A DNA stretch of 64,000 nucleotides from Spirosoma aureum (GTDB taxonomy: Bacteria > Bacteroidota > Bacteroidia > Cytophagales > Spirosomataceae), in the NCBI RefSeq assembly GCF_011604685.1, contig NZ_CP050063.1:1882501-1946500 (forward strand). Reading direction: 5' to 3'. Below are positions 1-64,000 of this stretch, piece after piece; position 1 is the stretch's first letter; every line of letters starts with the position of its first letter. Below the pieces are notes generated by a model. The model saw nothing but the letters and a program-made list of their open reading frames with translations, had not been told where the DNA came from and made no database searches. The translations under genes were made by a program, and so were the position numbers.

Positions 1-470
1 GTGTACAGACCCAGAAAGAACTGGTTGTTTACCTGTCTATGGGGTTTGGTAATCCTTATGGCGATCCGTATAGCACCGAACTCGTTACTGATTTTAGCGG
101 CCGACTGGTCGATATGGGTGTTCAGATCATTGCTCCTTCCGACACGGTTGGCTCATCGACGCCGGAAGCGATTGAAAGGCTGTTCAGCCAGTTGCTGGCT
201 AGCTTCCCCGACGTTGAATTTGGGGCACATCTTCATGCTGTGCCGGGGGAGGCTCCTGCCAAAGTGAAGGCCGCACTTCGGGCGGGTGTTCAGCGTATCG
301 ATGGTGCCCTACGTGGTTTTGGCGGTTGCCCGATGGCGGCCGACGAACTTACGGGAAACCTGCCAACCGAAGACATTATTGAGGCACTCACGAATGAGGG
401 CGTTTCGCTTAATCTTAACCAGGACGCATTCCAGAAAGCACTGACATTGTCAGCAGCGATATTTATTTAA
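1..470 (+). CDS. Hydroxymethylglutaryl-CoA lyase, 3' part (5' end outside window)
   Basis: C-terminal part of an HMG-CoA lyase-like TIM-barrel enzyme, which cleaves HMG-CoA to acetyl-CoA and acetoacetate in leucine and ketone-body breakdown. The frame is open from the first base, so the gene starts upstream. Visible family features are the VYLSMGFGNPYGDPY segment, the APSDTVG strand-end motif, the metal-binding GAHLHA segment (His-x-His) and the GALRGFGGCPMA glycine-rich loop holding the catalytic Cys of the lyase family. The protein ends about 50 residues after that loop, normal for the family. Other DRE-TIM metallolyases are possible, but the GGCP loop favours HMG-CoA lyase. It converges on the minus-strand gene that follows. 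Confidence 0.88.
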   Translation, partial: VQTQKELVVYLSMGFGNPYGDPYSTELVTDFSGRLVDMGVQIIAPSDTVGSSTPEAIERLFSQLLASFPDVEFGAHLHAVPGEAPAKVKAALRAGVQRIDGALRGFGGCPMAADELTGNLPTEDIIEALTNEGVSLNLNQDAFQKALTLSAAIFI

Positions 471-536
471 ACGTATCACGGATAGAAACCAACTCAATCG
501 TAGTAGCTACCATTGTCATGCAACACGGGGAAGTCA

Positions 537-1061
537 CTACATAAACATAACCTGTATCTCTTCTTTTACGGCCTTGAGTGCTTCGGCAGTTGGTAGTCGG
601 TCTTTCTGAATAATACGCTCAAAAATACGCTTGGAGAGTTCAAGCGCAGGCGCATCGGGTCGAGTGTCGCCGGATGCCTGATTAATAAGTGTCATTACGT
701 CGTTCATAGCGGCCTGAATCTTATCCCAAACCGCCTGACTCATGTATACCTGCTGGGATAAGTTATGGTTATATTCATCCCGGATTTCCTGTAAAAGTCG
801 TTGCTGAAACTCCAGCGTTGTGGTGGCAGTTCCACCTAACCGCAATAAGAGATTGTTAGGGCTGATTCGCTCTAAAAAGAGCACCATTCGTTCATAAGCC
901 TGCAACCGGACAGGGACAACCGTTTCGGTGTAGCGGGTCTTAACCTCGAAGCGATGACGGTCAGCCTCCCGTTCCAGCAATAGCTTAACGGTCACATACA
1001 TGCCATAGAGAACCAATCCGGCGGGTACAATCAATTTTAAAAAATCACTCAGCAACTCCAT
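537..1061 (-). CDS. Conserved hypothetical protein with N-terminal membrane anchor
   Basis: A 174-residue protein of unknown function. Residues about 7-27 form one hydrophobic segment, followed by a charged linker (LLEREADRHRFEVK) and a helical region rich in Glu, Arg and Leu, so it looks like a membrane-anchored, mostly alpha-helical cytoplasmic protein. The sequence resembles small Bacteroidota proteins that carry a hypothetical-protein label, but no named family is claimed. It is transcribed alone, convergent with the HMG-CoA lyase gene and divergent from the HesB-like gene. ATG start at 1061; no upstream alternative is needed. Confidence 0.75.
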   Translation of the reverse strand: MELLSDFLKLIVPAGLVLYGMYVTVKLLLEREADRHRFEVKTRYTETVVPVRLQAYERMVLFLERISPNNLLLRLGGTATTTLEFQQRLLQEIRDEYNHNLSQQVYMSQAVWDKIQAAMNDVMTLINQASGDTRPDAPALELSKRIFERIIQKDRLPTAEALKAVKEEIQVMFM

Positions 1062-1206
1062 AAAAGGAAAAACGTTGTTTAGTTAAAAATGGGTAATTTT
1101 GAAAAAAGGCTTTCGGTTTATGGTCGTTGGCTGGCTGACTCGCCAACACATTCTGAGTCGGCAAACCAATTACCAAAAGACACAAACTGTTGGCCACACA
1201 CTAACT

Positions 1207-1515
1207 ATGCTGGTACTTGATAATCCTGTCCGGGTTCGGCCTGAAGCGCGGCAGCAGTTAATGGACACGTTACAGGCCAATAAAATTCCTGACGAATACG
1301 GTTTGCGAATTGGTATCCGGGGAGGTGGCTGTGGAGCATCCTGGTTACTGGGTTTCGATGTGCCTGGCTCTTCCGACGAAGTGTATAACGTTGAAGGTGT
1401 TCGCATCATTATTGATCGCAGGCATTTGTTGTACGTACTGGGTGCCGAAATTGGGTACGAACCAGGCGGTTTTACCGTAGAAAAAGAACAGACTTCCGTG
1501 GGTAGTTCTCAGTAG
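1207..1515 (+). CDS. HesB/IscA-like iron-sulfur assembly family protein
   Basis: A 102-residue A-type scaffold-like protein, the family that carries or delivers Fe-S clusters. The core GLRIGIRGGGCG followed by a WLLGFD strand matches the first conserved Cys region of HesB/IscA proteins. The C-terminal Cys-Gly-Cys pair that normally completes the ligand set is absent: the protein ends in GGFTVEKEQ and a Ser-rich tail. The open frame extends upstream to a TTG at 1099, but the 36 extra residues are not family-like, so the ATG at 1207 is preferred, giving the usual length of about 100 residues. Function in cluster delivery is inferred and weakened by the missing cysteines. Confidence 0.75.
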   Translation: MLVLDNPVRVRPEARQQLMDTLQANKIPDEYGLRIGIRGGGCGASWLLGFDVPGSSDEVYNVEGVRIIIDRRHLLYVLGAEIGYEPGGFTVEKEQTSVGSSQ

Positions 1516-1618
1516 GCAGATTCTCAGTTAATAGTGGACTATTTTCTGTAGGCGAAAAAAATCATTCCTATTTTCAATAAGTAGCTGACTGAGCACTATT
1601 AATTGAAGACTGCCGACT
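1511..1618. repeat. Imperfect intergenic inverted repeat
   Basis: Arms at 1511-1536 and 1594-1618 are reverse complements at about 22 of 26 positions with one single-base bulge, around a 57-base loop. It begins inside the stop region of the HesB-like gene and fills the gap before the histidine kinase gene. There is no strong T-tract, so termination is only one possibility. Confidence 0.55.
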
Positions 1619-1669
1619 AAAATTGGCATGATTTTAGGTCAGTTTTGACCAAACTCTCCCTCTGGGTTC

Positions 1670-4600
1670 GTGAAGCGAATTGAACAACATATTTTTTTAG
1701 TATTAGCTATACTGGCTGTTAGCCTATCGGTATTGTGTTATTGGATTCTGGAGCAAAATGCCCCGGGAGCGACCGATGAGCAATACATGACTGCCGTACA
1801 GCAGCGGGTGAAGGAGGAGATGCGGGTCAGTACCGACGAACTGGACCAGGTGGCCGAAAAAGTCCGGCAAACGCCAAACGCTACGTTTGCCAGTATGAGC
1901 CAGCCAACCCAGTATCCTTATTTTATTTTTCGTCGCAAATCCGGCCAGCGTAGCGAGCCTAAATTGTTGTTCTGGTCTGATTACCGATTTATTCCCGATT
2001 ATTCCCGAATTGCTTCCGTAACATTTCCAACGTTAATTAATTTCGACGAGGGCACCTACATTGTGAGTCGTCGACGGGTTCGAAGTGGGGCTGATTCACT
2101 GGATGTTTTTTCGCTGGTCAACATTTTTCGCCAGTATCGAAACAATAATACGTATTTAGAGTCAGGCTATAATCCCGCTTTGTTTGCCATTGATCCAGAA
2201 GCGATTACCAACGATCGTACGAATGTTTATCATGCAATCTACGACAACACACCGGTGTATTTGTTTTCGGTGGTTCCTCCCAAAGTTGATGTGTACCGGA
2301 ATCATTCAACACCCGTCAATACCGTAATTCTGGCCACATTAGGCGTTGTCTTTCTGGGTTTGTACGTGCTGCAGGCGCTGGCTCGCTTCAAGCGCAGTCG
2401 GCGTTATGAACTGGGCTTTGCCTGGCTGGCCCTCTATCTGGTCGTTTTGCGAGCGGTGATGCTCTACTTTGGCGTCCCGTTTTTATTTTTTGAATCCGAT
2501 CTGTTTAACGCCAAATTTTATGCTTCATCCATACTGGTGCCGTCACTGGGCGACTTGTTGCTGAATGCGGTCGTGATTCTTATTCTGTCTTATTACTGGG
2601 TCGGCCATTATTATCACTCCTGGAGTTATGCTAAGCTGATCCATTTGCCTTCCGGCACAAAGAAAATTATATCGATTGCGTGCGTCGTATTGAGTTATCT
2701 GGCATTCTCCAGTTGTTATGATGAATTGAATAACATTTATGAGAAGTCACAGTTCACGCTGGATATTACCCTTAATATTCGATTTTCGCTGTTGAAAATC
2801 GTTTGTTTAATCGTGTTCGTCACGATCTCATCGATTTATTTTTTACTGAACCATATCCTGGCCAGTATTTTTCTTCGGTTTAATCGACCCGTAATCAGCG
2901 GGATACTTTGGTTATCGGTCGGTACATTACTGTCGGCTGCTCTTTTCTATTGTATTGGCTGGTCGCTGGAACCGATATTGTTGTTGAACGGGCTCTATTT
3001 CCTGTTGATTTATGTAGGGCGCTTTTCCCGGTCGCTTTATACGTTCCGTTACAGGACCTCGATCTACCTGTTTCTGGCTGCTTTTGTGTGCGCCGTTACA
3101 ACGGCCTATGTGGTTTATAAGCAGGAAATAAAGAAACAACTGGTTCACGAGCGTGAGTTTGCTTCGCAGTTATTGGCCGAAAATGACGAATTCGGTGAGT
3201 TTCTGATGAGTAAAGCGCAGGAGTCGATTACGACCGATGTGGATATTGCCCGCTCATTACGGAAAGATACGCTTCTGGTGAGAGAACGTATTCAGCAACG
3301 GATAAAAAGTGTTCATCTAGATAAGTACTTCGACAAATACGACATTGATGTATCGTCGTTTCGGGCCGATGGTCAGCCGCTCGATATCAGCCCCGATGCC
3401 AGTGAATTATCGACATTGACCGCCCGATACCGCCGACCGATGTATAAAACACAATACCCTGGGGTGTATTTCGTCAATGAAGTCGGTAATCAGTTTATCA
3501 AGCAGTATGTCTGCTTTATTCCTATCCGGTTGGCAAATGCAGGAACGGTAACAGTTTCTGATACAATCGGCTATGTTGTACTGGATCTGAAACTGCGTAA
3601 TGAGAGGCCCAAAAGCGTTTATCCGGCACTGCTGGTCGATACTAAATTCATGCAGAGCCCAGATACACAGGAATACAGCTATGCTATTTTTAAGGGTCAG
3701 CCTAACAACGATACGACCTACCATCGAATCCTGTACGGAGACGGTAGTTATAATTATGATCGTAAGATGCCACCTGCGCTGCTGGCCGATTCGACGCTGT
3801 ATAGTACAGGATTAATTGCCAATGGGTATCAACATGTTGGCCAGCGTGGGCAGGATGGCCGCATCGTGGTTGTGTCGTCGGCGGAGTACCCCTTTCAGAA
3901 TATTTTCTCCAATTTTTCATTTTTATACCTGCTGCTTGTCCTGACGGTACTTATCGTCGTTATTATCTACGCGATTCATTACGGATTTTCGCAGTTCAGC
4001 ATTAACTATTCAACGAGGATTCAGATTCTGTTGAACGTCGCCTTTTTCCTGCCATTGCTTCTGGTGATCGTCATTATTCTGAGTGTGATAAGTTCAAACT
4101 ACATTACAAACCAGGAGAATACATACATCAGCAATACGCGGAATATTGCCTCTAATTTCGTGACGTACCTCGATGAATACCTTCAGGGAAGGCGTAGTAA
4201 AGCGTCAATGGAGGAGGAGTTGCATAAAATTGCCCGTGATGCCGATATCGACATTAACCTGTTCGATACAGAAGGGCGACTAAGTACATCCACGCGTCCA
4301 CTGATGTATGAGAGCGGACACCTTTCCAAGCGCATCAATCCGGAGGCTTACATCCATGTTATTGAAGAAAAAGAAAATCAGAAGCTACTCAACGAATCGC
4401 TGGGCAGTAAACAATACCGAACGGCCTATGCTGGTATCAAGTCCTACGATGGCCGATTACTGGGTGTGTTAAGTATTCCTTATTTCTATGCTCGTCCTGA
4501 ACTCGACCGCCAGATTATTGAAGTGATCTCTTCGGCCCTGAGCATCTTTACGGGTTTATTTCTGTTCTTCCTGATCCTCTCTTATTTCGCATCGAATGTG

Positions 4601-5512
4601 CTGACCAAACCCCTGAAGTTGCTGACGCAAAAGATTCGGAAAACGAATCTTGATAAGCCGAATGAACCGCTTCCATGGCGTTCTGACGATGAAATTGGGT
4701 TACTGATACGCGAGTATAACCGAATGCTGGTAAAGCTGGAGGAGAGTAAACAGGCGCTGGCACAGAACGAAAAACAATCGGCCTGGCGTGAAATGGCAAA
4801 GCAGGTGGCGCACGAAATCAAGAACCCGCTCACACCAATGAAACTGACACTGCAACACTTGCAGCGAACGTTCCCGAATGTGAACGGAGCCGACGGTTCT
4901 CCGGCTGGCCCGAATGATCCGGCCATGCGCCGGGTGATTCAGCGAACCTTTGATTCGTTACTCGATCAGATTGACAATCTCAGTGATATTGCTACGTCAT
5001 TCTCCGACTTTGCCAAGATGCCACTGCCTAAAAATGAGGTATTTGAAGTCACCGGCGTTATCAATAAAGCCGCGGATCTCTATGCCGATGATGAACGAAT
5101 CAGTTTATTACGGCAGATTGCGCCCGGCCCGGTCATGGTTGTTGGTGATCGTCAGCTGATTGGCCGTATCCTGACAAACCTGATCATTAACGGAATTCAG
5201 TCGGTTCCTGCCGACCGAAAACCCGTGCTTAGTCTGCGTCTCTATACCAATGACGATGATGTTCAGATTGAAGTGCATGACAATGGAGCAGGTATTCCGG
5301 AGGCTATTCGCAAGAAAGTTTTTCTGCCGAATTTTAGTACCAAGCGGGGCGGCTCGGGTTTAGGGCTGGCTATTGCCAAGCGTGGCGTCGAACATGCGGG
5401 CGGCTCGATCTGGTTCGAAACAACGGAAGGTGTTGGCACGTCGTTCTTTCTGTCGTTGCCACTGGATAGCAAACCCGCTACTGAACCGGCAAACCAGTCG
5501 GTGCTTAAGTAA
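1670..5512 (+). CDS. Very large membrane sensor histidine kinase (NtrY-like C-terminus)
   Basis: A 1280-residue sensor kinase. Residue order: TM helix about 10-28; extracytoplasmic region to about 215; a multi-helix membrane block about 216-485; a soluble domain about 490-740; two TM helices about 745-812; a second sensor domain to about 955; TM about 955-980; HAMP about 980-1030; HisKA with H-box VAHEIKNPLTP, phospho-acceptor His1048; and HATPase with N-box (LIINGIQS), G1 (DNGAGIP) and G2 (GSGLGLA). The catalytic core resembles NtrY/AtoS kinases. The GTG at 1670 is chosen because the hydrophobic N-terminus follows directly. At over twice normal kinase length with two membrane blocks it is unusual. 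No response regulator is adjacent, so the partner is unknown. Confidence 0.92.
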   Translation: MKRIEQHIFLVLAILAVSLSVLCYWILEQNAPGATDEQYMTAVQQRVKEEMRVSTDELDQVAEKVRQTPNATFASMSQPTQYPYFIFRRKSGQRSEPKLLFWSDYRFIPDYSRIASVTFPTLINFDEGTYIVSRRRVRSGADSLDVFSLVNIFRQYRNNNTYLESGYNPALFAIDPEAITNDRTNVYHAIYDNTPVYLFSVVPPKVDVYRNHSTPVNTVILATLGVVFLGLYVLQALARFKRSRRYELGFAWLALYLVVLRAVMLYFGVPFLFFESDLFNAKFYASSILVPSLGDLLLNAVVILILSYYWVGHYYHSWSYAKLIHLPSGTKKIISIACVVLSYLAFSSCYDELNNIYEKSQFTLDITLNIRFSLLKIVCLIVFVTISSIYFLLNHILASIFLRFNRPVISGILWLSVGTLLSAALFYCIGWSLEPILLLNGLYFLLIYVGRFSRSLYTFRYRTSIYLFLAAFVCAVTTAYVVYKQEIKKQLVHEREFASQLLAENDEFGEFLMSKAQESITTDVDIARSLRKDTLLVRERIQQRIKSVHLDKYFDKYDIDVSSFRADGQPLDISPDASELSTLTARYRRPMYKTQYPGVYFVNEVGNQFIKQYVCFIPIRLANAGTVTVSDTIGYVVLDLKLRNERPKSVYPALLVDTKFMQSPDTQEYSYAIFKGQPNNDTTYHRILYGDGSYNYDRKMPPALLADSTLYSTGLIANGYQHVGQRGQDGRIVVVSSAEYPFQNIFSNFSFLYLLLVLTVLIVVIIYAIHYGFSQFSINYSTRIQILLNVAFFLPLLLVIVIILSVISSNYITNQENTYISNTRNIASNFVTYLDEYLQGRRSKASMEEELHKIARDADIDINLFDTEGRLSTSTRPLMYESGHLSKRINPEAYIHVIEEKENQKLLNESLGSKQYRTAYAGIKSYDGRLLGVLSIPYFYARPELDRQIIEVISSALSIFTGLFLFFLILSYFASNVLTKPLKLLTQKIRKTNLDKPNEPLPWRSDDEIGLLIREYNRMLVKLEESKQALAQNEKQSAWREMAKQVAHEIKNPLTPMKLTLQHLQRTFPNVNGADGSPAGPNDPAMRRVIQRTFDSLLDQIDNLSDIATSFSDFAKMPLPKNEVFEVTGVINKAADLYADDERISLLRQIAPGPVMVVGDRQLIGRILTNLIINGIQSVPADRKPVLSLRLYTNDDDVQIEVHDNGAGIPEAIRKKVFLPNFSTKRGGSGLGLAIAKRGVEHAGGSIWFETTEGVGTSFFLSLPLDSKPATEPANQSVLK

Positions 5513-5548
5513 TAGCGATTTGGATTATTGGGTAGACCTTAAAACAAG

Positions 5549-5577
5549 GCAGCCGATCGGGAATCCCAATCGGCTGC
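5549..5577 (+). terminator. Hairpin terminator after the histidine kinase gene
   Basis: Arms GCAGCCGAT (5549-5557) and ATCGGCTGC (5569-5577) pair perfectly 37 bases after the kinase stop codon. No run of T follows on the plus strand, so it may be a weak or factor-assisted terminator. It lies between convergent genes. Confidence 0.5.
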
Positions 5578-5620
5578 AACTCGTAGTCTCAAACATCACT
5601 CAAAATAGATCGTTCACTGG

Positions 5621-6214
5621 CTAATCACCATCAATTGTCACATGTTTCCAGTTTTCGCCCGACCGAATTCGATTCAATTGTGTATGGGTGATGCCAAATT
5701 GCTTGGCAATCATCTTAAGTCGATTTTTATCATTTCTGAGCAGCTTCTTTATAATTTTAACCTTGCTTTCGGTTAATTTATAATTGCGGGTTGGGCGAGG
5801 TGCCGGGCGATTTTTGAGACTCGGATTGTTCCGGTTATGCTCAATCATCTCGTTTTTAGTAACCCACTTCAGATTCTGATAGTAGTTATTTTGCTTGTCA
5901 TGGTCGAGATGGATCACGAAGGTTTGATCGGGATGTTCGCGGGTGATGAACTGCTCGGCCACCAGCTTATGAACATATCGGTTCAGAGTTTTTCCAGCCG
6001 AACGTATGTTTAGCGATCGATACCCCTGAATGACAGAGCCTTTGATAATGGTTCCAGTTGTAGTAGTTGTCGGGTTGGCAGGGCGTGTTGTAGTCTGAAA
6101 ACTACGCAGTCGTCCATAATTTGAAACGTCATAGCGAGGCTGGTTTTCAATACCATCGAACACTATGGGCACCCACTTTTCGTTCCAGAAACTTTGATAC
6201 TTCTTCTCAATCAT
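5621..6214 (-). CDS. Freestanding NUMOD4/HNH homing-type endonuclease
   Basis: A 197-residue protein with an N-terminal NUMOD4-like DNA-binding module (residues about 8-45, with WVPI and a YDVSNYGRLRS motif), a central HNH module (about 95-135, with VHKLVAEQF, IHLDHDKQNN and LKWVT) and a C-terminal helix-turn-helix (about 145-190). NUMOD-HNH proteins are nicking or cutting enzymes of mobile introns and freestanding selfish genes. No intron or intein is visible: the gene lies alone between the kinase terminator and an AT-rich spacer. The HNH residues look intact (DHD, then N). Activity and target are unknown. Confidence 0.85.
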   Translation of the reverse strand: MIEKKYQSFWNEKWVPIVFDGIENQPRYDVSNYGRLRSFQTTTRPANPTTTTTGTIIKGSVIQGYRSLNIRSAGKTLNRYVHKLVAEQFITREHPDQTFVIHLDHDKQNNYYQNLKWVTKNEMIEHNRNNPSLKNRPAPRPTRNYKLTESKVKIIKKLLRNDKNRLKMIAKQFGITHTQLNRIRSGENWKHVTIDGD

Positions 6215-6524
6215 TGCCAGTGGTTATTATGTGCCTGTTAGCTATTTATAGATTTGTTTCGCTGATAAAGGCTTGTTTGTTTAACTATTCTTTAACAAAG
6301 ATAAAACAAGATAGTTGCTAAAATAAATTAAAAATTCTGATTCTCAGTGATTTCTGATTATAAGGGCAAAGAAATACATACGACAATAAACAATAGAAGG
6401 ATTTATATACTTAAATAGTAGAAAGAATCTAAATAAGCAGACGCACCTAAGTTGAACTACGCGGTAACCAGAAAGGTTTTAAAACAAAAAGTGCTGACTG
6501 AAAAGCTGGCGCAAAAGAGAGGAA
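6215..6524. other. AT-rich divergent intergenic region with a promoter-like -7 element
   Basis: 310 bases between the HNH gene (minus) and the CoA-binding gene (plus), AT-richer than the flanks. On the minus strand, bases 6303-6296 read TATCTTTG, an exact match to the Bacteroidota -7 consensus TAnnTTTG, 82 bases upstream of the HNH start; no good -33 TTG is seen at the right spacing. A purine-rich AGAGAGGA lies just before the ATG at 6525 and may be a ribosome binding site. Nothing else is recognised. Confidence 0.45.
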
Positions 6525-6896
6525 ATGAATACTGAATCAAAAAAAACAGTAGTTATTGGCGCTTCTGAAAATCCCGGACGATACGCAAATCGGGCTGCTC
6601 ATAGTTTAGTACGACACGGCCACGAAATTGAATTAGTTGGATTAAGGCCGGGCCAGATTGAAGGGCGCCCTATTCAGACGGGACAACCGACGCTAACCGA
6701 TATCGATACAGTTACCTTGTATGTTGGGCCACGGAATCAATCTGACCTGTACAATTATATCAAAGGGCTGAAGCCGAAGCGAGTGATTTTTAATCCAGGA
6801 ACCGAAAATCCGGATTTTGAACGGCAATTACAGGCCGAAGGTATTGAACCCATTGAAGCCTGTACACTAGTGATGTTATCGATCGGAACCTACTAA
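6525..6896 (+). CDS. CoA-binding domain protein (YccU-like)
   Basis: A 123-residue single-domain Rossmann-fold protein of the CoA_binding_2 type. It shows the nucleotide-binding start TVVIGASENPGRYANRA, a central strand VTLYVGPRNQ, and the FNPGTENPDF and IEPIEACTLVML segments seen in YccU-like proteins. Such proteins bind CoA or acyl-CoA in vitro; their physiological role is poorly known. ATG start preceded by a purine-rich stretch. The stop codon overlaps a bidirectional terminator shared with the convergent fabH-like gene. Confidence 0.85.
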   Translation: MNTESKKTVVIGASENPGRYANRAAHSLVRHGHEIELVGLRPGQIEGRPIQTGQPTLTDIDTVTLYVGPRNQSDLYNYIKGLKPKRVIFNPGTENPDFERQLQAEGIEPIEACTLVMLSIGTY

Positions 6897-6930
6897 AAAG
6901 GATTGACCGGCTTACAGGTCAATCCTTTTT
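6895..6930. terminator. Bidirectional hairpin terminator
   Basis: AAAAAGGATTGACC (6895-6908) and GGTCAATCCTTTTT (6917-6930) form a perfect 14-bp stem with an A-tract on one side and a T-tract on the other, so it can act on both strands. It overlaps the stop codons of the CoA-binding and FabH genes. Confidence 0.9.
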
Positions 6931-7936
6931 ACCATTTTATCAAAGCCGATGCCCAGGTAAAGCCGCTTCCAAAGGCTGCCAGGCAAACTAAATCGCCGGG
7001 TTGGATACGGCCTTGCTCAAACGCTTCGGTCAGTGCAATCGGAATAGACGCTGCGGTCGTGTTTCCGTATTTCTGAATGTTATTGAACACCTTCTCATCA
7101 GGCAGATTCATCTGCTGCTGAACATAGCCAGAAATACGAATATTAGCCTGATGCGGCACCAGAAGAGCCAGATCGCTGGGTTGATACCCATTGGCCTGAA
7201 GACTTTCGTTAATCACCTCCATGAAGCGTACCACAGCATGTTTGAAAACGGTGTTTCCGTTCATCACTACGCTGCTCCCACCAGCTGTAGCCGTATCGGC
7301 TGTAATGAAGTGATTAGGCCGGCTGCTGCCCGGATCTTTCAGATATAATTCCTCGGCATAACGACCGTCGGCATGAAGATGAGTTGACAGGATACGATGT
7401 TCCAGATCTGTAGTGGCCTGAACAACAGCTGCCCCCGCACCATCACCAAAAATAACCGCAACCCCACGACCTTCGGTTGTTTTATCCATCAACGTTGACT
7501 GGATCTCCGACCCAATCACCAGAGCTGTCTTGTACATTCCGGTTTTGATAAACTGATCGGCAATCGACAGGGCGTAGACAAATCCAGAACACTGCTGCCG
7601 AATATCGATTACGGCTATACCTTCCAGACCTAATTCGCGCTGCATCAGAAACGCCGAACCAGGAAAATAATAATCCGGCGAAAGCGTAGCGTAGACGATC
7701 AGATCGACATCGTTGGCGGCCAAACCAGCACGTTCGAGCGCCATACGCGATGCGGCTGCGGCCATACTGGCGTTAGTCTCTTTCCCGTAGGTGAAAAAAC
7801 GCCGTTGTTTAATACCCGTCCGTTCCTGAATCCAGGCGTCGGATGTATCCATATATTGGGTCAGGTCGTCATTCGTAACCACGTTGTCTGGTACGTAAAA
7901 GCCTAACCCGGTAATCCTTGAATAAGTGGTCGTCAT
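6929..7936 (-). CDS. fabH: 3-oxoacyl-ACP synthase III (FabH/KASIII family)
   Basis: A 335-residue condensing enzyme that starts fatty acid synthesis by joining an acyl-CoA primer to malonyl-ACP. The KASIII catalytic triad is visible: Cys116 in IRQQCSGFVYAL, His262 in LVPHQANIRI and Asn292 in KYGNTTAASIP. The N-terminal DAWIQERTGI segment and C-terminal GSGFTWAS end are typical. No plsX, acpP or fabD is next to it, so it is probably one of several paralogues and its primer preference is unknown. It ends in the bidirectional terminator. ATG at 7936 fits the family N-terminus (ITGLGFYVPDNVV). Confidence 0.95.
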   Translation of the reverse strand: MTTTYSRITGLGFYVPDNVVTNDDLTQYMDTSDAWIQERTGIKQRRFFTYGKETNASMAAAASRMALERAGLAANDVDLIVYATLSPDYYFPGSAFLMQRELGLEGIAVIDIRQQCSGFVYALSIADQFIKTGMYKTALVIGSEIQSTLMDKTTEGRGVAVIFGDGAGAAVVQATTDLEHRILSTHLHADGRYAEELYLKDPGSSRPNHFITADTATAGGSSVVMNGNTVFKHAVVRFMEVINESLQANGYQPSDLALLVPHQANIRISGYVQQQMNLPDEKVFNNIQKYGNTTAASIPIALTEAFEQGRIQPGDLVCLAAFGSGFTWASALIKW

Positions 7937-8079
7937 TCGTTAATGGCAAAATAGTTGGCAAAAATAGTACTTTTTCAGGTAGCTATTGTGCTTGGAAACT
8001 ACTTACCTGTATCTGCGCTGGAAAGTGCAGCTTTTCTTTAAAAACAGAGCCATCCGGGTGGAAATGGGCAAATGAGTCC

Positions 8080-8331
8080 TTAGGCTGGTTGCAACTCGAA
8101 AGAATATTCTTCCATGATCAGGTTGGCCAGCAGTTGGCGACACGCAGTGTCTACCGTTTCATGTGCTTTTTCCTGACTATCGGCATCTACTTCAAGCCGG
8201 ATGTGTTTCCCGATCCGGACGTTGTCAATATTGTCCATCTGGAGGTTATGAAGGCCCAGTTTAACGGCTTTTCCCTGTGGGTCCAGAATTTCCGAACGGG
8301 TCATGATGTTAATTTCGGCAACGTATTTCAT
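8080..8331 (-). CDS. purS: Phosphoribosylformylglycinamidine synthase subunit PurS
   Basis: An 83-residue protein matching PurS, the small dimeric subunit that bridges PurL and PurQ in step four of purine synthesis. Recognisable parts are the opening strand (KYVAEINIMTRSEILDPQGKA), the LGLHNLQMDNIDNVRIGKHI core and the C-terminal helix with ANLIMEEYSFEL. Length is normal. purL and purQ are not nearby, so this is a detached purS; the organism may use small-subunit PurL/PurQ encoded elsewhere. It lies upstream of fabH on the same strand with about 140 bases between them. Confidence 0.9.
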   Translation of the reverse strand: MKYVAEINIMTRSEILDPQGKAVKLGLHNLQMDNIDNVRIGKHIRLEVDADSQEKAHETVDTACRQLLANLIMEEYSFELQPA

Positions 8332-8346
8332 CTGTAATGAGTGAAA

Positions 8347-8427
8347 AGTGAAAGAGCGAATGCGATGCGTGAAAGAGCGAAAGGGAAGTTGGCTAACCTC
8401 ACCCGTTCACTCATTCGCTCTTTCACT
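8347..8427. repeat. Intergenic inverted repeat with an extra direct copy
   Basis: AGTGAAAGAGCGAATG (8347-8362) is perfectly complementary to CATTCGCTCTTTCACT (8412-8427); a second direct copy, GTGAAAGAGCGA, lies at 8369-8380. The structure fills the gap between purS and pssA and touches the pssA stop codon. Similar GTGAA/GAATGAGTG words recur in the hairpin at 11370-11445. Confidence 0.75.
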
Positions 8428-9101
8428 CATTTGGTAAAAAGTGAAACAACAATGTAAAGCAGAATTATCAGCGGAATAGCCGCGAACTGCAAAAATAATA
8501 AGAGTAGGGCGGAAGCTATCAGAAAACTGAATTTAATCCGGTTTTCAGCCCAGCCAAACGACTTGAATTTAAGCGCAAAGAGCGGTACTTCAGAAACAAG
8601 CATGAACGAAAAGGCAATCATCATGCCCAGTGCAATATCGTTCTGCCAGATTGTATCGTACTGCGGCTGATAGTGGCCCATTAACGGAAATGCCGCAATC
8701 AACATGGCATTTGCCGGTACGGGCAGGCCAATAAATGATTCAGACTGTCGTGTATCGATGTTAAAATTTGCCAGCCGTAATGCCGACAATACAGCAATTA
8801 AAAAAGCACCGTATGAAATGGTTCCCAATTCCTGAAACCAGCAGAGTTGAAAGACGATGGTAGCCGGAAGCACACCAAACGTAACGACATCGGCCAGCGA
8901 ATCCAGTTCTTTCCCAAACGGCCCCGATACGTTTACCAGTCGGGCCACAAAACCGTCGCCAAAATCAAGCACGGCGGCTAAGCCAATAAGCCAGGATGCT
9001 ATTTCCAGGTGCCCACGTAATGCCATGACCAGACCAATGCACCCGCATAGCAAATTGCCGCAGGTCATGGCATTCGGGAGATGTTTGAGTAAGTTTTTCA
9101 A
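8427..9101 (-). CDS. pssA: CDP-diacylglycerol-serine O-phosphatidyltransferase
   Basis: A 224-residue integral membrane enzyme that makes phosphatidylserine, the precursor of phosphatidylethanolamine. The CDP-alcohol phosphotransferase signature is complete: Asp46, Asp49-Gly50, Ala53-Arg54, Gly63, Asp67 and Asp71 (DGFVAR, then GKELDSLAD). About six to eight hydrophobic segments follow, and the N-terminus LPNAMTCGNLLCG is typical of class II PssA. The next gene upstream on the same strand is an MBL hydrolase, 51 bases away. The tail ends with a long hydrophobic helix. No psd gene is in the window. Confidence 0.92.
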   Translation of the reverse strand: MKNLLKHLPNAMTCGNLLCGCIGLVMALRGHLEIASWLIGLAAVLDFGDGFVARLVNVSGPFGKELDSLADVVTFGVLPATIVFQLCWFQELGTISYGAFLIAVLSALRLANFNIDTRQSESFIGLPVPANAMLIAAFPLMGHYQPQYDTIWQNDIALGMMIAFSFMLVSEVPLFALKFKSFGWAENRIKFSFLIASALLLLFLQFAAIPLIILLYIVVSLFTK

Positions 9102-9152
9102 GGGATACGTATGAAGGATGAGTTTGAGCCGACGAGGTTAGGTATTCATCGT

Positions 9153-9794
9153 TCATAATTGTTTGACAAACGGATTTGATCGCTTCTCCTGGCCAATTGT
9201 CGTTGAATCCATATGTCCCGGATAAACGACGTAATCATCAGGTAAGGTGTAAAATTGAGTTCTGATGCTGTTAACGAGGTCGGCATGATTGCAATACGGA
9301 AAATCCGTACGGCCTACACTTCCCCGGAACAGTACATCTCCACCAATTATATAATGATCAGCGTGATTCACGAAGGCAACATGACCGGGTGAATGGCCTG
9401 GCACAAAGATGACATCGAGTGTTGTATTCCCAAACTTAAATTGATCGCCTTCTTCCAGATGTTCGTCAATTTCTGACGGCTCATAACCCCGTAAACCGTA
9501 AATAGCACAACGTGTTGGTACATCGTTATAAATCACCATGTCGAGCTCGTGCAGATAAGCCTTAACGCCAAATTTACGCTTTACATACGCGACGCCAAAA
9601 ACGTGGTCGAGGTGTGAATGCGTAAGCAGCAGGTACTTGACGGTGAGTTTATGGTCAGTAATGAACCGTCCAAGTGCTTCTTTTTCTCCCTGGTCGTAAC
9701 AACCTGGGTCGATGATAACAGCCTCACCGGTTGCGTCGTCGGCAATTACGTAGGTATTTTCTTGAAGCGGGGAAAACTCGAAAGCCTGGATCAT
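9153..9794 (-). CDS. MBL-fold metallo-hydrolase (glyoxalase II-like)
   Basis: A 213-residue soluble metallo-beta-lactamase-fold hydrolase. The metal-binding motif THSHLDH (His59, His61, Asp63, His64) is intact, followed by PGHSPGH, GGDVLF and YPGHMD, giving the ligands for two metals. Proteins of this exact length and layout are usually annotated as glyoxalase II-like or YcbL-like hydrolases, but the substrate cannot be read from sequence. It lies in a same-strand run with pssA downstream and the methylase upstream. Confidence 0.9.
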   Translation of the reverse strand: MIQAFEFSPLQENTYVIADDATGEAVIIDPGCYDQGEKEALGRFITDHKLTVKYLLLTHSHLDHVFGVAYVKRKFGVKAYLHELDMVIYNDVPTRCAIYGLRGYEPSEIDEHLEEGDQFKFGNTTLDVIFVPGHSPGHVAFVNHADHYIIGGDVLFRGSVGRTDFPYCNHADLVNSIRTQFYTLPDDYVVYPGHMDSTTIGQEKRSNPFVKQL

Positions 9795-9804
9795 GGATCA
9801 GTTG

Positions 9805-9865
9805 GTAAGTCAGTAAGTAGCTGATGCGTAAGCAACAAACTCGCGTCGGCCACTTACTGACTTAC
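9805..9865. repeat. Intergenic inverted repeat, 14-bp arms
   Basis: GTAAGTCAGTAAGT (9805-9818) and ACTTACTGACTTAC (9852-9865) are perfect reverse complements with a 33-base loop. It fills the gap between the RsmI-like methylase and the MBL hydrolase, which run in the same direction. Confidence 0.7.
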
Positions 9866-9874
9866 TACTTTTTG

Positions 9875-10576
9875 TTACAAAAGTAAAAACACCGTTGGTT
9901 TTTTGCGCAAATCAGGCACCTGTGTTTTCCATTCCCGTATGGTTCGTGTACGTACGAAGGCATCGGGGGCTGTCAGATTACAAGCCACGCACAGGCGGGT
10001 ATTCGGTTCACAATTGGCTATTACTTCGGCAAATAATGCATCATTGCGATAGGGCGTTTCCATGAAAATCTGAGTCTGTTGCCGCTGTTGTGCTTCTTTT
10101 TCGAGGTGGCGAATTGCTCGGGCACGGTCCTGCCGTTCAATAGGCAGGTACCCATGAAAAACAAACGACTGACCACTCATGCCCGACGCCATGAGGGCCA
10201 GTAAAATAGACGATGGGCCTACCAGCGGCTCCACCCGCCAGCCGAGCGAATGGGCCATTCCTACCACAACCGAACCCGGATCAGCAACACCGGGGCATCC
10301 GGCTTCCGATAACACACCAGCATTGCGTTTGCGCTCGGTTAATTCCTGAATCTGTCGGCGGGTATCGACCGCAGGAGTGTCTTTGTCGAGATCGAAAAAT
10401 GTCGTTTCATCAATAACCCGAGTGGTTTTTAGGCCACTGATAAATCGCCGGGCAGTGCGTACATTCTCGACGAAGTAGGCATCCGTTTTTTCAATAACCG
10501 ACCGGATATGTACCGGAAGTACCAGCTCTGCAGTGTCCTCGGCCAGCAGGGTAGGGATGAGATAGAGTGTTGGCAT
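9875..10576 (-). CDS. RsmI-like SAM-dependent methyltransferase (tetrapyrrole methylase fold)
   Basis: About 233 residues of the tetrapyrrole-methylase fold, close to the short RsmI-like form seen in Bacteroidota. RsmI 2'-O-methylates 16S rRNA C1402. Visible parts are the N-terminal LYLIPTLLAED strand, VENVRTARRFISGL, the AGCPGVADPG turn (SAM-site region), PLVGPSSILLALMASG and the FMETPYRN segment. The start is taken at the ATG at 10576, where the family N-terminus begins (MPTLYLIPTLL); the upstream ATG at 10597 would overlap the next gene. The substrate is inferred and could differ from that of E. coli RsmI. Confidence 0.82.
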   Translation of the reverse strand: MPTLYLIPTLLAEDTAELVLPVHIRSVIEKTDAYFVENVRTARRFISGLKTTRVIDETTFFDLDKDTPAVDTRRQIQELTERKRNAGVLSEAGCPGVADPGSVVVGMAHSLGWRVEPLVGPSSILLALMASGMSGQSFVFHGYLPIERQDRARAIRHLEKEAQQRQQTQIFMETPYRNDALFAEVIANCEPNTRLCVACNLTAPDAFVRTRTIREWKTQVPDLRKKPTVFLLL

Positions 10577-10583
10577 GACAAAA

Positions 10584-11354
10584 CTAAGTATTGACAAATT
10601 TCATCAGCACCTCCACAAATTCCACCGGTTTTTCGGCCTGTACCCAATGCCCTGCGCCCTGAATAACTTCGATTTGTGCGTTTGGAAAAATGCGTTTGAT
10701 CGTCGGAATGTCCTCATCCAGAATGTATGGAGACTCACTGCCGCGGATGAATAAGGTTGGGTCGGTTACGATTCGTGGATTCGTTAATTCTTCACCGATG
10801 CCATGAAGCTCCCGTTCAATGATAGGTAAGTTCAATCGCCAGGCAAACTGCCCCTGTTCATTCCGATACAGATTTTTGAGCAAGAACTGCCGTACCGCCA
10901 AAATCGGCTCATACCGGCTTAGAATTGCGTCGGCTTCATTACGGTTTGTCAGGCTGGTCAGGTCAATAGCCTTCAGGCCGCGTACAAGCTCTGCATGATG
11001 AACGGGGTAGAATTTGGGGGCTATGTCAACAACAACGAGTTTGGCAAATGTGCCCGGATAAGACATGGCATATTGCATGACTGCTTTGCCACCCATCGAA
11101 TGGCCAACCAAAATTGGCTTTTCTAACCCCTGATCGATCAGGAATTCATGCAGATCGGATGCCATGTTCTGGTAGTCATGCTCGTCGGCGCGGGGCGATT
11201 GCCCGTGATTACGTTGATCGAGGGCGAAAACGCGATACCCTTTAGCCGTAATGGCTTTGCTGATGGTTAGCCAATTGTCGGACGAGCCAAAGACACCATG
11301 TAAGATGACAATTGCTGGACCGGTTTCGCCAGTTTGTCGGAAGAATAATTTCAT
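10584..11354 (-). CDS. Alpha/beta hydrolase (YbfF-like esterase)
   Basis: A 256-residue alpha/beta hydrolase. The oxyanion segment HGVFGSSDNW, the nucleophile elbow VGHSMGG (Ser86), LDQRNHGQS and the C-terminal GAGHW motif (His about 235) give a complete catalytic triad. The HGVFG/DQRNHG combination is typical of YbfF-type acyl esterases. It is seven bases upstream of the RsmI-like start, suggesting co-transcription. The natural substrate is unknown. Confidence 0.88.
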   Translation of the reverse strand: MKLFFRQTGETGPAIVILHGVFGSSDNWLTISKAITAKGYRVFALDQRNHGQSPRADEHDYQNMASDLHEFLIDQGLEKPILVGHSMGGKAVMQYAMSYPGTFAKLVVVDIAPKFYPVHHAELVRGLKAIDLTSLTNRNEADAILSRYEPILAVRQFLLKNLYRNEQGQFAWRLNLPIIERELHGIGEELTNPRIVTDPTLFIRGSESPYILDEDIPTIKRIFPNAQIEVIQGAGHWVQAEKPVEFVEVLMKFVNT

Positions 11355-11369
11355 CTAATCCAAAGAGTG

Positions 11370-11445
11370 AAAGCGTGAATGAGTGCAGGAGTGAAATCAG
11401 TCGGCCAAAGCGGATCGATTTCACTCCTGCACTCATTCACGCTTT
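11370..11445. repeat. Long perfect intergenic hairpin, 29-bp arms
   Basis: Arms at 11370-11398 and 11417-11445 are perfect reverse complements over 29 bases with an 18-base loop. The left arm opens AAAGCGTGAATGAGTGCAGG. The right arm reaches into the selD stop codon (11444-11446). It occupies the whole selD-hydrolase gap. There is no T-tract. Confidence 0.9.
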
Positions 11446-12526
11446 AATTTACATAAATAACTTTCTCCCGTTGTTCAACCAATTCACCGAACGATTGGAG
11501 GGAGAAACCGTTTTCAGCAGCTACACGCTCGAACTCAGCGGTGCTATTGGGCTCGACGGCAATGAGTAAGCCACCAGACGTTTGTGGGTCAGCCAGAATG
11601 TAGCGTTGCGTTTCGGTTAGTTCCGCGATTTTATGGCCATAGCTATCCCAATTTCGAACAGTGCCACCTGGGAAACTTTTTTTCGCCAGATACTCGTCAA
11701 TAAATGGCAATCTGGGGACATCGTCGAACGCAATGACTGCACTCAGTCCCGACCCTTCGGCCATTTCGGTCAGGTGACCCAGCAGGCCAAAACCCGTTAC
11801 ATCGGTCAGTGCCTTTACGTACGGCAATTTCCCTAAAACAGCGCCGAAGCTGTTTAATTTAGCCATTTGTGCCGGTGCCAGATTGGCGTGTTCAGGCTGT
11901 AAGATTCCTTTTTTCTGCGCTGTTGTCAAAATGCCGACGCCAAGCGGTTTGGTGAGGTATAAACGACACCCCTCGGTAGCGGTGTTATTTTGTTTGAGGT
12001 GATCAATTCGGACCCGACCCGTTACGGCCAGTCCAAAAATCGGCTCAGGCGAATCGATGCTATGACCTCCGGCCAGCGGAATTCCGGCTTCGAGGCAGAC
12101 TGCACGAGCTCCTTCGATGACCTGACCAGCTAATTCGGGCGGAAGTTTGTCGAGCGGCCAACCCAGAATAGCAATGGCCATAATGGGCTCGCCACCCATA
12201 GCATAGACATCGCTGATGGCATTGGCGGACGCGATACGCCCGAAGTCGAACGCATCGTCGACAATAGGCATAAAAAAATCGGTTGTGCTGATGATGGCTT
12301 CACCCGTTCCGAGATCAAGTACGGCCGCATCATCGCGCGAATCATTCCCGACAAGGAGGTTTGCGTAGTTCGGCTGAACGGCCGTCTGATTGCTGCCCTG
12401 ACCCATTGGACTAGTGGTCTGGTTATGCAGAATCTGATCCAGTATTTTAGGCGAAATCTTACAGCCGCAGCCTGCACCGTGGCTATATTGAGTGAGTTTG
12501 ACGGATGCTGTTTCGGATGATATCAT
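11444..12526 (-). CDS. selD: Selenide, water dikinase (selenophosphate synthetase)
   Basis: A 360-residue SelD, which makes selenophosphate from selenide and ATP. The N-terminal catalytic loop [13 protein letters not shown] is intact, with Cys20 at the catalytic position and Lys23 following, so this is the Cys form and not the selenocysteine form. Further typical parts are [12 protein letters not shown], the [11 protein letters not shown] metal site, DVYAMGG and the C-terminal DPQTSGGLL. No selA, selB or mnmH is in the window; the selenophosphate may serve tRNA selenouridine or selenoproteins encoded elsewhere. Transcription runs leftwards into the long hairpin. Confidence 0.96.
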
Positions 12527-12759
12527 AAGGAGACAAAACTAAGAGGGAAAACGTGTAGTATAGACCGGAATCCCTGAAAATAAGTACGGCCATTGCCATC
12601 GAATGGTTCCACATCGGTCATAAAGCTATCTAAATGAAACTGTGAGCTTAACAATATCTTAATCGTCATTTATAGAACGTAACCGACTTGAAATATGGCT
12701 ATTTGTAGAATGTAGTGTATAGGTATTCAAATAGTGGTACTTTTTTAAGATAGCGTGCT

Positions 12760-12788
12760 TTGTCGACTCAAAAAAAGTAGCATCTTTG
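12760..12788 (+). promoter_or_regulatory. Candidate Bacteroidota-type promoter for the Oar-like receptor
   Basis: A TTG at 12760-12762 and CATCTTTG at 12781-12788 (one mismatch to TAnnTTTG) are separated by 18 bases, close to the known Bacteroidota -33/-7 spacing. This would place the start site near 12795, about 60 bases before the preferred ATG at 12856. Confidence 0.5.
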
Positions 12789-12855
12789 TCATTAAATTAG
12801 GGACCTATCTAACCGGATGAGTTGCTCAAAACTACAAACCAAATCAATCACTTCT

Positions 12856-15800
12856 ATGTCAAAACAATTACTGCATTTTAGGGCGGCTTTTGTGCTAGTC
12901 AGCAGTATACTACTGTCCGTACTCGGTGGGAGCGGAGCACTAGCGCAGGTAACGACCTCAGTCATTGATGGTCTAGTAACCGACGATAAAGGCGGTCCTT
13001 TGCCTGGTGCCACAGTCGTAGCCATTCACGAACCATCGGGTAGCCGCTACGGGACAACAACGAATGCTTCCGGGCGCTACACTCTCCCTGGTGTTCGGGT
13101 TGGTGGTCCGTTCAAAGTAACAGCCACCTTTGTGGGGTTCAAGGATCAGGTAGTTGAAGGTATTTTTACGAACCTTGGTACATCTGCCGACGTAAGTTTC
13201 AAGATGGCTGACAACAGCCAGCAATTGTCTGAAATTGTTGTGACCAGTAATCGGAATGGTATAATCAGTTCTAACCGTACGGGTGCTGCTGCATCCTATG
13301 GTAGGGAAACGATCAATACTGTTCCAACAATTGGCCGTACGATTGCTGACATTACCAAGTATAACGCCTATGGCAATGGGCAATCATTTGGTGGTCAGGA
13401 TAGCCGTTTCAATAACATCACCATCGATGGTGCCGTTTTCAATAACGGATTCGGTCTAGGCTCATCTGCTCAGGCTGGTGGACGTACTGGTACCACCGCC
13501 GTTTCATTAGATGCTCTTGATGAAATTCAATTGAACGTTGCTCCTTATGATGTTCGTCAAACTGGCTTTTCGGGAGCAGGTATTAATGCCGTAACGCGTT
13601 CAGGAACGAACGATTTCTCTGGATCAGTTTATTATCTTTTTCAGAACAGCAGTTTGGCCGGCAAAAAGGCGAATGGTGTAGATCTTCCTCCAGTAACTAT
13701 CGATAAAAAGACATCGGGCTTCCGGATTGGTGGACCGATCATTAAGAACAAATTGTTCTTCTTCGCTAACGTAGAGCAATTTAAGAGTAGTGTACCAGCT
13801 CTGGACTGGGTTGCTCAACGTGATGGCGCAACTGGAAACGTGTCGCGTGTAACAGCGGCCGATTTGGAGGATCTTAGCGCGTTTATGAAAACGAATTTTA
13901 ATCGTGATCTTGGCGCCATTGACAATTTCAATAACCAGGTAAAGAGTTTGAAAGGTCTGATTCGTATCGATTATAACATCAACGACAATCACAAACTTGC
14001 TGTACGTTATTCTCACCATAATTCTGAATCAGACCAGGCGATTAGCAACAGTAATAGTAGTAATACTGCTGGTAATGGAAACCGCACCGGATATTCTTCC
14101 TCTGGATATGCTGGTAACCTGGCACTTTCTCCACAAAATACAGGCTATAAAATTGCCGATAACACCCGGTCAATAGCTATCGAATTAAACTCTACATTTG
14201 GCGGGAAATTTGCTAACAAGCTGGTTGCAACTTACAATAAGCAGATTGAGGACCGGACATATTTGACAGGTGTATTTCCGACCATTGATATTCTAAAAGA
14301 TGGAACGACATACACGTCTATTGGTTTCGATCCCTTTACCCCAAACAATAAGCTGAATTATTCGACACTGAATATTACGGATAATTTCAGCTATTTTGCT
14401 GGCAAGCACACGCTTACATTTGGCTTGTCTTACGAAAAATATACGTCTAACAACGTATTCTTCCCGGCCTCTAACGGCGTGTATGTTTATAACTCAATTG
14501 CTGATTTCAAAACGGCAGCACTGGCTTCTATAAATAATCCGAATGCAACTACGTCACCCGTGGCTTTGAATCGGTATAACCTGCGCTATTCACTGGTACC
14601 AGGCGGTGCTGAACCACTGCAAACGTTGCATAGAAGCACATATAGCGCCTATGTTCAGGATGAATTTCAGATCAATCCAACTTTCAAACTGACAGCCGGT
14701 GTTAGGGCTGATATTTTCGCTTACGATAACTCGACAGCTTCTGCGTTTAACAACCCAAGAGTAGCTAGTCTGACTTACAAAGACGAAAATGGGGCTAATT
14801 ATTATCTTAATACTGGTGCTTTTCCTAAAGCCCGCCTGCTAGTATCACCTCGCGTTGGTTTCAACTGGGATGTTAAAGGTGATAAAATGACCCAAATTCG
14901 TGGAGGTAGCGGTTTGTTTGTATCTCGTATCCCGGAAGTATTGGTTTCTAACCAATTAGGAAACAACGGAGTAAATACGGGCGTCATTAACTTTCAGAAT
15001 ACAACGGCCTATCCATTTGTGACTGATCCCAGCAAATTGCCTGCCGCAGTACAACCGCCAACGAATACGAATGTTGAGAGTTTGACGGGATATGCAGTGA
15101 ATGCAACTGATCCGAACTTAAAATATCCAACCGTTTGGAAAACGAACATTGCTATTGATCAGCGATTACCATGGGGCTTAATTGGAACTTTGGAAGTAAT
15201 CTACAATAAGACGATTCAAGGTCTCCGCTATATTGATGCTAACCTCAAAGCAGCAGACCGCCAACTTACCGGACCAGATACACGTGGCCGTTTTCCAGCT
15301 TCCGGGGTAACTGGTACAGCGGCTATCAATAAAGCCCGTTATATTAACGATCCGTACAATACAAACGCGTTTGTTCTTAAGAATACAACTGAGGGAAGCG
15401 CCTATACGTTTACGGCTAAACTTGAAAAGCCATCTAATAACGGTTTCGGTGGAATGCTAGCCTATACATACGGATTAGCAAGAGATTTAATGTCAGTTGG
15501 TAGCACCGTTGTAGGTAATACACCTACAGTTGCTGGACAAAATTATCTAACGCTGTCGTATGGTGATAATGATTTGCGTCATCGGATTATTGGTTATGTT
15601 AATTACCGACTCAATTACGGTGGTAAATTTGGTGGTTCTACAACATTTACACTCGGTGGTTCATCAACCAGTGGTTACAAGCAGTCATACATTTATGGTA
15701 GTGACTTAAACGGCGATGGTCAAACTAATGATTTGCTGTTTGTTCCGGGAAAAGCTACAGACTTAACATTTGCATCATTGACGGTTGGCTCAGGTGCTTC

Positions 15801-16239
15801 GGCAGTAGTTTATTCACCTGATCAACAACAGGCTGCTTTCGATGCTTACATTGACGGTAATGATTACCTAAAAACCCGTCGTGGACAATATGCTGAACGC
15901 AATGGTGGATTCGCTCCGTGGTTAAGTCGTTTTGACTTTACTGTGATTCAGGAGTTTTATGTTAAAGCTGGTGCCAAAGGAACAAAACATGCTATCCAGT
16001 TCCGGGCAGATATTCTTAATGTGGGTAACCTACTCAACAACAAATGGGGTGTAGGTTGGGTTCCTACAACTGCTAACCCACTAGCTATCGCTAGCGTTAG
16101 TGCTGCTGGCTTACCAACGTATCGGCTTGCTACGCAAAATTTAGATGGCAAGACGATTCTGTTGAAAGATTCATTCGTTAAAAGCATAACGATTGATAAC
16201 GTTTGGCAAGCTCAGCTTGGCGTTCGTTACTCATTCTAA
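12856..16239 (+). CDS. Oar-like TonB-dependent outer membrane receptor
   Basis: A 1127-residue outer membrane protein. A signal peptide (hydrophobic [16 protein letters not shown], cleavage after ALAQ) is followed by a carboxypeptidase regulatory-like domain ([16 protein letters not shown] to about residue 110), a plug region and a large beta-barrel ending in Phe (QLGVRYSF). The plug pattern [38 protein letters not shown] is the Oar type. The upstream in-frame ATG at 12817 would put 13 polar residues before the signal peptide, so 12856 is preferred. Substrate unknown; Oar proteins act in development, adhesion or uptake. A strong hairpin terminator follows. No SusD partner is adjacent. Confidence 0.92.
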
Positions 16240-16260
16240 TGCTAGTGACCGAATAACCAA

Positions 16261-16297
16261 AAATCCCCCGCACAGCTCTTGTGACGGGGGATTTTTT
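16261..16297 (+). terminator. Rho-independent terminator after the Oar-like gene
   Basis: AAATCCCCCG (16261-16270) pairs with CGGGGGATTT (16285-16294), followed by a T-rich run. GC-rich stem with a T-tract 22 bases after the stop codon. Confidence 0.92.
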
Positions 16298-16358
16298 ATT
16301 ACACAGAAAGAGCAATGCGCAAGAAACAGTAGGCCGTTAGTACTTAGTAATCGTTCGT

Positions 16359-17615
16359 ATGCTCACCTTTTTTCGCTATATCCTGGTATTGATACTATGG
16401 CCTGTTTATGGCGCTATAGCGCAGCAGATAGGGCAAACGCTGCCGGCCTGGCAGCAAGGTCAGCTTGACATTCATCACATAAATACGGGCAGAGGAAACG
16501 CAACATTCGCTATACTACCGGATGGAACTACCGTATTGATTGATGCGGGTTCGATCAATCCCATTGACTGGCGGACTAACCAGCCCCGTAGTTTACCAAT
16601 TAAACCCACCGACGAACGGCAGGCTGGCGAGTGGATTGCCCGCTATATCCGGAAAGTTCTTAGCTTTCAGAGTGATCCCGTACTCGACTATGCTATTATC
16701 TCTCACTTCCATGATGATCACATGGGATCTCCGCTTCACCTAACCAAGAAATCAAAAGAAGGCTGTGTGTTGACTGGAATAACAGAGGTAGCAGACTATT
16801 TACCCATTCGTACGGTTCTGGATCGTGGCTGGCCCGTTTACACCTATCCTCAGCCGTTCGATAACGACTCAATGGTTGTTAACTATCGTCGGTTTCTGGT
16901 TGACCAAACGCAAAGCAAAGGTCTCAAGGTTGAACGATTTAGAGCTGGGCGAACTGATCAGATTACATTGGTCAAGCAGCCGAATTTATATCGGAAGTCG
17001 TTTCAGATAAGGAATCTGGCTGTCAATGGCGAAATTTGGGCGGGAGATAATCAACCTTGCCGTAAGCTGTTTCCTGAACTGGCAACACTCTCAACGAATC
17101 ACTACCCAAATGAGAATATGTGCAGCATTGCCCTGCAGATTCACTATGGTGATTTCGATTATTTTTCGGGAGGAGATATTCCGGGCGTTTTGCAATTTGG
17201 CGAACCCGGCTGGCATGATGTAGAGACACCCCTGGCACAAGTGGTTGGGCCAGTAGATGTTCAATTGCTTGACCATCACGGGTATAAAGATTCGCAAAAT
17301 GGCGCATTGCTGGCCAGCCTGCGCCCCCGTATTTTTGTGGTCCCAGCCTGGGCTTCATCTCATCCTGATCGTAGCGTGCTCGAACGAATTTATTCGGAAC
17401 AAATTTATACCGGCAATCGTGATGTGTTCGTGACCAATCTGCTTCACGAAACCAGATCAGCAATTGGTGATCTGGCATCCCGACTGAAAAGTACCTCTGG
17501 CCATGTTGTGGTACGGGTTGAGCCGGGCGGTAAAGTGTATTGGGTGTTGATTTTGAATGATGAAGATGAACGACAACAGGTGAAGGCAATTCATGGACCC
17601 TATCAGGCGAAGTGA
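16359..17615 (+). CDS. Secreted MBL-fold hydrolase (ComEC/Rec2 C-terminal-like)
   Basis: A 418-residue protein with an N-terminal signal peptide (ILVLILWPVYGAIAQ) and a metallo-beta-lactamase domain like that at the end of ComEC/Rec2. Visible are GRGNATFAILPDGTTVLIDAG, the metal motif ISHFHDDHMGS, a FSGGDIPG strand and LDHHGYKDSQN. The ComEC membrane part is absent, so this is a stand-alone exported hydrolase and not a DNA channel. It is 54 bases upstream of the secreted glycerophosphodiesterase gene on the same strand, and the two are likely co-transcribed. Substrate unknown; phosphodiesters are plausible from family and neighbour. Confidence 0.82.
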   Translation: MLTFFRYILVLILWPVYGAIAQQIGQTLPAWQQGQLDIHHINTGRGNATFAILPDGTTVLIDAGSINPIDWRTNQPRSLPIKPTDERQAGEWIARYIRKVLSFQSDPVLDYAIISHFHDDHMGSPLHLTKKSKEGCVLTGITEVADYLPIRTVLDRGWPVYTYPQPFDNDSMVVNYRRFLVDQTQSKGLKVERFRAGRTDQITLVKQPNLYRKSFQIRNLAVNGEIWAGDNQPCRKLFPELATLSTNHYPNENMCSIALQIHYGDFDYFSGGDIPGVLQFGEPGWHDVETPLAQVVGPVDVQLLDHHGYKDSQNGALLASLRPRIFVVPAWASSHPDRSVLERIYSEQIYTGNRDVFVTNLLHETRSAIGDLASRLKSTSGHVVVRVEPGGKVYWVLILNDEDERQQVKAIHGPYQAK

Positions 17616-17669
17616 AACAGAAGTCGCCGGATCGTAATGACATAAAAATTCAGTACTGGATAACGGATT

Positions 17670-18536
17670 ATGAAAATCAGTAGTTTCTTTTTAGTCGCCG
17701 TATTTATATCGGTTGAAGTTTGCGGCCAATCAATTAACCGGTTTCACGATAGCAAGACAATAGATTCTTTTCTTAAATACCAGTCTGGACGAAAACGACC
17801 ACTTATTTTAGCGCATCGGGGTGGACCTGCTTCGTCTGATACTGAAAATTCTATTCCAACCTTTACTAAAACGGCAAAGGCGCTTCCCGATGCCATTATC
17901 GAGATGGATGTGCGGATGACTCGCGATAGCAACTTTGTTTTGCTGCATGATGCGACCCTGGATCGTGAGTCGAATGTAACAGGAGATGTGGCCCAATGGT
18001 CGTTGCCTGATTTAAAAAAGATCAGGCTCAAAACACTGAGCGGTGAGCTAACCGATCAGCCTATTCCAACCTTTGGCGATATACTGGCCTGGAATCAGAA
18101 TCGGTATGTATTGGCCCTTGATGTAAAGCCCGGAACCGATCCGGTGCGCGTTATGAACGAAGTGCGTAAGCATCAGTCCGAATATTGTGTTTTTGTCATT
18201 TGCTATTCACTCGCCGACGCACAGCGTGTTCGTGATAAGTATCCGGCTCTGTGGCTGGCAGTTGGCGTAAATAGCATGGCTGATCTGGAGCGATTGGAAA
18301 CGAACCCACTGGCATCAGGACGATTAATTGCACTTACGCCCCAGAAACCCCAGCCAGTTGCATTCTATGAGCGTCTGCACAAGCTCGGTATTCCATGCTC
18401 TATCGGTACTTACGGACCCACTCAGTTAGACGAAAAGCCATTGTCCGAAGCCACGTCTGGGTATCGCGAACTATTCCGGCAAGGCGGTGATATTGTAACC
18501 ACTGATCGGCCAATTGAGGTATCTGCTTTATTCTAA
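17670..18536 (+). CDS. Secreted glycerophosphodiester phosphodiesterase
   Basis: A 288-residue GDPD-family enzyme that hydrolyses deacylated phospholipids to glycerol-3-phosphate and an alcohol. An N-terminal signal peptide (FFLVAVFISVEVCGQ) is followed by the catalytic AHRGGPASSDTENS motif (His and Arg), the metal-binding EMDVRMTRDSNFVLLHDATLD segment (Glu, Asp, His) and a C-terminal GGDIVTTDRPIE. All active-site positions look intact. It probably acts in the periplasm, recovering phosphate or glycerol. It ends just before the decayed region that starts at 18560. Confidence 0.92.
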   Translation: MKISSFFLVAVFISVEVCGQSINRFHDSKTIDSFLKYQSGRKRPLILAHRGGPASSDTENSIPTFTKTAKALPDAIIEMDVRMTRDSNFVLLHDATLDRESNVTGDVAQWSLPDLKKIRLKTLSGELTDQPIPTFGDILAWNQNRYVLALDVKPGTDPVRVMNEVRKHQSEYCVFVICYSLADAQRVRDKYPALWLAVGVNSMADLERLETNPLASGRLIALTPQKPQPVAFYERLHKLGIPCSIGTYGPTQLDEKPLSEATSGYRELFRQGGDIVTTDRPIEVSALF

Positions 18537-18559
18537 ACGATAGCCTGATCTGGTTTCGG

Positions 18560-18802
18560 TTAACTATTTTTTACCTTCAACACATCCGTTCCGGCCTGGT
18601 AGCCGGAAACGATCATCCGGCCAATATCGTCGGAGGTGAATTTCATCATGTTCAGATAAAGCGGCTCCGTAGGCCTGATGATTGTTAACTGAAGTTTTCG
18701 TCCGTCGAGTTTTTCCCGATCGGCAAAACGTTCGGCCCAGGCAATGTCGTTGTTTACCAGCTGATTGACCGTAATGTCCTTAACCCGGTCCATCAGGTTC
18801 AA
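18560..18802 (-). pseudogene. C-terminal gene fragment cut off by an IS3 remnant (possibly patatin-like)
   Basis: An 80-residue C-terminal fragment with real coding character. Its frame can be followed upstream only to about 18822, where IS3-like sequence begins, and the only start is a TTG at 18802. Visible are TVNQLVNNDIAWAERFADRE and IIRPTEPLYLNMMKFTSDD followed by IGRMIVSGYQAG. The Pro-rich strand then the di...GY helix is reminiscent of the C-terminal part of patatin-like phospholipases, but this is a weak resemblance. The matching N-terminal part is not found on the far side of the IS, so a deletion accompanied or followed the insertion. Confidence 0.55.
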
Positions 18803-19142
18803 TAGGTTTCGGCGGACCGATGTAATTGATGGTTTCTGGCACCTCCAGAGGTTGTTTTACTCTAGCGGGTAGCCGTCGTTTATGCCGCCTTCGATGTTTC
18901 AAGTTCAATAAGCGATACACGCGCAACACTCGTTTACGGTTCCATCTAAGCCCTTCGTTGCGGATCTTGCCATAGTAGTTATCAAAACCACGGGTTGGGT
19001 AATTTTCGGCGTACAGCTGCAACTTCTCAATCACTACCAGGTCGTCTCTCTTGCTGCGGTAGTACCATTTAGATCGATGCATACCCACTACTCGACAGGC
19101 CCTATCCACAGATACGTTTTCATTTACCGCCCATGCCACCAA
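18780..19142 (-). pseudogene. IS3-family transposase OrfB, N-terminal fragment
   Basis: About 107 residues of an IS3-type OrfB are present: VDRACRVVGMHRSKWYYRSK (HTH_21-like start), NYPTRGFDNYYGKIR and RVLRVYRLLNLKHRRRHKRRLP. The catalytic DDE integrase domain that should follow is missing. The family sequence stops near VPETIN (18825) and the frame then runs into unrelated DNA, stopping at 18780. It cannot encode an active transposase. Confidence 0.85.
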
Positions 19143-19499
19143 TTCTTGCTGCTGACAGGGCCTTAGAGCCGCTCAGGCGTCCCTGTTTTTTCCAATGATC
19201 TCCTTGGCCAGTTTGTAGTCCAGGCTCAGTTCGGCCTACATCTGCTTGAGACGACGGTTCTCTTCCTGGAGTGCTTTAAGTGCCTTCAGGTGAGTAGTCG
19301 CCATACCGCTGTACTTCGTACGCCAGTTGAACAGGATGGCTTTCGAGATACCGTACTCCCGGCAAACATCCATGGCTTCTCTCCCTCCTTCGTATTGTTT
19401 GAGGACAGCCACAATCTGGGCTTCAGTAAATAGTTTCTTTTTCATGAGACAGTTTAAATTAGCTTTTTAGGAGTCTAATCCTATACTGTCCTAATTTCA
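18825..19499 (-). mobile_element. Degenerate IS3-family insertion sequence, 3' half deleted
   Basis: The remnant holds orfA (19445-19236) and the first third of orfB (19142-18825). The left end is probably near 19499, where a sequence beginning TGAAATTAGGACAGTATAGG (minus strand) sits just outside orfA and beside the cupin fragment; the right end is missing. A premature stop ends orfA, and further stops lie between orfA and orfB. No target duplication can be recognised. It separates a minus-strand gene fragment from a plus-strand cupin fragment. Confidence 0.8.
19236..19445 (-). pseudogene. IS3-family transposase OrfA (premature stop)
   Basis: A 69-residue OrfA: KLFTEAQIVAVLKQYEGG, the helix-turn-helix ICREYGIS-like segment (VCREYGISKAILFNWRTKY) and a leucine-zipper tail ending ENRRLKQM. 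It stops at a TAG; reading on in the same frame gives AELSLDYKLAKEIIGKN, the normal continuation, so this stop is a nonsense mutation. A second stop follows after about 20 codons. Confidence 0.85.
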
Positions 19500-19512
19500 G
19501 GGAAGCTTACAA

Positions 19513-19952
19513 ATGAGGGAAGGCTACAATACAAACGATGAATATTGCGAATTCCGTTGTTCGATCAAGCCCTCAAGCCGAGTTCCTATGCCACATTATC
19601 ATCAGGGTTTTGAGGAAACAGTATACGGGGAAAAGGGTATTGTTAGATGGACGGTAAACGGCAAAACGACAGACATTGGTCCGGGTGAAAAGCTTATTAT
19701 TCCTGTGGGGCTATCCATATGTTTGAAAATAAATCGAATGAAACTGTTGAATTTCTCTGCCGCACAACACCGGGTAATGCGTTTGGATCTGAATACTTTG
19801 AAGATATCGCTACGGTATTGAATGCTGATGGGCTTCCGGATTTTAGCAAACTACAGGACATTATGAAGCATCATGGCTTGATCCCTGTAGTGGGTTTTAA
19901 ACGCAGGTTGATTTTTGCCATCATTAGTCTGATTAGAAAAATCAAATCATGA
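19513..19952 (+). pseudogene. Cupin-domain protein, 5'-truncated and frameshifted
   Basis: Two overlapping frames give one cupin. 19513 to about 19710 encodes CEFRCSIKPSSRVPMPHYHQ, FEETVYGEKGIVRWTVNGKT and IGPGEKLIIPVG; the match then continues in another frame at about 19712 with a His then MFENKSNETVEFLCRTTPGN, FGSEYFEDIATVLNADGLPD and IMKHHGLIPV. The metal-site HYH and Glu are present. A one-base change near 19710 breaks the frame, and the N-terminus is cut at the IS end. Probably non-functional unless the frameshift is a sequencing error. Confidence 0.75.
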
Positions 19953-20141
19953 CTAGTTAAACACTGCTGGTAGCATCGTATTGCCCAAAGGGGAGCTTGA
20001 CACTATTTATTCATCAGCCTAACAAAACTGGAGTGTAAAAATTGGAAATTGTAGACCTTTTAGCTTCGTCTCAAAAATTGCTTGTATTCTTGAACGATAT
20101 AGGCCGCTCTACCACATAAGGACTATGGAGGGATGGTACCC
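19953..20141. other. Spacer between the cupin fragment and the toxin gene
   Basis: 189 bases with no supported gene, tRNA or strong hairpin. It is the downstream flank of the toxin-antitoxin operon and may hold decayed sequence. Confidence 0.4.
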
Positions 20142-20675
20142 CTAAGTAGACCGTCTTTGGCTCTTCTTTACTTGAGCGGTAGAAACCGCTGGCGGCTCAG
20201 CCTGCTTCTGTAATCGTTTATCGAACTCATGAGCCACTACATCCACTATCTTCACCTGACTCATCAGCGGGTGCAACGGATTGATCAGGATGTTGCGCGA
20301 AGGCGTGTTCCTAACAATCACCGACGGAATGGCAAAGGCCAAGGCGGGGTAGGAAAGAACTAGCTTGGGTAGTAAAAACTGCGGTAGGTTTTCGGGATAC
20401 TTGAGCGCATCCCAACCTGTGGGCAATTCAGATAGTTGGATATCCTCAATGGCCTCCGGTAGCTCGATGCTCACCCGTACAAACGGCGGCAAATCGCGAA
20501 CGGGTGTACCATCTAAGTGAACCAGCGTTTCCAGTAAGGCCAACTCGGGCGTCATCGACGTGTAGACTAAGGGAGTACCCGGTGGATTCCAGCGACCACC
20601 GTTCAAACGAGCCCCTTCCCCCGTGAGCACTGACTCAATGAACTGCTTCTTTTGGATACGATAGACTAAAGGCAT
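20142..20675 (-). CDS. RES-domain toxin (NAD+-degrading toxin family)
   Basis: A 177-residue RES-family toxin. Members of this family deplete NAD+ by phosphorolysis or hydrolysis inside the cell. The diagnostic segment RLNGGRWNPPGTPLVYTS, then ELALLETLVHL with the conserved Glu, and the early YRIQKKQF Arg are present; the C-terminal FAIPSVIVRNTPSRNILINP strand with its Asn-Ile-Leu-Ile-Asn-Pro-x-His end is also typical. A basic, Pro/Ala/Gln-rich tail of about 20 residues follows. It starts three bases after the antitoxin stop, as in known Xre-RES operons. All key residues appear intact, in contrast to the decayed genes around it. Confidence 0.9.
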   Translation of the reverse strand: MPLVYRIQKKQFIESVLTGEGARLNGGRWNPPGTPLVYTSMTPELALLETLVHLDGTPVRDLPPFVRVSIELPEAIEDIQLSELPTGWDALKYPENLPQFLLPKLVLSYPALAFAIPSVIVRNTPSRNILINPLHPLMSQVKIVDVVAHEFDKRLQKQAEPPAVSTAQVKKSQRRST

Positions 20676-20678
20676 TGC

Positions 20679-21164
20679 TTAACTGTAAACGCCATACTCA
20701 ATGCGGCCTAAGATCTGATCCACTACCTGGAAGCCAGTAGCCGTATCCAGCAGTTGTAGAGGGGATTGACCTTCCAGAATCTCTAGGGGCCGACGCAACC
20801 AGCGGTTGAACTTACCTTGATCTTCAAAAACGCGCAGGCCATGGGCCGCTAGGGCTTTAAGCAGCAGGAGTCGTTCAGATTCCACCTTATTCAAGGAGCC
20901 ACTCACTAAACGACGAGCCATTGTCCGTTCGTTCATCGATAGTAGAATGGCTAACTCCCGAATCGTCAGCTCTAACAAAGACGCCAGTTTTCGCACTTCG
21001 GCATGGGTCACCCCTGAGCGCGACTGGGCGATGAGTTCGAAGGGGCCAGTTCGCTCAGGTAGGATTCGCACCATGACATTGGCGGCCATAAAGATCGGTT
21101 GTCGTGTGCTGTTGTCCTCAGCGCCTAGCCTAGCTTTGCGAGCTTTCTCGGTAGTTGCTTTCAT
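20679..21164 (-). CDS. Xre/MbcA/ParS-type antitoxin with DUF2384 C-terminus
   Basis: A 161-residue antitoxin for the RES toxin. A central HTH (LASLLELTIRELAILLSMN, then RTMARRL) is followed by a DUF2384-like toxin-binding domain: ESERLLLLKALAAHGLRVFE, FNRWLRRPLEILEGQSPLQL and LLDTATGFQVVDQILGRIEYG. The ATG at 21164 is chosen over the in-frame TTG at 21173, because the palindrome at 21176-21195 then lies directly upstream as a likely operator. The gene precedes the toxin, the standard order, and probably represses its own operon by binding that site. Confidence 0.92.
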   Translation of the reverse strand: MKATTEKARKARLGAEDNSTRQPIFMAANVMVRILPERTGPFELIAQSRSGVTHAEVRKLASLLELTIRELAILLSMNERTMARRLVSGSLNKVESERLLLLKALAAHGLRVFEDQGKFNRWLRRPLEILEGQSPLQLLDTATGFQVVDQILGRIEYGVYS

Positions 21165-21175
21165 AAATAACAATT

Positions 21176-21195
21176 TGTCAGCAATGTTACTGACA
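21176..21195. promoter_or_regulatory. Palindromic operator candidate of the toxin-antitoxin operon
   Basis: TGTCAG-N8-CTGACA, a perfect 6-bp dyad, lies 12 bases upstream of the antitoxin ATG (minus strand). Position and symmetry suit autorepression by the Xre-type antitoxin. Binding is inferred, not shown. Confidence 0.6.
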
Positions 21196-21708
21196 TTTTA
21201 CATAACTATAACTCGTGCAGTCAAAAAAAAGTTTATAGATTGTCTGGTATGGAGATTTCGGCGATACTGACCGCGCCACGGTGCCCAGCGAATTCCGTAA
21301 TTAGCAACTTTATCATTATGCGCCATGGTGACCACCGCAGGGAGTTCACCATGGCACGACCCCGATTAATTCCTTTTGTACCAAGAAATTAACCATCTAT
21401 TCAGCAAAAATAGCCGGGGGACAAATGGCTAAGGAATTTAGTGATCGAGGCTTCCAGAAGCTCCATATTATCTCTTATAATGATTCTGCCAGAGCAAATA
21501 ATTTTTTAAGTCGGCTTCTGAAATTTGATAATAGAAGATAGATTTCCAAACAGACGCAACTGACTGGCTATTAATTGCATCTGTTCCAAAAACTATAGTT
21601 AAGGTCATGGCTTATCAGTCAGTCCTACCCCTACTAATTGTCTTATGTAATACATGGTTAGCCACTACTGGTTCAGACTCGCTCCTTTTTCTGTATTGAG
21701 ATAATAGT
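21196..21708. other. Non-coding or decayed spacer with a small open frame
   Basis: About 510 bases between the antitoxin promoter and the recombinase remnant. A 38-codon open frame at 21425-21541 (plus; begins MAKEFSDRGFQKLHIISYND) may be the tail of a lost gene; no family is recognised. CACGGTGCCC near 21280 and ACCATGGCACG near 21350 suggest old rearranged DNA. No RNA gene seen. Confidence 0.35.
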
Positions 21709-21924
21709 ATGCTATTCGGCTACGCGCGCGTTTCTACTCAAGATCAAAACCTGAACTTGCAATTAGATGACCTGAAAAAAGCAGGTTGTTATAAAATTTT
21801 CCAGGAGAAGGTTTCCTCGGCTAAAGAACGACCCCAATTACGAAAGTTACTGGAAATTTTGCGAGAAGGTGATAGGTTAGCCTATTTTTGTGTGCTATAC
21901 TTTTCTAAAACTAATTCGGTTTAA
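21709..21924 (+). pseudogene. Serine recombinase (resolvase/invertase) N-terminal remnant
   Basis: The first about 57 residues are a clear resolvase N-terminus: MLFGYARVSTQDQNLNLQLD with the catalytic Ser of YARVST intact, then IFQEKVSSAKERPQLRKLLE and ILREGDRL. The expected continuation (VVWKLDRLGRS and the C-terminal HTH) is absent; the frame becomes unrelated and stops at 71 residues. Not an active recombinase, but evidence of a former mobile element. Confidence 0.85.
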
Positions 21925-21992
21925 TAAACAGTAACGCAATGGCCGGAAGTAGAACAGTGCCACCTCAGGCTTTAAAAGAACAGCGCACCATA

Positions 21993-22044
21993 GCATACGT
22001 TAAGAGCTTATTGACTTAACAATCAATAAGCTCTTAACGTATGC
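21993..22044. repeat. Perfect hairpin, 22-bp arms
   Basis: GCATACGTTAAGAGCTTATT plus GA (21993-22014) and its exact reverse complement (22023-22044) with an 8-base loop. No gene ends immediately before it other than the truncated recombinase. Confidence 0.92.
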
Positions 22045-22095
22045 CTGTCCCCGTAACGGGTTATCGCTCTTTTTGGGTCTAAACGGTATAAAACG

Positions 22096-22150
22096 TCGGA
22101 TAGAAGCGAACGTCCGATCTCATAGAAATGGGACGTTCGCTTCTATCCGA
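22096..22150. repeat. Second perfect hairpin, 20-bp arms
   Basis: TCGGATAGAAGCGAACGTCC (22096-22115) and its exact reverse complement (22131-22150) with a 15-base loop. It lies 51 bases after the hairpin at 21993-22044 and has unrelated sequence. Confidence 0.92.
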
Positions 22151-22478
22151 TAATAAATTAAGGCCTTTATTCTTCCAATTAATGAATAAATATTATTGGC
22201 TAAGTCGATAAGACTCTTGTAGATAGCACATCACATCTGTGTATATAGCCTTATTTTGTGTCTGATCGACTCAAATCATGCCCTTACTTTGCCTATGAGT
22301 ATACCCTTACCGCTGGTTTCCACTCCTGGCAGGTTCATCAATAAGTCTATGGCTACCGTAGTTTAGGCTTCTGATCGTTATCAACTCAATCGCTTTTTGG
22401 CTGGTTCGTGCTTCATTCCCGTTAAGTCCACTTCTGTTTGTGACCTCTTTACTACCGATTCAATTAAGCAAATCTGTT
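22151..22478. other. Leader region of the large secreted protein gene
   Basis: 328 bases before the preferred start of the beta-helix protein. TTACTTTG at 22284-22291 is one mismatch from a -7 element, but no well-spaced -33 element is seen. An open frame runs in from GTG 22440, in frame with the gene. No RNA motif recognised. Confidence 0.35.
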
Positions 22479-25400
22479 ATGAAAAAATTCTTTACCTTTC
22501 TATTATGGAGCCTATGCTTATGGACGAACTTGTCTGTTCTGGCGCAATCCAGGCAATTGGTCCTTCCATTCCCAACTCCCAGCGCACTCCAACACAACGT
22601 GGCTGCCAATCATTCAGGTCCTGTTGTTACTGGTTCGGCCAGGACAGTAGCCTCTACTATTCGTTATGTGAAAGCAGGGGCGGAGGGCGATGGATCTTCC
22701 TGGAGTAATGCTTCAGGTGATCTGCAGGCCATGATCAACGCGTCGGCGTCAGGCGATCAGGTGTGGGTGGCAAGAGGTACGTACATGCCTAGCATCAGTG
22801 GGTTGAGCGATCCCCGCACGGCGAGCTTTTCCAATAAGAACGGAGTGAGCGTGTTAGGAGGCTTCACAGGAATAGCCGGTACGGAGAATAACGTCACCGC
22901 CCGCTCAGCCATTCCCTCTTCGACCACCCTGTCAGGTGACATTGGTACCGTCGGCGATAAGGCTGACAACTGCTACCATGTTATTTTAAACAATAGCAAT
23001 GGGTTAGACAATTCAGCTGTTTTAGACGGATTTGTCATTACGGGTGGGAAGGCTGATGGAGCGAGTGGCGAGTTATCTGCCTATGGCGGGGGAATATTTA
23101 ATATTGGTAGTTCTCCAAGTATCCTTAATTGTCTGTTTACTCAGAATAGTGGGATCACAGGTGCATCAATAGCCAACGCGTTTACGGCTGGATTACGAAT
23201 TGCGAACTGTAGTTTCGTCAACAATGTCGCCAACCAGATTGGAGGTATCTATGATCAGAACGGTGACGGTACGTCGATAGTGAACTGCTTTTTTGGCCAA
23301 AATTCCGCCGACGTTCCAGATGCTGCATTCAGAGGGAATATGGGCACAATGAATGTAATCAACTGCACTTTTAGTGGAAATACGCCCGGTGCTTTCAGAG
23401 TACAAAACAATACCACTGTCAATCTGGTCAATAGCCTGTTCTGGAATAACGGTGGTCAGGATGCGATTCATGTAGAGGAAACGGCCGCTTCGCTCAATGC
23501 CAGCTACTGTTTGATTGAAGCGAACGAGACCGACTATACCGACGGGGGGCACAACCAGACACTCAACCAATTCCCATTTGCCAATGTTACGGGGCCTCAG
23601 CTATCGCTGTGCGCTCCAGCCGTTGATGCGGGCAACGACGCGGCCAACACAACCACAACCGACGTGCTGGGCAATGCTCGTAAGCTGCGTACCATCGACA
23701 TCGGGGCGGCCGAATACCAGGGGGAAGCCTACGTTTCCCCGACCATTACCAGCACGTCTCAGTCGGCTACCACCGTGTGCGTGGGAACAACGGTTCATTT
23801 TAACTATACTGTATCGTTAGGCTCGGGTGGTGGTAGTATTGATTTTTATCAGGACAATACAGTAGTGAGCAACTTATTTTCGGGTACAACCAATACATCG
23901 ATTTCTTCAGTTTATAGTTTGCCTGTCAATCAAAGTGGCTCTTATCGACTTGTCGTCACAGGTGCCTGTACGAGCCTTACATCTACCTACGCGTCTATTA
24001 CAGCCAATTCCCTGCCTACCTCCTTCAGCGTGACTGGTGGAGGTCCTTATTGTGCCGGGAGCACGGGCTCTACCGTGGGCCTTTCTGGTTCCCAGTCCGG
24101 GGTCAACTACCAGCTTTTGCTTGAAGGCAACCCCACTGGCAATGTCATACCCGGTACGAATAACCCCATTAGTTTTGGTCCTCAGAGTACCACTGGTACC
24201 TACACCGTCCAGGCCGTTACGACGACGAGTTGTAGTCAGACCATGAGCGGGTCGGCCGTTGTCAGCGTCAACGCCCCGCCTTTGGTGAGCATCAACCCGT
24301 CGGCGACAACCATCTGCGCCGGTCAGAGTACCGCACTCACGGCTACACCCACTACGGGCCTAACCTACAAGTGGAGCACAGGAGAGACCACGGCCAGCAT
24401 CTCGGTCTCGCTGGCCGGGCCATACTCGCTGACGGGTACGAATACCACTACGGGTTGCAGCAACACGGCCACCGCCACTTTAACCGTCCAGAGCGCCCCT
24501 ACCAATGCCAGCCTGACGGGCGGTACACTAACCTGTGCCACAACGAGTGTTACGCTGACGGCTTCGGCTACCGGGGGTAACTCCTACACACTGAGTGATG
24601 GGCAAATCAACAACACGGGCCAGTTTGTGGTCAACCAACCGGGGAGCTACACAGTGACCATTGCCAACGTGAGCGGGTGTACGACCACGGCTACTGCCCT
24701 GGTTAGCCAGGATAACACACTGCCCTCGGCTGCCATGAGTCCTGCCAGTGCAACCTTAACCTGTGCCAGTTCCACCGTCCAATTGGTGGCCAGCGGGGGC
24801 AGTACGTATCTCTTTAGTAATGGGGCTAGCCAACCCGGCGGCCCTTCCTCCAACACGGCTACCGTCAGTCAGGCGGGCGTGTATTCGGTGACCGTCATTG
24901 CAGCCAATGGCTGTTCGGCTACCGCTTCATCGACCGTGATCGCTGATCAGACGCCCCCCACTATCTCAATCAACCCCAGCTCCGCGACGCTGACCTGTGC
25001 CAATCCCACGGCCAGTCTCTCGGCCGTCAGTACAGGCTCGGTTCATTGGTCGAATGGTTCTACCGAGAGCCAGATCCAGGTCAGTAGTGCAGGCTCCTAT
25101 TCGGTAACGGCGACGGCCCCCAATGGCTGCACAGCATCGACCTCGATTCTTATCCAGCAAGATAATACTCCGCCCACAGTAAGCATCTCTCCCAGTTCTG
25201 CGACGCTGAGTTGTGCTAGTCCGTCGGTGAGTCTGACGGCCGTGGGTACGGGGGCAGTTCGCTGGGATGATAACTCCACAAATCCCGTCCGGACGGTGAG
25301 TGCATCCGGTACGTATTCGGTCACCCTAACTTCGACCAATGGTTGTACCGCAACCGCTAGTGCCATTATCGGACAGGACGATACGGCTCCTTCTGTCAGC

Positions 25401-27380
25401 ATTACGCCCTCCAGCGCCACGCTGACCTGTGCCAATCCCACGGTTAGCCTCACTGCAATCGGAACAGGAACCCTACAATGGTCGACAGGCTCCACCCAGT
25501 CACTGATTACGGCGAGCGCGGCCGACATCTATTCTGTGACGCTAACGGGGGGCAATGGATGCACAGCGACGGCCAGTGCCAGCATCACCGCCGATCAATC
25601 CGCTCCTGATCTGAGTATTAGCCCTGCCACTGCGACCCTCACCTGTACCAATCCGTCGGCAACCCTTACGGCGGTGGGAGCGGGAAGCTATCACTGGTCA
25701 ACAGGCTCCAACGATCCACAGATCATCGTCAGTAGTGGGGATATCTACTCGGTGACGCTGACTGCCGCTAACGGTTGTACGGCGACGGCCAGTGCCACGG
25801 TTTCGGCTGATCAATCGGCCCCTTTGGTGAGCATTTCTCCCTCTTCAGTGACGCTTACCTGCGAGAGTCCATCGAAGACATTAACTGCACAGGGGTCAGG
25901 TTCTTTTCGCTGGAATACGGGTTCTGTTGAGCCGCAAATCAGTGTTACTACACCAGGTCTTTATTCGGTGACACTGACTAGTGGAAATGGCTGTTCGGCC
26001 GTTGCAACCAGCACGGTGGAAAGCAACAGTAATCTGCCCATCCCTGTCCTGGTTGCCAGTGCCACCTCAACAGCCAATCAACCGATCTCGGTAACGGCCA
26101 GTGGCTGCTCGGGTACACTGAACTGGAGTCCACAGGGCGGAACAGGCCAGGCCATTGGAGACGTTTATACATTCACTCAGCCCGGCAACTATACCCTCTC
26201 GGCGAGTTGTACGGTAGGAGCCTGCACAAGCCCTGCAAGCACTCCAATCACCTTGCAAATCCTGCCAGGTGGCTTCGCAATCACGGCTGTGATAATGGTC
26301 AACTGTACGCTCATCGATGAAGCTAAAGGTGGCTATCAGGTTCAGTTCACGCCCCAGTATTCGGGTCAAAACAGTAATCCTATCAGTTTCTCGGTGGTCA
26401 ATGAGATGCCTACCACCACGGCTTCTCCACCGTATTCACTTAAGCTCTACACCGATAATCCGGTGATTACGCTAGTAGCCAATCAGGCGGGTAATGCTGA
26501 AGCCCGCTTTGCCTACAACTGGTTTGCTTCCTGCCAGAGTGGTACCGATCCCAATCAAGCTCCTACAACCAGTGGCATCCCTAATCAGACCATTCTGGTG
26601 GGACAAGCCTATCAGTTGAACCTCAACAACTACTTTTCGGACCCTGATGGACAATCCTTAACGTATTCCGCTACAGGTTTACCGGCTGGGTTAAGTGTCA
26701 ATGGTACCTTTATCAGCGGCACGCCATCTACCACAGGAGTTAGCAGTGTTCAGGTAACCGCTCTTGATCCAGGTGGTTTGTCAGCCCAAACCAGCTTTCA
26801 GCTGACAGTCAATCCAGCACCGACTACGCCTTCGGGCTTTACGATTGTGGGTGTCTCAACGGTGAGCTGTGAGGTAGTGAGTCCAGGTCTGAGACGAGTG
26901 ACCTTTACGCCCCAGTACGGAGGCAGCGACAGTTCTCCGATTAGTTTCTCGGTAGTCAATGAGATGTCGACTACCACCAATCCGGGACCTTACAGTCTGA
27001 ATCTGTATACCGATAACCCCAGTATTACCCTGACGGCTAAACAGGGGGCATCCCTGGCCAGCTATCTCTACAACTGGTTAGCAGCTTGTAGCAGCCCAGC
27101 GCGAGTGGGTACGGGTGAAGCAGGAGCGGGCTTGCAAGTGAAGGTATTGGGCAATCCGATTGAGGGCAAATCTGTCGAGGTAGAGATCCGGGGTGTAATG
27201 GGCCAGGCCGTACAGCTAGATCTGGTGGACATGCAGGGCAAAGTCCTCCATCAGCAACGGCTTGAGGAAGTGGGTTCCGTAGAACGGGTGAGTGTGCCGG
27301 TTGGTACGGGCAAGGGGCTATTACTCTTGCAGGTTAATACCGCTCAGCAACACCAGCAAGTGAAGCTATTGAAACCTTAG
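22479..27380 (+). CDS. Giant secreted beta-helix / Ig-repeat protein with T9SS-type C-terminal domain
   Basis: A 1633-residue protein. Signal peptide (KKFFTFLLWSLCLWTNLSVLAQ); right-handed beta-helix about 60-400 (GDQVWVARGTYMPS, NCLFTQNSG and similar turns) closed by a choice-of-anchor-Q-like DIGAAEYQG; Ig/PKD-like modules; seven tandem about 70-residue repeats (about residues 675-1185) with TLTC and YSVTLT...NGC; two copies of an unnamed about 85-residue domain (about 1265-1355 and 1440-1530) flanking a putative Ig domain (SDPDGQSLTYSATGLPAGLS); and a C-terminal sorting domain (VKVLGNP, VDMQGKVLHQQ, LLLLQV). Start at ATG 22479, where the signal peptide begins. Likely exported by T9SS as a surface adhesin; the ligand is unknown. 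Confidence 0.9.
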   Translation: MKKFFTFLLWSLCLWTNLSVLAQSRQLVLPFPTPSALQHNVAANHSGPVVTGSARTVASTIRYVKAGAEGDGSSWSNASGDLQAMINASASGDQVWVARGTYMPSISGLSDPRTASFSNKNGVSVLGGFTGIAGTENNVTARSAIPSSTTLSGDIGTVGDKADNCYHVILNNSNGLDNSAVLDGFVITGGKADGASGELSAYGGGIFNIGSSPSILNCLFTQNSGITGASIANAFTAGLRIANCSFVNNVANQIGGIYDQNGDGTSIVNCFFGQNSADVPDAAFRGNMGTMNVINCTFSGNTPGAFRVQNNTTVNLVNSLFWNNGGQDAIHVEETAASLNASYCLIEANETDYTDGGHNQTLNQFPFANVTGPQLSLCAPAVDAGNDAANTTTTDVLGNARKLRTIDIGAAEYQGEAYVSPTITSTSQSATTVCVGTTVHFNYTVSLGSGGGSIDFYQDNTVVSNLFSGTTNTSISSVYSLPVNQSGSYRLVVTGACTSLTSTYASITANSLPTSFSVTGGGPYCAGSTGSTVGLSGSQSGVNYQLLLEGNPTGNVIPGTNNPISFGPQSTTGTYTVQAVTTTSCSQTMSGSAVVSVNAPPLVSINPSATTICAGQSTALTATPTTGLTYKWSTGETTASISVSLAGPYSLTGTNTTTGCSNTATATLTVQSAPTNASLTGGTLTCATTSVTLTASATGGNSYTLSDGQINNTGQFVVNQPGSYTVTIANVSGCTTTATALVSQDNTLPSAAMSPASATLTCASSTVQLVASGGSTYLFSNGASQPGGPSSNTATVSQAGVYSVTVIAANGCSATASSTVIADQTPPTISINPSSATLTCANPTASLSAVSTGSVHWSNGSTESQIQVSSAGSYSVTATAPNGCTASTSILIQQDNTPPTVSISPSSATLSCASPSVSLTAVGTGAVRWDDNSTNPVRTVSASGTYSVTLTSTNGCTATASAIIGQDDTAPSVSITPSSATLTCANPTVSLTAIGTGTLQWSTGSTQSLITASAADIYSVTLTGGNGCTATASASITADQSAPDLSISPATATLTCTNPSATLTAVGAGSYHWSTGSNDPQIIVSSGDIYSVTLTAANGCTATASATVSADQSAPLVSISPSSVTLTCESPSKTLTAQGSGSFRWNTGSVEPQISVTTPGLYSVTLTSGNGCSAVATSTVESNSNLPIPVLVASATSTANQPISVTASGCSGTLNWSPQGGTGQAIGDVYTFTQPGNYTLSASCTVGACTSPASTPITLQILPGGFAITAVIMVNCTLIDEAKGGYQVQFTPQYSGQNSNPISFSVVNEMPTTTASPPYSLKLYTDNPVITLVANQAGNAEARFAYNWFASCQSGTDPNQAPTTSGIPNQTILVGQAYQLNLNNYFSDPDGQSLTYSATGLPAGLSVNGTFISGTPSTTGVSSVQVTALDPGGLSAQTSFQLTVNPAPTTPSGFTIVGVSTVSCEVVSPGLRRVTFTPQYGGSDSSPISFSVVNEMSTTTNPGPYSLNLYTDNPSITLTAKQGASLASYLYNWLAACSSPARVGTGEAGAGLQVKVLGNPIEGKSVEVEIRGVMGQAVQLDLVDMQGKVLHQQRLEEVGSVERVSVPVGTGKGLLLLQVNTAQQHQQVKLLKP
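24504..26030 (+). repeat. Seven tandem coding repeats of about 215 bp
   Basis: Within the giant secreted protein gene, the units begin NASLTGGTLTC, AAMSPASATLTC, ISINPSSATLTC, VSISPSSATLSC, VSITPSSATLTC, LSISPATATLTC and VSISPSSVTLTC. Each has a Cys early and an NGC near the end, suggesting one disulfide per unit. The first two units are most divergent and the later ones most alike. Confidence 0.9.
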
Positions 27381-27402
27381 TTGGTCTTACTTAATGATCA
27401 TA

Positions 27403-27433
27403 AAACGCCCGGTTCAAACTGAGCCGGGCGTTT
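27403..27433 (+). terminator. Terminator after the giant secreted protein gene
   Basis: AAACGCCCGGTTC (27403-27415) pairs with GAGCCGGGCGTTT (27421-27433), 13 bp with one G-T, 23 bases after the stop codon. The rest of the gap to 27664 shows no gene. Confidence 0.85.
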
Positions 27434-27663
27434 GCTGGCCAAGACACCAGGCGATTCCCTGCCGCAGGTCTATTGCTGTTGCCCGGCAACTGGCCGGTCG
27501 GTCTTGTCGATGAATAAGTGGCTTTAGCCAGATCACGGTTTGCCAAAGTTTTTAATCAATTTTCATTACAGATCAATTCAGTGGTCCACAACAATGGTTG
27601 ATAATGCTTTTCGGCAACCATATTTGAGAGACGACAAAAGCAGCTAACGTGTACCTTAGCAAG

Positions 27664-28302
27664 ATGTCGTTAGGAATCTTTAAATTCGCGTCAATGAACT
27701 GCTCTCCCGGATTGCCTTCGTTGGCTATCGTTGCCACAATTGTTATCTCGCTGCTTTCCTCATGCTCAACTCGTCGCAGTGAAGCAGACCATGCGTCTGC
27801 TTCTCAGAGCGCGGCAGTTACCGTGTCCATACCGTTATTCACAAGCGCGGACCCTCTTGTTAAAGATCGGATCCATGATTTACTTAGAGGGTATTTCAAC
27901 TTGAACCAGGCATTGATCAGCGATAGTCTGGCCGGAGCAAAGACGGCTGCTGCCGACCTTTTGGCAACAACCGATAAATTTGACATGTCGAAACTGACGG
28001 CTGAGCAAATGGATTTCTATTTCATTCAATCATCCAAACTAAAAACGGGTTTGCAAGTAATCAGTAACAGTACTGAGATTGAACAGGCCCGATCAGGTCT
28101 TGCTGGTGTTAGCGAAGCGATGTATGCTGTTGTGAAAGCGTTCCGTGTGAATAAGTCTCCGCTGTATTACCAGTATTGTCCTATGGCGCTCAACAATCAG
28201 GGTGCGACCTGGCTAAGCGCTACCGAAGAACTCGCCAATCCCTATATGGGACAAATGATGCTGAACTGCGGAAGAACGCAGGAAAAGCTGGAATACCAAT
28301 GA
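27664..28302 (+). CDS. DUF3347-type lipoprotein, first gene of an ABC importer operon
   Basis: About 212 residues. A lipoprotein signal (IVISLLSSC) anchors it to a membrane. Residues about 50-130 are helical (LLRGYFNLNQALISDSLAGA), and the C-terminal part carries YYQYCPMALNNQGATWLSAT followed by ELANPYMGQMMLNCG, the pattern of DUF3347, a domain seen with CusB-type copper efflux proteins. The conserved Cys-Pro-Met and Met-Met-x-x-Cys residues could bind a soft metal. Start is uncertain: ATG 27664 or 27694, or GTG 27649. The stop overlaps the permease ATG (ATGA), so translation is probably coupled. The link to copper is inferred from the family. Confidence 0.8.
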   Translation: MSLGIFKFASMNCSPGLPSLAIVATIVISLLSSCSTRRSEADHASASQSAAVTVSIPLFTSADPLVKDRIHDLLRGYFNLNQALISDSLAGAKTAAADLLATTDKFDMSKLTAEQMDFYFIQSSKLKTGLQVISNSTEIEQARSGLAGVSEAMYAVVKAFRVNKSPLYYQYCPMALNNQGATWLSATEELANPYMGQMMLNCGRTQEKLEYQ

Positions 28303-29111
28303 AGGCCAACATCATGACTATGCAAAGTCCATCATCGCCGACGAAACGAGTAAGTTCACCGCTGGGCAGATTCTCTTCGATCCTGGTTTTGCTGGGAGTG
28401 ATTCTCTTGTGGTATGGAATTTCAGCGCTCAGCTTGTTTCCTGAGTATGCTTTCCCATCTCCGGCCTCCGTATTCGTAAGTTTTAAAGAAGAATTAACCG
28501 CAGGACGTCTGCTAAACGATATCGTTGCCTCACTTTGGCGTGTAGCTATAGGGTTTGTGCTGGCAGCGGGCATGGGCATACCAATTGGATTGTGGCTGGG
28601 CCAGCATCTCCAGGCGCGCCAGGCACTTGTACCCATGCTTAACTTCTTTCGCTTTCTGTCACCGCTGGCGTGGATACCTTTTGCCATCCTCTGGTTTCAC
28701 ATCGGAGATAAGCCAGCTATATTCCTGATATTTATGGCAACGTTCTTTCCGATGACACTCGCCACAATGGTTGCTGTAGCTGGTATTCCAAGTATCTACT
28801 TTCGGGTGGCGAAAGACTACAACTATAGCGGGGTAGAACTTCTTACACATATTACGTTCCCTGCCGTACTTCCACAGGTAATAACCGCCTTGAGAATGAG
28901 CTATGGTATTGCCTGGGTAGTGATTGTTGCCGCTGAGATGGTTGGTTGTCAGGATGGATTGGGCTACGGTATCTGGGAGGCACGGAACGGATTGCGTTTA
29001 GACTCCGCTGTCTGTTATATGATGGTAATCGGATCGCTCGGTATGGGCATAGATCGTCTACTTGCTCAGTTAACAAACTTACCGGCTGTACGTTGGGGAT
29101 ATGAGAGATAA
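28299..29111 (+). CDS. ABC transporter permease (nitrate/sulfonate/taurine type)
   Basis: A 270-residue permease of the BPD_transp_1 fold with about six membrane helices (for example ILVLLGVILLWYGISAL and VAIGFVLAAGMGIPIGLWLG). The EAA-type loop for ATPase contact is at YNYSGVELLTHITFPAVLPQ. The start ATG at 28299 overlaps the upstream stop by four bases; the open frame continues further upstream but only inside the previous gene. It overlaps the ATPase gene by 11 bases. Sequence type is SsuC/TauC/NrtB-like; the true substrate is unknown. Confidence 0.92.
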   Translation: MKANIMTMQSPSSPTKRVSSPLGRFSSILVLLGVILLWYGISALSLFPEYAFPSPASVFVSFKEELTAGRLLNDIVASLWRVAIGFVLAAGMGIPIGLWLGQHLQARQALVPMLNFFRFLSPLAWIPFAILWFHIGDKPAIFLIFMATFFPMTLATMVAVAGIPSIYFRVAKDYNYSGVELLTHITFPAVLPQVITALRMSYGIAWVVIVAAEMVGCQDGLGYGIWEARNGLRLDSAVCYMMVIGSLGMGIDRLLAQLTNLPAVRWGYER

Positions 29112-29844
29112 GCAAGCGAGCAAGTTGGTATTTGATAAGGTATATCATCGCTATGGCGACGTAGCCGTATTGGAGAATCTTAACCTTGAGGTCAAGGCCG
29201 GCGAAGTGGTTGTATTGGTTGGCCCAAGTGGTTGTGGTAAAACAACCATTTTGAATTTGCTATCGGGGCATATTGCCCCGGTGTCTGGAAAGATCACCAG
29301 AGAGGGCACAGCCCGAACAGTGTATCAGCAGGACGGATTGTTTCCGTGGCTAACGGTCTCCGAGAATGTCGGAATAGGGCTTCGATCGGTGAAAGATGAG
29401 AAGCGACGTGACTATGATATGACGGAACTGCTTGAATTGGTAAATCTTAAAAGTTTTGGCAACCACTATCCCCATCAGTTGTCTGGCGGTATGCGGCAAC
29501 GGGCTGAGTTAGCTCGGGTACTGGCCGGCGATTCTGACATCCTGTTGATGGATGAGCCATTCTCCGCGCTTGACTATCAGGCCAGACTTAACATGCGCAG
29601 TGAGCTTGCACGAGTGCTCGAGAAAAAGCCACGAACGGTTGTTTTCGTGACTCATGATATAGAAGAAGCTGCTCAGTTGGCTGATCGTGTTCTGGTTTTG
29701 TCCAAAAGGCCCGCAACGATTTGCCGGGAACTATCCATTACTGTTCCTCGTCCACGGGGTTTGGCTGATGATGAGGTGGTCGAGGCAATGAGAATGATCC
29801 TCCGTGAGCTGGGTCTGAACAATACTAGTAGTGTGCCTGAGTAG
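29101..29844 (+). CDS. ABC transporter ATP-binding protein (SsuB/NrtD-like)
   Basis: A 247-residue ATPase. Walker A GPSGCGKTT, Q-loop QQDGLFPW, signature LSGGMRQR, Walker B ILLMDEP and the switch His (VTHD) are all intact. ATG at 29101 lies within the end of the permease gene. It powers import through the adjoining permease; the family (nitrate/sulfonate/taurine/bicarbonate and thiamine-precursor importers) does not fix the substrate. Confidence 0.94.
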   Translation: MRDKQASKLVFDKVYHRYGDVAVLENLNLEVKAGEVVVLVGPSGCGKTTILNLLSGHIAPVSGKITREGTARTVYQQDGLFPWLTVSENVGIGLRSVKDEKRRDYDMTELLELVNLKSFGNHYPHQLSGGMRQRAELARVLAGDSDILLMDEPFSALDYQARLNMRSELARVLEKKPRTVVFVTHDIEEAAQLADRVLVLSKRPATICRELSITVPRPRGLADDEVVEAMRMILRELGLNNTSSVPE

Positions 29845-29889
29845 TAGGGTTTTGATACTACAAACTTTCATGTATATATTGCTGACAGG

Positions 29890-30954
29890 ATGAAACGAAC
29901 AGGAATAAAACTCTTTATCGGCGTTGCCGCTGTTATTACAGTCTTGGGAGTACTTCGTTATCGACCCTTTGGCGACTTTACTGGCTCTCGCGCAGAAGTT
30001 ATCCATAAAGGTGGCAACAAGCATGCCGATCGAGAACTTACTGTGGGTTTTTTACCCGTAACCTGTCATCTTACCTGTCCGGTTACCGACTTCGCTTCGA
30101 AGACAACTGAAACCAATACCAACTTCAATTCGCGCGTCTTTACCGATTTTCCGACGGTCGTCAGTGCGTTGGAAGCGAAACAAGTTCAGGCAACGTTTAT
30201 GATCGTTCCGTTGGCGATGAAGCTTCGGGAGCAGGGGGTACCCGTAAAAATTTGTTATCTCGGACACCGAGACGGCTCGCAGGTTGTGGTTGGCAAGAAC
30301 AGTAAGATCAGAAGCCTGGTCGACCTCAAGGGGAAAAAAGTAGCGGTTCCCAGTCTGTTCAGTAATCAAAATTTCGTTCTTCACAAGCTGATGTCGGATT
30401 ATCAAATGCAGCCCAACGACATCAATTTTGTCGTACTTCCTCCCCCTGACATGCCAACCTCGCTCGCTGCGGGCGCCATCGATGCTTACTTTGTCGGTGA
30501 GCCATTCTGTGCAAAGGCAGAGCTCGACGGTGTTGGACGCGTTCTCTATTATGCGCGAGATATATGGCCCAACTTTATCTCCTGCGCGCTGGTTGTACAC
30601 GAAGATCTTATAAAAAGCCAGCCAGACATGGTCAGGGATCTTGTGCGTGGTATTGCGCAGTCTGGCGCGTGGGCCGAAACACACCGGGCAGAAGCCGCGA
30701 AATTGGTAGCTCCCTATTACCGGCAAGATGAGAAAGTCCTTAATTATGTGCTTACTGCTGATCCCAAACGTGTTAGCTATGTAAACCTTACCCCTACAGA
30801 TAAAGACCTTGCACGCATTGAGGATATGGGATTGAGCATGGGCCTATTGACCAAACGTACACCGATGAATGAGTTAATAGATCGTAAATATGTGCCTGAA
30901 GTAATACGGGAAGCGTCGATCGATGTAGCGCAGATACCCACTCCAAACAAGTAA
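29890..30954 (+). CDS. ABC importer substrate-binding protein with Cys-His-Cys motif
   Basis: A 354-residue periplasmic binding protein of the NMT1/SsuA-like fold (type 2). The N-terminus (IKLFIGVAAVITVLGVL) is a signal anchor with no lipobox. Typical parts: ELTVGFLPV at the first strand, VSALEAKQVQATFMIVP, LKGKKVAVPS, and AAGAIDAYFVGEPFCAKAEL. Unusual is the segment VTCHLTCPVTDF at the ligand-binding loop after strand one, with C-H-x-x-C, plus a further Cys near the EPFC turn. These could bind a metal or a thiol-reactive ligand. It is 45 bases after the ATPase gene and completes the importer. Specificity is not assignable. Confidence 0.88.
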   Translation: MKRTGIKLFIGVAAVITVLGVLRYRPFGDFTGSRAEVIHKGGNKHADRELTVGFLPVTCHLTCPVTDFASKTTETNTNFNSRVFTDFPTVVSALEAKQVQATFMIVPLAMKLREQGVPVKICYLGHRDGSQVVVGKNSKIRSLVDLKGKKVAVPSLFSNQNFVLHKLMSDYQMQPNDINFVVLPPPDMPTSLAAGAIDAYFVGEPFCAKAELDGVGRVLYYARDIWPNFISCALVVHEDLIKSQPDMVRDLVRGIAQSGAWAETHRAEAAKLVAPYYRQDEKVLNYVLTADPKRVSYVNLTPTDKDLARIEDMGLSMGLLTKRTPMNELIDRKYVPEVIREASIDVAQIPTPNK

Positions 30955-31113
30955 CTCTATTGACCACCACCTCTATTGGTTGTTGTGGGTTTTCCTGGAT
31001 AGGTGCATAGGAATGACACCTAAATCATGCGATAGCCAAATAAAAGACATGGTTATTTTTCGCAATTGGTGATGCTCCAATCGCTTGATGCCTGCTCTGA
31101 CAAGGCATTTAAT

Positions 31114-31302
31114 TTAATAATTTCGTCGCTTACGATCTAGGGAGGCTTGAATCTCAACCCAGGCTTTTGCCTTTAGTTGTTGGTGTAGCTCTTTGTCTCT
31201 TGGTATAAAAGTGCTGCTCTGATGCTTTTCACTATGAGACTTTCTCTCCCAGTAATTAGTGTCCGACGTATCAGGAATGGATGTGTAAACAGGCTGGCTC
31301 AT
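31114..31302 (-). CDS. Small hypothetical protein
   Basis: A 62-residue, polar, Lys/Ser/Gln-rich frame (SHSEKHQSSTFIPRDKELHQ, then LKAKAWVEIQASLDRKRR). No family recognised. The amphipathic C-terminal helix and the clean ATG suggest it could be real. It lies on the same strand as the 61-residue gene that precedes it (31406-31591). Confidence 0.4.
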   Translation of the reverse strand: MSQPVYTSIPDTSDTNYWERKSHSEKHQSSTFIPRDKELHQQLKAKAWVEIQASLDRKRRNY

Positions 31303-31405
31303 GATTGAGATTAGGAATAGATTATGTACTTCTCCCTATAAACGAAACCAGGAGAGTCCTTAGCATAGAAAAGCTATTATTGGGACGAATTCAACCATAA
31401 CCTCT

Positions 31406-31591
31406 TCAGGTAGGCCACTTTTCCAGGCCAGCAGCAATGCGCAAAGCCCGCTGCACATCTTCCCAATAATAACCACTATCATAGCCCGTAGATAAACGGT
31501 CACAAATAGTCAGAAAATCATTCGCGGCATCGATCCGTTGTTGCTCGGACGATGGCAAATTCGGCTCTATCTGATCAGATAATCCTTCCAT
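31406..31591 (-). CDS. Small hypothetical protein
   Basis: A 61-residue acidic frame: a Pro/Ser/Gln N-terminus then ANDFLTICDRLSTGYDSGYY and WEDVQRALRIAAGLEKWPT. The sequence has good protein-like composition and predicted helices. No family recognised. It lies just downstream of the esterase/SMP-30 gene on the same strand, 67 bases after that gene's stop (31659). Confidence 0.45.
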   Translation of the reverse strand: MEGLSDQIEPNLPSSEQQRIDAANDFLTICDRLSTGYDSGYYWEDVQRALRIAAGLEKWPT

Positions 31592-31658
31592 ATATCAAAA
31601 ATACCAAATTTCAATATTCAGCCATGAGTTGCTATCAATTGAAATAGATGGCGATTTA

Positions 31659-33392
31659 TCAATTAGGTGATGGACCTCTTACTTTTAATTTACGCCTATA
31701 TACCTTGGCTCCACAAGTTACGTACAGCGTGTCAAAGTTTTTGCCGCCAAAGCATAAATTGGAAGGGTAACCAGTGGGAGTAGGTATAATCGCATTGACC
31801 CGACCTGTCTGATCAAGAACCTGAATGCCTAGTCGTGTGGCCACATAGACCCGACCGGCACTATCGCACTTCAGTCCATCTGGCCAGGCATTTTCGGCGG
31901 TATCAGGAACATGAAGCCACCCATAGCGTTGTTTATGAGTCAGTTGCCCATCGGGCAGGACCTGGTACGCCCATATCCAGTGCGAAGCTGATTCCGCTAC
32001 ATATAATTGGCGCTGATCGGGTGTGAAAGCCAGCCCATTGGCGAACTTTAAACCCGTTGTCGCTTCACCGCCGTCAACCACTACTTTCTGGCCGTCAGGT
32101 CGGATCAGATAAATTGTGCTTGGCTTGTCAGTTCCATCCGGAGAAGTAATGTATAGATTTCCATTTTTTGCCACCGTAATGTCATTGCCCGATAGACCCT
32201 CTGCTACAACTGTCTCTTTCTCTGAACGATCGTATCGATATACCGCATTACTCCGGCTTGATACGGTATAGCGCTGCCCACTCGTACTATAGGCTGTGCC
32301 TGCCGCTTTTTTGGAATCGGTATTAATGCTGACAGGTTTGCCTGTCTGGTCAACTTTAAACGTTTTTCCGTTTAATACGTCCTGGAAAACAACCTCACCT
32401 GCCTCATTTGCCGCTGGCCCCTCCGTAAAGGAGTAACCTTCGCCAACCAGTTCCCAGCCTTCATTAGGCAATAGAATATCTAGTAGAAAAGGGTTCTTGG
32501 TCTGTCCATTTGTAACAGGTTTTGGGTAATCTTTCCAGAGCCATCGCATAGCCTTGGGAAAGATAGCCGTACCATGCTGGCCACTATGCCCTCCTTCACC
32601 CCATACATGCTGTACCTCGTAGCCCGCGAAAATCAACGCCCGATCGATGGTTTCATTGGCTTTCCACCAATCGCCGACGAAATTATTCAGATCATTGGTT
32701 CCATCCTGTAAAAAGACGCGAATCGGCTTGGGCTCATATTTGCGAATTAAAGTTGCATAGCGGTCACCACCTCTTAGCCCAACGTAGGTCCCAATTGCAC
32801 TAAATACCCTGGAAAAAGCTTCTGGATGTTCCCAGGCTGCGGTGAAGGCACAAACGGCCCCGCTGCTTGAACCACCAATGGCGCGGTCGTTGCCACTTTT
32901 CGAGAGTCGAATCGATCGACCATCGCTGGTCTTTTGCTTTTCAACATCGGGTAAAATCTCGTCTAAAATGAACCGGGCATAGGCTTCGCCCAGTCCATCA
33001 TATTCAAAACTCCGATTCAGCCGATCATGAGTAGGGTCGCCATCGACGACTCGCACCTTGCCGGGCATGACAAAAACCCCAATGGTTACGGGCATTTCTT
33101 TTCGATGGATCAAATTGTCGAAAACAGTGGGGGCCTTCCACTGAATGCCGTCCTGGTTGACATATACGCAAGCCGGTTTATCTGGACGGTATTGAGCGGG
33201 TACATAGATCCAATACTCGCGCCAGGTTCCGGGGAAACGTTTGGAATCCTGAAAGGTAAACTTCATAACTTCACCTTTAGGAACGCCGGCCTGCTCAATT
33301 GAAGCTGAATCAATTGGATACGATTCGGCCGCTGGCTGGGCGACTACCGAAAAATGCCCCAGCAAAAAAAGGAGGGAGAATAGCTTTTTCAT
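31659..33392 (-). CDS. Secreted esterase fused to SMP-30/gluconolactonase-like beta-propeller
   Basis: A 577-residue exported protein. Signal peptide (KLFSLLFLLGHFSVVAQ); residues about 40-300 are an enterochelin-esterase-like alpha/beta hydrolase (YWIYVPAQYRPDKPACVYV, nucleophile elbow AIGGSSSGAVCAF with Ser176, late GGHSGQHG His); residues about 320-570 are an SMP-30-type propeller (SFTEGPAANEAGEVVFQDV, GLKFANGLAFTPDQRQLYV, WPDGLKCDSAGRVYVATRLG). The fusion suggests coupled ester/lactone hydrolysis of a sugar-derived or siderophore-like substrate outside the cytoplasm. ATG 33392 is chosen because the signal peptide begins there. Function is inferred from domains only. Confidence 0.9.
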   Translation of the reverse strand: MKKLFSLLFLLGHFSVVAQPAAESYPIDSASIEQAGVPKGEVMKFTFQDSKRFPGTWREYWIYVPAQYRPDKPACVYVNQDGIQWKAPTVFDNLIHRKEMPVTIGVFVMPGKVRVVDGDPTHDRLNRSFEYDGLGEAYARFILDEILPDVEKQKTSDGRSIRLSKSGNDRAIGGSSSGAVCAFTAAWEHPEAFSRVFSAIGTYVGLRGGDRYATLIRKYEPKPIRVFLQDGTNDLNNFVGDWWKANETIDRALIFAGYEVQHVWGEGGHSGQHGTAIFPKAMRWLWKDYPKPVTNGQTKNPFLLDILLPNEGWELVGEGYSFTEGPAANEAGEVVFQDVLNGKTFKVDQTGKPVSINTDSKKAAGTAYSTSGQRYTVSSRSNAVYRYDRSEKETVVAEGLSGNDITVAKNGNLYITSPDGTDKPSTIYLIRPDGQKVVVDGGEATTGLKFANGLAFTPDQRQLYVAESASHWIWAYQVLPDGQLTHKQRYGWLHVPDTAENAWPDGLKCDSAGRVYVATRLGIQVLDQTGRVNAIIPTPTGYPSNLCFGGKNFDTLYVTCGAKVYRRKLKVRGPSPN

Positions 33393-33851
33393 TGTCGAAA
33401 GGAAGGGTAGGCTAAACGTGTGTAGTGGATACCTAATGAGAAGTCAGGCATGGAGAATACCTACTTTTAATCGTCTACTTTATGCTGACAGTGGGTATTG
33501 TATTAAGTCGCCAGATTACGACTTGAAGGAGTGGAGTAGACTGAGTTGACAGTACTCAGATAAAAACGATTTAACCTGGATGCTGTCGTTTTTGCGATTC
33601 AATCCAAAAAAAAGCCCCATCCGGCCAGTAGCAAAATGGGGACTTGATTAATTTCTCTAAAGCCCGTAATGCCCACTTTTGAACAATTCAGGATATTCAG
33701 TACACTAAGTAGACGGATAAATGCCTATTTACCCTTAGTCTATCTGTAGAAATAAATAAAAACGAGCGTTAGCGGCTGAGCTAGAATTCAGGGAATGAAC
33801 ATTATATATTAGTTGAGCCTATTCAAAGCTGCTGAAACCCGAACAGTTTTC
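33393..33851. other. Intergenic region between the esterase gene and a small hypothetical gene
   Basis: 459 bases. It contains a minus-strand terminator near 33605-33645 and the upstream region of the esterase/SMP-30 gene. No further gene or RNA recognised. Confidence 0.5.
33605..33645 (-). terminator. Rho-independent terminator, minus strand
   Basis: On the minus strand AAGTCCCCAT (33645-33636) pairs with ATGGGGCTT (33620-33612), followed by a run of eight Ts. It would end transcripts arriving from the hypothetical gene at 33852-34220. Confidence 0.8.
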
Positions 33852-34220
33852 TCATCGCTCAATCGGGCGGCCATCATCCAGAATCATATTAAATTCGATT
33901 ACCCGGGCCATTTCTTCCTTGAAATGGGTGTGGCGTATCTTGTCAATAATTCCCTCCGCTCTCTTTAAATTTTTTTCCAGGGTTTCCCGATCCACCATTT
34001 TCAGGACGGGGGCTACCCGCAAGTTCGACTCATTGACAGTAGGCGAATAATCCTGCCTAAATCGAATATAGAAGTCATCAAAATAGATCCTTACCTGAGT
34101 CGAATGGCCATCGTCGAATGGGCTATACGCTTCCCAGTTGTGAATTAGCTCGCCGTTTAGGGATACTTTATCAAGCGTTAATTGATTTGCTTTTTGCCGG
34201 ATACTATCGATGGCTCTCAT
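33852..34220 (-). CDS. Hypothetical protein
   Basis: A 122-residue soluble protein, unknown. Visible are VSLNGELIHNWEAYSPFDDG, VRIYFDDFYIRFRQDYS, and a helical region ETLEKNLKRAEGIIDKIRHT ending IEFNMILDDGRPIE. Start taken at ATG 34220; an in-frame ATG at 34256 would overlap the small frame at 34237-34422 by 20 bases. Could be a substrate-binding or immunity-type protein, but nothing in the sequence proves it. Confidence 0.6.
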   Translation of the reverse strand: MRAIDSIRQKANQLTLDKVSLNGELIHNWEAYSPFDDGHSTQVRIYFDDFYIRFRQDYSPTVNESNLRVAPVLKMVDRETLEKNLKRAEGIIDKIRHTHFKEEMARVIEFNMILDDGRPIER

Positions 34221-34236
34221 TGTTGATGCAGATTGG

Positions 34237-34422
34237 TTATAAACAAATATACCCATTCAAATCCAGCTTTCGCTTAGCAATGCGGTCAATCGTAGGCTGT
34301 TTTTGACTATGAGATTCTAGGTACTCCCGGAAGCCAGGAACGGCATACGGTTTAGCGATCCGAACCTGGTTTATTAACGGCAAGAGTTTCCAGAGCCCAG
34401 ATAACGAAATTATACTGTACAA
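34237..34422 (-). CDS. Doubtful small open frame
   Basis: A 61-residue frame starting at a TTG, preceded immediately by a stop. Hydrophobic then polar (GLWKLLPLINQVRIAKPYAV; SHSQKQPTIDRIAKRKLDLN). It overlaps the following gene slightly. It may be a relic of a longer gene. Kept only because its composition is protein-like. Confidence 0.25.
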   Translation of the reverse strand: MYSIISLSGLWKLLPLINQVRIAKPYAVPGFREYLESHSQKQPTIDRIAKRKLDLNGYICL

Positions 34423-34433
34423 TCACACAACTC

Positions 34434-34856
34434 CTAGCGTGACTCCTCTTGTGTTTTTTCACGTTGGTTCGAAAGCCTGCCCCAGCCTGTCGCGGGAAAA
34501 TCTGACCAGATCTTAAAATCAGGAATACTATCCGGAACAGGACGGTCCATATACATCCTGCTCCAGCGCGGAACTTTTGAGCAATATTTAACTACATACC
34601 GGTTGCCCATTGGCTCTACCTTTGCCTTATCAAACGTGTTTCTTCGCTGGCTACTGGTATAAGCCCTGTTTGATACAGAATAGGCATATTCGATACCATA
34701 CATACCCTTAGCCCCCTTATAAGGCGCTTTGACTACTCCAACCGTATAACTGGGGAAACAATAAATCATGGCCCACCGTACCGATTGATAAACCAGAAAC
34801 AGGAGTATACCTCCAAATAATGCTGTCTCAATATACTTCCTTACGGGCTTAGGCAT
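34434..34856 (-). CDS. Hypothetical membrane-anchored protein (DUF3592-like layout)
   Basis: A 140-residue protein with one N-terminal TM segment (TALFGGILLFLVYQSVRWAMI) and a periplasmic or cytoplasmic beta-rich domain (YTVGVVKAPYKGAKGMYGIE; YAYSVSNRAYTSSQRR; VVKYCSKVPRWSRMY). The strand order (anchor, then T-x-G-x-V strands, then VxYxSKxPxxS) resembles DUF3592-like proteins. Function unknown. Clean ATG at 34856; start of a small same-strand group. Confidence 0.65.
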   Translation of the reverse strand: MPKPVRKYIETALFGGILLFLVYQSVRWAMIYCFPSYTVGVVKAPYKGAKGMYGIEYAYSVSNRAYTSSQRRNTFDKAKVEPMGNRYVVKYCSKVPRWSRMYMDRPVPDSIPDFKIWSDFPATGWGRLSNQREKTQEESR

Positions 34857-35054
34857 AACATTAAACGTCTCAATATACCCCTTTGCGCTGTTATTCTGGA
34901 ATGTATTGACTTCCCGGCTAATCTGTTAGTCGGAAGTTTTTCACATAAGTGGCTAGTTAATTATAAATGAGTAAGCAGGTCGCTACAGACGGCCAGGCCA
35001 GCCTACATTATTTATAGCCTTATTCCAAATACACCTCATTTTCTTATACAAACC

Positions 35055-35972
35055 ATGAAAAGCACACATTTATACCAATGGGTTACCGGATTACTGGTGA
35101 TTGTAGCACTGTCTCAATGCGCTGATCATAGCATTCTGGTGCCTCCAGGCTCACCACCTGTCCGTTTGCGAGTCAAAACAATAACGCAGGAGTTACCCGA
35201 TAATCGGTCAAAAATCAGCGCCTTTTCCTATGATGCACAGGGCAAGCTTAGCGCCATCCTGACCTATCAGACACCCGACAGTACTGTTTCTGAAGTTGAA
35301 TATAGCACATACTCCTATGATGAGCAGAATCGATTTACGCAGCTTCGCCATGAGGTGGTATTGTATCCCAGAGGTAACTGGCCCAACCGGGTTGAGCAGT
35401 ATGTATATTCGTATAACGCTTCGGGCGAGGTTTCCAGAATACAGTACGTGAATGGGCTAACTCTGACATTTAGCTACAATGGCACCAACCAGCCGGTAGG
35501 TCATACAAGCAATTTTTCAACGGGTGGCCTTACGATCAATGGGTCTGGGAATTTCACGTTCACAGGCCATAACCTGACAGCCTATCAAACAACATTGAAC
35601 GTGACAGGGCATGGCGTAATGCTGCCAAGCAGTGGGTCTAACAATGTGTATACCCACGATGATAAAGTCAATCCTTTCTACGGGATATATGTGATTCCAT
35701 CACCCTATCCCAATGGATTTGTTAATCTGCAATCATCACCAGGGTCGCCCAAAGCCTATTTTGGCGGGATCGATAATGTGCTTAATTTGAGCCAGAACAA
35801 TGTGTTGACCGAGAAGAATCCTCTTTTGCCTGAGGCCGAATCCATTTCCTATCAATACCAATACAATGCGGCTAATCTGCCTATTCGTCGGATTAAGACA
35901 TCCACTATGCCATTACCTGCTGGCAACCGGACTACGGTAGAGACCCTGCATTTCGACTATGAATCCTACTAA
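35055..35972 (+). CDS. Lipoprotein with YD-repeat-like segments
   Basis: A 305-residue lipoprotein; the lipobox VALSQC follows a hydrophobic stretch. The mature part has YD-like strands (ISAFSYDAQGKLSAILTYQ; YSYDEQNRFTQL; YVYSYNASGEVSRIQYVNG), typical of Bacteroidota surface or periplasmic lipoproteins of unknown role. The last eight codons lie inside the left arm of a 25-bp inverted repeat. No partner gene is evident. Confidence 0.75.
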   Translation: MKSTHLYQWVTGLLVIVALSQCADHSILVPPGSPPVRLRVKTITQELPDNRSKISAFSYDAQGKLSAILTYQTPDSTVSEVEYSTYSYDEQNRFTQLRHEVVLYPRGNWPNRVEQYVYSYNASGEVSRIQYVNGLTLTFSYNGTNQPVGHTSNFSTGGLTINGSGNFTFTGHNLTAYQTTLNVTGHGVMLPSSGSNNVYTHDDKVNPFYGIYVIPSPYPNGFVNLQSSPGSPKAYFGGIDNVLNLSQNNVLTEKNPLLPEAESISYQYQYNAANLPIRRIKTSTMPLPAGNRTTVETLHFDYESY

Positions 35973-36010
35973 CGTCTGAATCGAATCAGACATTAGTAGG
36001 ATTCATAGTC
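35955..36010. repeat. Inverted repeat, 25-bp arms, overlapping a stop codon
   Basis: Arms 35955-35979 and 35986-36010 are reverse complements with one mismatch, separated by six bases. The left arm (GACTATGAATCCTACTAACG...) includes the last codons and the TAA stop of the lipoprotein gene. Confidence 0.9.
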
Positions 36011-36168
36011 ATGGGCAAGTAGATAACAGGATCGAGCCAACGTTTCGGTAAAAAGTAACAAGGGGTACGCCAATCCGGCAGGCACACAACGGTGCTATTG
36101 TCATAGAAAACGACTTTTTGGTGAGGTTTTCCCAAACTCTTTGGCTCATCCATCGTTTGGTCTGGCAA
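35986..36168 (-). CDS. Doubtful small open frame between two hairpins
   Basis: A 60-residue frame with protein-like composition (SLGKPHQKVVFYDNSTVVCL; PKRWLDPVIYLPMTMNPTN). The last residues are encoded by the hairpin arm of 35955-36010. No family recognised; it may be a relic. Confidence 0.25.
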   Translation of the reverse strand: MPDQTMDEPKSLGKPHQKVVFYDNSTVVCLPDWRTPCYFLPKRWLDPVIYLPMTMNPTNV

Positions 36169-36204
36169 AATCGAGCACTTTTGATTGCCGGGTTTTGCCC
36201 AATT

Positions 36205-36254
36205 CGGGCATCAAGTGATACCAATTTTTCAAAACTGGTATCACTTGATGCCGG
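36205..36254. repeat. Inverted repeat, about 24-bp arms, near-zero loop
   Basis: CGGGCATCAAGTGATACCAA then TTTT (36205-36228) pairs with 36231-36254 with two mismatches and a 2-base loop. It lies just downstream of the metalloprotease gene (stop at 36266, minus strand); the A-rich 36231 region gives a T-run only inside the stem, so terminator function is possible but unclear. Confidence 0.8.
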
Positions 36255-36265
36255 ATGACAAACCG

Positions 36266-39200
36266 TCAAAATCCTGTCTTCAATTGAGTATTGAGACTGT
36301 AGATCAGCCGCTGCCCGCTGTCGATGCTGACCTTCTTCGCAAAAACGATCAGGTTGGCCGGAACGGTTACAAAATGCCTTATTTCAACGATATCGCTGCT
36401 AAGGGGTAATCGCCCGCATGACCAGATTGCAGGATCTGTCCATAAACCCGTTTTGATGGTATACATGCTCTGGCAAGGACTAAGCGTTCGGAAAGTGACC
36501 GATGAAGAGAAGGCAGAACTTTCAGAAGGCGAACAAATCGTTCGAATTTGCCACTCATAGGGCCCCGTTTCGGTCAAGCCAGTCAGGTCAAAATAACCGC
36601 TTCCGAGTAGACTCGTCAAATTACTGAGTGTAGCCCAGTCGGTGGTTCCTACTGCCCGGTAACGCGCTTCGTAACGAGTCTCGGCTGTTGCACTATAGAA
36701 AGACCAGTTTATCCGGGCCGAGGTTGTAGTCAAATTGCTCGTATACAAACTTACGGGCGTATTGCAGGAGTTGGTTAAAAAGCTTCGTATGTCCGAAAAA
36801 TCAGAAGCAACATTATTACCGCATAACGTCCTGACCTGCCAATCATAGACAGTGTTTGCTGTGAGTCCCGATATTGCTGTGCTGGTACTGGTTACGTTAC
36901 TGATCGTAGTCCAACCTGTTGTTCCAGTAAGCCGGTATCGCACTTCATAATTACCAACGGCTCCTGACAATTGAGTCCAAAATAACGTCGCTGAATTAAT
37001 TAGAACGTTAGCAACCAGTCCGGTAGGAACACTACATTGGGTCGAGAATGTGGCTAATGGCGTAAATGAAGAACCATTGGTCACTGAACATAGGGTTCTG
37101 ATCTGCCATTCGTATTGTGTATTGTTGGTTAATCCAGTAATGTCAACATAGCCAACACCAGTGTCACTTGTCAGATTGCCGACGAACACCCAGTTCGTCG
37201 TTCCGACGACCCGATAGCGAGCCTCATACCGAGTGTCGGCATCTGCACGTTGGAATGACCAGTTTAATCGGGCGGTTGTAGGCGTTGTCGTAACGTTAAG
37301 ATTAGTTGGCGTTTCGCACTGAGTAGCAAAATAAGAACTAGCCGAAAAGACCGTGCTTTCGGTGGGTGAGCAAAGTGTTCTGATTTGCCATTCATAGAAC
37401 CTATTGTAAATTAATCCGCTGATGTCCACATAACCGTTGCCATTATTGCTGGTCAGATTAGAGAGCGTATTCCAGCCGGGATTTGCAAAGTCCATGGTTG
37501 GCCGATATTGAATTTCATAACGCGTATTAGCATCAGCATTATCAAAAGACCAGCTCAGACGGGCGCCATTATAGCTAACTGAGGCCACTAAATTATAGGG
37601 TAGGCTACAGGGCGCCGTATTAAAGGTATTTAAGCCTGAAAAATCTGAGTATGAGCCATTAGCACACCGCACTCTGACTTGCCATTCATAGCTGATATTG
37701 CTAATTAAGCCTGTTATGGCCACGCTTGAACTGGTCAGATTACTAACCGTGGTCCAATCGGTGGTTCCGACCTGTCTATACCGAGCATCGTAACTAGAGC
37801 CAGATTCGTCAGAACTCCAGTTTAACGTGGCCGACTTTAGTTTGGCAAGTGCATATAATCCACTGGGAATATGGCAGTTGGTTGTAAAATTCGGACCTGG
37901 TGTGAAGGTTGAACTGGTGGAAGGTGAGCACACCGTTCTGATCTGCCATTCGTATTGGGTGTTGCCGTTCAGACCCGTCAATGAGTAATATTGAGTCGTT
38001 ATACCATTGAGTATTGACCAGTCTGTTGCGCCTACGGTGCGGTAACGCAGATCAAACGCTGAACTGGCATCGGTAGTAACGCTCCATTGAAGTTGGACAA
38101 AGGAAGAATAGGTGTTGCTTATATACAGACTGTTGGAGGCCGGGGCATAGCAGCCCGTTGTAAAGGTGACGATGGTCGAATAATCAGTGTTTACGCCTGG
38201 TGAGCAGAGCGTTCGGATGCGAGCTTCATAGGCGGTGTTCGCCAGTAAGTCGGTTAGCGTTCGGGAATTATACGATGACCCGGAATTATAGCCAATAGTA
38301 GTCATCCAGTTTGGGTTGCCTACAGGGCGATACTGTAATTCATAGACGCTACTCGGCTCAGGAATGCCAGCATAGCCCCAATATAGATTGGCCGATGTGG
38401 TAGTAGGGTTAGCGGTTAAACCAGTAATTGCCAGACAGAAGGTCGTGAAGGTATTCGGAAAGCTATAGTCTGAGGACTCAGTTATGGAACAGATACTCCT
38501 GACTTGCCATTCGTACTGTATATTATTTGTCAAACCGGTCAGCGAATAGGTTGTCGTTGTTAAACTAGCGACCGACGTCCAGGTAACTGCACCTACCGGG
38601 CGGTAGCGCAGTTCAAATGTTTGGCCTGGGTCAACGTTTGAATACCAGTTTAACTGAGCTGATATCGATTTGGAAATAGCATTTAGGTTAGTTGGAGCCT
38701 GGCAGGAGAGTGTTGTGAATGACTGCGGACCGGCGTAAGTTGAACTAGCTGTAAGCGAACAAACACTTTGCACCTGCCATTCGTAGGCAGTCGATGAGGT
38801 TAGCCCTGTTAAAGAGTAGGTTGAGTTCGTTATTCCTGTCACAGTTGTCCAGTTGGCAGTTCCCTGCTGACGCCATTGGAGGGTATAGGTTGGGGAACCA
38901 GTACCAAACCAGTATAGAGAGGCCACAGTACGACTAGGCGAATAATAAAGGTTTTGGGGGGCTGTACAGGGAGTAGAAAAACCAATCGGCCCGGAATACG
39001 CAGTACTAGCCGATGCTTTCACTTGCCATTCATAGGCAGTACCCGGAGTCAAACCGAAGAGGGAGTTACTTATACCTGTGATGTTAGAAACAGTGGTCCA
39101 GGTAGCGTTTCCTACGGCACGCCACTGTACATCATAGGTTAGGCCTGAACCCAGGCTATTCCAACTCAGAACCGCACTATTCGCCGTAATGTTATTTGTG

Positions 39201-40462
39201 TTCAGGCCCGTTACCGAAGGTATTGTCGTATCGACATTAGCCGTTGAGCTAAAACTGCCTGTAGTTGTGTTGGACGGACGAATGCGATAATAATAGATAG
39301 TTCGATTGTCAAATTTGATGTCTGTGAATGTTGTTACGTCTGGGCCTACCCCCCCAATACACGCAAAGCCTGAGGTGGGGGAGGTAGAGCGTTCAATGAA
39401 GTACCCCATCTCATTATTGGCGTTATCCTGCCAGTTGAGGACAATCGATGTCAGCGTAAAATTAGCCGTTAGGTTACTGACTGGAGCGACATTCGTAGCC
39501 GGGGCATCGAGTGTGTAGGTTGTATGGGTTTGACGGAGGGCTAATCCGGCCTGCATCCGATCATACTGCCCCGGTGTAAAATCATGTGTACAGGGAAAAT
39601 AATACGACATGAGATTGGTAATGGAGGGCGTATAATACTCATTATGAGCATCGTGGGCGAAGCTGTTCGGATTGTATTGAGGACAATTATTGACATAGGT
39701 AACATCAGCCCCATACATGCCATACGGATCGGCAGGCGTATCGCAGATCAGATCGCCATCGGTCGTGCAGTTGGCCCCCGCTCCCCGAGTGACTAGCTCA
39801 GTCGTGGTTGCGTTACCATTGTTATTGCCAAATGTATGGTAGAGGTTAAAATTATGGCCTAATTCATGGGGTATTATCCGGTTACTGGCATCGTTGATGT
39901 CCGCTTCCGTGTTGTTAAATACCCCAATAAATGAGCGTGTTGTAACAATGTTATTGGCAGGGTAATAAGCATAGCCACCAACACTGGCAGAAAAGCTATG
40001 AATGTAATATTGGTTCATTGCATTGGCGGCATCACGACCATCTACCGTTGATCCTTCCGGATACGGAAAACTGTTGAATAGACCATCGTTATCGATGTAG
40101 TCGGGTGTGGTACCGGCAAAATAAAACTGGATGCCAAAGCCATTGAGCAAATAATAGCTATTCGTAGCCGCCATCATCCGATTCAGATTCGCAAGACTCA
40201 GACCGCCACTGCCATCACTCCGGCGGACAATATGGGGGCGAATGGGTATATACGTTATATTCGTAAATACAGCTCCGGAAGCTCTCTTTTCTTGTAGTGC
40301 CAGATTGGCTTGCTGAACAAGCGATAGGGCCTGCGCGGGAGTCAAGTCTACCGTACCACAAAGTGCTGAATTAGAAGTCGGTCCAGTTTGAGCCCAGCTT
40401 GTTCTTGCCTTTATAAATCCTAGTAGCCCAAAAATTAGTAGAAAAGTAGCATATTTTGTCAT
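36266..40462 (-). CDS. Secreted M43-type metalloprotease with fibronectin type III array
   Basis: A 1398-residue exported protein. Signal peptide (YATFLLIFGLLGFIKARTSWAQ); residues about 50-310 form an M43/pappalysin-like metalloprotease with the zinc motif HELGHNFNLYH (about residue 197), a later GANCTTDGDLICDTPADP and a LMSYYFP Met-turn; then about eleven fibronectin III modules (YEWQVRTLCS-type repeats) to about residue 1320; a C-terminal G8-like module (GLWTDPAIWSCGRLPLSSD). Start at ATG 40462, where the signal peptide begins. Probably T9SS cargo or surface-anchored, acting on proteins outside the cell. Confidence 0.9.
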   Translation of the reverse strand: MTKYATFLLIFGLLGFIKARTSWAQTGPTSNSALCGTVDLTPAQALSLVQQANLALQEKRASGAVFTNITYIPIRPHIVRRSDGSGGLSLANLNRMMAATNSYYLLNGFGIQFYFAGTTPDYIDNDGLFNSFPYPEGSTVDGRDAANAMNQYYIHSFSASVGGYAYYPANNIVTTRSFIGVFNNTEADINDASNRIIPHELGHNFNLYHTFGNNNGNATTTELVTRGAGANCTTDGDLICDTPADPYGMYGADVTYVNNCPQYNPNSFAHDAHNEYYTPSITNLMSYYFPCTHDFTPGQYDRMQAGLALRQTHTTYTLDAPATNVAPVSNLTANFTLTSIVLNWQDNANNEMGYFIERSTSPTSGFACIGGVGPDVTTFTDIKFDNRTIYYYRIRPSNTTTGSFSSTANVDTTIPSVTGLNTNNITANSAVLSWNSLGSGLTYDVQWRAVGNATWTTVSNITGISNSLFGLTPGTAYEWQVKASASTAYSGPIGFSTPCTAPQNLYYSPSRTVASLYWFGTGSPTYTLQWRQQGTANWTTVTGITNSTYSLTGLTSSTAYEWQVQSVCSLTASSTYAGPQSFTTLSCQAPTNLNAISKSISAQLNWYSNVDPGQTFELRYRPVGAVTWTSVASLTTTTYSLTGLTNNIQYEWQVRSICSITESSDYSFPNTFTTFCLAITGLTANPTTTSANLYWGYAGIPEPSSVYELQYRPVGNPNWMTTIGYNSGSSYNSRTLTDLLANTAYEARIRTLCSPGVNTDYSTIVTFTTGCYAPASNSLYISNTYSSFVQLQWSVTTDASSAFDLRYRTVGATDWSILNGITTQYYSLTGLNGNTQYEWQIRTVCSPSTSSTFTPGPNFTTNCHIPSGLYALAKLKSATLNWSSDESGSSYDARYRQVGTTDWTTVSNLTSSSVAITGLISNISYEWQVRVRCANGSYSDFSGLNTFNTAPCSLPYNLVASVSYNGARLSWSFDNADANTRYEIQYRPTMDFANPGWNTLSNLTSNNGNGYVDISGLIYNRFYEWQIRTLCSPTESTVFSASSYFATQCETPTNLNVTTTPTTARLNWSFQRADADTRYEARYRVVGTTNWVFVGNLTSDTGVGYVDITGLTNNTQYEWQIRTLCSVTNGSSFTPLATFSTQCSVPTGLVANVLINSATLFWTQLSGAVGNYEVRYRLTGTTGWTTISNVTSTSTAISGLTANTVYDWQVRTLCGNNVASDFSDIRSFLTNSCNTPVSLYTSNLTTTSARINWSFYSATAETRYEARYRAVGTTDWATLSNLTSLLGSGYFDLTGLTETGPYEWQIRTICSPSESSAFSSSVTFRTLSPCQSMYTIKTGLWTDPAIWSCGRLPLSSDIVEIRHFVTVPANLIVFAKKVSIDSGQRLIYSLNTQLKTGF

Positions 40463-40700
40463 TTTATTTGTAAAAAATGATATTTTATTAATACAAGTCA
40501 TCTAAATTTCTTATTTAAGTTTTTTATAACCAACTGTTTACCTCAATAATTTTTATCCGGTATGTAATGAGTCCATGAGTGTACGGAAAATGTCGATTGT
40601 GACTACGAAATGCAGTTAATCAGAGAGTAAAACGCTAAATTGACATAGTTGTCTCTCTATTGGCAAAAGGCTGTACCTTGTGATTGCTTAATACAACCTT
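40463..40700. other. Divergent intergenic region
   Basis: 238 AT-rich bases between the metalloprotease and nucleosidase genes, which must hold both promoters. TACCTTG at 40674 is promoter-like but has no well-spaced -33 partner. No RNA motif seen. Confidence 0.35.
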
Positions 40701-41537
40701 ATGAATAATAAACGCATAAAAAAACACTTCCTCGTTCTTTTGCTCCTTTCGCAAACTACCGTTGCTCAGCACTATAAACCTCGCTCCATTACAGGCTTGT
40801 TGGGCGCATTCGGAGCTGAAGTTGAGCTGGTTAAACAGACGCTGAAAAAGCCAAAAACTGTTGTAGTCGACGGAGTGACATTCACCACCGGGCGCATTGG
40901 CAAACGCAAAGTCGTTGTGGCCGAAACCGGTATTGGTAAGGTCAATGCGGCCATGACAACGGCCCTGTTGCTCGACCATTTTCGGCCAGAACGCGTACTG
41001 TTCACCGGCATAGCGGGTGGCACAAACCCCGATTTACAACCTGGTGACATTGTCATTGCTGGCCGGACCGCCCACCACGACTATGGTTCGATCACCGATA
41101 AAAATACACCGACGCGGCAAACTCGAAACGTTATCACGAAACAGTTTAATCCGGTCTATTTCCCCGCTGATTCGTCGTTGATGCGATTAGCTGAAAAAGT
41201 AGTTACAAGTCTTACGCTGGAGGGGATTCCACTTGCATCGGGTGGTGTTTCTGATCGACCGGTGAAAGTTATGACCGGTACGGTTGTAACAGGAGACGTG
41301 TTTGTTGCGTCATCGGTAAAAGTAAGCAGCCTACGAGCTGAGTTCGGTGCAGATGCTACTGAAATGGAAGGAGCGGCTATTGCGCAGGTTTGTTATCAGG
41401 TAAAGGTGCCGCACCTGATCATTCGTAGCCTGAGTGATCGTGCTGATGCCGAAGCACATATTGCCTACGACAAGTTTTATCCCACGGCTGCCCGCAACTC
41501 GGCCAAGCTAGTCATCGCTATCGTTCAGGCATTATGA
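40701..41537 (+). CDS. Exported nucleosidase of the MTA/SAH nucleosidase (purine nucleoside phosphorylase) fold
   Basis: A 278-residue PNP/UDP-family protein with an N-terminal signal peptide (HFLVLLLLSQTTVAQ). Family landmarks: GLLGAFGAEVELV (phosphate/purine site), VVVAETGIGKVNAAMTTALLL, VLFTGIAGGTNPDLQPGDIV, GDVFVAS, ATEMEGAAIAQVC (ribose-binding Met-Glu), and RSLSDRAD (catalytic Asp region). The MTAN-like catalytic residues appear intact. Export of an MTAN-like enzyme is unusual; it probably salvages extracellular nucleosides. Cytoplasmic MTAN is presumably encoded elsewhere. The exact nucleoside is not predictable. Confidence 0.88.
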   Translation: MNNKRIKKHFLVLLLLSQTTVAQHYKPRSITGLLGAFGAEVELVKQTLKKPKTVVVDGVTFTTGRIGKRKVVVAETGIGKVNAAMTTALLLDHFRPERVLFTGIAGGTNPDLQPGDIVIAGRTAHHDYGSITDKNTPTRQTRNVITKQFNPVYFPADSSLMRLAEKVVTSLTLEGIPLASGGVSDRPVKVMTGTVVTGDVFVASSVKVSSLRAEFGADATEMEGAAIAQVCYQVKVPHLIIRSLSDRADAEAHIAYDKFYPTAARNSAKLVIAIVQAL

Positions 41538-41689
41538 GGATTTACGACAAATAGCTGACAACGTACCGAGCAGCATCTGGACATTATAGGTGGCATTTAT
41601 AGCCCTTTCCCTCAGAAAAGCCCAGGATATAGGCTGATCGATGTTTTTTTTAGTCATATTGGATAACTACACATATTTAACCCGAAATT

Positions 41690-42886
41690 ATGATCAGCAA
41701 ACGTACATTCTTAACGAAGAACCCCTTTCAGTCATTCTGGTGGGCAGGTTATGAATGCACAGATCAACTCAATTGCTTTGGTAATCGGGTGGATTTTCTA
41801 CCCCTGACGGGGCATTTACAACGATTAAGCGACGATTATAAACACCTTAATTCGTTTGCGATTCGCACGGTTCGGGAGGGTATTCGCTGGAGTCAGGTCG
41901 AGAAAACCGCTTATCAGTATGACTGGCATGTGGTAGAACAACTGTTGGCCGAAGGACGCCGGCAGGGTATTCAGCAAATTTGGGATTTGTGTCATTTTGG
42001 TTATCCCGACGATTTGACGCCCTTACACCCGATGTTTGCCCGCCGTTTTGCGGCACTTTGCCGGGCCTTTGTCCATTTTTATCGCGATCGGTATCCTGAC
42101 GATGAACTAATTGTAACACCCATCAATGAAGTCAGTTTTATTTCCTGGCTAGGGGGCGATGTGCGTGGTACATCACCTTACTGCACCAAACAGGGTTGGG
42201 AAGTGAAAGTTGGGCTGATGAGAGCCTACATTGAAGGCGTTGCCGCTATGCGTGAACTTGATCCGTCCATTCGTATCCTGACGACCGAACCATTGGTACA
42301 GATGGTGCCACCGATGAACGCTACCGAACAGGAAATTATAGATGCTGCCATTGCCGATGAAAATCAGTTTCAGTCGGTAGATATGTTAGCCGGGGCTATT
42401 TGTCCAGAATTGGGTGGTTCGCCCGAATACCTCGATATTCTAGGGTTTAATTATTACTACAACAACCAGTGGATCAACAAAACCAGTACGTTTTTGGGGT
42501 GGGCCGATGCCATTCCCGATCCGCGCTGGGTGCCCCTACGGCGATTACTTCTAAAAGCCCACCATCGATACAATAAACCCATTGCTCTGACCGAAACTAG
42601 CCATCCTGGAATTGACCGGCCGGGTTGGATTAACATGATCGGCCAAGAATGTGCCGCTGTGATTGAAGCAGGGGTGCCGCTTTGGGGTGTTTGTTTGTAT
42701 CCGATCATAGACCGGCCCGACTGGGACCATCTGGATCACTGGCATCATTCCGGATTATGGGATGCTGATCTATCGGTCGATCCGCCGGGTCGCGTGTTGT
42801 ATGAGCCCTATGCCAATGCGTTGTTAAATGCCCAGCGCAAGGTCAGCAATAGCCTCCTGGAGCCACAGCAATTGCCAGTAGAATAG
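41690..42886 (+). CDS. Glycoside hydrolase family 1-like enzyme
   Basis: A 398-residue TIM-barrel hydrolase without signal peptide, resembling GH1. Acid/base Glu147 in TPINEVSF and nucleophile Glu302 in ALTETSHPG are at the right barrel strands; other landmarks are WWAGYECTDQLN, RWSQVEKTAYQYDW and LGFNYYYNNQW. It is somewhat shorter than typical GH1 (about 450) and may form a distant clade often found with sugar-nucleotide or glycosyltransferase genes. Cytoplasmic beta-glycosidase is the most cautious call. Confidence 0.8.
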   Translation: MISKRTFLTKNPFQSFWWAGYECTDQLNCFGNRVDFLPLTGHLQRLSDDYKHLNSFAIRTVREGIRWSQVEKTAYQYDWHVVEQLLAEGRRQGIQQIWDLCHFGYPDDLTPLHPMFARRFAALCRAFVHFYRDRYPDDELIVTPINEVSFISWLGGDVRGTSPYCTKQGWEVKVGLMRAYIEGVAAMRELDPSIRILTTEPLVQMVPPMNATEQEIIDAAIADENQFQSVDMLAGAICPELGGSPEYLDILGFNYYYNNQWINKTSTFLGWADAIPDPRWVPLRRLLLKAHHRYNKPIALTETSHPGIDRPGWINMIGQECAAVIEAGVPLWGVCLYPIIDRPDWDHLDHWHHSGLWDADLSVDPPGRVLYEPYANALLNAQRKVSNSLLEPQQLPVE

Positions 42887-43100
42887 ATAGTTATCTTGTA
42901 AGGATACCTTGTCAAAAGTACATTTGTAAAAGCGCTGAGCGAAACGAATTCATACGGCATTTTGGGAAATGAATTATAGCTAAAGAACGATGAACGGCTA
43001 CTGGCACGTTTGCAGGCGGAATCGGTAAAATAATTAATCGAGCGTAAACAGTTTCCATCAACAACAATTTAGCTGTCAATAAGATCTGTTTCCGTCTTTT

Positions 43101-44186
43101 ATGAAACAACCTCTAACGTTGCTTTTCTTTATTCTGGCATCCACAACGCTGTTTGGCCAGAAACTTAAGCCTGGTTTCAGCAAAACGGAATACGTTGAGC
43201 TAATGAGCGTATTTGCACGACAGGTCGATACCTTGCCTGTCAATAGCCCTATTCCAAAACCTCAGCGTTTCAAATTTGTCTATCGGTCGCCGGTAGTTGG
43301 TCTGGACAATCGCTGGGATTTATGGACCTCACCCGATTCGGTGGCTGCCATCTGTATTCGTGGAACAACACTGGAGCCGGTTGGCTGGTTAGAGAATTTC
43401 TATGCAGCTATGGTACCGGCCAAAGGGCAGCTAATCCTGTCGAATGATTATAAATTCGATTATCACCTTGCCGATCATCCTCAGGCTGCTGTGCACATCG
43501 GCTGGCTGATTGGTGCCGCTTTTCTGGCACAGACAATTCTGCCCCGGCTGGATTCATGCGTTCGGGCAGGAATCACAAATTTTTACATCATGGGGCATAG
43601 CCAGGGCGGAGCCATTGGCTACCTGATGACGTCTCATTTGAAGCAATTGCAACGGCAGGGTAAAATTCCGCCAACTGTTCAATTTAAAACGTATTGTAGT
43701 GCTGCACCTAAGCCCGGCAATCTGTTTTATGCCTATGAGTATGAAGCATTGACAGCCGGTGGTTGGGGGTTTAATGTCGTCAATTCTGCCGACTGGGTTC
43801 CCGAGATGCCGATTACCATCCAGACACTTGAAGATTTTAATCAGACAAACCCGTTTGCCAATATTCCGGATTTATTGAAAAAACAGAAATTCCCAAAGAA
43901 TCTGGCATTGAAATATGTGTTCAACAAGTTATCTAAACCAGCCCAGAAGGCGCGGAAGAATTATCAAAAATATCTGGGTCAGTTTGCGGGGAAATATGTA
44001 AAAACAAACCTGAAAGAATACATTCCACCAACGTTTTATCAATCCAGTCATTACGTCCGGACGGGAACATTTGTTATTCTATTGGCCGACGAAGCGTACT
44101 TTAAAAAATACCCTGACAACAAAAAAACGATTTTTGTACATCATTTACTGGAGCCATACCTGAATCTGGCCGCTAAATTACCCTAA
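43101..44186 (+). CDS. Secreted lipase (class 3 lipase-like)
   Basis: A 361-residue alpha/beta hydrolase of the lipase_3 type. A signal peptide (LTLLFFILASTTLFGQ) leads to an exported enzyme. Class 3 lipase marks: ICIRGTTLEPVGWLENFYAA (oxyanion region) and nucleophile elbow IMGHSQGGAIGYL (Ser167); a YCSAAPKPGN segment then NSADWVPEMP supplies the Asp. The late HYVRTGTF/His is consistent with a triad. Substrate unknown (lipids or esters). It converges on the esterase gene (12 bases between the stops). Confidence 0.82.
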   Translation: MKQPLTLLFFILASTTLFGQKLKPGFSKTEYVELMSVFARQVDTLPVNSPIPKPQRFKFVYRSPVVGLDNRWDLWTSPDSVAAICIRGTTLEPVGWLENFYAAMVPAKGQLILSNDYKFDYHLADHPQAAVHIGWLIGAAFLAQTILPRLDSCVRAGITNFYIMGHSQGGAIGYLMTSHLKQLQRQGKIPPTVQFKTYCSAAPKPGNLFYAYEYEALTAGGWGFNVVNSADWVPEMPITIQTLEDFNQTNPFANIPDLLKKQKFPKNLALKYVFNKLSKPAQKARKNYQKYLGQFAGKYVKTNLKEYIPPTFYQSSHYVRTGTFVILLADEAYFKKYPDNKKTIFVHHLLEPYLNLAAKLP

Positions 44187-44198
44187 CCAGAATAACGA

Positions 44199-44927
44199 CT
44201 AGAGGTATATCTGCACCATTTTGTACCAGTCGTCGGCCTGATGCGCCCGCCCGTCCCAGATGTAGAATTCGTGTGATACGTTTTTTAGCCCAAGGGTTTC
44301 GCTTAAGGCCAGATTACTGTTCAGAAATGGGTCGGCAGCTCCCACGGTCATAACAATCTGCATTCGTCGCAATTCGTCGAGGACAATACCATCGCCCAAA
44401 TTCGGGAGGAAATGATTGGGATTATGGAAATAAATATCCTCATCATAATAATTATCGAATAACCCCCGGAACTCAGCTACCGGAGCCGATAAATCGTATC
44501 GGCCACTGAGCGCCACTAATTTGCCAAACCATTGCGGATGACGAAAGGCAATGTTTGCCGCATGATAGGCTCCCAAACTGCACCCGTGCGAAATCATGAA
44601 GGGCTGCGGATTTTTCAGACGCGAAAATGGCAGAACTTCATTCAGGATATACTCTTCATATTGCCCATGCCGCTTAATACGTTCTGGTGGAGGAATATAG
44701 CGGTTATAAATACTTTCCCGATCCACGCTATCCACACAAAAAAGTTGGAGCCAGCCGTTTTCAAGTCGGTCGGCCAGGGCATTTACAAGGCCCAACTCTT
44801 CGTACTCATAAAAACGACCTCGTCGGGTCGGAAAGACAAGTACACGAGCCCCCGAATGGCCGAAGACAAGCAACTCCATGTCACGATTCAGATTTGGACT
44901 GAACCATTTATGATACTCACGATGCAT
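44199..44927 (-). CDS. Esterase family protein (alpha/beta hydrolase, EstA/YbbA-like)
   Basis: A 242-residue soluble alpha/beta hydrolase of the esterase-D superfamily. It has the strand LLVFGHSGARVLVFPTRRG, the nucleophile elbow MISHGCSLGAYHA (Ser117), VGAADPFL for the Asp and a C-terminal RAHQADDW with the His. No signal peptide. Family members are often annotated as putative esterases of unknown substrate. It lies 54 bases downstream of the SGNH hydrolase gene on the same strand. Confidence 0.85.
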   Translation of the reverse strand: MHREYHKWFSPNLNRDMELLVFGHSGARVLVFPTRRGRFYEYEELGLVNALADRLENGWLQLFCVDSVDRESIYNRYIPPPERIKRHGQYEEYILNEVLPFSRLKNPQPFMISHGCSLGAYHAANIAFRHPQWFGKLVALSGRYDLSAPVAEFRGLFDNYYDEDIYFHNPNHFLPNLGDGIVLDELRRMQIVMTVGAADPFLNSNLALSETLGLKNVSHEFYIWDGRAHQADDWYKMVQIYL

Positions 44928-44981
44928 AAGGAAGGTGATAGATTGGGTGAAATTGCATCAGAGAGGGCAAATCAGGCTAAC

Positions 44982-45590
44982 TTAGTAGGTAAACAAATTA
45001 TTAAAAATCTGCGATTCCTGTAAGATTCCTTTCCATACCTGATAACCAGCCTGGTTAAGATGAAGTCCATCGCCTTCAAAAAATTCGCGACGTGGCCGGC
45101 CATCGTTACCCAATAAGGGAGAAGTCATGTCGATGGTTCGAAAAGCGGGGTTTTTAGCCACTTCGTCGGCAATGAGTCTGTTTGTCAGGCGAATCCTATC
45201 GCCAATTCCCCAGCGTGCCGGACTTAGTTTGATCGTTAGAAAAAACAGCGGTACATCAGGTAGCTCCCGGCGCATTTTATCGGCCAGTGCGCAAAAAAAC
45301 AGGTAAACTTCCTCAGGATGGCGACCGTCGCCCAGGTCGTTATCACCTGCATAAAATACAATGGATTTAGGATTTGCCGGAACAACCAGTCGGTCAAAAA
45401 ACCAGGCACAGGCCGCTAATGTTGAACCGCCAAATCCTAAATTAAGCGTATCGATTTGCGGAAAATCCTGAGCCAGCGTCGACCAAAGTCGAATCGATGA
45501 ACTACCATAAAACACAACCCGATCGGATGCGGGATGAACTAACTTGATTTTGGCTTCGAGTTGCCGAACGTCGTCTTCGTACCAGACCAT
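44982..45590 (-). CDS. SGNH/GDSL-type hydrolase
   Basis: A 202-residue SGNH hydrolase. Block I FYGSSSIRLW (Ser31 as probable nucleophile), block II LGFGGSTLA, block III AGDNDLGDG and block V DGLHLNQAGY (Asp and His) form a complete active site. No signal peptide. Bacterial proteins of this kind act on acyl or sugar esters. Same strand as the following esterase, so the two probably share a transcript. Confidence 0.9.
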   Translation of the reverse strand: MVWYEDDVRQLEAKIKLVHPASDRVVFYGSSSIRLWSTLAQDFPQIDTLNLGFGGSTLAACAWFFDRLVVPANPKSIVFYAGDNDLGDGRHPEEVYLFFCALADKMRRELPDVPLFFLTIKLSPARWGIGDRIRLTNRLIADEVAKNPAFRTIDMTSPLLGNDGRPRREFFEGDGLHLNQAGYQVWKGILQESQIFNNLFTY

Positions 45591-45789
45591 CTGGTTATTG
45601 TATGATTAAGGGTTACCTAATGGCTTCTTACAACCCGCATGAATAGATTACTGCACCGGAATGGGTTAACTCATAAGCTGACAAATGTGTTGTCAAATCT
45701 TTATAAACCCGTTTGCCATTAGTCAATAATTTTTTAGTGATACTACCCGCAGGTTGAAGAAAGCTTCATGCGATTGAAGGGCTGATGCT

Positions 45790-46848
45790 TTACTTTTTTA
45801 CTGCTTCGGCCATTTTGTTTGAATCAGACGTGGCTGAAGCCATCCATTTTCGGAGAATGCTGCCCAAGGGGCGGAATTCGATCAGAAATCCGTCGTGGCC
45901 ATACAGAGAATCAATCTCTTCGTAGACTGCATTAGGAATATGCCGGGCCAAAAACTGCTGTTCGGCTATTGGAAACAGCAAATCGGAACGGATGCCAACA
46001 ACGAGGGCGCGAGCCTTTATCTGGTTGAGTGCATTCAGAATGCTACCCCGGTTTCGACCGACATTGTGCGAATCCATTACCTTCGACAGCGTCCAGTACG
46101 TAAAGGCATTAAATCGATCGGCTATTTTTTCCCCCTGATAGCGTTGATAGCCAGCGGCCTTATAGCCATCGAGTTGTTCGTTGTTATCGAGAGCCTGCGT
46201 AAAGCCATATGTATCGTAGTTACGATACGAAATCATGGCCATAGCCCGAGCCGCTTTCATCCCCGACGCGCCTGCATCGTCGCGTCGTTCGATCCAGGTG
46301 GGGTCAGCTTCAATAGCCATACGCTGGGCTTCATTGAAGGCAATACACCAGGGCGATGCAACCGCGCTGACAGCGATCAGAACAAGATTTTCGATTAGAT
46401 TCGGGCGTAGAATTGCCCACTCAACCGCTTGTTCTCCGCCAACGGATCCACCAATACAGGTATGAATTTTATCGATACCCAACTCCTGCCGTAACAGGTC
46501 CAGCGCTTCAACCATATCGCGGATGGTAATTGTCGGGAAATCGTGGTAGAAGGGCTTTCCTGTAGTTGTATTGACTGAGAGAGGTCCGGTTGAGCCATAA
46601 CAGGAACCGAGAATATTGGCACAGACGATGAAATCAGTATCGGGATTAAAGTATTTCCCTGGCCCTACCATGCCATTCCACCAGTCGCCGGGGTCGGCAT
46701 TGCCGGTCAAAGCATGACAAATCCAGACAACGTTAGACCCATCGCTGTTCAGTGTTCCGCGTGTGGTGTAAGCTAACCGAAAACCCGGTAAGCTCTCTCC
46801 CGATTCAAGCGGGAACGAATATTTATAGTTAAAATAATGGATGTCCAA
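45790..46848 (-). CDS. metX: Homoserine O-acetyltransferase
   Basis: A 352-residue alpha/beta-hydrolase-fold acyltransferase of methionine synthesis. Landmarks: ICHALTGNADPGDWWNGMVG, the ANILGSCYGSTGPLSVN segment, the nucleophile elbow CIGGSVGGEQAVEW (Ser135; the usual form is GGSMGG), IRSDLLFP (Asp) and YGHDGFL (His). Acetyl versus succinyl donor cannot be fully decided from sequence, but bacterial MetX enzymes usually use acetyl-CoA. A SAM-I riboswitch lies upstream at 47066-47133, so expression should fall when SAM is plentiful. Confidence 0.93.
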   Translation of the reverse strand: MDIHYFNYKYSFPLESGESLPGFRLAYTTRGTLNSDGSNVVWICHALTGNADPGDWWNGMVGPGKYFNPDTDFIVCANILGSCYGSTGPLSVNTTTGKPFYHDFPTITIRDMVEALDLLRQELGIDKIHTCIGGSVGGEQAVEWAILRPNLIENLVLIAVSAVASPWCIAFNEAQRMAIEADPTWIERRDDAGASGMKAARAMAMISYRNYDTYGFTQALDNNEQLDGYKAAGYQRYQGEKIADRFNAFTYWTLSKVMDSHNVGRNRGSILNALNQIKARALVVGIRSDLLFPIAEQQFLARHIPNAVYEEIDSLYGHDGFLIEFRPLGSILRKWMASATSDSNKMAEAVKK

Positions 46849-47065
46849 AGGATAATGCGTTTTCTGCCCTAACGTTTTCAGGCATTATGAAGGCATAACG
46901 GCACTGAAAACCATAAACATATGGAACCGCACAAAACCACTCCCGGTTAGCGGTGCGATGAGGTGAGTGATGCTTAGTAGGCCTCGTAGGGCATACAGTG
47001 CCGTGTGTAGCGCATGTGATTAAACGATTTATAGTCCCTAACCGTCCGCCTTCGCGGTTGCTTTA
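46849..47065 (-). promoter_or_regulatory. Long leader between the SAM riboswitch and metX
   Basis: 217 bases of leader RNA between aptamer and metX start. A candidate hairpin pairs CGCAC (46928-46932) with GTGCG (46953-46957), with more pairing inside. Which element is the expression platform is not clear by eye. Confidence 0.45.
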
Positions 47066-47133
47066 GGCAGGAGTTAGCACCTTGCCATGTGGTAGGTTGC
47101 CAGCGATTCACAGAGCCTGATCTCTCCTCGCTT
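47066..47133 (-). ncRNA. SAM-I (S-box) riboswitch aptamer upstream of metX
   Basis: On the minus strand the order of conserved elements is GAGAGATC, AGGCTC then GTGAA, GCTGGCAACC, then AAGGTGCTAA followed by CTCCTGCC. This matches the Bacteroidota S-box pattern (GAGGGA, GGCCC, GAA, GGCAACC, AAGGTGCTAAATCC). P1 is formed by GAGGAG with CTCCTGC. It controls the methionine gene metX immediately downstream. Confidence 0.9.
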
Positions 47134-47306
47134 CTTTATAAATCAATTGACGTCGGTATGAAATGATTGACGTCTGGCAATTGACTTGATACCGCAAGTA
47201 TACTAGCCAAAGCGCGCCAATCCAAACACAGACCCTATTTTCTGACCGTTGCCTTATTTTTTTTGACTTCGTTGGCAAGTAAGGTTTATTTAATCGGGCG
47301 GATATT

Positions 47307-47314
47307 TACTTTTG
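47307..47314 (+). promoter_or_regulatory. -7 element candidate for the DciA-like gene
   Basis: TACTTTTG exactly fits TAnnTTTG and lies 20 bases before the ATG at 47334. No TTG at the expected -33 spacing is seen, so support is partial. Confidence 0.4.
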
Positions 47315-47333
47315 TGGCGAAGACACCCCCCCG

Positions 47334-47660
47334 ATGAACCAAACCTACCGTTACAACCGTGAAAATGCTACCCGAGTAGCCGGAACTACAACTGTGAAGG
47401 ATGCAATCGGGCAGTTGCTGAAAGCGTATCAACTTCAGACTCGCTTCAACGAAACGTACCTCGAAGCCTTCTGGGGACGTATGATGGGGCCAACGATTGC
47501 ATCGCGAACAAACCGTCTCTACGTTAGGGATCGGAAATTACATATCGAGATCGCTTCAGCTCCACTGCGTAATGAACTCGTCAATGCCAAGCAGAAACTG
47601 ATTCAACTTGTAAATAAAGATATGGGTACCGATGTTATCGAGGACGTTATATTTATCTGA
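47334..47660 (+). CDS. DciA-like (DUF721) protein
   Basis: A 108-residue protein of the DUF721/DciA type, which assists DnaB helicase loading in most bacteria. Conserved parts: DAIGQLLKAYQLQTRFNETY, the tryptophan-containing VEAFWGRMMGP segment (W near residue 45), ASRTNRLYVRDRKLHIEI, and SAPLRNELVNAKQKLIQLVN. No DnaC is expected in such genomes. The gene ends at a strong bidirectional terminator. Confidence 0.88.
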   Translation: MNQTYRYNRENATRVAGTTTVKDAIGQLLKAYQLQTRFNETYLEAFWGRMMGPTIASRTNRLYVRDRKLHIEIASAPLRNELVNAKQKLIQLVNKDMGTDVIEDVIFI

Positions 47661-47668
47661 ATAAGTTA

Positions 47669-47726
47669 GATTTTAAAACCGAAAAAGGCATTACTGGTCA
47701 GTAATGCCTTTTTCGGTTTTAAAATC
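47669..47726. terminator. Perfect 28-bp bidirectional terminator hairpin
   Basis: GATTTTAAAACCGAAAAAGG... (47669-47696) is exactly complementary to 47699-47726 with a 2-base loop. The stem contains A- and T-runs on opposite strands, suited to end both converging transcripts (DciA-like and polysaccharide deacetylase). Confidence 0.93.
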
Positions 47727-47737
47727 CCGTAGACTCC

Positions 47738-48541
47738 TTACGATAATGAGTTGGCAAATTCATGCATTGTACTGAACTCGCCTTGTGGCTTTAAATAGCG
47801 AAGTAGTGCCTCAACCCGGTCAAGTAACTCCTCTCGGGAATGACGCCGAACGTAAGCCGGGATTTTTTCATAGCCCGACAGGTCCGTAAACTCCCAGGGG
47901 TGAACGTATAAATTCAGAAAGCCATCGGCTTGAAGCGTTTGCCTGCATAGTTGTTTGTAATAAGCAAACGGAAAGTTTTTTAGACTTAACCAGAAAAGTG
48001 GCAACCGTAGGGTAGGCGTAACGGATGCCGGAATCTGCCAGACACCCGCTTCCCGGAAGGGATGACGTGGTTCGCCCCAGTGGTTATAGCGGCCAGGGAG
48101 CCAGGTCGGATGCAACGATGAATTATACTGATAGCCTGCCTGCTCAACATCGTTGGGGTCGACAAAACCCATGCGCGCACGCCGGAAGCCGGTTACCGGA
48201 CGATTAAGTAATTTCTCCAGCGCTAATCTGGATGTAAGCAAATCTGCCGGTTCGAAAGTCGTATGGAAATAGCCGTGCGACGCAATTTCGTGCTTACCAG
48301 CAAGCTGCCAGACTAATTCGGGTTCATGAAGGGCATAATTAGCCGTAGTGAAAAGCGTGGTACGAGCCTCAACTGCGTCAAAGCGTTCGGCCAGCAAACG
48401 CAGCCCCCGCGTTGAAACGGCCACTTGCTCACTCAGTGGAATATTGTGACCGAACTCTACCGCAGTATCAAACTCTTCTACATCAACGGTGAATAATATA
48501 TGCCTCCCAGGGGGTGTTGCTCTTTGGTTGGGGCTTCCCAT
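47738..48541 (-). CDS. Polysaccharide deacetylase (NodB-like)
   Basis: A 267-residue carbohydrate esterase of the NodB/PDA type. It shows ILFTVDVEEFDTAVEFG (catalytic Asp-x-Asp), the metal site HEIASHGYFHTTFEP (two His), the FRRARMGFVDP strand and the LYVHPWEFTDL C-terminal motif (His). This layout, with VEEFD and HPWEF, matches deacetylases near glycosyltransferases in capsule or lipid-glycan loci. The ATG at 48541 overlaps the upstream GT gene by 64 bases. Probably couples glycan synthesis to N- or O-deacetylation. Confidence 0.87.
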   Translation of the reverse strand: MGSPNQRATPPGRHILFTVDVEEFDTAVEFGHNIPLSEQVAVSTRGLRLLAERFDAVEARTTLFTTANYALHEPELVWQLAGKHEIASHGYFHTTFEPADLLTSRLALEKLLNRPVTGFRRARMGFVDPNDVEQAGYQYNSSLHPTWLPGRYNHWGEPRHPFREAGVWQIPASVTPTLRLPLFWLSLKNFPFAYYKQLCRQTLQADGFLNLYVHPWEFTDLSGYEKIPAYVRRHSREELLDRVEALLRYLKPQGEFSTMHEFANSLS

Positions 48542-49491
48542 GTTGTAACGGTCTCCTCAATGTCGCTTGTGTCGCCGATGATATAAGCCGGGCGTTGTTT
48601 TACTTCCACAAACGTTTTTCCCAAATATACGCCGATGATCCCGATTATGATGAATTGAACACCGCCGATGAGCAGCATCAACAGGACTAAAGTAGTCCAG
48701 CCGGAAACGGTAGCATTGGTGAAATACTTTTCATAGAGAACTTCCGCTCCGAATAAACTGGCAAACATGAACATGCCAAAGCCAAGCAAAACGGACAGAT
48801 ACAACGGCTTGGTAGAGAACGAGGTGATACCCATGGCAGCCAGGTGCATCATCTTGCGAAATGAGTATTTAGAACGGCCTGCGTAGCGAGCGGCTGGCTG
48901 ATAGAGAATCCGGCATTGGCGGAAACCTACCCACGAAATCGCCCCGCGGAGGAACAGATCATTCTCCTTGAATGCCTTGAGCGTGTCGATAACTTTGCGG
49001 TCGAGTAACCGGAAGTCAGCGGCACCATCTTCAATTTTAAGGCCTGAAATATTTCTCAGCAGGCTATAAAACTTTTTTGATGTAGTACGCTTAAACCACG
49101 ATAGTTTCGGGTCTGGCTGCCGAACCGTATAAACGACCTCGAAGCCTTCACGCCATTTACTGATCAGCGTAGGAATGAGTTCGGGAGGATGCTGGAGGTC
49201 TGCATCGAGACAGATTACCGCCTGACCTCTGGCATTTTCATAACCAGCACGAAGGGCCATCTGATGACCAAAGTTGCGGGAAAAAGAAAGAAACCGTACT
49301 ACCGGATACTCTTTGCTTAACTGCCGAAGCACAAAGCGAGTCTGGTCAGAACTACCATCGTCTACGATCAGTATTTCATAAGAACGATATGGCTCCATAA
49401 CGGCCATGAGCCGATGTACTAAAACGGGTAAGTTCTCTTCCTCGTTATAGGCTGGTACGACTATACTAATCATACCTTCAGATGATTTCAT
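48478..49491 (-). CDS. Membrane-anchored glycosyltransferase family 2 (DPM/GtrB-like)
   Basis: A 337-residue enzyme that transfers sugar to an undecaprenyl or dolichol-like lipid carrier. The GT-A domain has ISIVVPAYNEEENLP, LIVDDGSSDQT and CLDADLQHPPELIP; the SFSRNFGHQMALRAG segment is typical of GtrB/ArnC/DPMS. Two C-terminal TM helices (LSVLLGFGMFMFASLFG; LVLLMLLIGGVQFIIIGIIG) anchor it. The gene overlaps the deacetylase gene and probably works with it on a lipid-linked sugar. Confidence 0.92.
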   Translation of the reverse strand: MKSSEGMISIVVPAYNEEENLPVLVHRLMAVMEPYRSYEILIVDDGSSDQTRFVLRQLSKEYPVVRFLSFSRNFGHQMALRAGYENARGQAVICLDADLQHPPELIPTLISKWREGFEVVYTVRQPDPKLSWFKRTTSKKFYSLLRNISGLKIEDGAADFRLLDRKVIDTLKAFKENDLFLRGAISWVGFRQCRILYQPAARYAGRSKYSFRKMMHLAAMGITSFSTKPLYLSVLLGFGMFMFASLFGAEVLYEKYFTNATVSGWTTLVLLMLLIGGVQFIIIGIIGVYLGKTFVEVKQRPAYIIGDTSDIEETVTTWEAPTKEQHPLGGIYYSPLM

Positions 49492-49653
49492 TGTATCTTC
49501 GTGGATTGAGAAACCGTTACGGACGGTTTCTTTAAATTTTCTGCTAAAGTAAGTATTAATACTTAATATTTTGCCAACAGATGAATTAAAGTTGTTTTAA
49601 AAGTTGCCTTTATCGGCAAATATTTATTAAAAGAGCACTTCTCTATAGACTAT

Positions 49654-50640
49654 ATGAATACTTTGCCAAAGCAGAATTTACAAGGGCGAAACAGTCAACT
49701 TGTTGAACAAGAGGAACAAAGGCGTGATTTAGGATTCGGAACAAAGCTGGGCGATACCTATTCTCGATTAATCAATAAAGATGGTAGTTTTAATATATTT
49801 CGTAAGAACGGAACATTTTGGGATCAGCTAAATCTCTATAATCGACTGATTACAATCAAATGGTTTCCTTTTTTGGGACTGGTATTGGTATTTTATCTCA
49901 TTGCGAATGGCTTTTTTGCCGTAGTATATATGCTGGCTGGTGCTGAGAATCTTCAAAGTACCTCGGACCAGTCATTTTACGGACCTTTCTGGAAAGCTTT
50001 TTTCTTTAGTTCTCAAACGCTTACAACCGTAGGATACGGACATATTGCTCCCACTAGCTTTCTGACTAGTATTATTGCCGCTTTCGAGTCAATGATGGGA
50101 TTGCTGTCGTTTGCTTTGGTAACGGGACTCCTGTACGGCCGGTTTTCGCGACCATCTGCTCATATTAGATTTTCCCAACGTTCGGTGTTTGCGCCTTATC
50201 TGGATGTAAATGCCTGGATGTTCCGGATCATCAATGCACGATCACACCAACTGATCGATGTGGTGGTTGAAGTAACCATGTCGCGGATGGAAACTAAGGC
50301 GGATGGAACAAAGCACCGTAATTATTATTCCTTAAGTCTGGAACGGAAGAAAGTAACGTTTTTTCCAACTAACTGGACCCTGGTCCATGCTATTACGAAT
50401 AAAAGCCCATTACATGGCTGTACGCCCGAAGACCTTGCCGAATCTGACACTGAATTCTTAATTTTGCTCCAGGCAATGGATGATACATTCTCACAGGTAG
50501 TTCATCGACGCTATTCGTATCGGTATGATGAAGTTCTTTGGGGCCACAAATTTCGTCCCATGTTTGATAGCGGCCAAAGCGGTATTGTTAATCTCGATCT
50601 TGAGAAACTGGATGATACTGAAGAAGTTGAGCTTAACTAG
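49654..50640 (+). CDS. Kir-type inwardly rectifying potassium channel (KirBac-like)
   Basis: A 328-residue ion channel. TM1 (FPFLGLVLVFYLIANGFFAV), the pore helix and selectivity filter TLTTVGYGHIAP, TM2 (SMMGLLSFALVTGLLYGRF) and a C-terminal immunoglobulin-like IRK domain (HIRFSQRSVFAPYLDVNAW; FRIINARSHQLIDVVVEV; SPLHGCTPEDLAESDTEF) match the KirBac layout; channel length is normal. Conducts K+ across the inner membrane, probably gated by lipid or pH. A 60-residue polar N-terminus contains GRNSQLVEQEEQRRDLGFGT. Confidence 0.93.
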   Translation: MNTLPKQNLQGRNSQLVEQEEQRRDLGFGTKLGDTYSRLINKDGSFNIFRKNGTFWDQLNLYNRLITIKWFPFLGLVLVFYLIANGFFAVVYMLAGAENLQSTSDQSFYGPFWKAFFFSSQTLTTVGYGHIAPTSFLTSIIAAFESMMGLLSFALVTGLLYGRFSRPSAHIRFSQRSVFAPYLDVNAWMFRIINARSHQLIDVVVEVTMSRMETKADGTKHRNYYSLSLERKKVTFFPTNWTLVHAITNKSPLHGCTPEDLAESDTEFLILLQAMDDTFSQVVHRRYSYRYDEVLWGHKFRPMFDSGQSGIVNLDLEKLDDTEEVELN

Positions 50641-50720
50641 TTCTCATCTCAAGGTAGTTTAGTTGCTCATAATGTAATGAAAGGCAAGCCTACTTTGTGA
50701 ACCATAAATTGTAAACCAAA

Positions 50721-51626
50721 TTGATTTTCCCTCCATTTCTGCGCCCTGGCGATACAGTCGGAGTAGTAGCTCCAGCCAGTTGGTTTCCATATGAAGAGTT
50801 AGCTGATGGATTGCGTATACTGCGTAACGACTGGAAACTAAATGTACTGGAAGGCGATAGCCTGCACGCCATTGATGGTCCATTTGCCGGTTCCGATGAT
50901 CTTCGTCGGGCGGATCTGCAACGCCTTTTTGATGATCCATCCGTAAAAGCCGTCTTTGCGGCTCGAGGGGGCTACGGATGCTACCGAATTGTAGACCAAT
51001 TAGATCTGACCTGCTTACACGAGAACCCCAAATGGCTCGTCGGCTTTAGCGATATAACCGTTTTATTAAGTCTGTTCTATAAGCATGGAATTCAGAGCTT
51101 ACACGGGTTGATGCCCCGCCAATTTGGATACCCAGATCGGTCTCAATCGCTTGAATCTGTGAGACAATGGCTATTTGGCGAGATACCAGCGCACTATGCT
51201 GTGCCTGCCCATTCGCTTAACCGGGTAGGTGAGGCAAAGGGGCCGCTGGTTGGTGGCAATCTAACTATTCTTGTTAACTCGCTGTGTACATCTACGGATA
51301 TCGATTTTTCAGGATCGATTCTGTTTATTGAGGACATAGACGAAACACTTTTCTCGCTCGATCGTATGATGACTCAACTTCGTCGGGCAGGGAAATTGGC
51401 GAATTTGGCGGGATTAGTAGTAGGGCAATTTTCCGATATGCGCCTTAATCCATCGTTACCATTTGGCAAAGACGCGTTTTCCATAATTGCCGATTCGGTG
51501 TCCGAGTATAATTACCCAATTATTTTTGATTTTCCCGCTGGGCATGTAACGTACAATTTAGCTTTACCAATTGGACGAACAGTCGTTATGAAAATTGACT
51601 CAGAAAAAGGAGAGCTATTATTCTGA
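50721..51626 (+). CDS. LD-carboxypeptidase (peptidase family S66)
   Basis: A 301-residue cytoplasmic murein tetrapeptide carboxypeptidase that trims the terminal D-Ala during peptidoglycan recycling. Landmarks: LRPGDTVGVVAPAS, AVFAARGGYGCYRIVDQLD, nucleophile LVGFSDITVLLS (Ser110), FIEDIDE (Glu) and FPAGHVTYNLALPIG (His). A TTG at 50721 must be the start: an in-frame stop lies at 50712 and no ATG occurs before the conserved N-terminus. It lies 80 bases after the channel gene on the same strand. Confidence 0.92.
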   Translation: MIFPPFLRPGDTVGVVAPASWFPYEELADGLRILRNDWKLNVLEGDSLHAIDGPFAGSDDLRRADLQRLFDDPSVKAVFAARGGYGCYRIVDQLDLTCLHENPKWLVGFSDITVLLSLFYKHGIQSLHGLMPRQFGYPDRSQSLESVRQWLFGEIPAHYAVPAHSLNRVGEAKGPLVGGNLTILVNSLCTSTDIDFSGSILFIEDIDETLFSLDRMMTQLRRAGKLANLAGLVVGQFSDMRLNPSLPFGKDAFSIIADSVSEYNYPIIFDFPAGHVTYNLALPIGRTVVMKIDSEKGELLF

Positions 51627-51845
51627 AATATTCCTGAATAGACCGGTTTTAGTGTGGATTTTTAATATTATTTTAATAATAGAATAGATTAAAAATATAT
51701 ATTCATACGTAAAAATAATTTCTCATAAACAATTAAAAATGGCATTAGTTATAGCAACTGTAAATTTACTTATTGACTATTATTTTTGAGTATATAACTA
51801 GTAAATTTCACTTGCCGAACTGGTGTAAAAACTACTACCAGCGTT

Positions 51846-52547
51846 ATGAATATGTGGCAAGTCAAAAACCTATACTGGGTGTCTGCTATAGCTATGCTTG
51901 TTTTTGGTTGTGAGAATGCAAATACTGATAAGCTACCGTTAGATACCGATAAAATTGCCTTAATGACATCAAAAGGTGTTAAAAATAACTATAAAGATTT
52001 TGATAAAATTGGCTACCATAAAGGAGATAAAATTTTAGATTTTACTTTATTTTCTCTCGATGGAATTCGGTTTAGTTTTTCTGAAGTATTAAAAAATAAA
52101 AAACCAATTTTATTGATTTCCGGCAGCTATACATGTGATATTACCCGTCGTAATATGCTGGATATAAATTCAATAGCAGCTAAGTATAGAAACTTTATTA
52201 ATGTCTACTTCATCTACACAATTGAAGCTCACCCTTCAGATATTGCCGGCCCCTATTCAAAAGATAATCTCTTACAATTAAGTACTGAAAATATCAAAGA
52301 ACATATTGACGCTAAACAACCTAAAACATACGGTGAGCGAAAGATATTAGCAAAATTGTTGCAACAGAAGAGCTATGTTATGCTGCCTATCCTGATTGAT
52401 AATCCAGCTAATAATTTTTGGTTATCATTTGGTCAGTCACCTAATACGGCCTATTTGATTAACCCAAACGGAACAGTTTATTTTAGACAAACGTGGTTCC
52501 GCTTCCGTGATCTGGATGAAGTGATCAGAGCTATCATTCGGCAATAG
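51846..52547 (+). CDS. Deiodinase-like thioredoxin-fold lipoprotein (Cys form)
   Basis: A 233-residue lipoprotein (lipobox LVFGC, Cys22). The soluble part (about 60-233) is a thioredoxin fold resembling iodothyronine deiodinase: ISGSYTCDITRRNML aligns with the catalytic GSxTU segment (U = selenocysteine; here Cys97, codon TGT) and IYTIEAHPSD (127-132) with the conserved deiodinase EAH/SD motif. Catalysis is inferred; a peroxiredoxin-type reductase is the main alternative. Upstream (51627-51845) is AT-rich, and the gene itself is AT-richer than its neighbours, suggesting recent acquisition. Confidence 0.8.
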   Translation: MNMWQVKNLYWVSAIAMLVFGCENANTDKLPLDTDKIALMTSKGVKNNYKDFDKIGYHKGDKILDFTLFSLDGIRFSFSEVLKNKKPILLISGSYTCDITRRNMLDINSIAAKYRNFINVYFIYTIEAHPSDIAGPYSKDNLLQLSTENIKEHIDAKQPKTYGERKILAKLLQQKSYVMLPILIDNPANNFWLSFGQSPNTAYLINPNGTVYFRQTWFRFRDLDEVIRAIIRQ

Positions 52548-52664
52548 AGCATTTGATTATTAATGATTACTTCATGCCTGGAGTATTTCCGTACAGGCAA
52601 CAAAATACAATTGTTTGTCATGCCTGATTAATCGTACCACTATATCTGCGAAAAAACCGATAAT

Positions 52665-52699
52665 AATCAACTAGCCGGTTAGTAACCGGCTAGTTGATT
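52665..52699. terminator. Bidirectional hairpin terminator
   Basis: AATCAACTAGCCGGTTA (52665-52681) and TAACCGGCTAGTTGATT (52683-52699), perfect 17-bp arms, between converging genes. Terminates the deiodinase-like and M42 peptidase genes. Confidence 0.85.
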
Positions 52700-52703
52700 G
52701 ATT

Positions 52704-53774
52704 TTATTTGATATAGCGAAAATCTTCTCCACCTTTCAACGCCAATAATGTTTCATACATGAGTTTAATCACATTCTGAACATCGTCTTTGTGGACAGTT
52801 TCGACGGTTGTATGCATGTATTTTAACGGAAGTGAGATTAGCGCTGAGGCAATCCCTTCGGTAGCGTAGGCAAAGGCGTCGGTATCCGTTCCTGTCGAAC
52901 GACTAACGGCCTGCCGCTGGAATGCAATGTTTTGCTGGTCGGCTACACCGATCATAAAATCAAGCACATTGTTTTGTACAGCCGGGCCATAACACAATAC
53001 AGGACCATCGCCACATTTAAGGTCTCCCTGCTCTTTTTTGTCGTATCTCGGCGATTGCGTGTCGTGGGTCACATCGGTGCAGATAGCAAGATCGGGCCGG
53101 AGTCGACGGGCAATCATTTCGGCTCCGCGCAAACCGATTTCTTCCTGCACTGCATTGACCACATACAGCGTAAACGGCAGCGTTACGCTATTTTCTTTCA
53201 GGAGCCGGGCTACCTCAGCGATCATAAACCCGCCCATACGATTGTCCAGAGCGCGACCAACGAAATAGCGCTCGTTTAATTCCATCAGGCCATCAGAGAA
53301 CGTACACACAGTACCGACGTGGACGCCCATATCCAATACTTCCTGTTTGGTTGCTGCACCGATGTCGATAAACAGATCCGTTACTTTGGGCGCAGTATCT
53401 TTGGCGAGGTCTCGGACGTGGATAGCGGGCCAGCCGAACACGCCTTCTACAACACCCTTTTTGGTATGTAGATGAACGCGCATAGAAGGAGCTATAACGG
53501 CATCGGAACCGCCATTTCGTCGGACAAACAGGTAGCCATCGTCAGAAATAAAGTTGACGAACCATGAAATCTCATCGGAGTGAGCCTCAATGACCACTTT
53601 ATAGTCTTTTCCTGGCCCAATGACCCCTACTGCCGTGCCATAGGTATCCACAATATGCTCATCGATGTAAGGCTTGAGATAGTCCAGCCAAATCTGCTGC
53701 CCCGACGATTCAAAGCCAGTTGGCGAGGCATTATTAAGATACTGATACAGAAAGTTTTTACTGTGTTCGTTCAT
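52704..53774 (-). CDS. M42-family metallo-aminopeptidase
   Basis: About 356 residues of a dinuclear M42 peptidase (glutamyl or general aminopeptidase forming large tetrahedral complexes). Metal ligands: His in VIEAHSDEIS, Asp in GRALDNRMGG, Glu pair in AVQEEIGLRGA (catalytic/bridging), Asp in ICTDVTHD and His in KYMHTTVETV. Start taken at ATG 53774 (MNEHSKNF); ATG 53795 is an in-frame alternative. Cytoplasmic peptide degradation is the likely role. Confidence 0.92.
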   Translation of the reverse strand: MNEHSKNFLYQYLNNASPTGFESSGQQIWLDYLKPYIDEHIVDTYGTAVGVIGPGKDYKVVIEAHSDEISWFVNFISDDGYLFVRRNGGSDAVIAPSMRVHLHTKKGVVEGVFGWPAIHVRDLAKDTAPKVTDLFIDIGAATKQEVLDMGVHVGTVCTFSDGLMELNERYFVGRALDNRMGGFMIAEVARLLKENSVTLPFTLYVVNAVQEEIGLRGAEMIARRLRPDLAICTDVTHDTQSPRYDKKEQGDLKCGDGPVLCYGPAVQNNVLDFMIGVADQQNIAFQRQAVSRSTGTDTDAFAYATEGIASALISLPLKYMHTTVETVHKDDVQNVIKLMYETLLALKGGEDFRYIK

Positions 53775-53923
53775 TGTGCGCTGAAAATAAGCCATTCATG
53801 GTTGGCTAAAGAGCCACCCCGAAATAGTGAATAAATGAAAATCAAATATAGGCTATTGCTTAACGTGCCAAACTTTAAGGCGCAAAAACTAATCAGCGGT
53901 ACTGAGATTAGATAAAGAAATTT

Positions 53924-54562
53924 TTATAAACCCCGAATGCCCATCAGATCATTGGGATTCGGGCAGATCGCCAGAAACTTCGCGCGATCGCTTATTGAGC
54001 AAACGCCAGGAAAGTCACCCTCGTGGCCAAGCATATCGGTCATGAGTTGAAAATGGAGGTGTGGAGGCCAATCACCATTTTCGGGATAGGGGCCAATCTC
54101 ACCGATTTTATCGTCTACGTCAATTTGCTTTCCCACATATAACCCACTCAGCGACGAACGCGTAAGATGGCCGTAGAGGCTGTAAAGTGGTTGCCCGCCA
54201 ATCGTATGTTCCAGAATAATGGTTGGGCCGTAGTCGCCGAAGTTGGCATTGTCCTGAAAACTATGAACGATACCGGCTAAGGGGGCAAAGACGGGCGTTC
54301 CGGCTTCGGCCCAGAAGTCAATGCCTAGGTGAATCTCTCGAGGTTCTTCCTGCGTATTAAAGTGTTCGCTACGACGGTAAATGACACGATGTTCGTTATA
54401 ACCACCAACGCCGACTTTAACACCTGCTTCCCGTAGTTTCCCAAAAATATAATCAGTAAAGAGGACCGTATCGGTTAAATCAAGCAGTGCCAGATCAGGG
54501 TTTGTGGCCGATAAGTCGAGTCGTAAATAGGGATCTTTCTGAAAATCGAAGGGAAGAAGCAT
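53924..54562 (-). CDS. M23-family peptidase (LytM-like)
   Basis: A 212-residue zinc metallopeptidase of the M23/LytM type. HLGIDFWAEAGTPVFAP, SLYGHL and WPPHLHFQL hold the His/Asp ligands. No signal peptide is visible and an unusual N-terminal region (YNEHRVIYRRSEHF, after a DLALLDLTDTVLFTDY segment) precedes the fold, so this may be a cytoplasmic or non-murein member. Start at ATG 54562; the frame opens at a TTG at 54580. It lies about 150 bases downstream of the M42 gene start region. Confidence 0.85.
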   Translation of the reverse strand: MLLPFDFQKDPYLRLDLSATNPDLALLDLTDTVLFTDYIFGKLREAGVKVGVGGYNEHRVIYRRSEHFNTQEEPREIHLGIDFWAEAGTPVFAPLAGIVHSFQDNANFGDYGPTIILEHTIGGQPLYSLYGHLTRSSLSGLYVGKQIDVDDKIGEIGPYPENGDWPPHLHFQLMTDMLGHEGDFPGVCSISDRAKFLAICPNPNDLMGIRGL

Positions 54563-54696
54563 ACGCAATGAGTGACGCAAAAGGTAAGACTAATTCAAAA
54601 GTTAAGAATTCTTTCGTTAAAACTATTAAGAATTGGCAATCGTATACTTTACAATCCTACAGAAACGTTGGAGTACTCTAACCACAATAGAAAGCT

Positions 54697-55671
54697 ATGA
54701 AACGCAGTAGTGCATCTGGAATTTTATGTGTTTTCATCAGTTTTTTACTGCATAGCTGTACCATGAATGATACGCCACCCCTTGCTGGAGGCTGGCATCC
54801 AAGGTCAGATCTTAGCGGAACAGCGCGAAATGCTGCTGTAACATTTACCCTTGGCGATCTGGCTTATGTCGGAACCGGGGCCAATACCGATAAAGACCCA
54901 CTTGCCGACTTCTGGCAGTATGATCCGGCAAAAAATTCCTGGACACAAATTGCCGACTTCCCTGGGAAAGCCCGTAGTGAAGCGGTTGGTTTTACTATTG
55001 GTGATAAAGGCTACGTTGGAACAGGCCTTGATCGGATTACGGGCAATTTGCTAAAGGATTTTTATGCGTATGATGCGGCCACAAATAAGTGGACTCCGAT
55101 AGCCGATTTTGGCGGGTCGGCCAGACGGTCGGCCATTGCGTTTACCGTAGATGGGATCGGTTTTGTCGGAACAGGATCTGACGGCGCCGAACAGAAAGAC
55201 TTATGGGCCTACAATCCCGCGACAGATTCCTGGACGCGTAAAGCCGATTTTGGCGGCCGGGCACGGCTTGGTGCGGCAACTTTTGTTATTAACAACATCG
55301 CTTATCTTGGAACAGGAAGTACCAATAATGTGAACCAAAATGATTTCTGGGCGTATGATGCCTCTAAAGATGTCTGGAAAGAGCGTCGGAATTTTACCGG
55401 AACATCCATCGCCCGTTCCTACAGCGTTGGTTTTTCGATTAATAAAATCGGTTATCTCATAACAGGTGCCTGTACACAGCGTTCAGGCGATTACGACGTA
55501 TGGGCGTATGACCCCACCGATGATTCATGGGATACCAAATCGTCGTTTGAAGGTACTGCCCGAACACGAGCTGTCGGCTTTGCTACCAGCTCCAAAGGCT
55601 ATATAACGACGGGGTCAAGCGGTCAGACGCGTTTTAATGATTTATGGGAGTTTACGCCGGATGGTAACTAG
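54697..55671 (+). CDS. Kelch-repeat lipoprotein
   Basis: A 324-residue lipoprotein (lipobox FLLHSC). Six Kelch-like units (GDLAYVGTG, GDKGYVGTG, DGIGFVGTG, NNIAYLGTG, NKIGYLITG, SSKGYITTG), each with a W-x-x-x-x-x-F-pattern, form one beta-propeller. Role unknown; such proteins often bind glycans or proteins at the cell surface. ATG at 54697 with a hydrophobic signal. Confidence 0.88.
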   Translation: MKRSSASGILCVFISFLLHSCTMNDTPPLAGGWHPRSDLSGTARNAAVTFTLGDLAYVGTGANTDKDPLADFWQYDPAKNSWTQIADFPGKARSEAVGFTIGDKGYVGTGLDRITGNLLKDFYAYDAATNKWTPIADFGGSARRSAIAFTVDGIGFVGTGSDGAEQKDLWAYNPATDSWTRKADFGGRARLGAATFVINNIAYLGTGSTNNVNQNDFWAYDASKDVWKERRNFTGTSIARSYSVGFSINKIGYLITGACTQRSGDYDVWAYDPTDDSWDTKSSFEGTARTRAVGFATSSKGYITTGSSGQTRFNDLWEFTPDGN

Positions 55672-55769
55672 GTAGCCTTGCTGGTTTCGGATGCTGAAGG
55701 TATATTTACAACTATTTTTTCGTTATTACAGGCATATTCTTCGGCAAACTGACCAATTAACCTAACTGC

Positions 55770-57281
55770 ATGGAAGCTACTATTGAGAAGCCCGTTAATG
55801 AGGCCACGCTTTTCGGCCATCCAATGGGCCTTTTCGTCTTATTTTTTACCGAGATGTGGGAGCGGTTCAGCTACTATGGTATGCGAGCCATTCTGTTGCT
55901 GTTTCTAATTGATAATGTTCGGGGTGGGATGGGGTTGACCGAAGCTGATGGTGCCGCTATTTATGGCATTTATACCGCTTCTGTTTACCTGCTTTCGCTG
56001 CCTGGAGGCTGGATTGCCGACAACCTGCTGGGGCAGCGCAAATCGATTCTGTACGGTGGCATAGTCATTATGCTTGGCCATATCATATTAGCTATTCCAT
56101 CGGGACCCGGATTGTTCTACGCCGGACTCTGCACGGTTGCCATTGGAACGGGATTACTGAAACCTAATATTAGCAGTCTTGTAGGCGAACTTTACCCTGA
56201 AGGCGGTGCTCGTAAAGACGCTGCCTTTTCTATTTTCTACATGGGTATCAATACCGGATCGTTGCTCGGTATTTCGATCGTAGGCTATCTGGGACAGAAA
56301 ATTAGCTGGCACTATGGGTTCGGAGCCGCAGCTATAGCAATGGCCCTGGGGATCATTACTTTCCGGATGTTCGGCCAAAAATACCTCGGCGACCGGGGCC
56401 TCTATGTGGTACCAACAGCGGTTGGAGAGGAAAATTCATCGACGGGCAATCGTTCGCTATTGGTGTTTCTGGCTGTGTTGGTGGCAATTCTGGCCGGTTT
56501 GCAACTGGCCGGAGTAATCGATATGACAACCGCGCAGGGGCTGGCTCAGGCAATGGGCACGATTATTTCGCTCATCGCTGTAAGTTACTTTGTTTATATT
56601 CTGGCTGCGGGTGGGCTCGATAGTGTCGAGAAAAAGCGGGTTGTCGTTCTATTCGTGTTTTTTCTGGCATCGGCTTTATTCTGGGCGGGAAATGAACAAC
56701 AAGGTTCATCACTGCAAATTTTTGCCGATCGCTATACCGACCTTAACCTGTTTGGGTGGCAGATGCCTTCGAGCTGGTTTCAAAATCTAAATCCTGCTTT
56801 TATCCTCATTTTTTCGCCGGTTCTGGCGGCCTTATGGGTTTTCCTGTTCAAGCGAAAGATTGATTTTGCCGTTCCTGCCAAATTCGCGACTAGTCTACTG
56901 CTGCTTGGATTAGCTTATGTTGTTATGGTAGTAGCCTCCCGGCTGGCGCTTAGTGGTACTGGCGTTCGTACATCGCCGTTCTTTCTGGCATTTACCTATC
57001 TGTTCTTTACCCTTGGCGAACTGTTTTTGAGCCCCGTCGGGTTGAGTGCCTTTTCCAAGTTATCCCCCAAACGGTACACGAGCCAGCTAATGGGCTTATG
57101 GTTCGTAGGTACGTCGCTGGGGAACCTGATCGCCGGCCTGTTTGCGGGCGGATTCGATGAGAAAAATGTGCACCAGATGCCCGAAATGTTCCAGAACGTT
57201 GCCTATTTCAGCCTGGGATTTGGCTTTCTGCTTTTGGTGCTTGTTAAGCCACTAAAGAAATGGATGGGCGGAATCGAATAG
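55770..57281 (+). CDS. Proton-dependent oligopeptide transporter (POT/PTR2)
   Basis: A 503-residue MFS transporter importing di- and tripeptides with H+. The E-x-x-E-R motif FTEMWERFSYYGMRAILLLF, GLLKPNISSLVGELY, GAARKDA-like FSIFYMGINTGSL, and EWFR-like C-terminal LSPVGLSAFSKLSP are typical. About 14 hydrophobic segments. Single gene with its own upstream region. Good full-length fit. Confidence 0.93.
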   Translation: MEATIEKPVNEATLFGHPMGLFVLFFTEMWERFSYYGMRAILLLFLIDNVRGGMGLTEADGAAIYGIYTASVYLLSLPGGWIADNLLGQRKSILYGGIVIMLGHIILAIPSGPGLFYAGLCTVAIGTGLLKPNISSLVGELYPEGGARKDAAFSIFYMGINTGSLLGISIVGYLGQKISWHYGFGAAAIAMALGIITFRMFGQKYLGDRGLYVVPTAVGEENSSTGNRSLLVFLAVLVAILAGLQLAGVIDMTTAQGLAQAMGTIISLIAVSYFVYILAAGGLDSVEKKRVVVLFVFFLASALFWAGNEQQGSSLQIFADRYTDLNLFGWQMPSSWFQNLNPAFILIFSPVLAALWVFLFKRKIDFAVPAKFATSLLLLGLAYVVMVVASRLALSGTGVRTSPFFLAFTYLFFTLGELFLSPVGLSAFSKLSPKRYTSQLMGLWFVGTSLGNLIAGLFAGGFDEKNVHQMPEMFQNVAYFSLGFGFLLLVLVKPLKKWMGGIE

Positions 57282-57295
57282 GTAGTAAAACGCCT

Positions 57296-57631
57296 TTATC
57301 CCCCTGCTTTTTTCGCTTTATAACCTTTACCAGTTAGCCACGCCAGCACTTTATCACGGTGGTCGCCCTGAATCAGAATTTCGTTGTCTTTCGTTGAACC
57401 GCCTGCACCACAGGCGGTTTTCAATTGTTTGCCGAGGTCTGCCAGATCGGCATCAGTGCCAATAAATCCGCGTATACTCGTTACGACCTTATTGCCGCCT
57501 AATTTCTCTAACCAGATTTTCAGACTTTGCTGGGCTGGGGCTACTGTTTCGGCTTCTGACTGATCGTCAGATTGGTAATCAAAGTCTGGGTTAGTTGAGT
57601 AAACAATACCACTGCGATTTTTCTTGCTCAT
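57296..57631 (-). CDS. SUI1/eIF1-like translation factor (YciH-type)
   Basis: A 111-residue protein of the SUI1/eIF1 family, which in eukaryotes guards start-codon selection. Visible are KVVTSIRGFIGTDADLADLG, KQLKTACGAGGSTKDNEILI and QGDHRDKVLAWLTGKGYKAKK, the standard three-strand core. The start is taken at ATG 57631; an upstream TTG in frame would add seven residues. Bacterial role is unclear (E. coli YciH is stress-related). Confidence 0.93.
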   Translation of the reverse strand: MSKKNRSGIVYSTNPDFDYQSDDQSEAETVAPAQQSLKIWLEKLGGNKVVTSIRGFIGTDADLADLGKQLKTACGAGGSTKDNEILIQGDHRDKVLAWLTGKGYKAKKAGG

Positions 57632-57655
57632 AGGTTTCGCTGTTTCCTGCAAAAA

Positions 57656-57735
57656 TAGGACTTTCGTTCAGAAGTGTGCCACGGTTTGTTTGCATATCAC
57701 TAGTAACCGTGGCACGCTTCTGAACGAAAGTCCTA
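57656..57735. repeat. Long intergenic hairpin, 31-bp arms
   Basis: Arms 57656-57686 (TAGGACTTTCGTTCAGAAGT...) and 57705-57735 are reverse complements with a single mismatch, which in RNA would be a G-U pair, around an 18-base loop. It lies between the SUI1-like gene and the small membrane protein gene, both on the minus strand. Confidence 0.92.
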
Positions 57736-57756
57736 AAAATACAGGCTTTTTATTAG

Positions 57757-58005
57757 TTAGCGCGTTCGTCCCTGTGCCGTGCGTACGTTTGTATTCCCGC
57801 CATTCCTGGTACGCCACCACTTCCGGACGTGGTGCCCCAGCCATAGCCAGACCCCTGATAAAACGACGGCAGGGAGTATGACAAATTTGACGGCAAAAGC
57901 TGGCTCCGGTAGTGAGGCAACCGGCCCATAGATATAGCCAAGTACAGGAATGCTGGCCAGAATATGAAACCAGCGTATGATTTTACGTTCGGTAGCGGCT
58001 TTCAT
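57757..58005 (-). CDS. Small membrane protein in the LytTR/LytS operon
   Basis: An 82-residue protein with two TM helices (HILASIPVLGYIYGPVASL and FAVKFVILPAVVLSGVWLWL) and a basic C-terminal tail (HHVRKWWRTRNG). No family is named. It starts 11 bases after the LytTR regulator gene on the same strand, so it is probably co-transcribed with the kinase and regulator. Confidence 0.8.
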   Translation of the reverse strand: MKAATERKIIRWFHILASIPVLGYIYGPVASLPEPAFAVKFVILPAVVLSGVWLWLGHHVRKWWRTRNGGNTNVRTAQGRTR

Positions 58006-58016
58006 AACGTTGATTG

Positions 58017-58799
58017 TTAAAGTTCCAGCATCTGCCGCACAGCTTCGCCATAGGTACTGCCCGTTGTCAGTTTCGTACCTTTTTTATCGCTCATCGCCAG
58101 CAGGAATTTGCCATCGAAATGCTTGTGAATTTCGGCAATTTTATGCCGATTGACCATCACCGACCGGCTCACGCGGACAAATGTGTCGGGCAGTTTTTCG
58201 TTGAGTGTAGTCAGCGTATAAGTTGTCAGAAACTTCTGCCCGTCCATCGTAGCCAGAAAAACATATTTGTCTTCGGCTTCAAAAAAAGCAATGTCTGAAA
58301 GAGGAACCAGCCGGATTTTTTCGCCCGTTTTCACCGAGATTGAATAAATTTCTTTTTTCGGCTGCATCTGGGCCAAAAGCCGCATTAAATTGTCCGACAT
58401 CGGGCTGCTGCCTAATTGTGAGGGATCGTTTCGTTCGACCAACGATCTGATTTTCTGCGCTGTACGAGCTAATCGATCTGCTTCAACGGGCTTTAGTAAA
58501 TAATCGACCGAGTTTTCTTCAAATGCCCGAATCGCATACTGATCAAAGGCTGTGGCAAATACAACCAACGGCATCGCCGTGAGTCGCGAAAGCATTTCGA
58601 AGCCGTTGAGCAAGGGCATCTCGATGTCTAAAAAAATTACATCCGGGCGTTCTGCTTCGATCAATGTTAAACCTTCAGCCCCGTTCGGCGCGTCGCCTAT
58701 TACCTCAAACGTATCATTGTATTTGACGAGAAGTCGGCGTAAACGGCTGATAGCCAGTGGCTCATCATCAATAAGTATGGTTTTGAGCGGGAATGTCAT
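58017..58799 (-). CDS. LytTR-family response regulator
   Basis: A 260-residue response regulator. The receiver has DDE near the N-terminus, phospho-acceptor Asp58 in VIFLDIEMPLLNG and the conserved Lys of YLLKPVE; the C-terminal LytTR DNA-binding domain begins at about residue 150 (EIYSISVKTGEKIRLVPLSD; LNEKLPDTFVRVSRSVMVNR). The kinase gene is 12 bases upstream and the small membrane protein gene follows, giving a kinase-regulator-membrane protein order. Confidence 0.93.
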   Translation of the reverse strand: MTFPLKTILIDDEPLAISRLRRLLVKYNDTFEVIGDAPNGAEGLTLIEAERPDVIFLDIEMPLLNGFEMLSRLTAMPLVVFATAFDQYAIRAFEENSVDYLLKPVEADRLARTAQKIRSLVERNDPSQLGSSPMSDNLMRLLAQMQPKKEIYSISVKTGEKIRLVPLSDIAFFEAEDKYVFLATMDGQKFLTTYTLTTLNEKLPDTFVRVSRSVMVNRHKIAEIHKHFDGKFLLAMSDKKGTKLTTGSTYGEAVRQMLEL

Positions 58800-58811
58800 G
58801 GATTCGTGTGA

Positions 58812-60290
58812 TTAGGCATCTGTATCGGGAATCACCAGCGAATAACCACTTCGAACTTTAGTCATAAGAATAGACAGGAGCACCTGCTTCAATGGCCAGT
58901 TCTGAAGTTCTACGCGGGCGTCGTCACCGTAGAGTAGTTTTAGTTTATCCTGAATGCTTCGTAAGCCATACCCACCGCTCATATCGTCGGAAAAAGCGGG
59001 GCCGTTATCGTGGACACAGAGGTGAAGCTCACCGTTTTTCTCATAAATACGGACGTCGATACGGCCTGCATCGGCGCGTTTCGCAATGCCATGCTTGATG
59101 GCATTTTCGACAATGGGCTGTAACAAAAACTGAGGCAGTTTCAGCTCATTCAGGGCCGGATCGGCCACTTCAACGCTAAACGTTAACCGATTTCCGAATC
59201 GCACTTGTTCAACCTGTAAGTAGGTTCGAACCATCTCCAGTTCGTCGGCCAGGGTAGAAAATAATTCGCCATTGCGGCTCGTCGAGTAACGAAACAGTTT
59301 TGACAGCAACAACGTCATTTCCTCAGCCTTGTCGGGATCTTCGTGAACCAGGCTGGCAATACTATTCAGGGCATTATACAGAAAATGCGGATTAATTTTA
59401 GCCTGTAAAGCATCCAGTTCAGCCCGTGTTTTTAATTTCTCCAGATTCAGAAGCTGAATTTCCTGCTCTGAGAGCTTCCGGGTCAACTGGCGCCCTTGCT
59501 GAAGAACATAAAGGAAGATGTTGGCGATGAGCAAATCACCTAATACATAGAAATACCAGGATGCTGTTTGCTCGACCCCGACGGGTCGTTTCGCTAATTC
59601 ATCGATAAACGGTTTGCCCAGCAACATGTACAAAACCGAATTGATACTGAAGAAGCTAATTATTACCGCAACACTCACCAGTAGGTGTCTTAGCCAGATA
59701 GCTTTAAACTGACTCGTAAGCCAACCCGACATTGCCCACGTTAGCAGAAATACAGCAGCTCCATCGGTAACATTCTCGATGATCAGAAATCGATACAAGC
59801 CCGCTATCAGTGGATCTGTAGCGTTCAGAATCAGGTGAGTAAAGTAGATGATGGCATTGCAGCCATAGATCAGTAAGGCACCCAGAAAAGAGCCAATGAA
59901 GGTTCCCCAGCCGGGTTTCTGGAGTAATGTCGTTAACGTAATGGGTTCTGCTTTGATCTTCTCCGGGATGTATTTACTTCGCCCGGCAAAATTGAATGTG
60001 GCTCCTTCTACATTAGCGCCTGTCAGGTTCACATTCATCAACCCGCAGAAATTCAGGTTCGCTTCATACAAATCGGCATCCGTAAAGTCAGCCCCGCTGA
60101 GTTCCGAAAAGCTTAGATTCGCCTGTCGCAATATGGCTCCCCGAAAATTAGCTCTGGTGAGGTTCGAAAAACGAAGGTCAGCCTGTGTCAGGTCAATACC
60201 GCTAAAATCGAAATCGGCCAGGTCAGATGCCCGCATGTTAAGGCGCCTGCCATTTTTACCGATCGTGCCGATAAGTTGCTCGCGAGTCAT
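58812..60290 (-). CDS. LytS-like sensor histidine kinase with N-terminal pentapeptide repeats
   Basis: A 492-residue kinase. Residues about 15-115 form pentapeptide repeats (ADLRFSNLTRANFRG; LRQANLSFSELSGADF; DLYEANLNFCGLMNVNLTG) that fold as a right-handed beta-helix, then about four to five TM helices to about 270, a His_kinase domain with KINPHFLYNALNS (His302) and a HATPase with ENAIKHGI, HDNGPAF and GYGLRSIQDKL. The regulator gene follows 12 bases downstream. Pentapeptide repeats on a LytS-type kinase are unusual; they may act as a protein-binding or sensing surface. Confidence 0.93.
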   Translation of the reverse strand: MTREQLIGTIGKNGRRLNMRASDLADFDFSGIDLTQADLRFSNLTRANFRGAILRQANLSFSELSGADFTDADLYEANLNFCGLMNVNLTGANVEGATFNFAGRSKYIPEKIKAEPITLTTLLQKPGWGTFIGSFLGALLIYGCNAIIYFTHLILNATDPLIAGLYRFLIIENVTDGAAVFLLTWAMSGWLTSQFKAIWLRHLLVSVAVIISFFSINSVLYMLLGKPFIDELAKRPVGVEQTASWYFYVLGDLLIANIFLYVLQQGRQLTRKLSEQEIQLLNLEKLKTRAELDALQAKINPHFLYNALNSIASLVHEDPDKAEEMTLLLSKLFRYSTSRNGELFSTLADELEMVRTYLQVEQVRFGNRLTFSVEVADPALNELKLPQFLLQPIVENAIKHGIAKRADAGRIDVRIYEKNGELHLCVHDNGPAFSDDMSGGYGLRSIQDKLKLLYGDDARVELQNWPLKQVLLSILMTKVRSGYSLVIPDTDA

Positions 60291-60406
60291 TCGTTAGTTA
60301 TTGATTTACAGTTTACGGTATCTGATCTAAAAGTTACTGGTGTATTGTTGTTGTAGATAGCTCTTCCGTTTACTATAAACCGAAAGCCATTGGCTAAATA
60401 CTGATC

Positions 60407-61060
60407 TTATTTTGGGCATTTTGCCAATAATGGTTCTATTTGCTTCTGGCCCCACATGGGGGCTAAGTCGCTGGCTGGCTTAAAACTAGCAAATTTTTCG
60501 GTGGCCTGCTTTAATACCGGACAGGCTGCGGTGGGCCCACCACCATACTGCTCGGGGGTGTACATAAGCGAAGATCCTTCCAGTACGTACGTGCGTGGAT
60601 TATTGGCATTCAGACCTTTCGCTTTCACTAAACCAGCCTGAAAAAGTGGCCCATACTGCTGCCAGCGACTCATCGGATCAACTACCATTCGCGCCTGAGC
60701 AATATACGCTTTCAAAACAGCTAATTCGTCGTTATCGGAGGAAATGGCCTCTGCCGCTTTCAGATTGACGTCGGCCTGATCGAGGAATTTATCTTTGGTC
60801 GCTTCGTCTTTGCCCGTAAAGCCTAAATAAACATAGTTCAGACCCGCATAGTAACGCGGCAACCACTCTTTAGGCTCCGCTCCGGCAATGCGTTCAAACT
60901 GATTCGCTGTTGCCAGTAAATCGGCGGCTGGCGTTTTTTCGGTATGCGTTTTCATCATGCCAATAGCTTCGTTCATCGCCTGCTTATATTGGTCAGATTG
61001 CGCCCATACCGGGCAGTGGGCGGTGAGAGCCGCAATGATGATGAGAATGATCGTTTTCAT
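60407..61060 (-). CDS. Secreted protein of unknown function with TPR-like helices
   Basis: A 217-residue protein with a signal peptide (TIILIIIAALTAHCPVWAQ) and predicted helical repeats (AADLLATANQFERIAGAEPK, YYAGLNYVYLGFTGKD, DLLDQADVNLKAAEAISSD-like) that resemble tetratricopeptide helices. No partner domain. It lies 27 bases after a SnoaL-like gene on the same strand. Confidence 0.75.
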   Translation of the reverse strand: MKTIILIIIAALTAHCPVWAQSDQYKQAMNEAIGMMKTHTEKTPAADLLATANQFERIAGAEPKEWLPRYYAGLNYVYLGFTGKDEATKDKFLDQADVNLKAAEAISSDNDELAVLKAYIAQARMVVDPMSRWQQYGPLFQAGLVKAKGLNANNPRTYVLEGSSLMYTPEQYGGGPTAACPVLKQATEKFASFKPASDLAPMWGQKQIEPLLAKCPK

Positions 61061-61087
61061 GAGATTGGTAATTTGACCTGTAGTTAA

Positions 61088-61573
61088 TTACTTGCTTTTA
61101 AATGCCATAAGGAGCTGCTGGAATAAACCCGGTTTCTGCACACGACAGTTGTGAAACGCCCTGATTTTCCATTGGCCGTTTGCTTTGATCAAAATGATTG
61201 TCTGGATCGATAATCGATTCAAAGGGGGCTTCTTCTGGAAGCGTAGTTGAATCATTCCGGTTGAATGCATAAGGGCAATGTTATTACTCAAAAAGGCAAT
61301 CGAAGGCGATTCGGGTCCTGCATGCATCGTAGAGCCTTTCAACGCCCAGGAGTTAAATAGCTCATTGTGAATCTGTTCGTTCGCTTGTCTGCCCTTGATA
61401 TGTTGCCCCGCGAACGTGATGTAATCACAATCGTCGGTAAAATATTGACTAAACGCTCTGGCATCACCAGCATTCCAGGCCACTGCCAGTTGAGCAAAGA
61501 CCTCGCGAATTGCAGCTTCATCGACAGCTACAACTGCTGGCCTGATTGAGGTTTGACTTGGTTCCATCAGCAT
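61088..61573 (-). CDS. SnoaL-like / SgcJ-EcaC family protein
   Basis: A 161-residue NTF2-like protein. The pattern AIREVFAQLAVAWNAGDARA, then FSQYFTDDCDYITFAGQHIKG, then IRAFHNCRVQKPG matches SgcJ/EcaC-type or DUF4440-like SnoaL proteins. Start at ATG 61573; ATG 61567 is a close in-frame alternative. Enzyme activity is not predictable. Same strand as the TPR-like gene, and just downstream of the TonB receptor gene. Confidence 0.85.
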   Translation of the reverse strand: MLMEPSQTSIRPAVVAVDEAAIREVFAQLAVAWNAGDARAFSQYFTDDCDYITFAGQHIKGRQANEQIHNELFNSWALKGSTMHAGPESPSIAFLSNNIALMHSTGMIQLRFQKKPPLNRLSIQTIILIKANGQWKIRAFHNCRVQKPGLFQQLLMAFKSK

Positions 61574-61585
61574 ATGGTTTCCTTC

Positions 61586-63745
61586 TTATAATTCGTTCAC
61601 GTTTACCTTCGCTTTCTTCGAGAGCATGATCATACCACCGACGAAGAAACTCCGGTATGACTGTGGACCAACAGCATAGCGGGTCTTTGTATCGGGGGTG
61701 TAGCGATACGTAAACACATTGTGCGTATTGAGGATGTTATCTATTGAAGCATAGAGGACTACAAAATTTTTCCTGATGCTCGTAATATGACTGGCGCTGA
61801 AACTGAGGTTATTAACTATGGGCGTCCGGTCAGCAAGAAATACTTCGTTAGTAGGATTGAAGTAGGGTCTGCCACTACTGACCGTGTAGGTTAGCCCTAT
61901 GTTCGTGCTGATCTTCTCGAAATACCGCTTCATAATCAGGCTTATGTTGTGATTAGAAATGAATGTCGGAGTAGCCTGAACTGTGTATTGCTGAAATAGC
62001 CGCCTGGAGTCTACGTAGCTGTAGGTAATCCAGTAATCGAGGCCCTTTATTGTTTTCTGATCGCGCCAGAAAACGTCGAACCCCTGCGCGTAACCATTAC
62101 CCGTGTTGTTCGTAGCGCCGATCGGAAAACGATAGGGATTGGCGTCAAAAGGTTGACCCGTAAATTCACGAACTAATTGCGCGTAGTTTTTATAGAAAGT
62201 CTCAATCCGGAATGTGCGCTTGTTTTTAATGATCTGGTAGTTCAGAATTAAATGGTCGGCCCGTTCGAAATCCAGAGACGTATTGCGATAGAGATAGCGA
62301 TAATCCGGCGTTTGATAGAATTGTCCATAAGCCATCGATACCTGGCTGAACATCCCTGTTTTGTAAGCCAGGGATAAGCGGGGAGCCAGGTTGAATCGGC
62401 TGAGTACCGACGAATATTCGCCCCTGATTCCTGCCTGTACGGCTAAATTGCGTCCCAGGTAAGTCTGCGACTCCATGAACACTGCGCCATAATTATCATG
62501 CAGAGCGTATTGGATTCCCTGTACTGAATTTTTTATTGTAATAGCGTGGGCTTCGGTACCAAACAGCAGCGAGTTGTTGCCGAAGAGCCGAGTCAGCACA
62601 AACCGGCCCTGTGCCCGTGCACTTGAACGCCCGAAATCCTGGGTATCGAACGTGGTTGCGTCTGTGTCATAGCTATACGATAAACCAGAATTGAGCAGCC
62701 AGCGGCCATTGGCCCAACTATCGGTATATGTACTGGTGGTAAAGAAGTTACGATTGTGCTGCTGAAGTGCTGTTTTGCCCGTTTCATTCGACGGATCGAC
62801 GAAATGCATACCAAGCCTACTGTCGGAATACATGCCATAAAACTTGAACATTCCTGTTTTAGTAGGCTGTAGCCGATACGTTAAAGACGATCCGGCAAAT
62901 TCGGGTATGTGCGTCCAGTCGATGTTTTGCCGAACCAGAGTGAAAAGAGGCTTGAGATTGCCATAATAACCCGTTGCAGATACCGACGATTTCTCCGTAG
63001 CATGGTCGTAGCTGATGCCTGCATTCGCCAGATTTAAACTTAGACTAACTCCTTCATTCTGGGTTTTATCGGTGGTATTGAGCAATAGGACTGATGAGAG
63101 TGCCTGACCGTACTGGGCTGAATATCCCCCTGTGCTAAAGGATGTTCCTTTAAACATGAAGGGTTGAAACCGCCCTCGTGACTGAACATCGGGCATCGAA
63201 CTGAAATACGGATTCTGGACGATCATCCCATCGATTACTACTTTTGCTTCCTCTCCGGAGCCTCCCCGCACGAACAATCCCGTTTGTTCGCCAACCCGCT
63301 GCGTACCGGGCAACAGATTCATGGCAGCAGTGATGTCAGCGTTGGCTCCGGCAGTTGTTACAATATCCATTGGCTTAAGCATGGTCATCCGGCGTTCGTC
63401 GGACGCTTCAAATGAGCCCGCTGTGATGACAACCGTATTCAGATCGTTGGCTGCTTCGGTGAGCCGAATCGCAATGGGGGTAGGAAATCCCAGGGTTACT
63501 TTTTGGCTGAATGACTCATAACCGATGTAGGAAACCTGTAGGGTGGCCGTATCTTTTCGGGTGGTAGAAAAACGGAAGCTACCCGTACTGTCGGTATTAG
63601 CACCATCGTACGTACCACGCAGGAACACATTGGCACCTGGCAACGAATGTCCTTTCTGATCCGTTACGCGCCCTGCCAGTATGACCTGTGCCGAAGCCAC
63701 AGACGTGGTGAGTTGCAGGGCGGAAATAACGTAAATTATTTTCAT
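61586..63745 (-). CDS. TonB-dependent receptor with carboxypeptidase regulatory domain
   Basis: A 719-residue outer membrane receptor. Signal peptide (IIYVISALQLTTSVASAQ), a CarboxypepD_reg-like domain (GRVTDQKGHSLPGANVFLRG to about residue 90), a plug (VVIDGMIVQNPYF) and a 22-strand-type barrel (for example VSGRPYFNPTNEVFLADR, ending SYRSFFVGGMIML). Start at ATG 63745 because the signal peptide begins there; the frame opens to 63820 upstream. Ligand unknown; no SusD gene is adjacent. It is followed 13 bases later by the SnoaL-like gene. Confidence 0.9.
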   Translation of the reverse strand: MKIIYVISALQLTTSVASAQVILAGRVTDQKGHSLPGANVFLRGTYDGANTDSTGSFRFSTTRKDTATLQVSYIGYESFSQKVTLGFPTPIAIRLTEAANDLNTVVITAGSFEASDERRMTMLKPMDIVTTAGANADITAAMNLLPGTQRVGEQTGLFVRGGSGEEAKVVIDGMIVQNPYFSSMPDVQSRGRFQPFMFKGTSFSTGGYSAQYGQALSSVLLLNTTDKTQNEGVSLSLNLANAGISYDHATEKSSVSATGYYGNLKPLFTLVRQNIDWTHIPEFAGSSLTYRLQPTKTGMFKFYGMYSDSRLGMHFVDPSNETGKTALQQHNRNFFTTSTYTDSWANGRWLLNSGLSYSYDTDATTFDTQDFGRSSARAQGRFVLTRLFGNNSLLFGTEAHAITIKNSVQGIQYALHDNYGAVFMESQTYLGRNLAVQAGIRGEYSSVLSRFNLAPRLSLAYKTGMFSQVSMAYGQFYQTPDYRYLYRNTSLDFERADHLILNYQIIKNKRTFRIETFYKNYAQLVREFTGQPFDANPYRFPIGATNNTGNGYAQGFDVFWRDQKTIKGLDYWITYSYVDSRRLFQQYTVQATPTFISNHNISLIMKRYFEKISTNIGLTYTVSSGRPYFNPTNEVFLADRTPIVNNLSFSASHITSIRKNFVVLYASIDNILNTHNVFTYRYTPDTKTRYAVGPQSYRSFFVGGMIMLSKKAKVNVNEL

Positions 63746-63932
63746 GACGATCCGGCGTTCTGGTGCTTCGGTTGCTGTTGGATGGACCAAAACTACCGTG
63801 CTCATCTGCCAGCACCCCACTTTTTCCGACGAACTCAGTAAAGCGGGGTGTGAAATCCCGCAGGATAAGGATAAATTTGGGTTAACATTTGGTGGAATAC
63901 ATAGTTACTTTCGTATAAAGACCCTCGCACCA

Positions 63933-64000
63933 TTGACCACTACATTGATCACATTTCAACTTTCTCTTGGTCGACTTCGCCCCTGGCGTGAGGGCGATGA
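63933..64000 (+). CDS. GNAT family N-acetyltransferase, 5' end only
   Basis: The last 68 bases encode the beginning of a GNAT-like protein: TTTLITFQLSLGRLRPWREG then DE, the common LRPWREGDE start of ribosomal-protein or aminoglycoside-type acetyltransferases. The start codon is a TTG at 63933 (another TTG at 63945 is possible). The rest is beyond the window. Confidence 0.7.
   Translation, partial: MTTTLITFQLSLGRLRPWREGD

Follow-up and report, generated by a model that had tools for sequence, protein, structure and literature searches.

Does a lipoprotein of the DUF3347 family, encoded immediately ahead of an ABC importer of the nitrate/taurine (NitT/TauT) type, form a single system with that importer in Spirosoma, and what could such a system take up? 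The question is raised by positions 27664-30954 of the window (the whole stretch of 64,000 nucleotides that was analysed), where a sequence-only reading had proposed the acquisition of a metal, possibly copper, or of a thiol ligand. The reading that we consider best, with moderate confidence, is that of a NitT/TauT-type importer whose ligand would be soft, perhaps copper, the DUF3347 lipoprotein being an addition made in Spirosoma.

Architecture of the Locus

The four closely spaced frames were all confirmed, on the forward strand: the DUF3347 lipoprotein gene (27664..28302, with its ATG at 27664 in a frame open from a GTG at 27649, and its stop at 28300-28302), the permease gene (28299..29111; BPD_transp_1, 1.8e-18), the ATPase gene (29101..29844; ABC_tran, 3.6e-31), and the gene for the substrate-binding protein (SBP) of NMT1_2 fold (29890..30954; 3.1e-29). 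Permease, ATPase and NMT1-type SBP thus occur together with Pfam matches over the cut-off, which identifies a NitT/TauT-type importer. The DUF3347 stop and the permease ATG at 28299 share the bases ATGA, permease and ATPase overlap by 11 bases, and 45 bases separate the ATPase from the SBP; this packing, as well as the cysteine-histidine motif of the SBP, is present as first described. The arrangement exceeds what chance would give, since the motif is invariant (see below) and the order permease-ATPase-SBP is found in 22 of 25 related loci, the exceptions being L003, at a contig edge, L017, and L024, with a truncated SBP.

When an 18-kb stretch of Spirosoma profusum was compared by blastn with positions 15001-45000 of the window, the sole long match was 27607-30963 (forward strand, 81.5% DNA identity), which covers the four genes together with the 57 bases that precede them, the other matches being of 44-60 bases. 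This single match and the dN/dS of the four genes between the two genomes (0.04-0.22) indicate that the four genes are a conserved unit in the two species. The ATGA junction itself is not kept, since S. profusum has a short gap, of less than 20 bases, between the stop of DUF3347 and the ATG of the permease.

As regards regulation, promoter-like patterns numbered 8, against 4.9 +/- 2.0 in shuffled sequences, and terminator-like patterns 1, against 4.0 +/- 1.8. Rfam searches found no riboswitch near the importer in the window or in six related loci, the only match close to an importer being the tRNA gene that immediately precedes the permease gene of L005; the SAM riboswitch of the window lies 16 kb away.

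The Binding Protein and Its Motif

The motif lies in VTCHLTCPVTDF (residues 57-68 of the SBP), in the loop between strand 1 and helix 1, with the checked codons of C59-H60-L61-T62-C63-P64 at 30064..30081 of the forward strand. T-C59-H60-L-T-C63-P is identical in all 29 orthologues that cover it (27/27 covering rows, plus two more; the truncated L024 was left out of the motif counts, and L023 and L024 were both left out of alignment A1), and the SBP relatives compared have other residues at positions 59 and 63. On the same strand, H126 (30265..30267) is present in 28/28 orthologues and is likewise His in 9/9 sister-type rows, while C232 (30583..30585) is present in 28/28 orthologues, at a position which we take to be the equivalent of NrtA Lys269 and which is Lys in all four NrtA-like proteins.

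The idea that the motif is conserved only beside DUF3347, which the sequence-only reading had put forward for checking, does not stand: the motif is invariant in 29/29, whereas DUF3347 adjoins the importer at 2 of 30 loci, those of this genome and of S. profusum, so the motif belongs to the importer and not to the pairing. (At the other 28 loci no DUF3347 gene was found; for L003 and L013-L015 the sequence available ahead of the importer is short, and L024 is that of the truncated SBP.) A close homologue with the same neighbour but without the motif, which would have refuted the first reading, did not turn up, for S. profusum has both. It was also too strong to say that this type of importer never normally needs such cysteines, as 9/9 sister-type proteins have a Cys-Cys pair at 231-232. 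From the present SBP, the H160 and C231 of its relatives are absent, together with the H229 of several, so that the change in the pocket is not a plain gain of metal ligands.

A helix predicted at residues 2-24 probably anchors the SBP in the membrane. AlphaFold predicts the motif loop with modest confidence (blocks 69 and 57); the loop cysteines may reach the ligand cleft, and C59 and C63 could form a disulfide.

Relatives of the Importer

In a tree from which 14 of the 25 importer loci were left out, the SBPs form a clade of their own (UFBoot 100), outside the SBPs linked to carbon monoxide dehydrogenase (CODH) and sister to them (91), with 3UN6 branching next (86). L110, also near a CODH-family gene, groups with another set of SBPs. 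For the NitT/TauT-type transporters beside Ni-CODH genes of clade B, Inoue et al. (2019; PMC6344411) proposed the import of a metal such as Ni2+. Their presumed counterparts here (L108, L109, L114) have the same three components, although the SBP gene comes first in L109 and L114 and last in the present importer. Their SBPs are 31-32% (L108, L109) and 25% (L114) identical to ours and share with it G-H-x-x-G and C232, but D or H at 59 has become C, L63 (in L108 and L109) C, H160 Q, and C231 S. The best solved match by both sequence and fold is 3UN6, a Staphylococcus aureus ABC binding protein at 22-23% identity, whose structure title gives zinc as bound; it has T-H-S where the present SBP has T-C-H, an H at 160, and the Cys-Cys pair.

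These two affinities are what would recommend a nickel or zinc importer, of the kind proposed for the CODH-linked group and serving another metalloenzyme. We regard this as decidedly unlikely, because a Prismane-family (PF03063) CODH/HCP gene was found in 0 of the 10 importer genomes searched (completeness given for four), because the loss of H160 and the gain of Cys would favor a softer metal, and because the company of DUF3347 is that of copper.

The nitrate contacts of NrtA are W102, Q155, H196 and K269, as well as G240 (PMC13204499). With four NrtA-like proteins as the bridge in the alignment (N occurs at 130 in one of them), the first four of these NrtA/CmpA residues correspond to F87, S130, Q160 and C232, and only the Gly is kept; with four of five positions changed, a nitrate importer of the NrtABCD type can be rejected. 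For taurine, the NCBIfam cut-offs are missed both by the taurine SBP model (57.1 of 304.25) and by TauC (118.2 of 342), and for alkanesulfonates the SsuA family model reaches 135.8 of 163.5. The first opinion that this is neither a nitrate nor a taurine importer is thus borne out.

The fold nevertheless leaves room for a small organic molecule or an oxyanion as ligand, in which case a C59-C63 disulfide, formed in the oxidizing periplasm, would shape the ligand loop and DUF3347 of Spirosoma would be an unrelated or protective partner. The titles of solved members name sulfonates, a taurine-site ligand, nitrate, bicarbonate, thiamine compounds and PQQ, and another related group of SBPs adjoins acyl-CoA dehydrogenase genes, once with OsmC, a neighborhood expected of organosulfur use. 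Nor does a copper family appear among the best 25 of the 119 neighbor families of the importers (90 nearest ORFs, 25 loci). Against this stand the missed SsuA and taurine cut-offs, the lost nitrate contacts, the invariance of C232 and H126 in addition to the loop, and a nearest clade for which a metal has been proposed; we consider it rather unlikely.

The best NCBIfam models for the permease are SaoP, ntrB and TauC, all below cut-off, and the SAO-system transporter provides the top equivalogs for permease (SaoP) and ATPase (SaoA). Membership of that system was rejected, all scores being far below cut-off (SaoX 67.7 of 300, SaoP 158.5 of 295, SaoA 193.3 of 360). Arsenite-bound AioX and DszB C27S are also among the fold matches, the DszB Cys presumably lying in the loop that matches the motif loop. 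Chemistry of the SAO or AioX type would suppose a thiol-reactive ligand (an organomercurial, arsenite or a thiol cofactor) that is bound covalently or held by the three cysteines. This we judge very improbable: SaoX and SaoP score about equally high for the CODH-linked proteins, and a cell that takes up arsenite or mercury would have to detoxify it with a partner protein, while the importer loci have no other widely common family among the best 25 of 119. In the permease, there is no position at which Cys or His is shared by at least 23 of 25 sequences; M240 is conserved in 25/25, whereas a single one of the 6 outgroup permeases has Met there, and L023 and L106 lack the cysteines found elsewhere in GCQDG and VCYM.

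The DUF3347 Lipoprotein

The lipoprotein matches PF11827 above the gathering score (E 2.5e-16; 60.8 bits, cut-off 25.5) and shows, by eye, the lipobox Leu-Leu-Ser-Ser-Cys. Its CPM and MMLNCG were located in a C-terminal segment, C177-P-M ... W-L-S ... N-P-Y ... M204-x-x-C207-G (28177..28272, forward strand; residues counted from 27649, codons checked), whose Cys, Pro, Met, Trp, Asn, Tyr and Gly are invariant in 29/29 other aligned Spirosomaceae DUF3347 proteins (alignment without L058) and are kept in the proteins of this genome and of S. profusum. Four His conserved in 27-29 of those 29 are absent from this one, a loss partly seen in other Spirosoma types too. It is the only PF11827 match in this genome, and no second DUF3347, besides the linked one, was found in either of the two Spirosoma genomes that carry the importer.

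DUF3347 accompanies copper proteins in Spirosomaceae, in line with the sequence-only reading: among 57 scanned neighbor ORFs (56 of 78, plus the fused ORF of L061), in a sample from 30 loci chosen for high DUF3347 scores and biased to one subtype, 22 are multicopper oxidases, 4 HMA, 2 E1-E2 ATPase and 2 HMBD. In eight other Spirosomaceae DUF3347 regions inspected by eye, metal-type genes occur in L117, L120, L123 and L124 and are lacking in L119, L121 and L122, with L118 ambiguous. The proteins of the copper loci share with the present one the PF11827 domain and C-P-M ... M-x-x-C-G, but they adjoin multicopper oxidase or CusAB-like genes where this one adjoins an importer, and they keep several His that it lacks. 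The sole topic found in a literature search on DUF3347 was pneumococcal penicillin resistance.

Distribution

Outside the Spirosoma pair, the neighbors of the importer, among the best 25 of 119 families, do not point to copper, and within the same 25 no Pfam family occurs in more than 4 of the 90 nearest ORFs; at 4 loci the importer is instead preceded by an RnfD-like gene. In a phylum sample, 19 of 395 genomes match at 1e-20, with the motif only in G000 and G344; the order of G344 gives 2 of 128, a class sample 2 of 395 at 1e-80 (one a truncated SBP), and further genome samples a match in 1 of 8. Spread of close relatives on viruses or plasmids was rejected, as viral contigs held no close relatives and the 797 plasmid records all fall below 60% identity. 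Literature searches on UnbV with UnbU, and on copper together with NMT1 terms (all required), gave no match, and those on SaoX/SaoE only unrelated ones.

A Possible Mechanism

If we accept a soft-metal ligand, the tethered SBP of an inner-membrane ABC importer would bind a thiophilic ligand, a soft metal as an ion or in a small complex, at a site to which the first ligand loop would contribute C59, H60 and C63, together with C232 and H126, and the permease and ATPase would move the ligand into the cytoplasm. The lipoprotein, whose family elsewhere accompanies copper genes, would have been placed ahead of this importer in Spirosoma; there it would probably gather that metal in the periplasm before passing it to the SBP. 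Capture of such a ligand, most likely Cu(I) or another soft metal, with DUF3347 handing over the same metal, is the version that we tentatively favor, at clearly less than an even chance; it draws on the invariance of the motif, H126 and C232, the position of the clade, the changes at the NrtA contacts, the company of DUF3347 and its kept Cys and Met. Both the identity of the ligand as copper and the hand-over from DUF3347 to the SBP are suggested by these features. A narrower proposal, a copper-acquisition importer in which a CxxxC-His loop and an in-cleft Cys replaced an ancestral pocket of Asp/His type, and in which DUF3347, elsewhere a companion of copper oxidase and export genes, was redirected to uptake, seems to us unlikely as it stands. 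Of the original interpretation, then, the pairing survives as a conserved unit in two Spirosoma species, with proposed metal importers as nearest relatives, and the tie of the motif to DUF3347 does not.

Significance

Among the nitrate/taurine-type importers, a cleanly delimited clade emerges in which the pocket is altered and the cysteine-histidine loop does not vary, and for which the automated labels "aliphatic sulfonate" or "nitrate" are therefore probably wrong. As the unit is found in two species with a single DUF3347 per genome, a simple knock-out test is possible in Spirosoma. To our knowledge, ABC-driven import of copper into the cytoplasm has rarely been documented; if the ligand is copper, this would be one of its rare cases, and it would give DUF3347 a testable role.

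The four-gene unit

The four tightly packed frames claimed by the sequence-only reading are all real genes, occupying 27664-30954 of the window on the plus strand: a DUF3347 lipoprotein gene (27664-28302), and the permease (28299-29111), ATPase (29101-29844) and binding-protein (SBP; 29890-30954) genes of a NitT/TauT-type importer. The S. aureum genome, one 8.9 Mb contig, matches DUF3347 and the SBP once each. The same unit is present in Spirosoma profusum, on the contig to which L001, G197 and L125 all refer, and the single long blastn match between the two species (window 27607-30963, 81.5% identity) takes in all four genes and the 57 bases before them. The remaining matches, of 44-60 bases, all fall inside a large repeat-rich Ig/PKD-type gene. 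In the window this gene precedes the unit (22440-27380); in S. profusum, as judged from translated matches, it follows the unit and has the opposite orientation (L125:11260-14235). Since this gene is found on opposite sides and only one long match exists, the surroundings have been rearranged and the unit kept, with the ATGA overlap of the DUF3347 and permease genes not retained in S. profusum. The dN/dS values (NG86) are 0.22 for DUF3347, 0.05 for the permease, 0.11 for the ATPase and 0.04 for the SBP, with dS of 0.74-0.90, which fits joint purifying selection on the four genes since the species split. Elsewhere in the window, a SAM riboswitch lies at 47026-47144 (minus strand).

The binding-protein pocket

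C59, H60 and C63 are identical in all 27 rows covering them, and H126, Q160 and C232 in 28 of 28; C122 is kept in 24/27 and C207 in 25/28. For residues 55-64, the best of five AlphaFold2 models (pLDDT 80.8, in a range of 49 to 81) predicts a position after strand 48-54 and before helix 65-72. Among solved structures, 3UN6, titled zinc-bound, matches best both in sequence and in fold. The nitrate contacts of NrtA, given in an extract of PMC13204499 as W102, Q155, H196, G240 and K269 (K269 and H196 also in one of PMC8786288), map through four NrtA-like proteins, rather than NrtA itself, to F87, S130, Q160, G203 and C232; if this mapping is right, C232 occupies the place of the nitrate-binding lysine. 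Compared with nine sister-type proteins, C59 and C63 are new in the importer clade, which has lost W87 (residue 87 being compared in three of the nine), H160 and C231. Because two soft ligands were gained and a histidine lost, a metal softer than nickel or zinc would be favoured.

Phylogeny and relatives

In the SBP tree (IQ-TREE, 343 columns, 27 sequences) the 14 importer sequences form a clade with UFBoot 100, whose sister (UFBoot 91) comprises L108 and L109, where the SBP gene adjoins a CODH-family gene, and a receiver-SBP-CheW fusion; next outward (UFBoot 86) are 3UN6 and an R. albus plasmid SBP near cooS. L110, likewise near a CODH-family gene, groups elsewhere, with plasmid SBPs adjoining acyl-CoA dehydrogenase genes. 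For the CODH-linked NitT/TauT transporters (clade B), Inoue et al. 2019 (PMC6344411) proposed uptake of metal such as Ni2+, and an extract of an eLife 2026 paper gives ABC-associated genes for 64% of clade B. A Prismane-family gene was found in none of ten importer genomes by a search positive in 5/14 known genomes (control).

By Pfam, the fusion (L111:6317-8260) joins a response-regulator receiver, an NMT1-type binding domain and a CheW domain, the binding-protein fold apparently being used for intracellular signalling; L103 and L104 hold frames of similar length. A glycosyltransferase and GH130 pair adjoins one importer (L106:3212-6431, Pfam), and another, seen by eye, lies near the fusion (L111:8488-11759).

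Distribution of the importer

We found 25 related importer loci of 58-92% identity, which by record titles are mostly Chitinophagaceae or Bacteroidota MAGs, with one Mucilaginibacter and one Bryobacterales MAG, and the order permease-ATPase-SBP holds in 22; L106, L107, L153 and L154 are further importer loci. In the window's family 43 of 222 genomes have matches at E<=0.001, two of them close (100 and 93%) and the others partial and at most 31% identical; at 1e-80, matches occur in 13/394 genomes of the family to which the Flavitalea genome belongs and in 2/395 class genomes. The importer is rare and its distribution patchy, and it may have spread horizontally. A Parafilimonas SBP (L017:6001-7089) has no adjoining permease or ATPase, and that at L024:6016-6705 is truncated, its N-terminal loop missing.

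Small coiled-coil-like proteins with I-x-x-N-Q heptads occur in 12 of the 25 loci (L001, L002, L003, L005-L009, L011, L013, L016, L018), and in 8/36 Spirosoma genomes, among them S. aureum itself, where the gene lies far from the importer (G000:C1:7000554-7000778); none is in the window or the 91 loci L026-L116, some of which are importer loci with short flanks. Two similar-looking membrane proteins, DUF3179-like as judged by eye, adjoin the importer at L009:7159-8340 and the S. aureum heptad gene at L127 ~101-1331.

DUF3347 and a possible mechanism

Around DUF3347 genes in 30 high-scoring Spirosomaceae loci, multicopper oxidases make up 22 of 57 scanned ORFs, the rest including HMA, E1-E2 ATPase, HMBD and one CusB-like domain. 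By eye, CusA/CusB-like or other metal-type genes accompany DUF3347 in L117, L120, L123 and L124, and none is visible beside it in L119, L121 and L122. The window's protein retains C177, M179, M204 and C207 and is without four histidines present in 27-29 of 29 aligned Spirosomaceae DUF3347 proteins; some of these histidines are also missing in other Spirosoma types.

The gene unit, residue conservation and SBP clade are established. In the scheme we favour, itself somewhat doubtful as a whole, a soft metal, perhaps Cu(I), would be captured in the periplasm, the DUF3347 lipoprotein acting first in Spirosoma; the anchored SBP would bind it with C232 and the Cys-His loop before passing it on to the permease, both ligand and hand-over being proposals. 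That this is specifically a copper-acquisition importer with a rebuilt Cys-His pocket, DUF3347 feeding copper into uptake, we consider unlikely. In the 90 ORFs that flank the 25 loci most closely, each family turns up four times at most, and no copper family is among the 25 listed of their 119 families; this counts against the scheme and slightly lowers the odds of both readings.

By profile over whole loci (28 sources, then the new loci, which gave no match), DUF3347 occurs in 2/30 loci, the window and S. profusum, with little upstream DNA in L003 and L013-L015. Four importer loci have an RnfD-like gene upstream of the permease (L019:1775-4414, L023:86-2720 and L015:3-677 by Pfam, L025:1-2258 by clustering), preceded in three by an FG-GAP gene, which in L019 only has a UnbV_ASPIC domain; on plasmids, most relatives of the RnfD-like protein come from Streptomyces, and many carry the annotation enediyne biosynthesis protein. 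Given this RnfD-like gene, the place upstream of the importer may be open to several exchangeable partners, DUF3347 among them.
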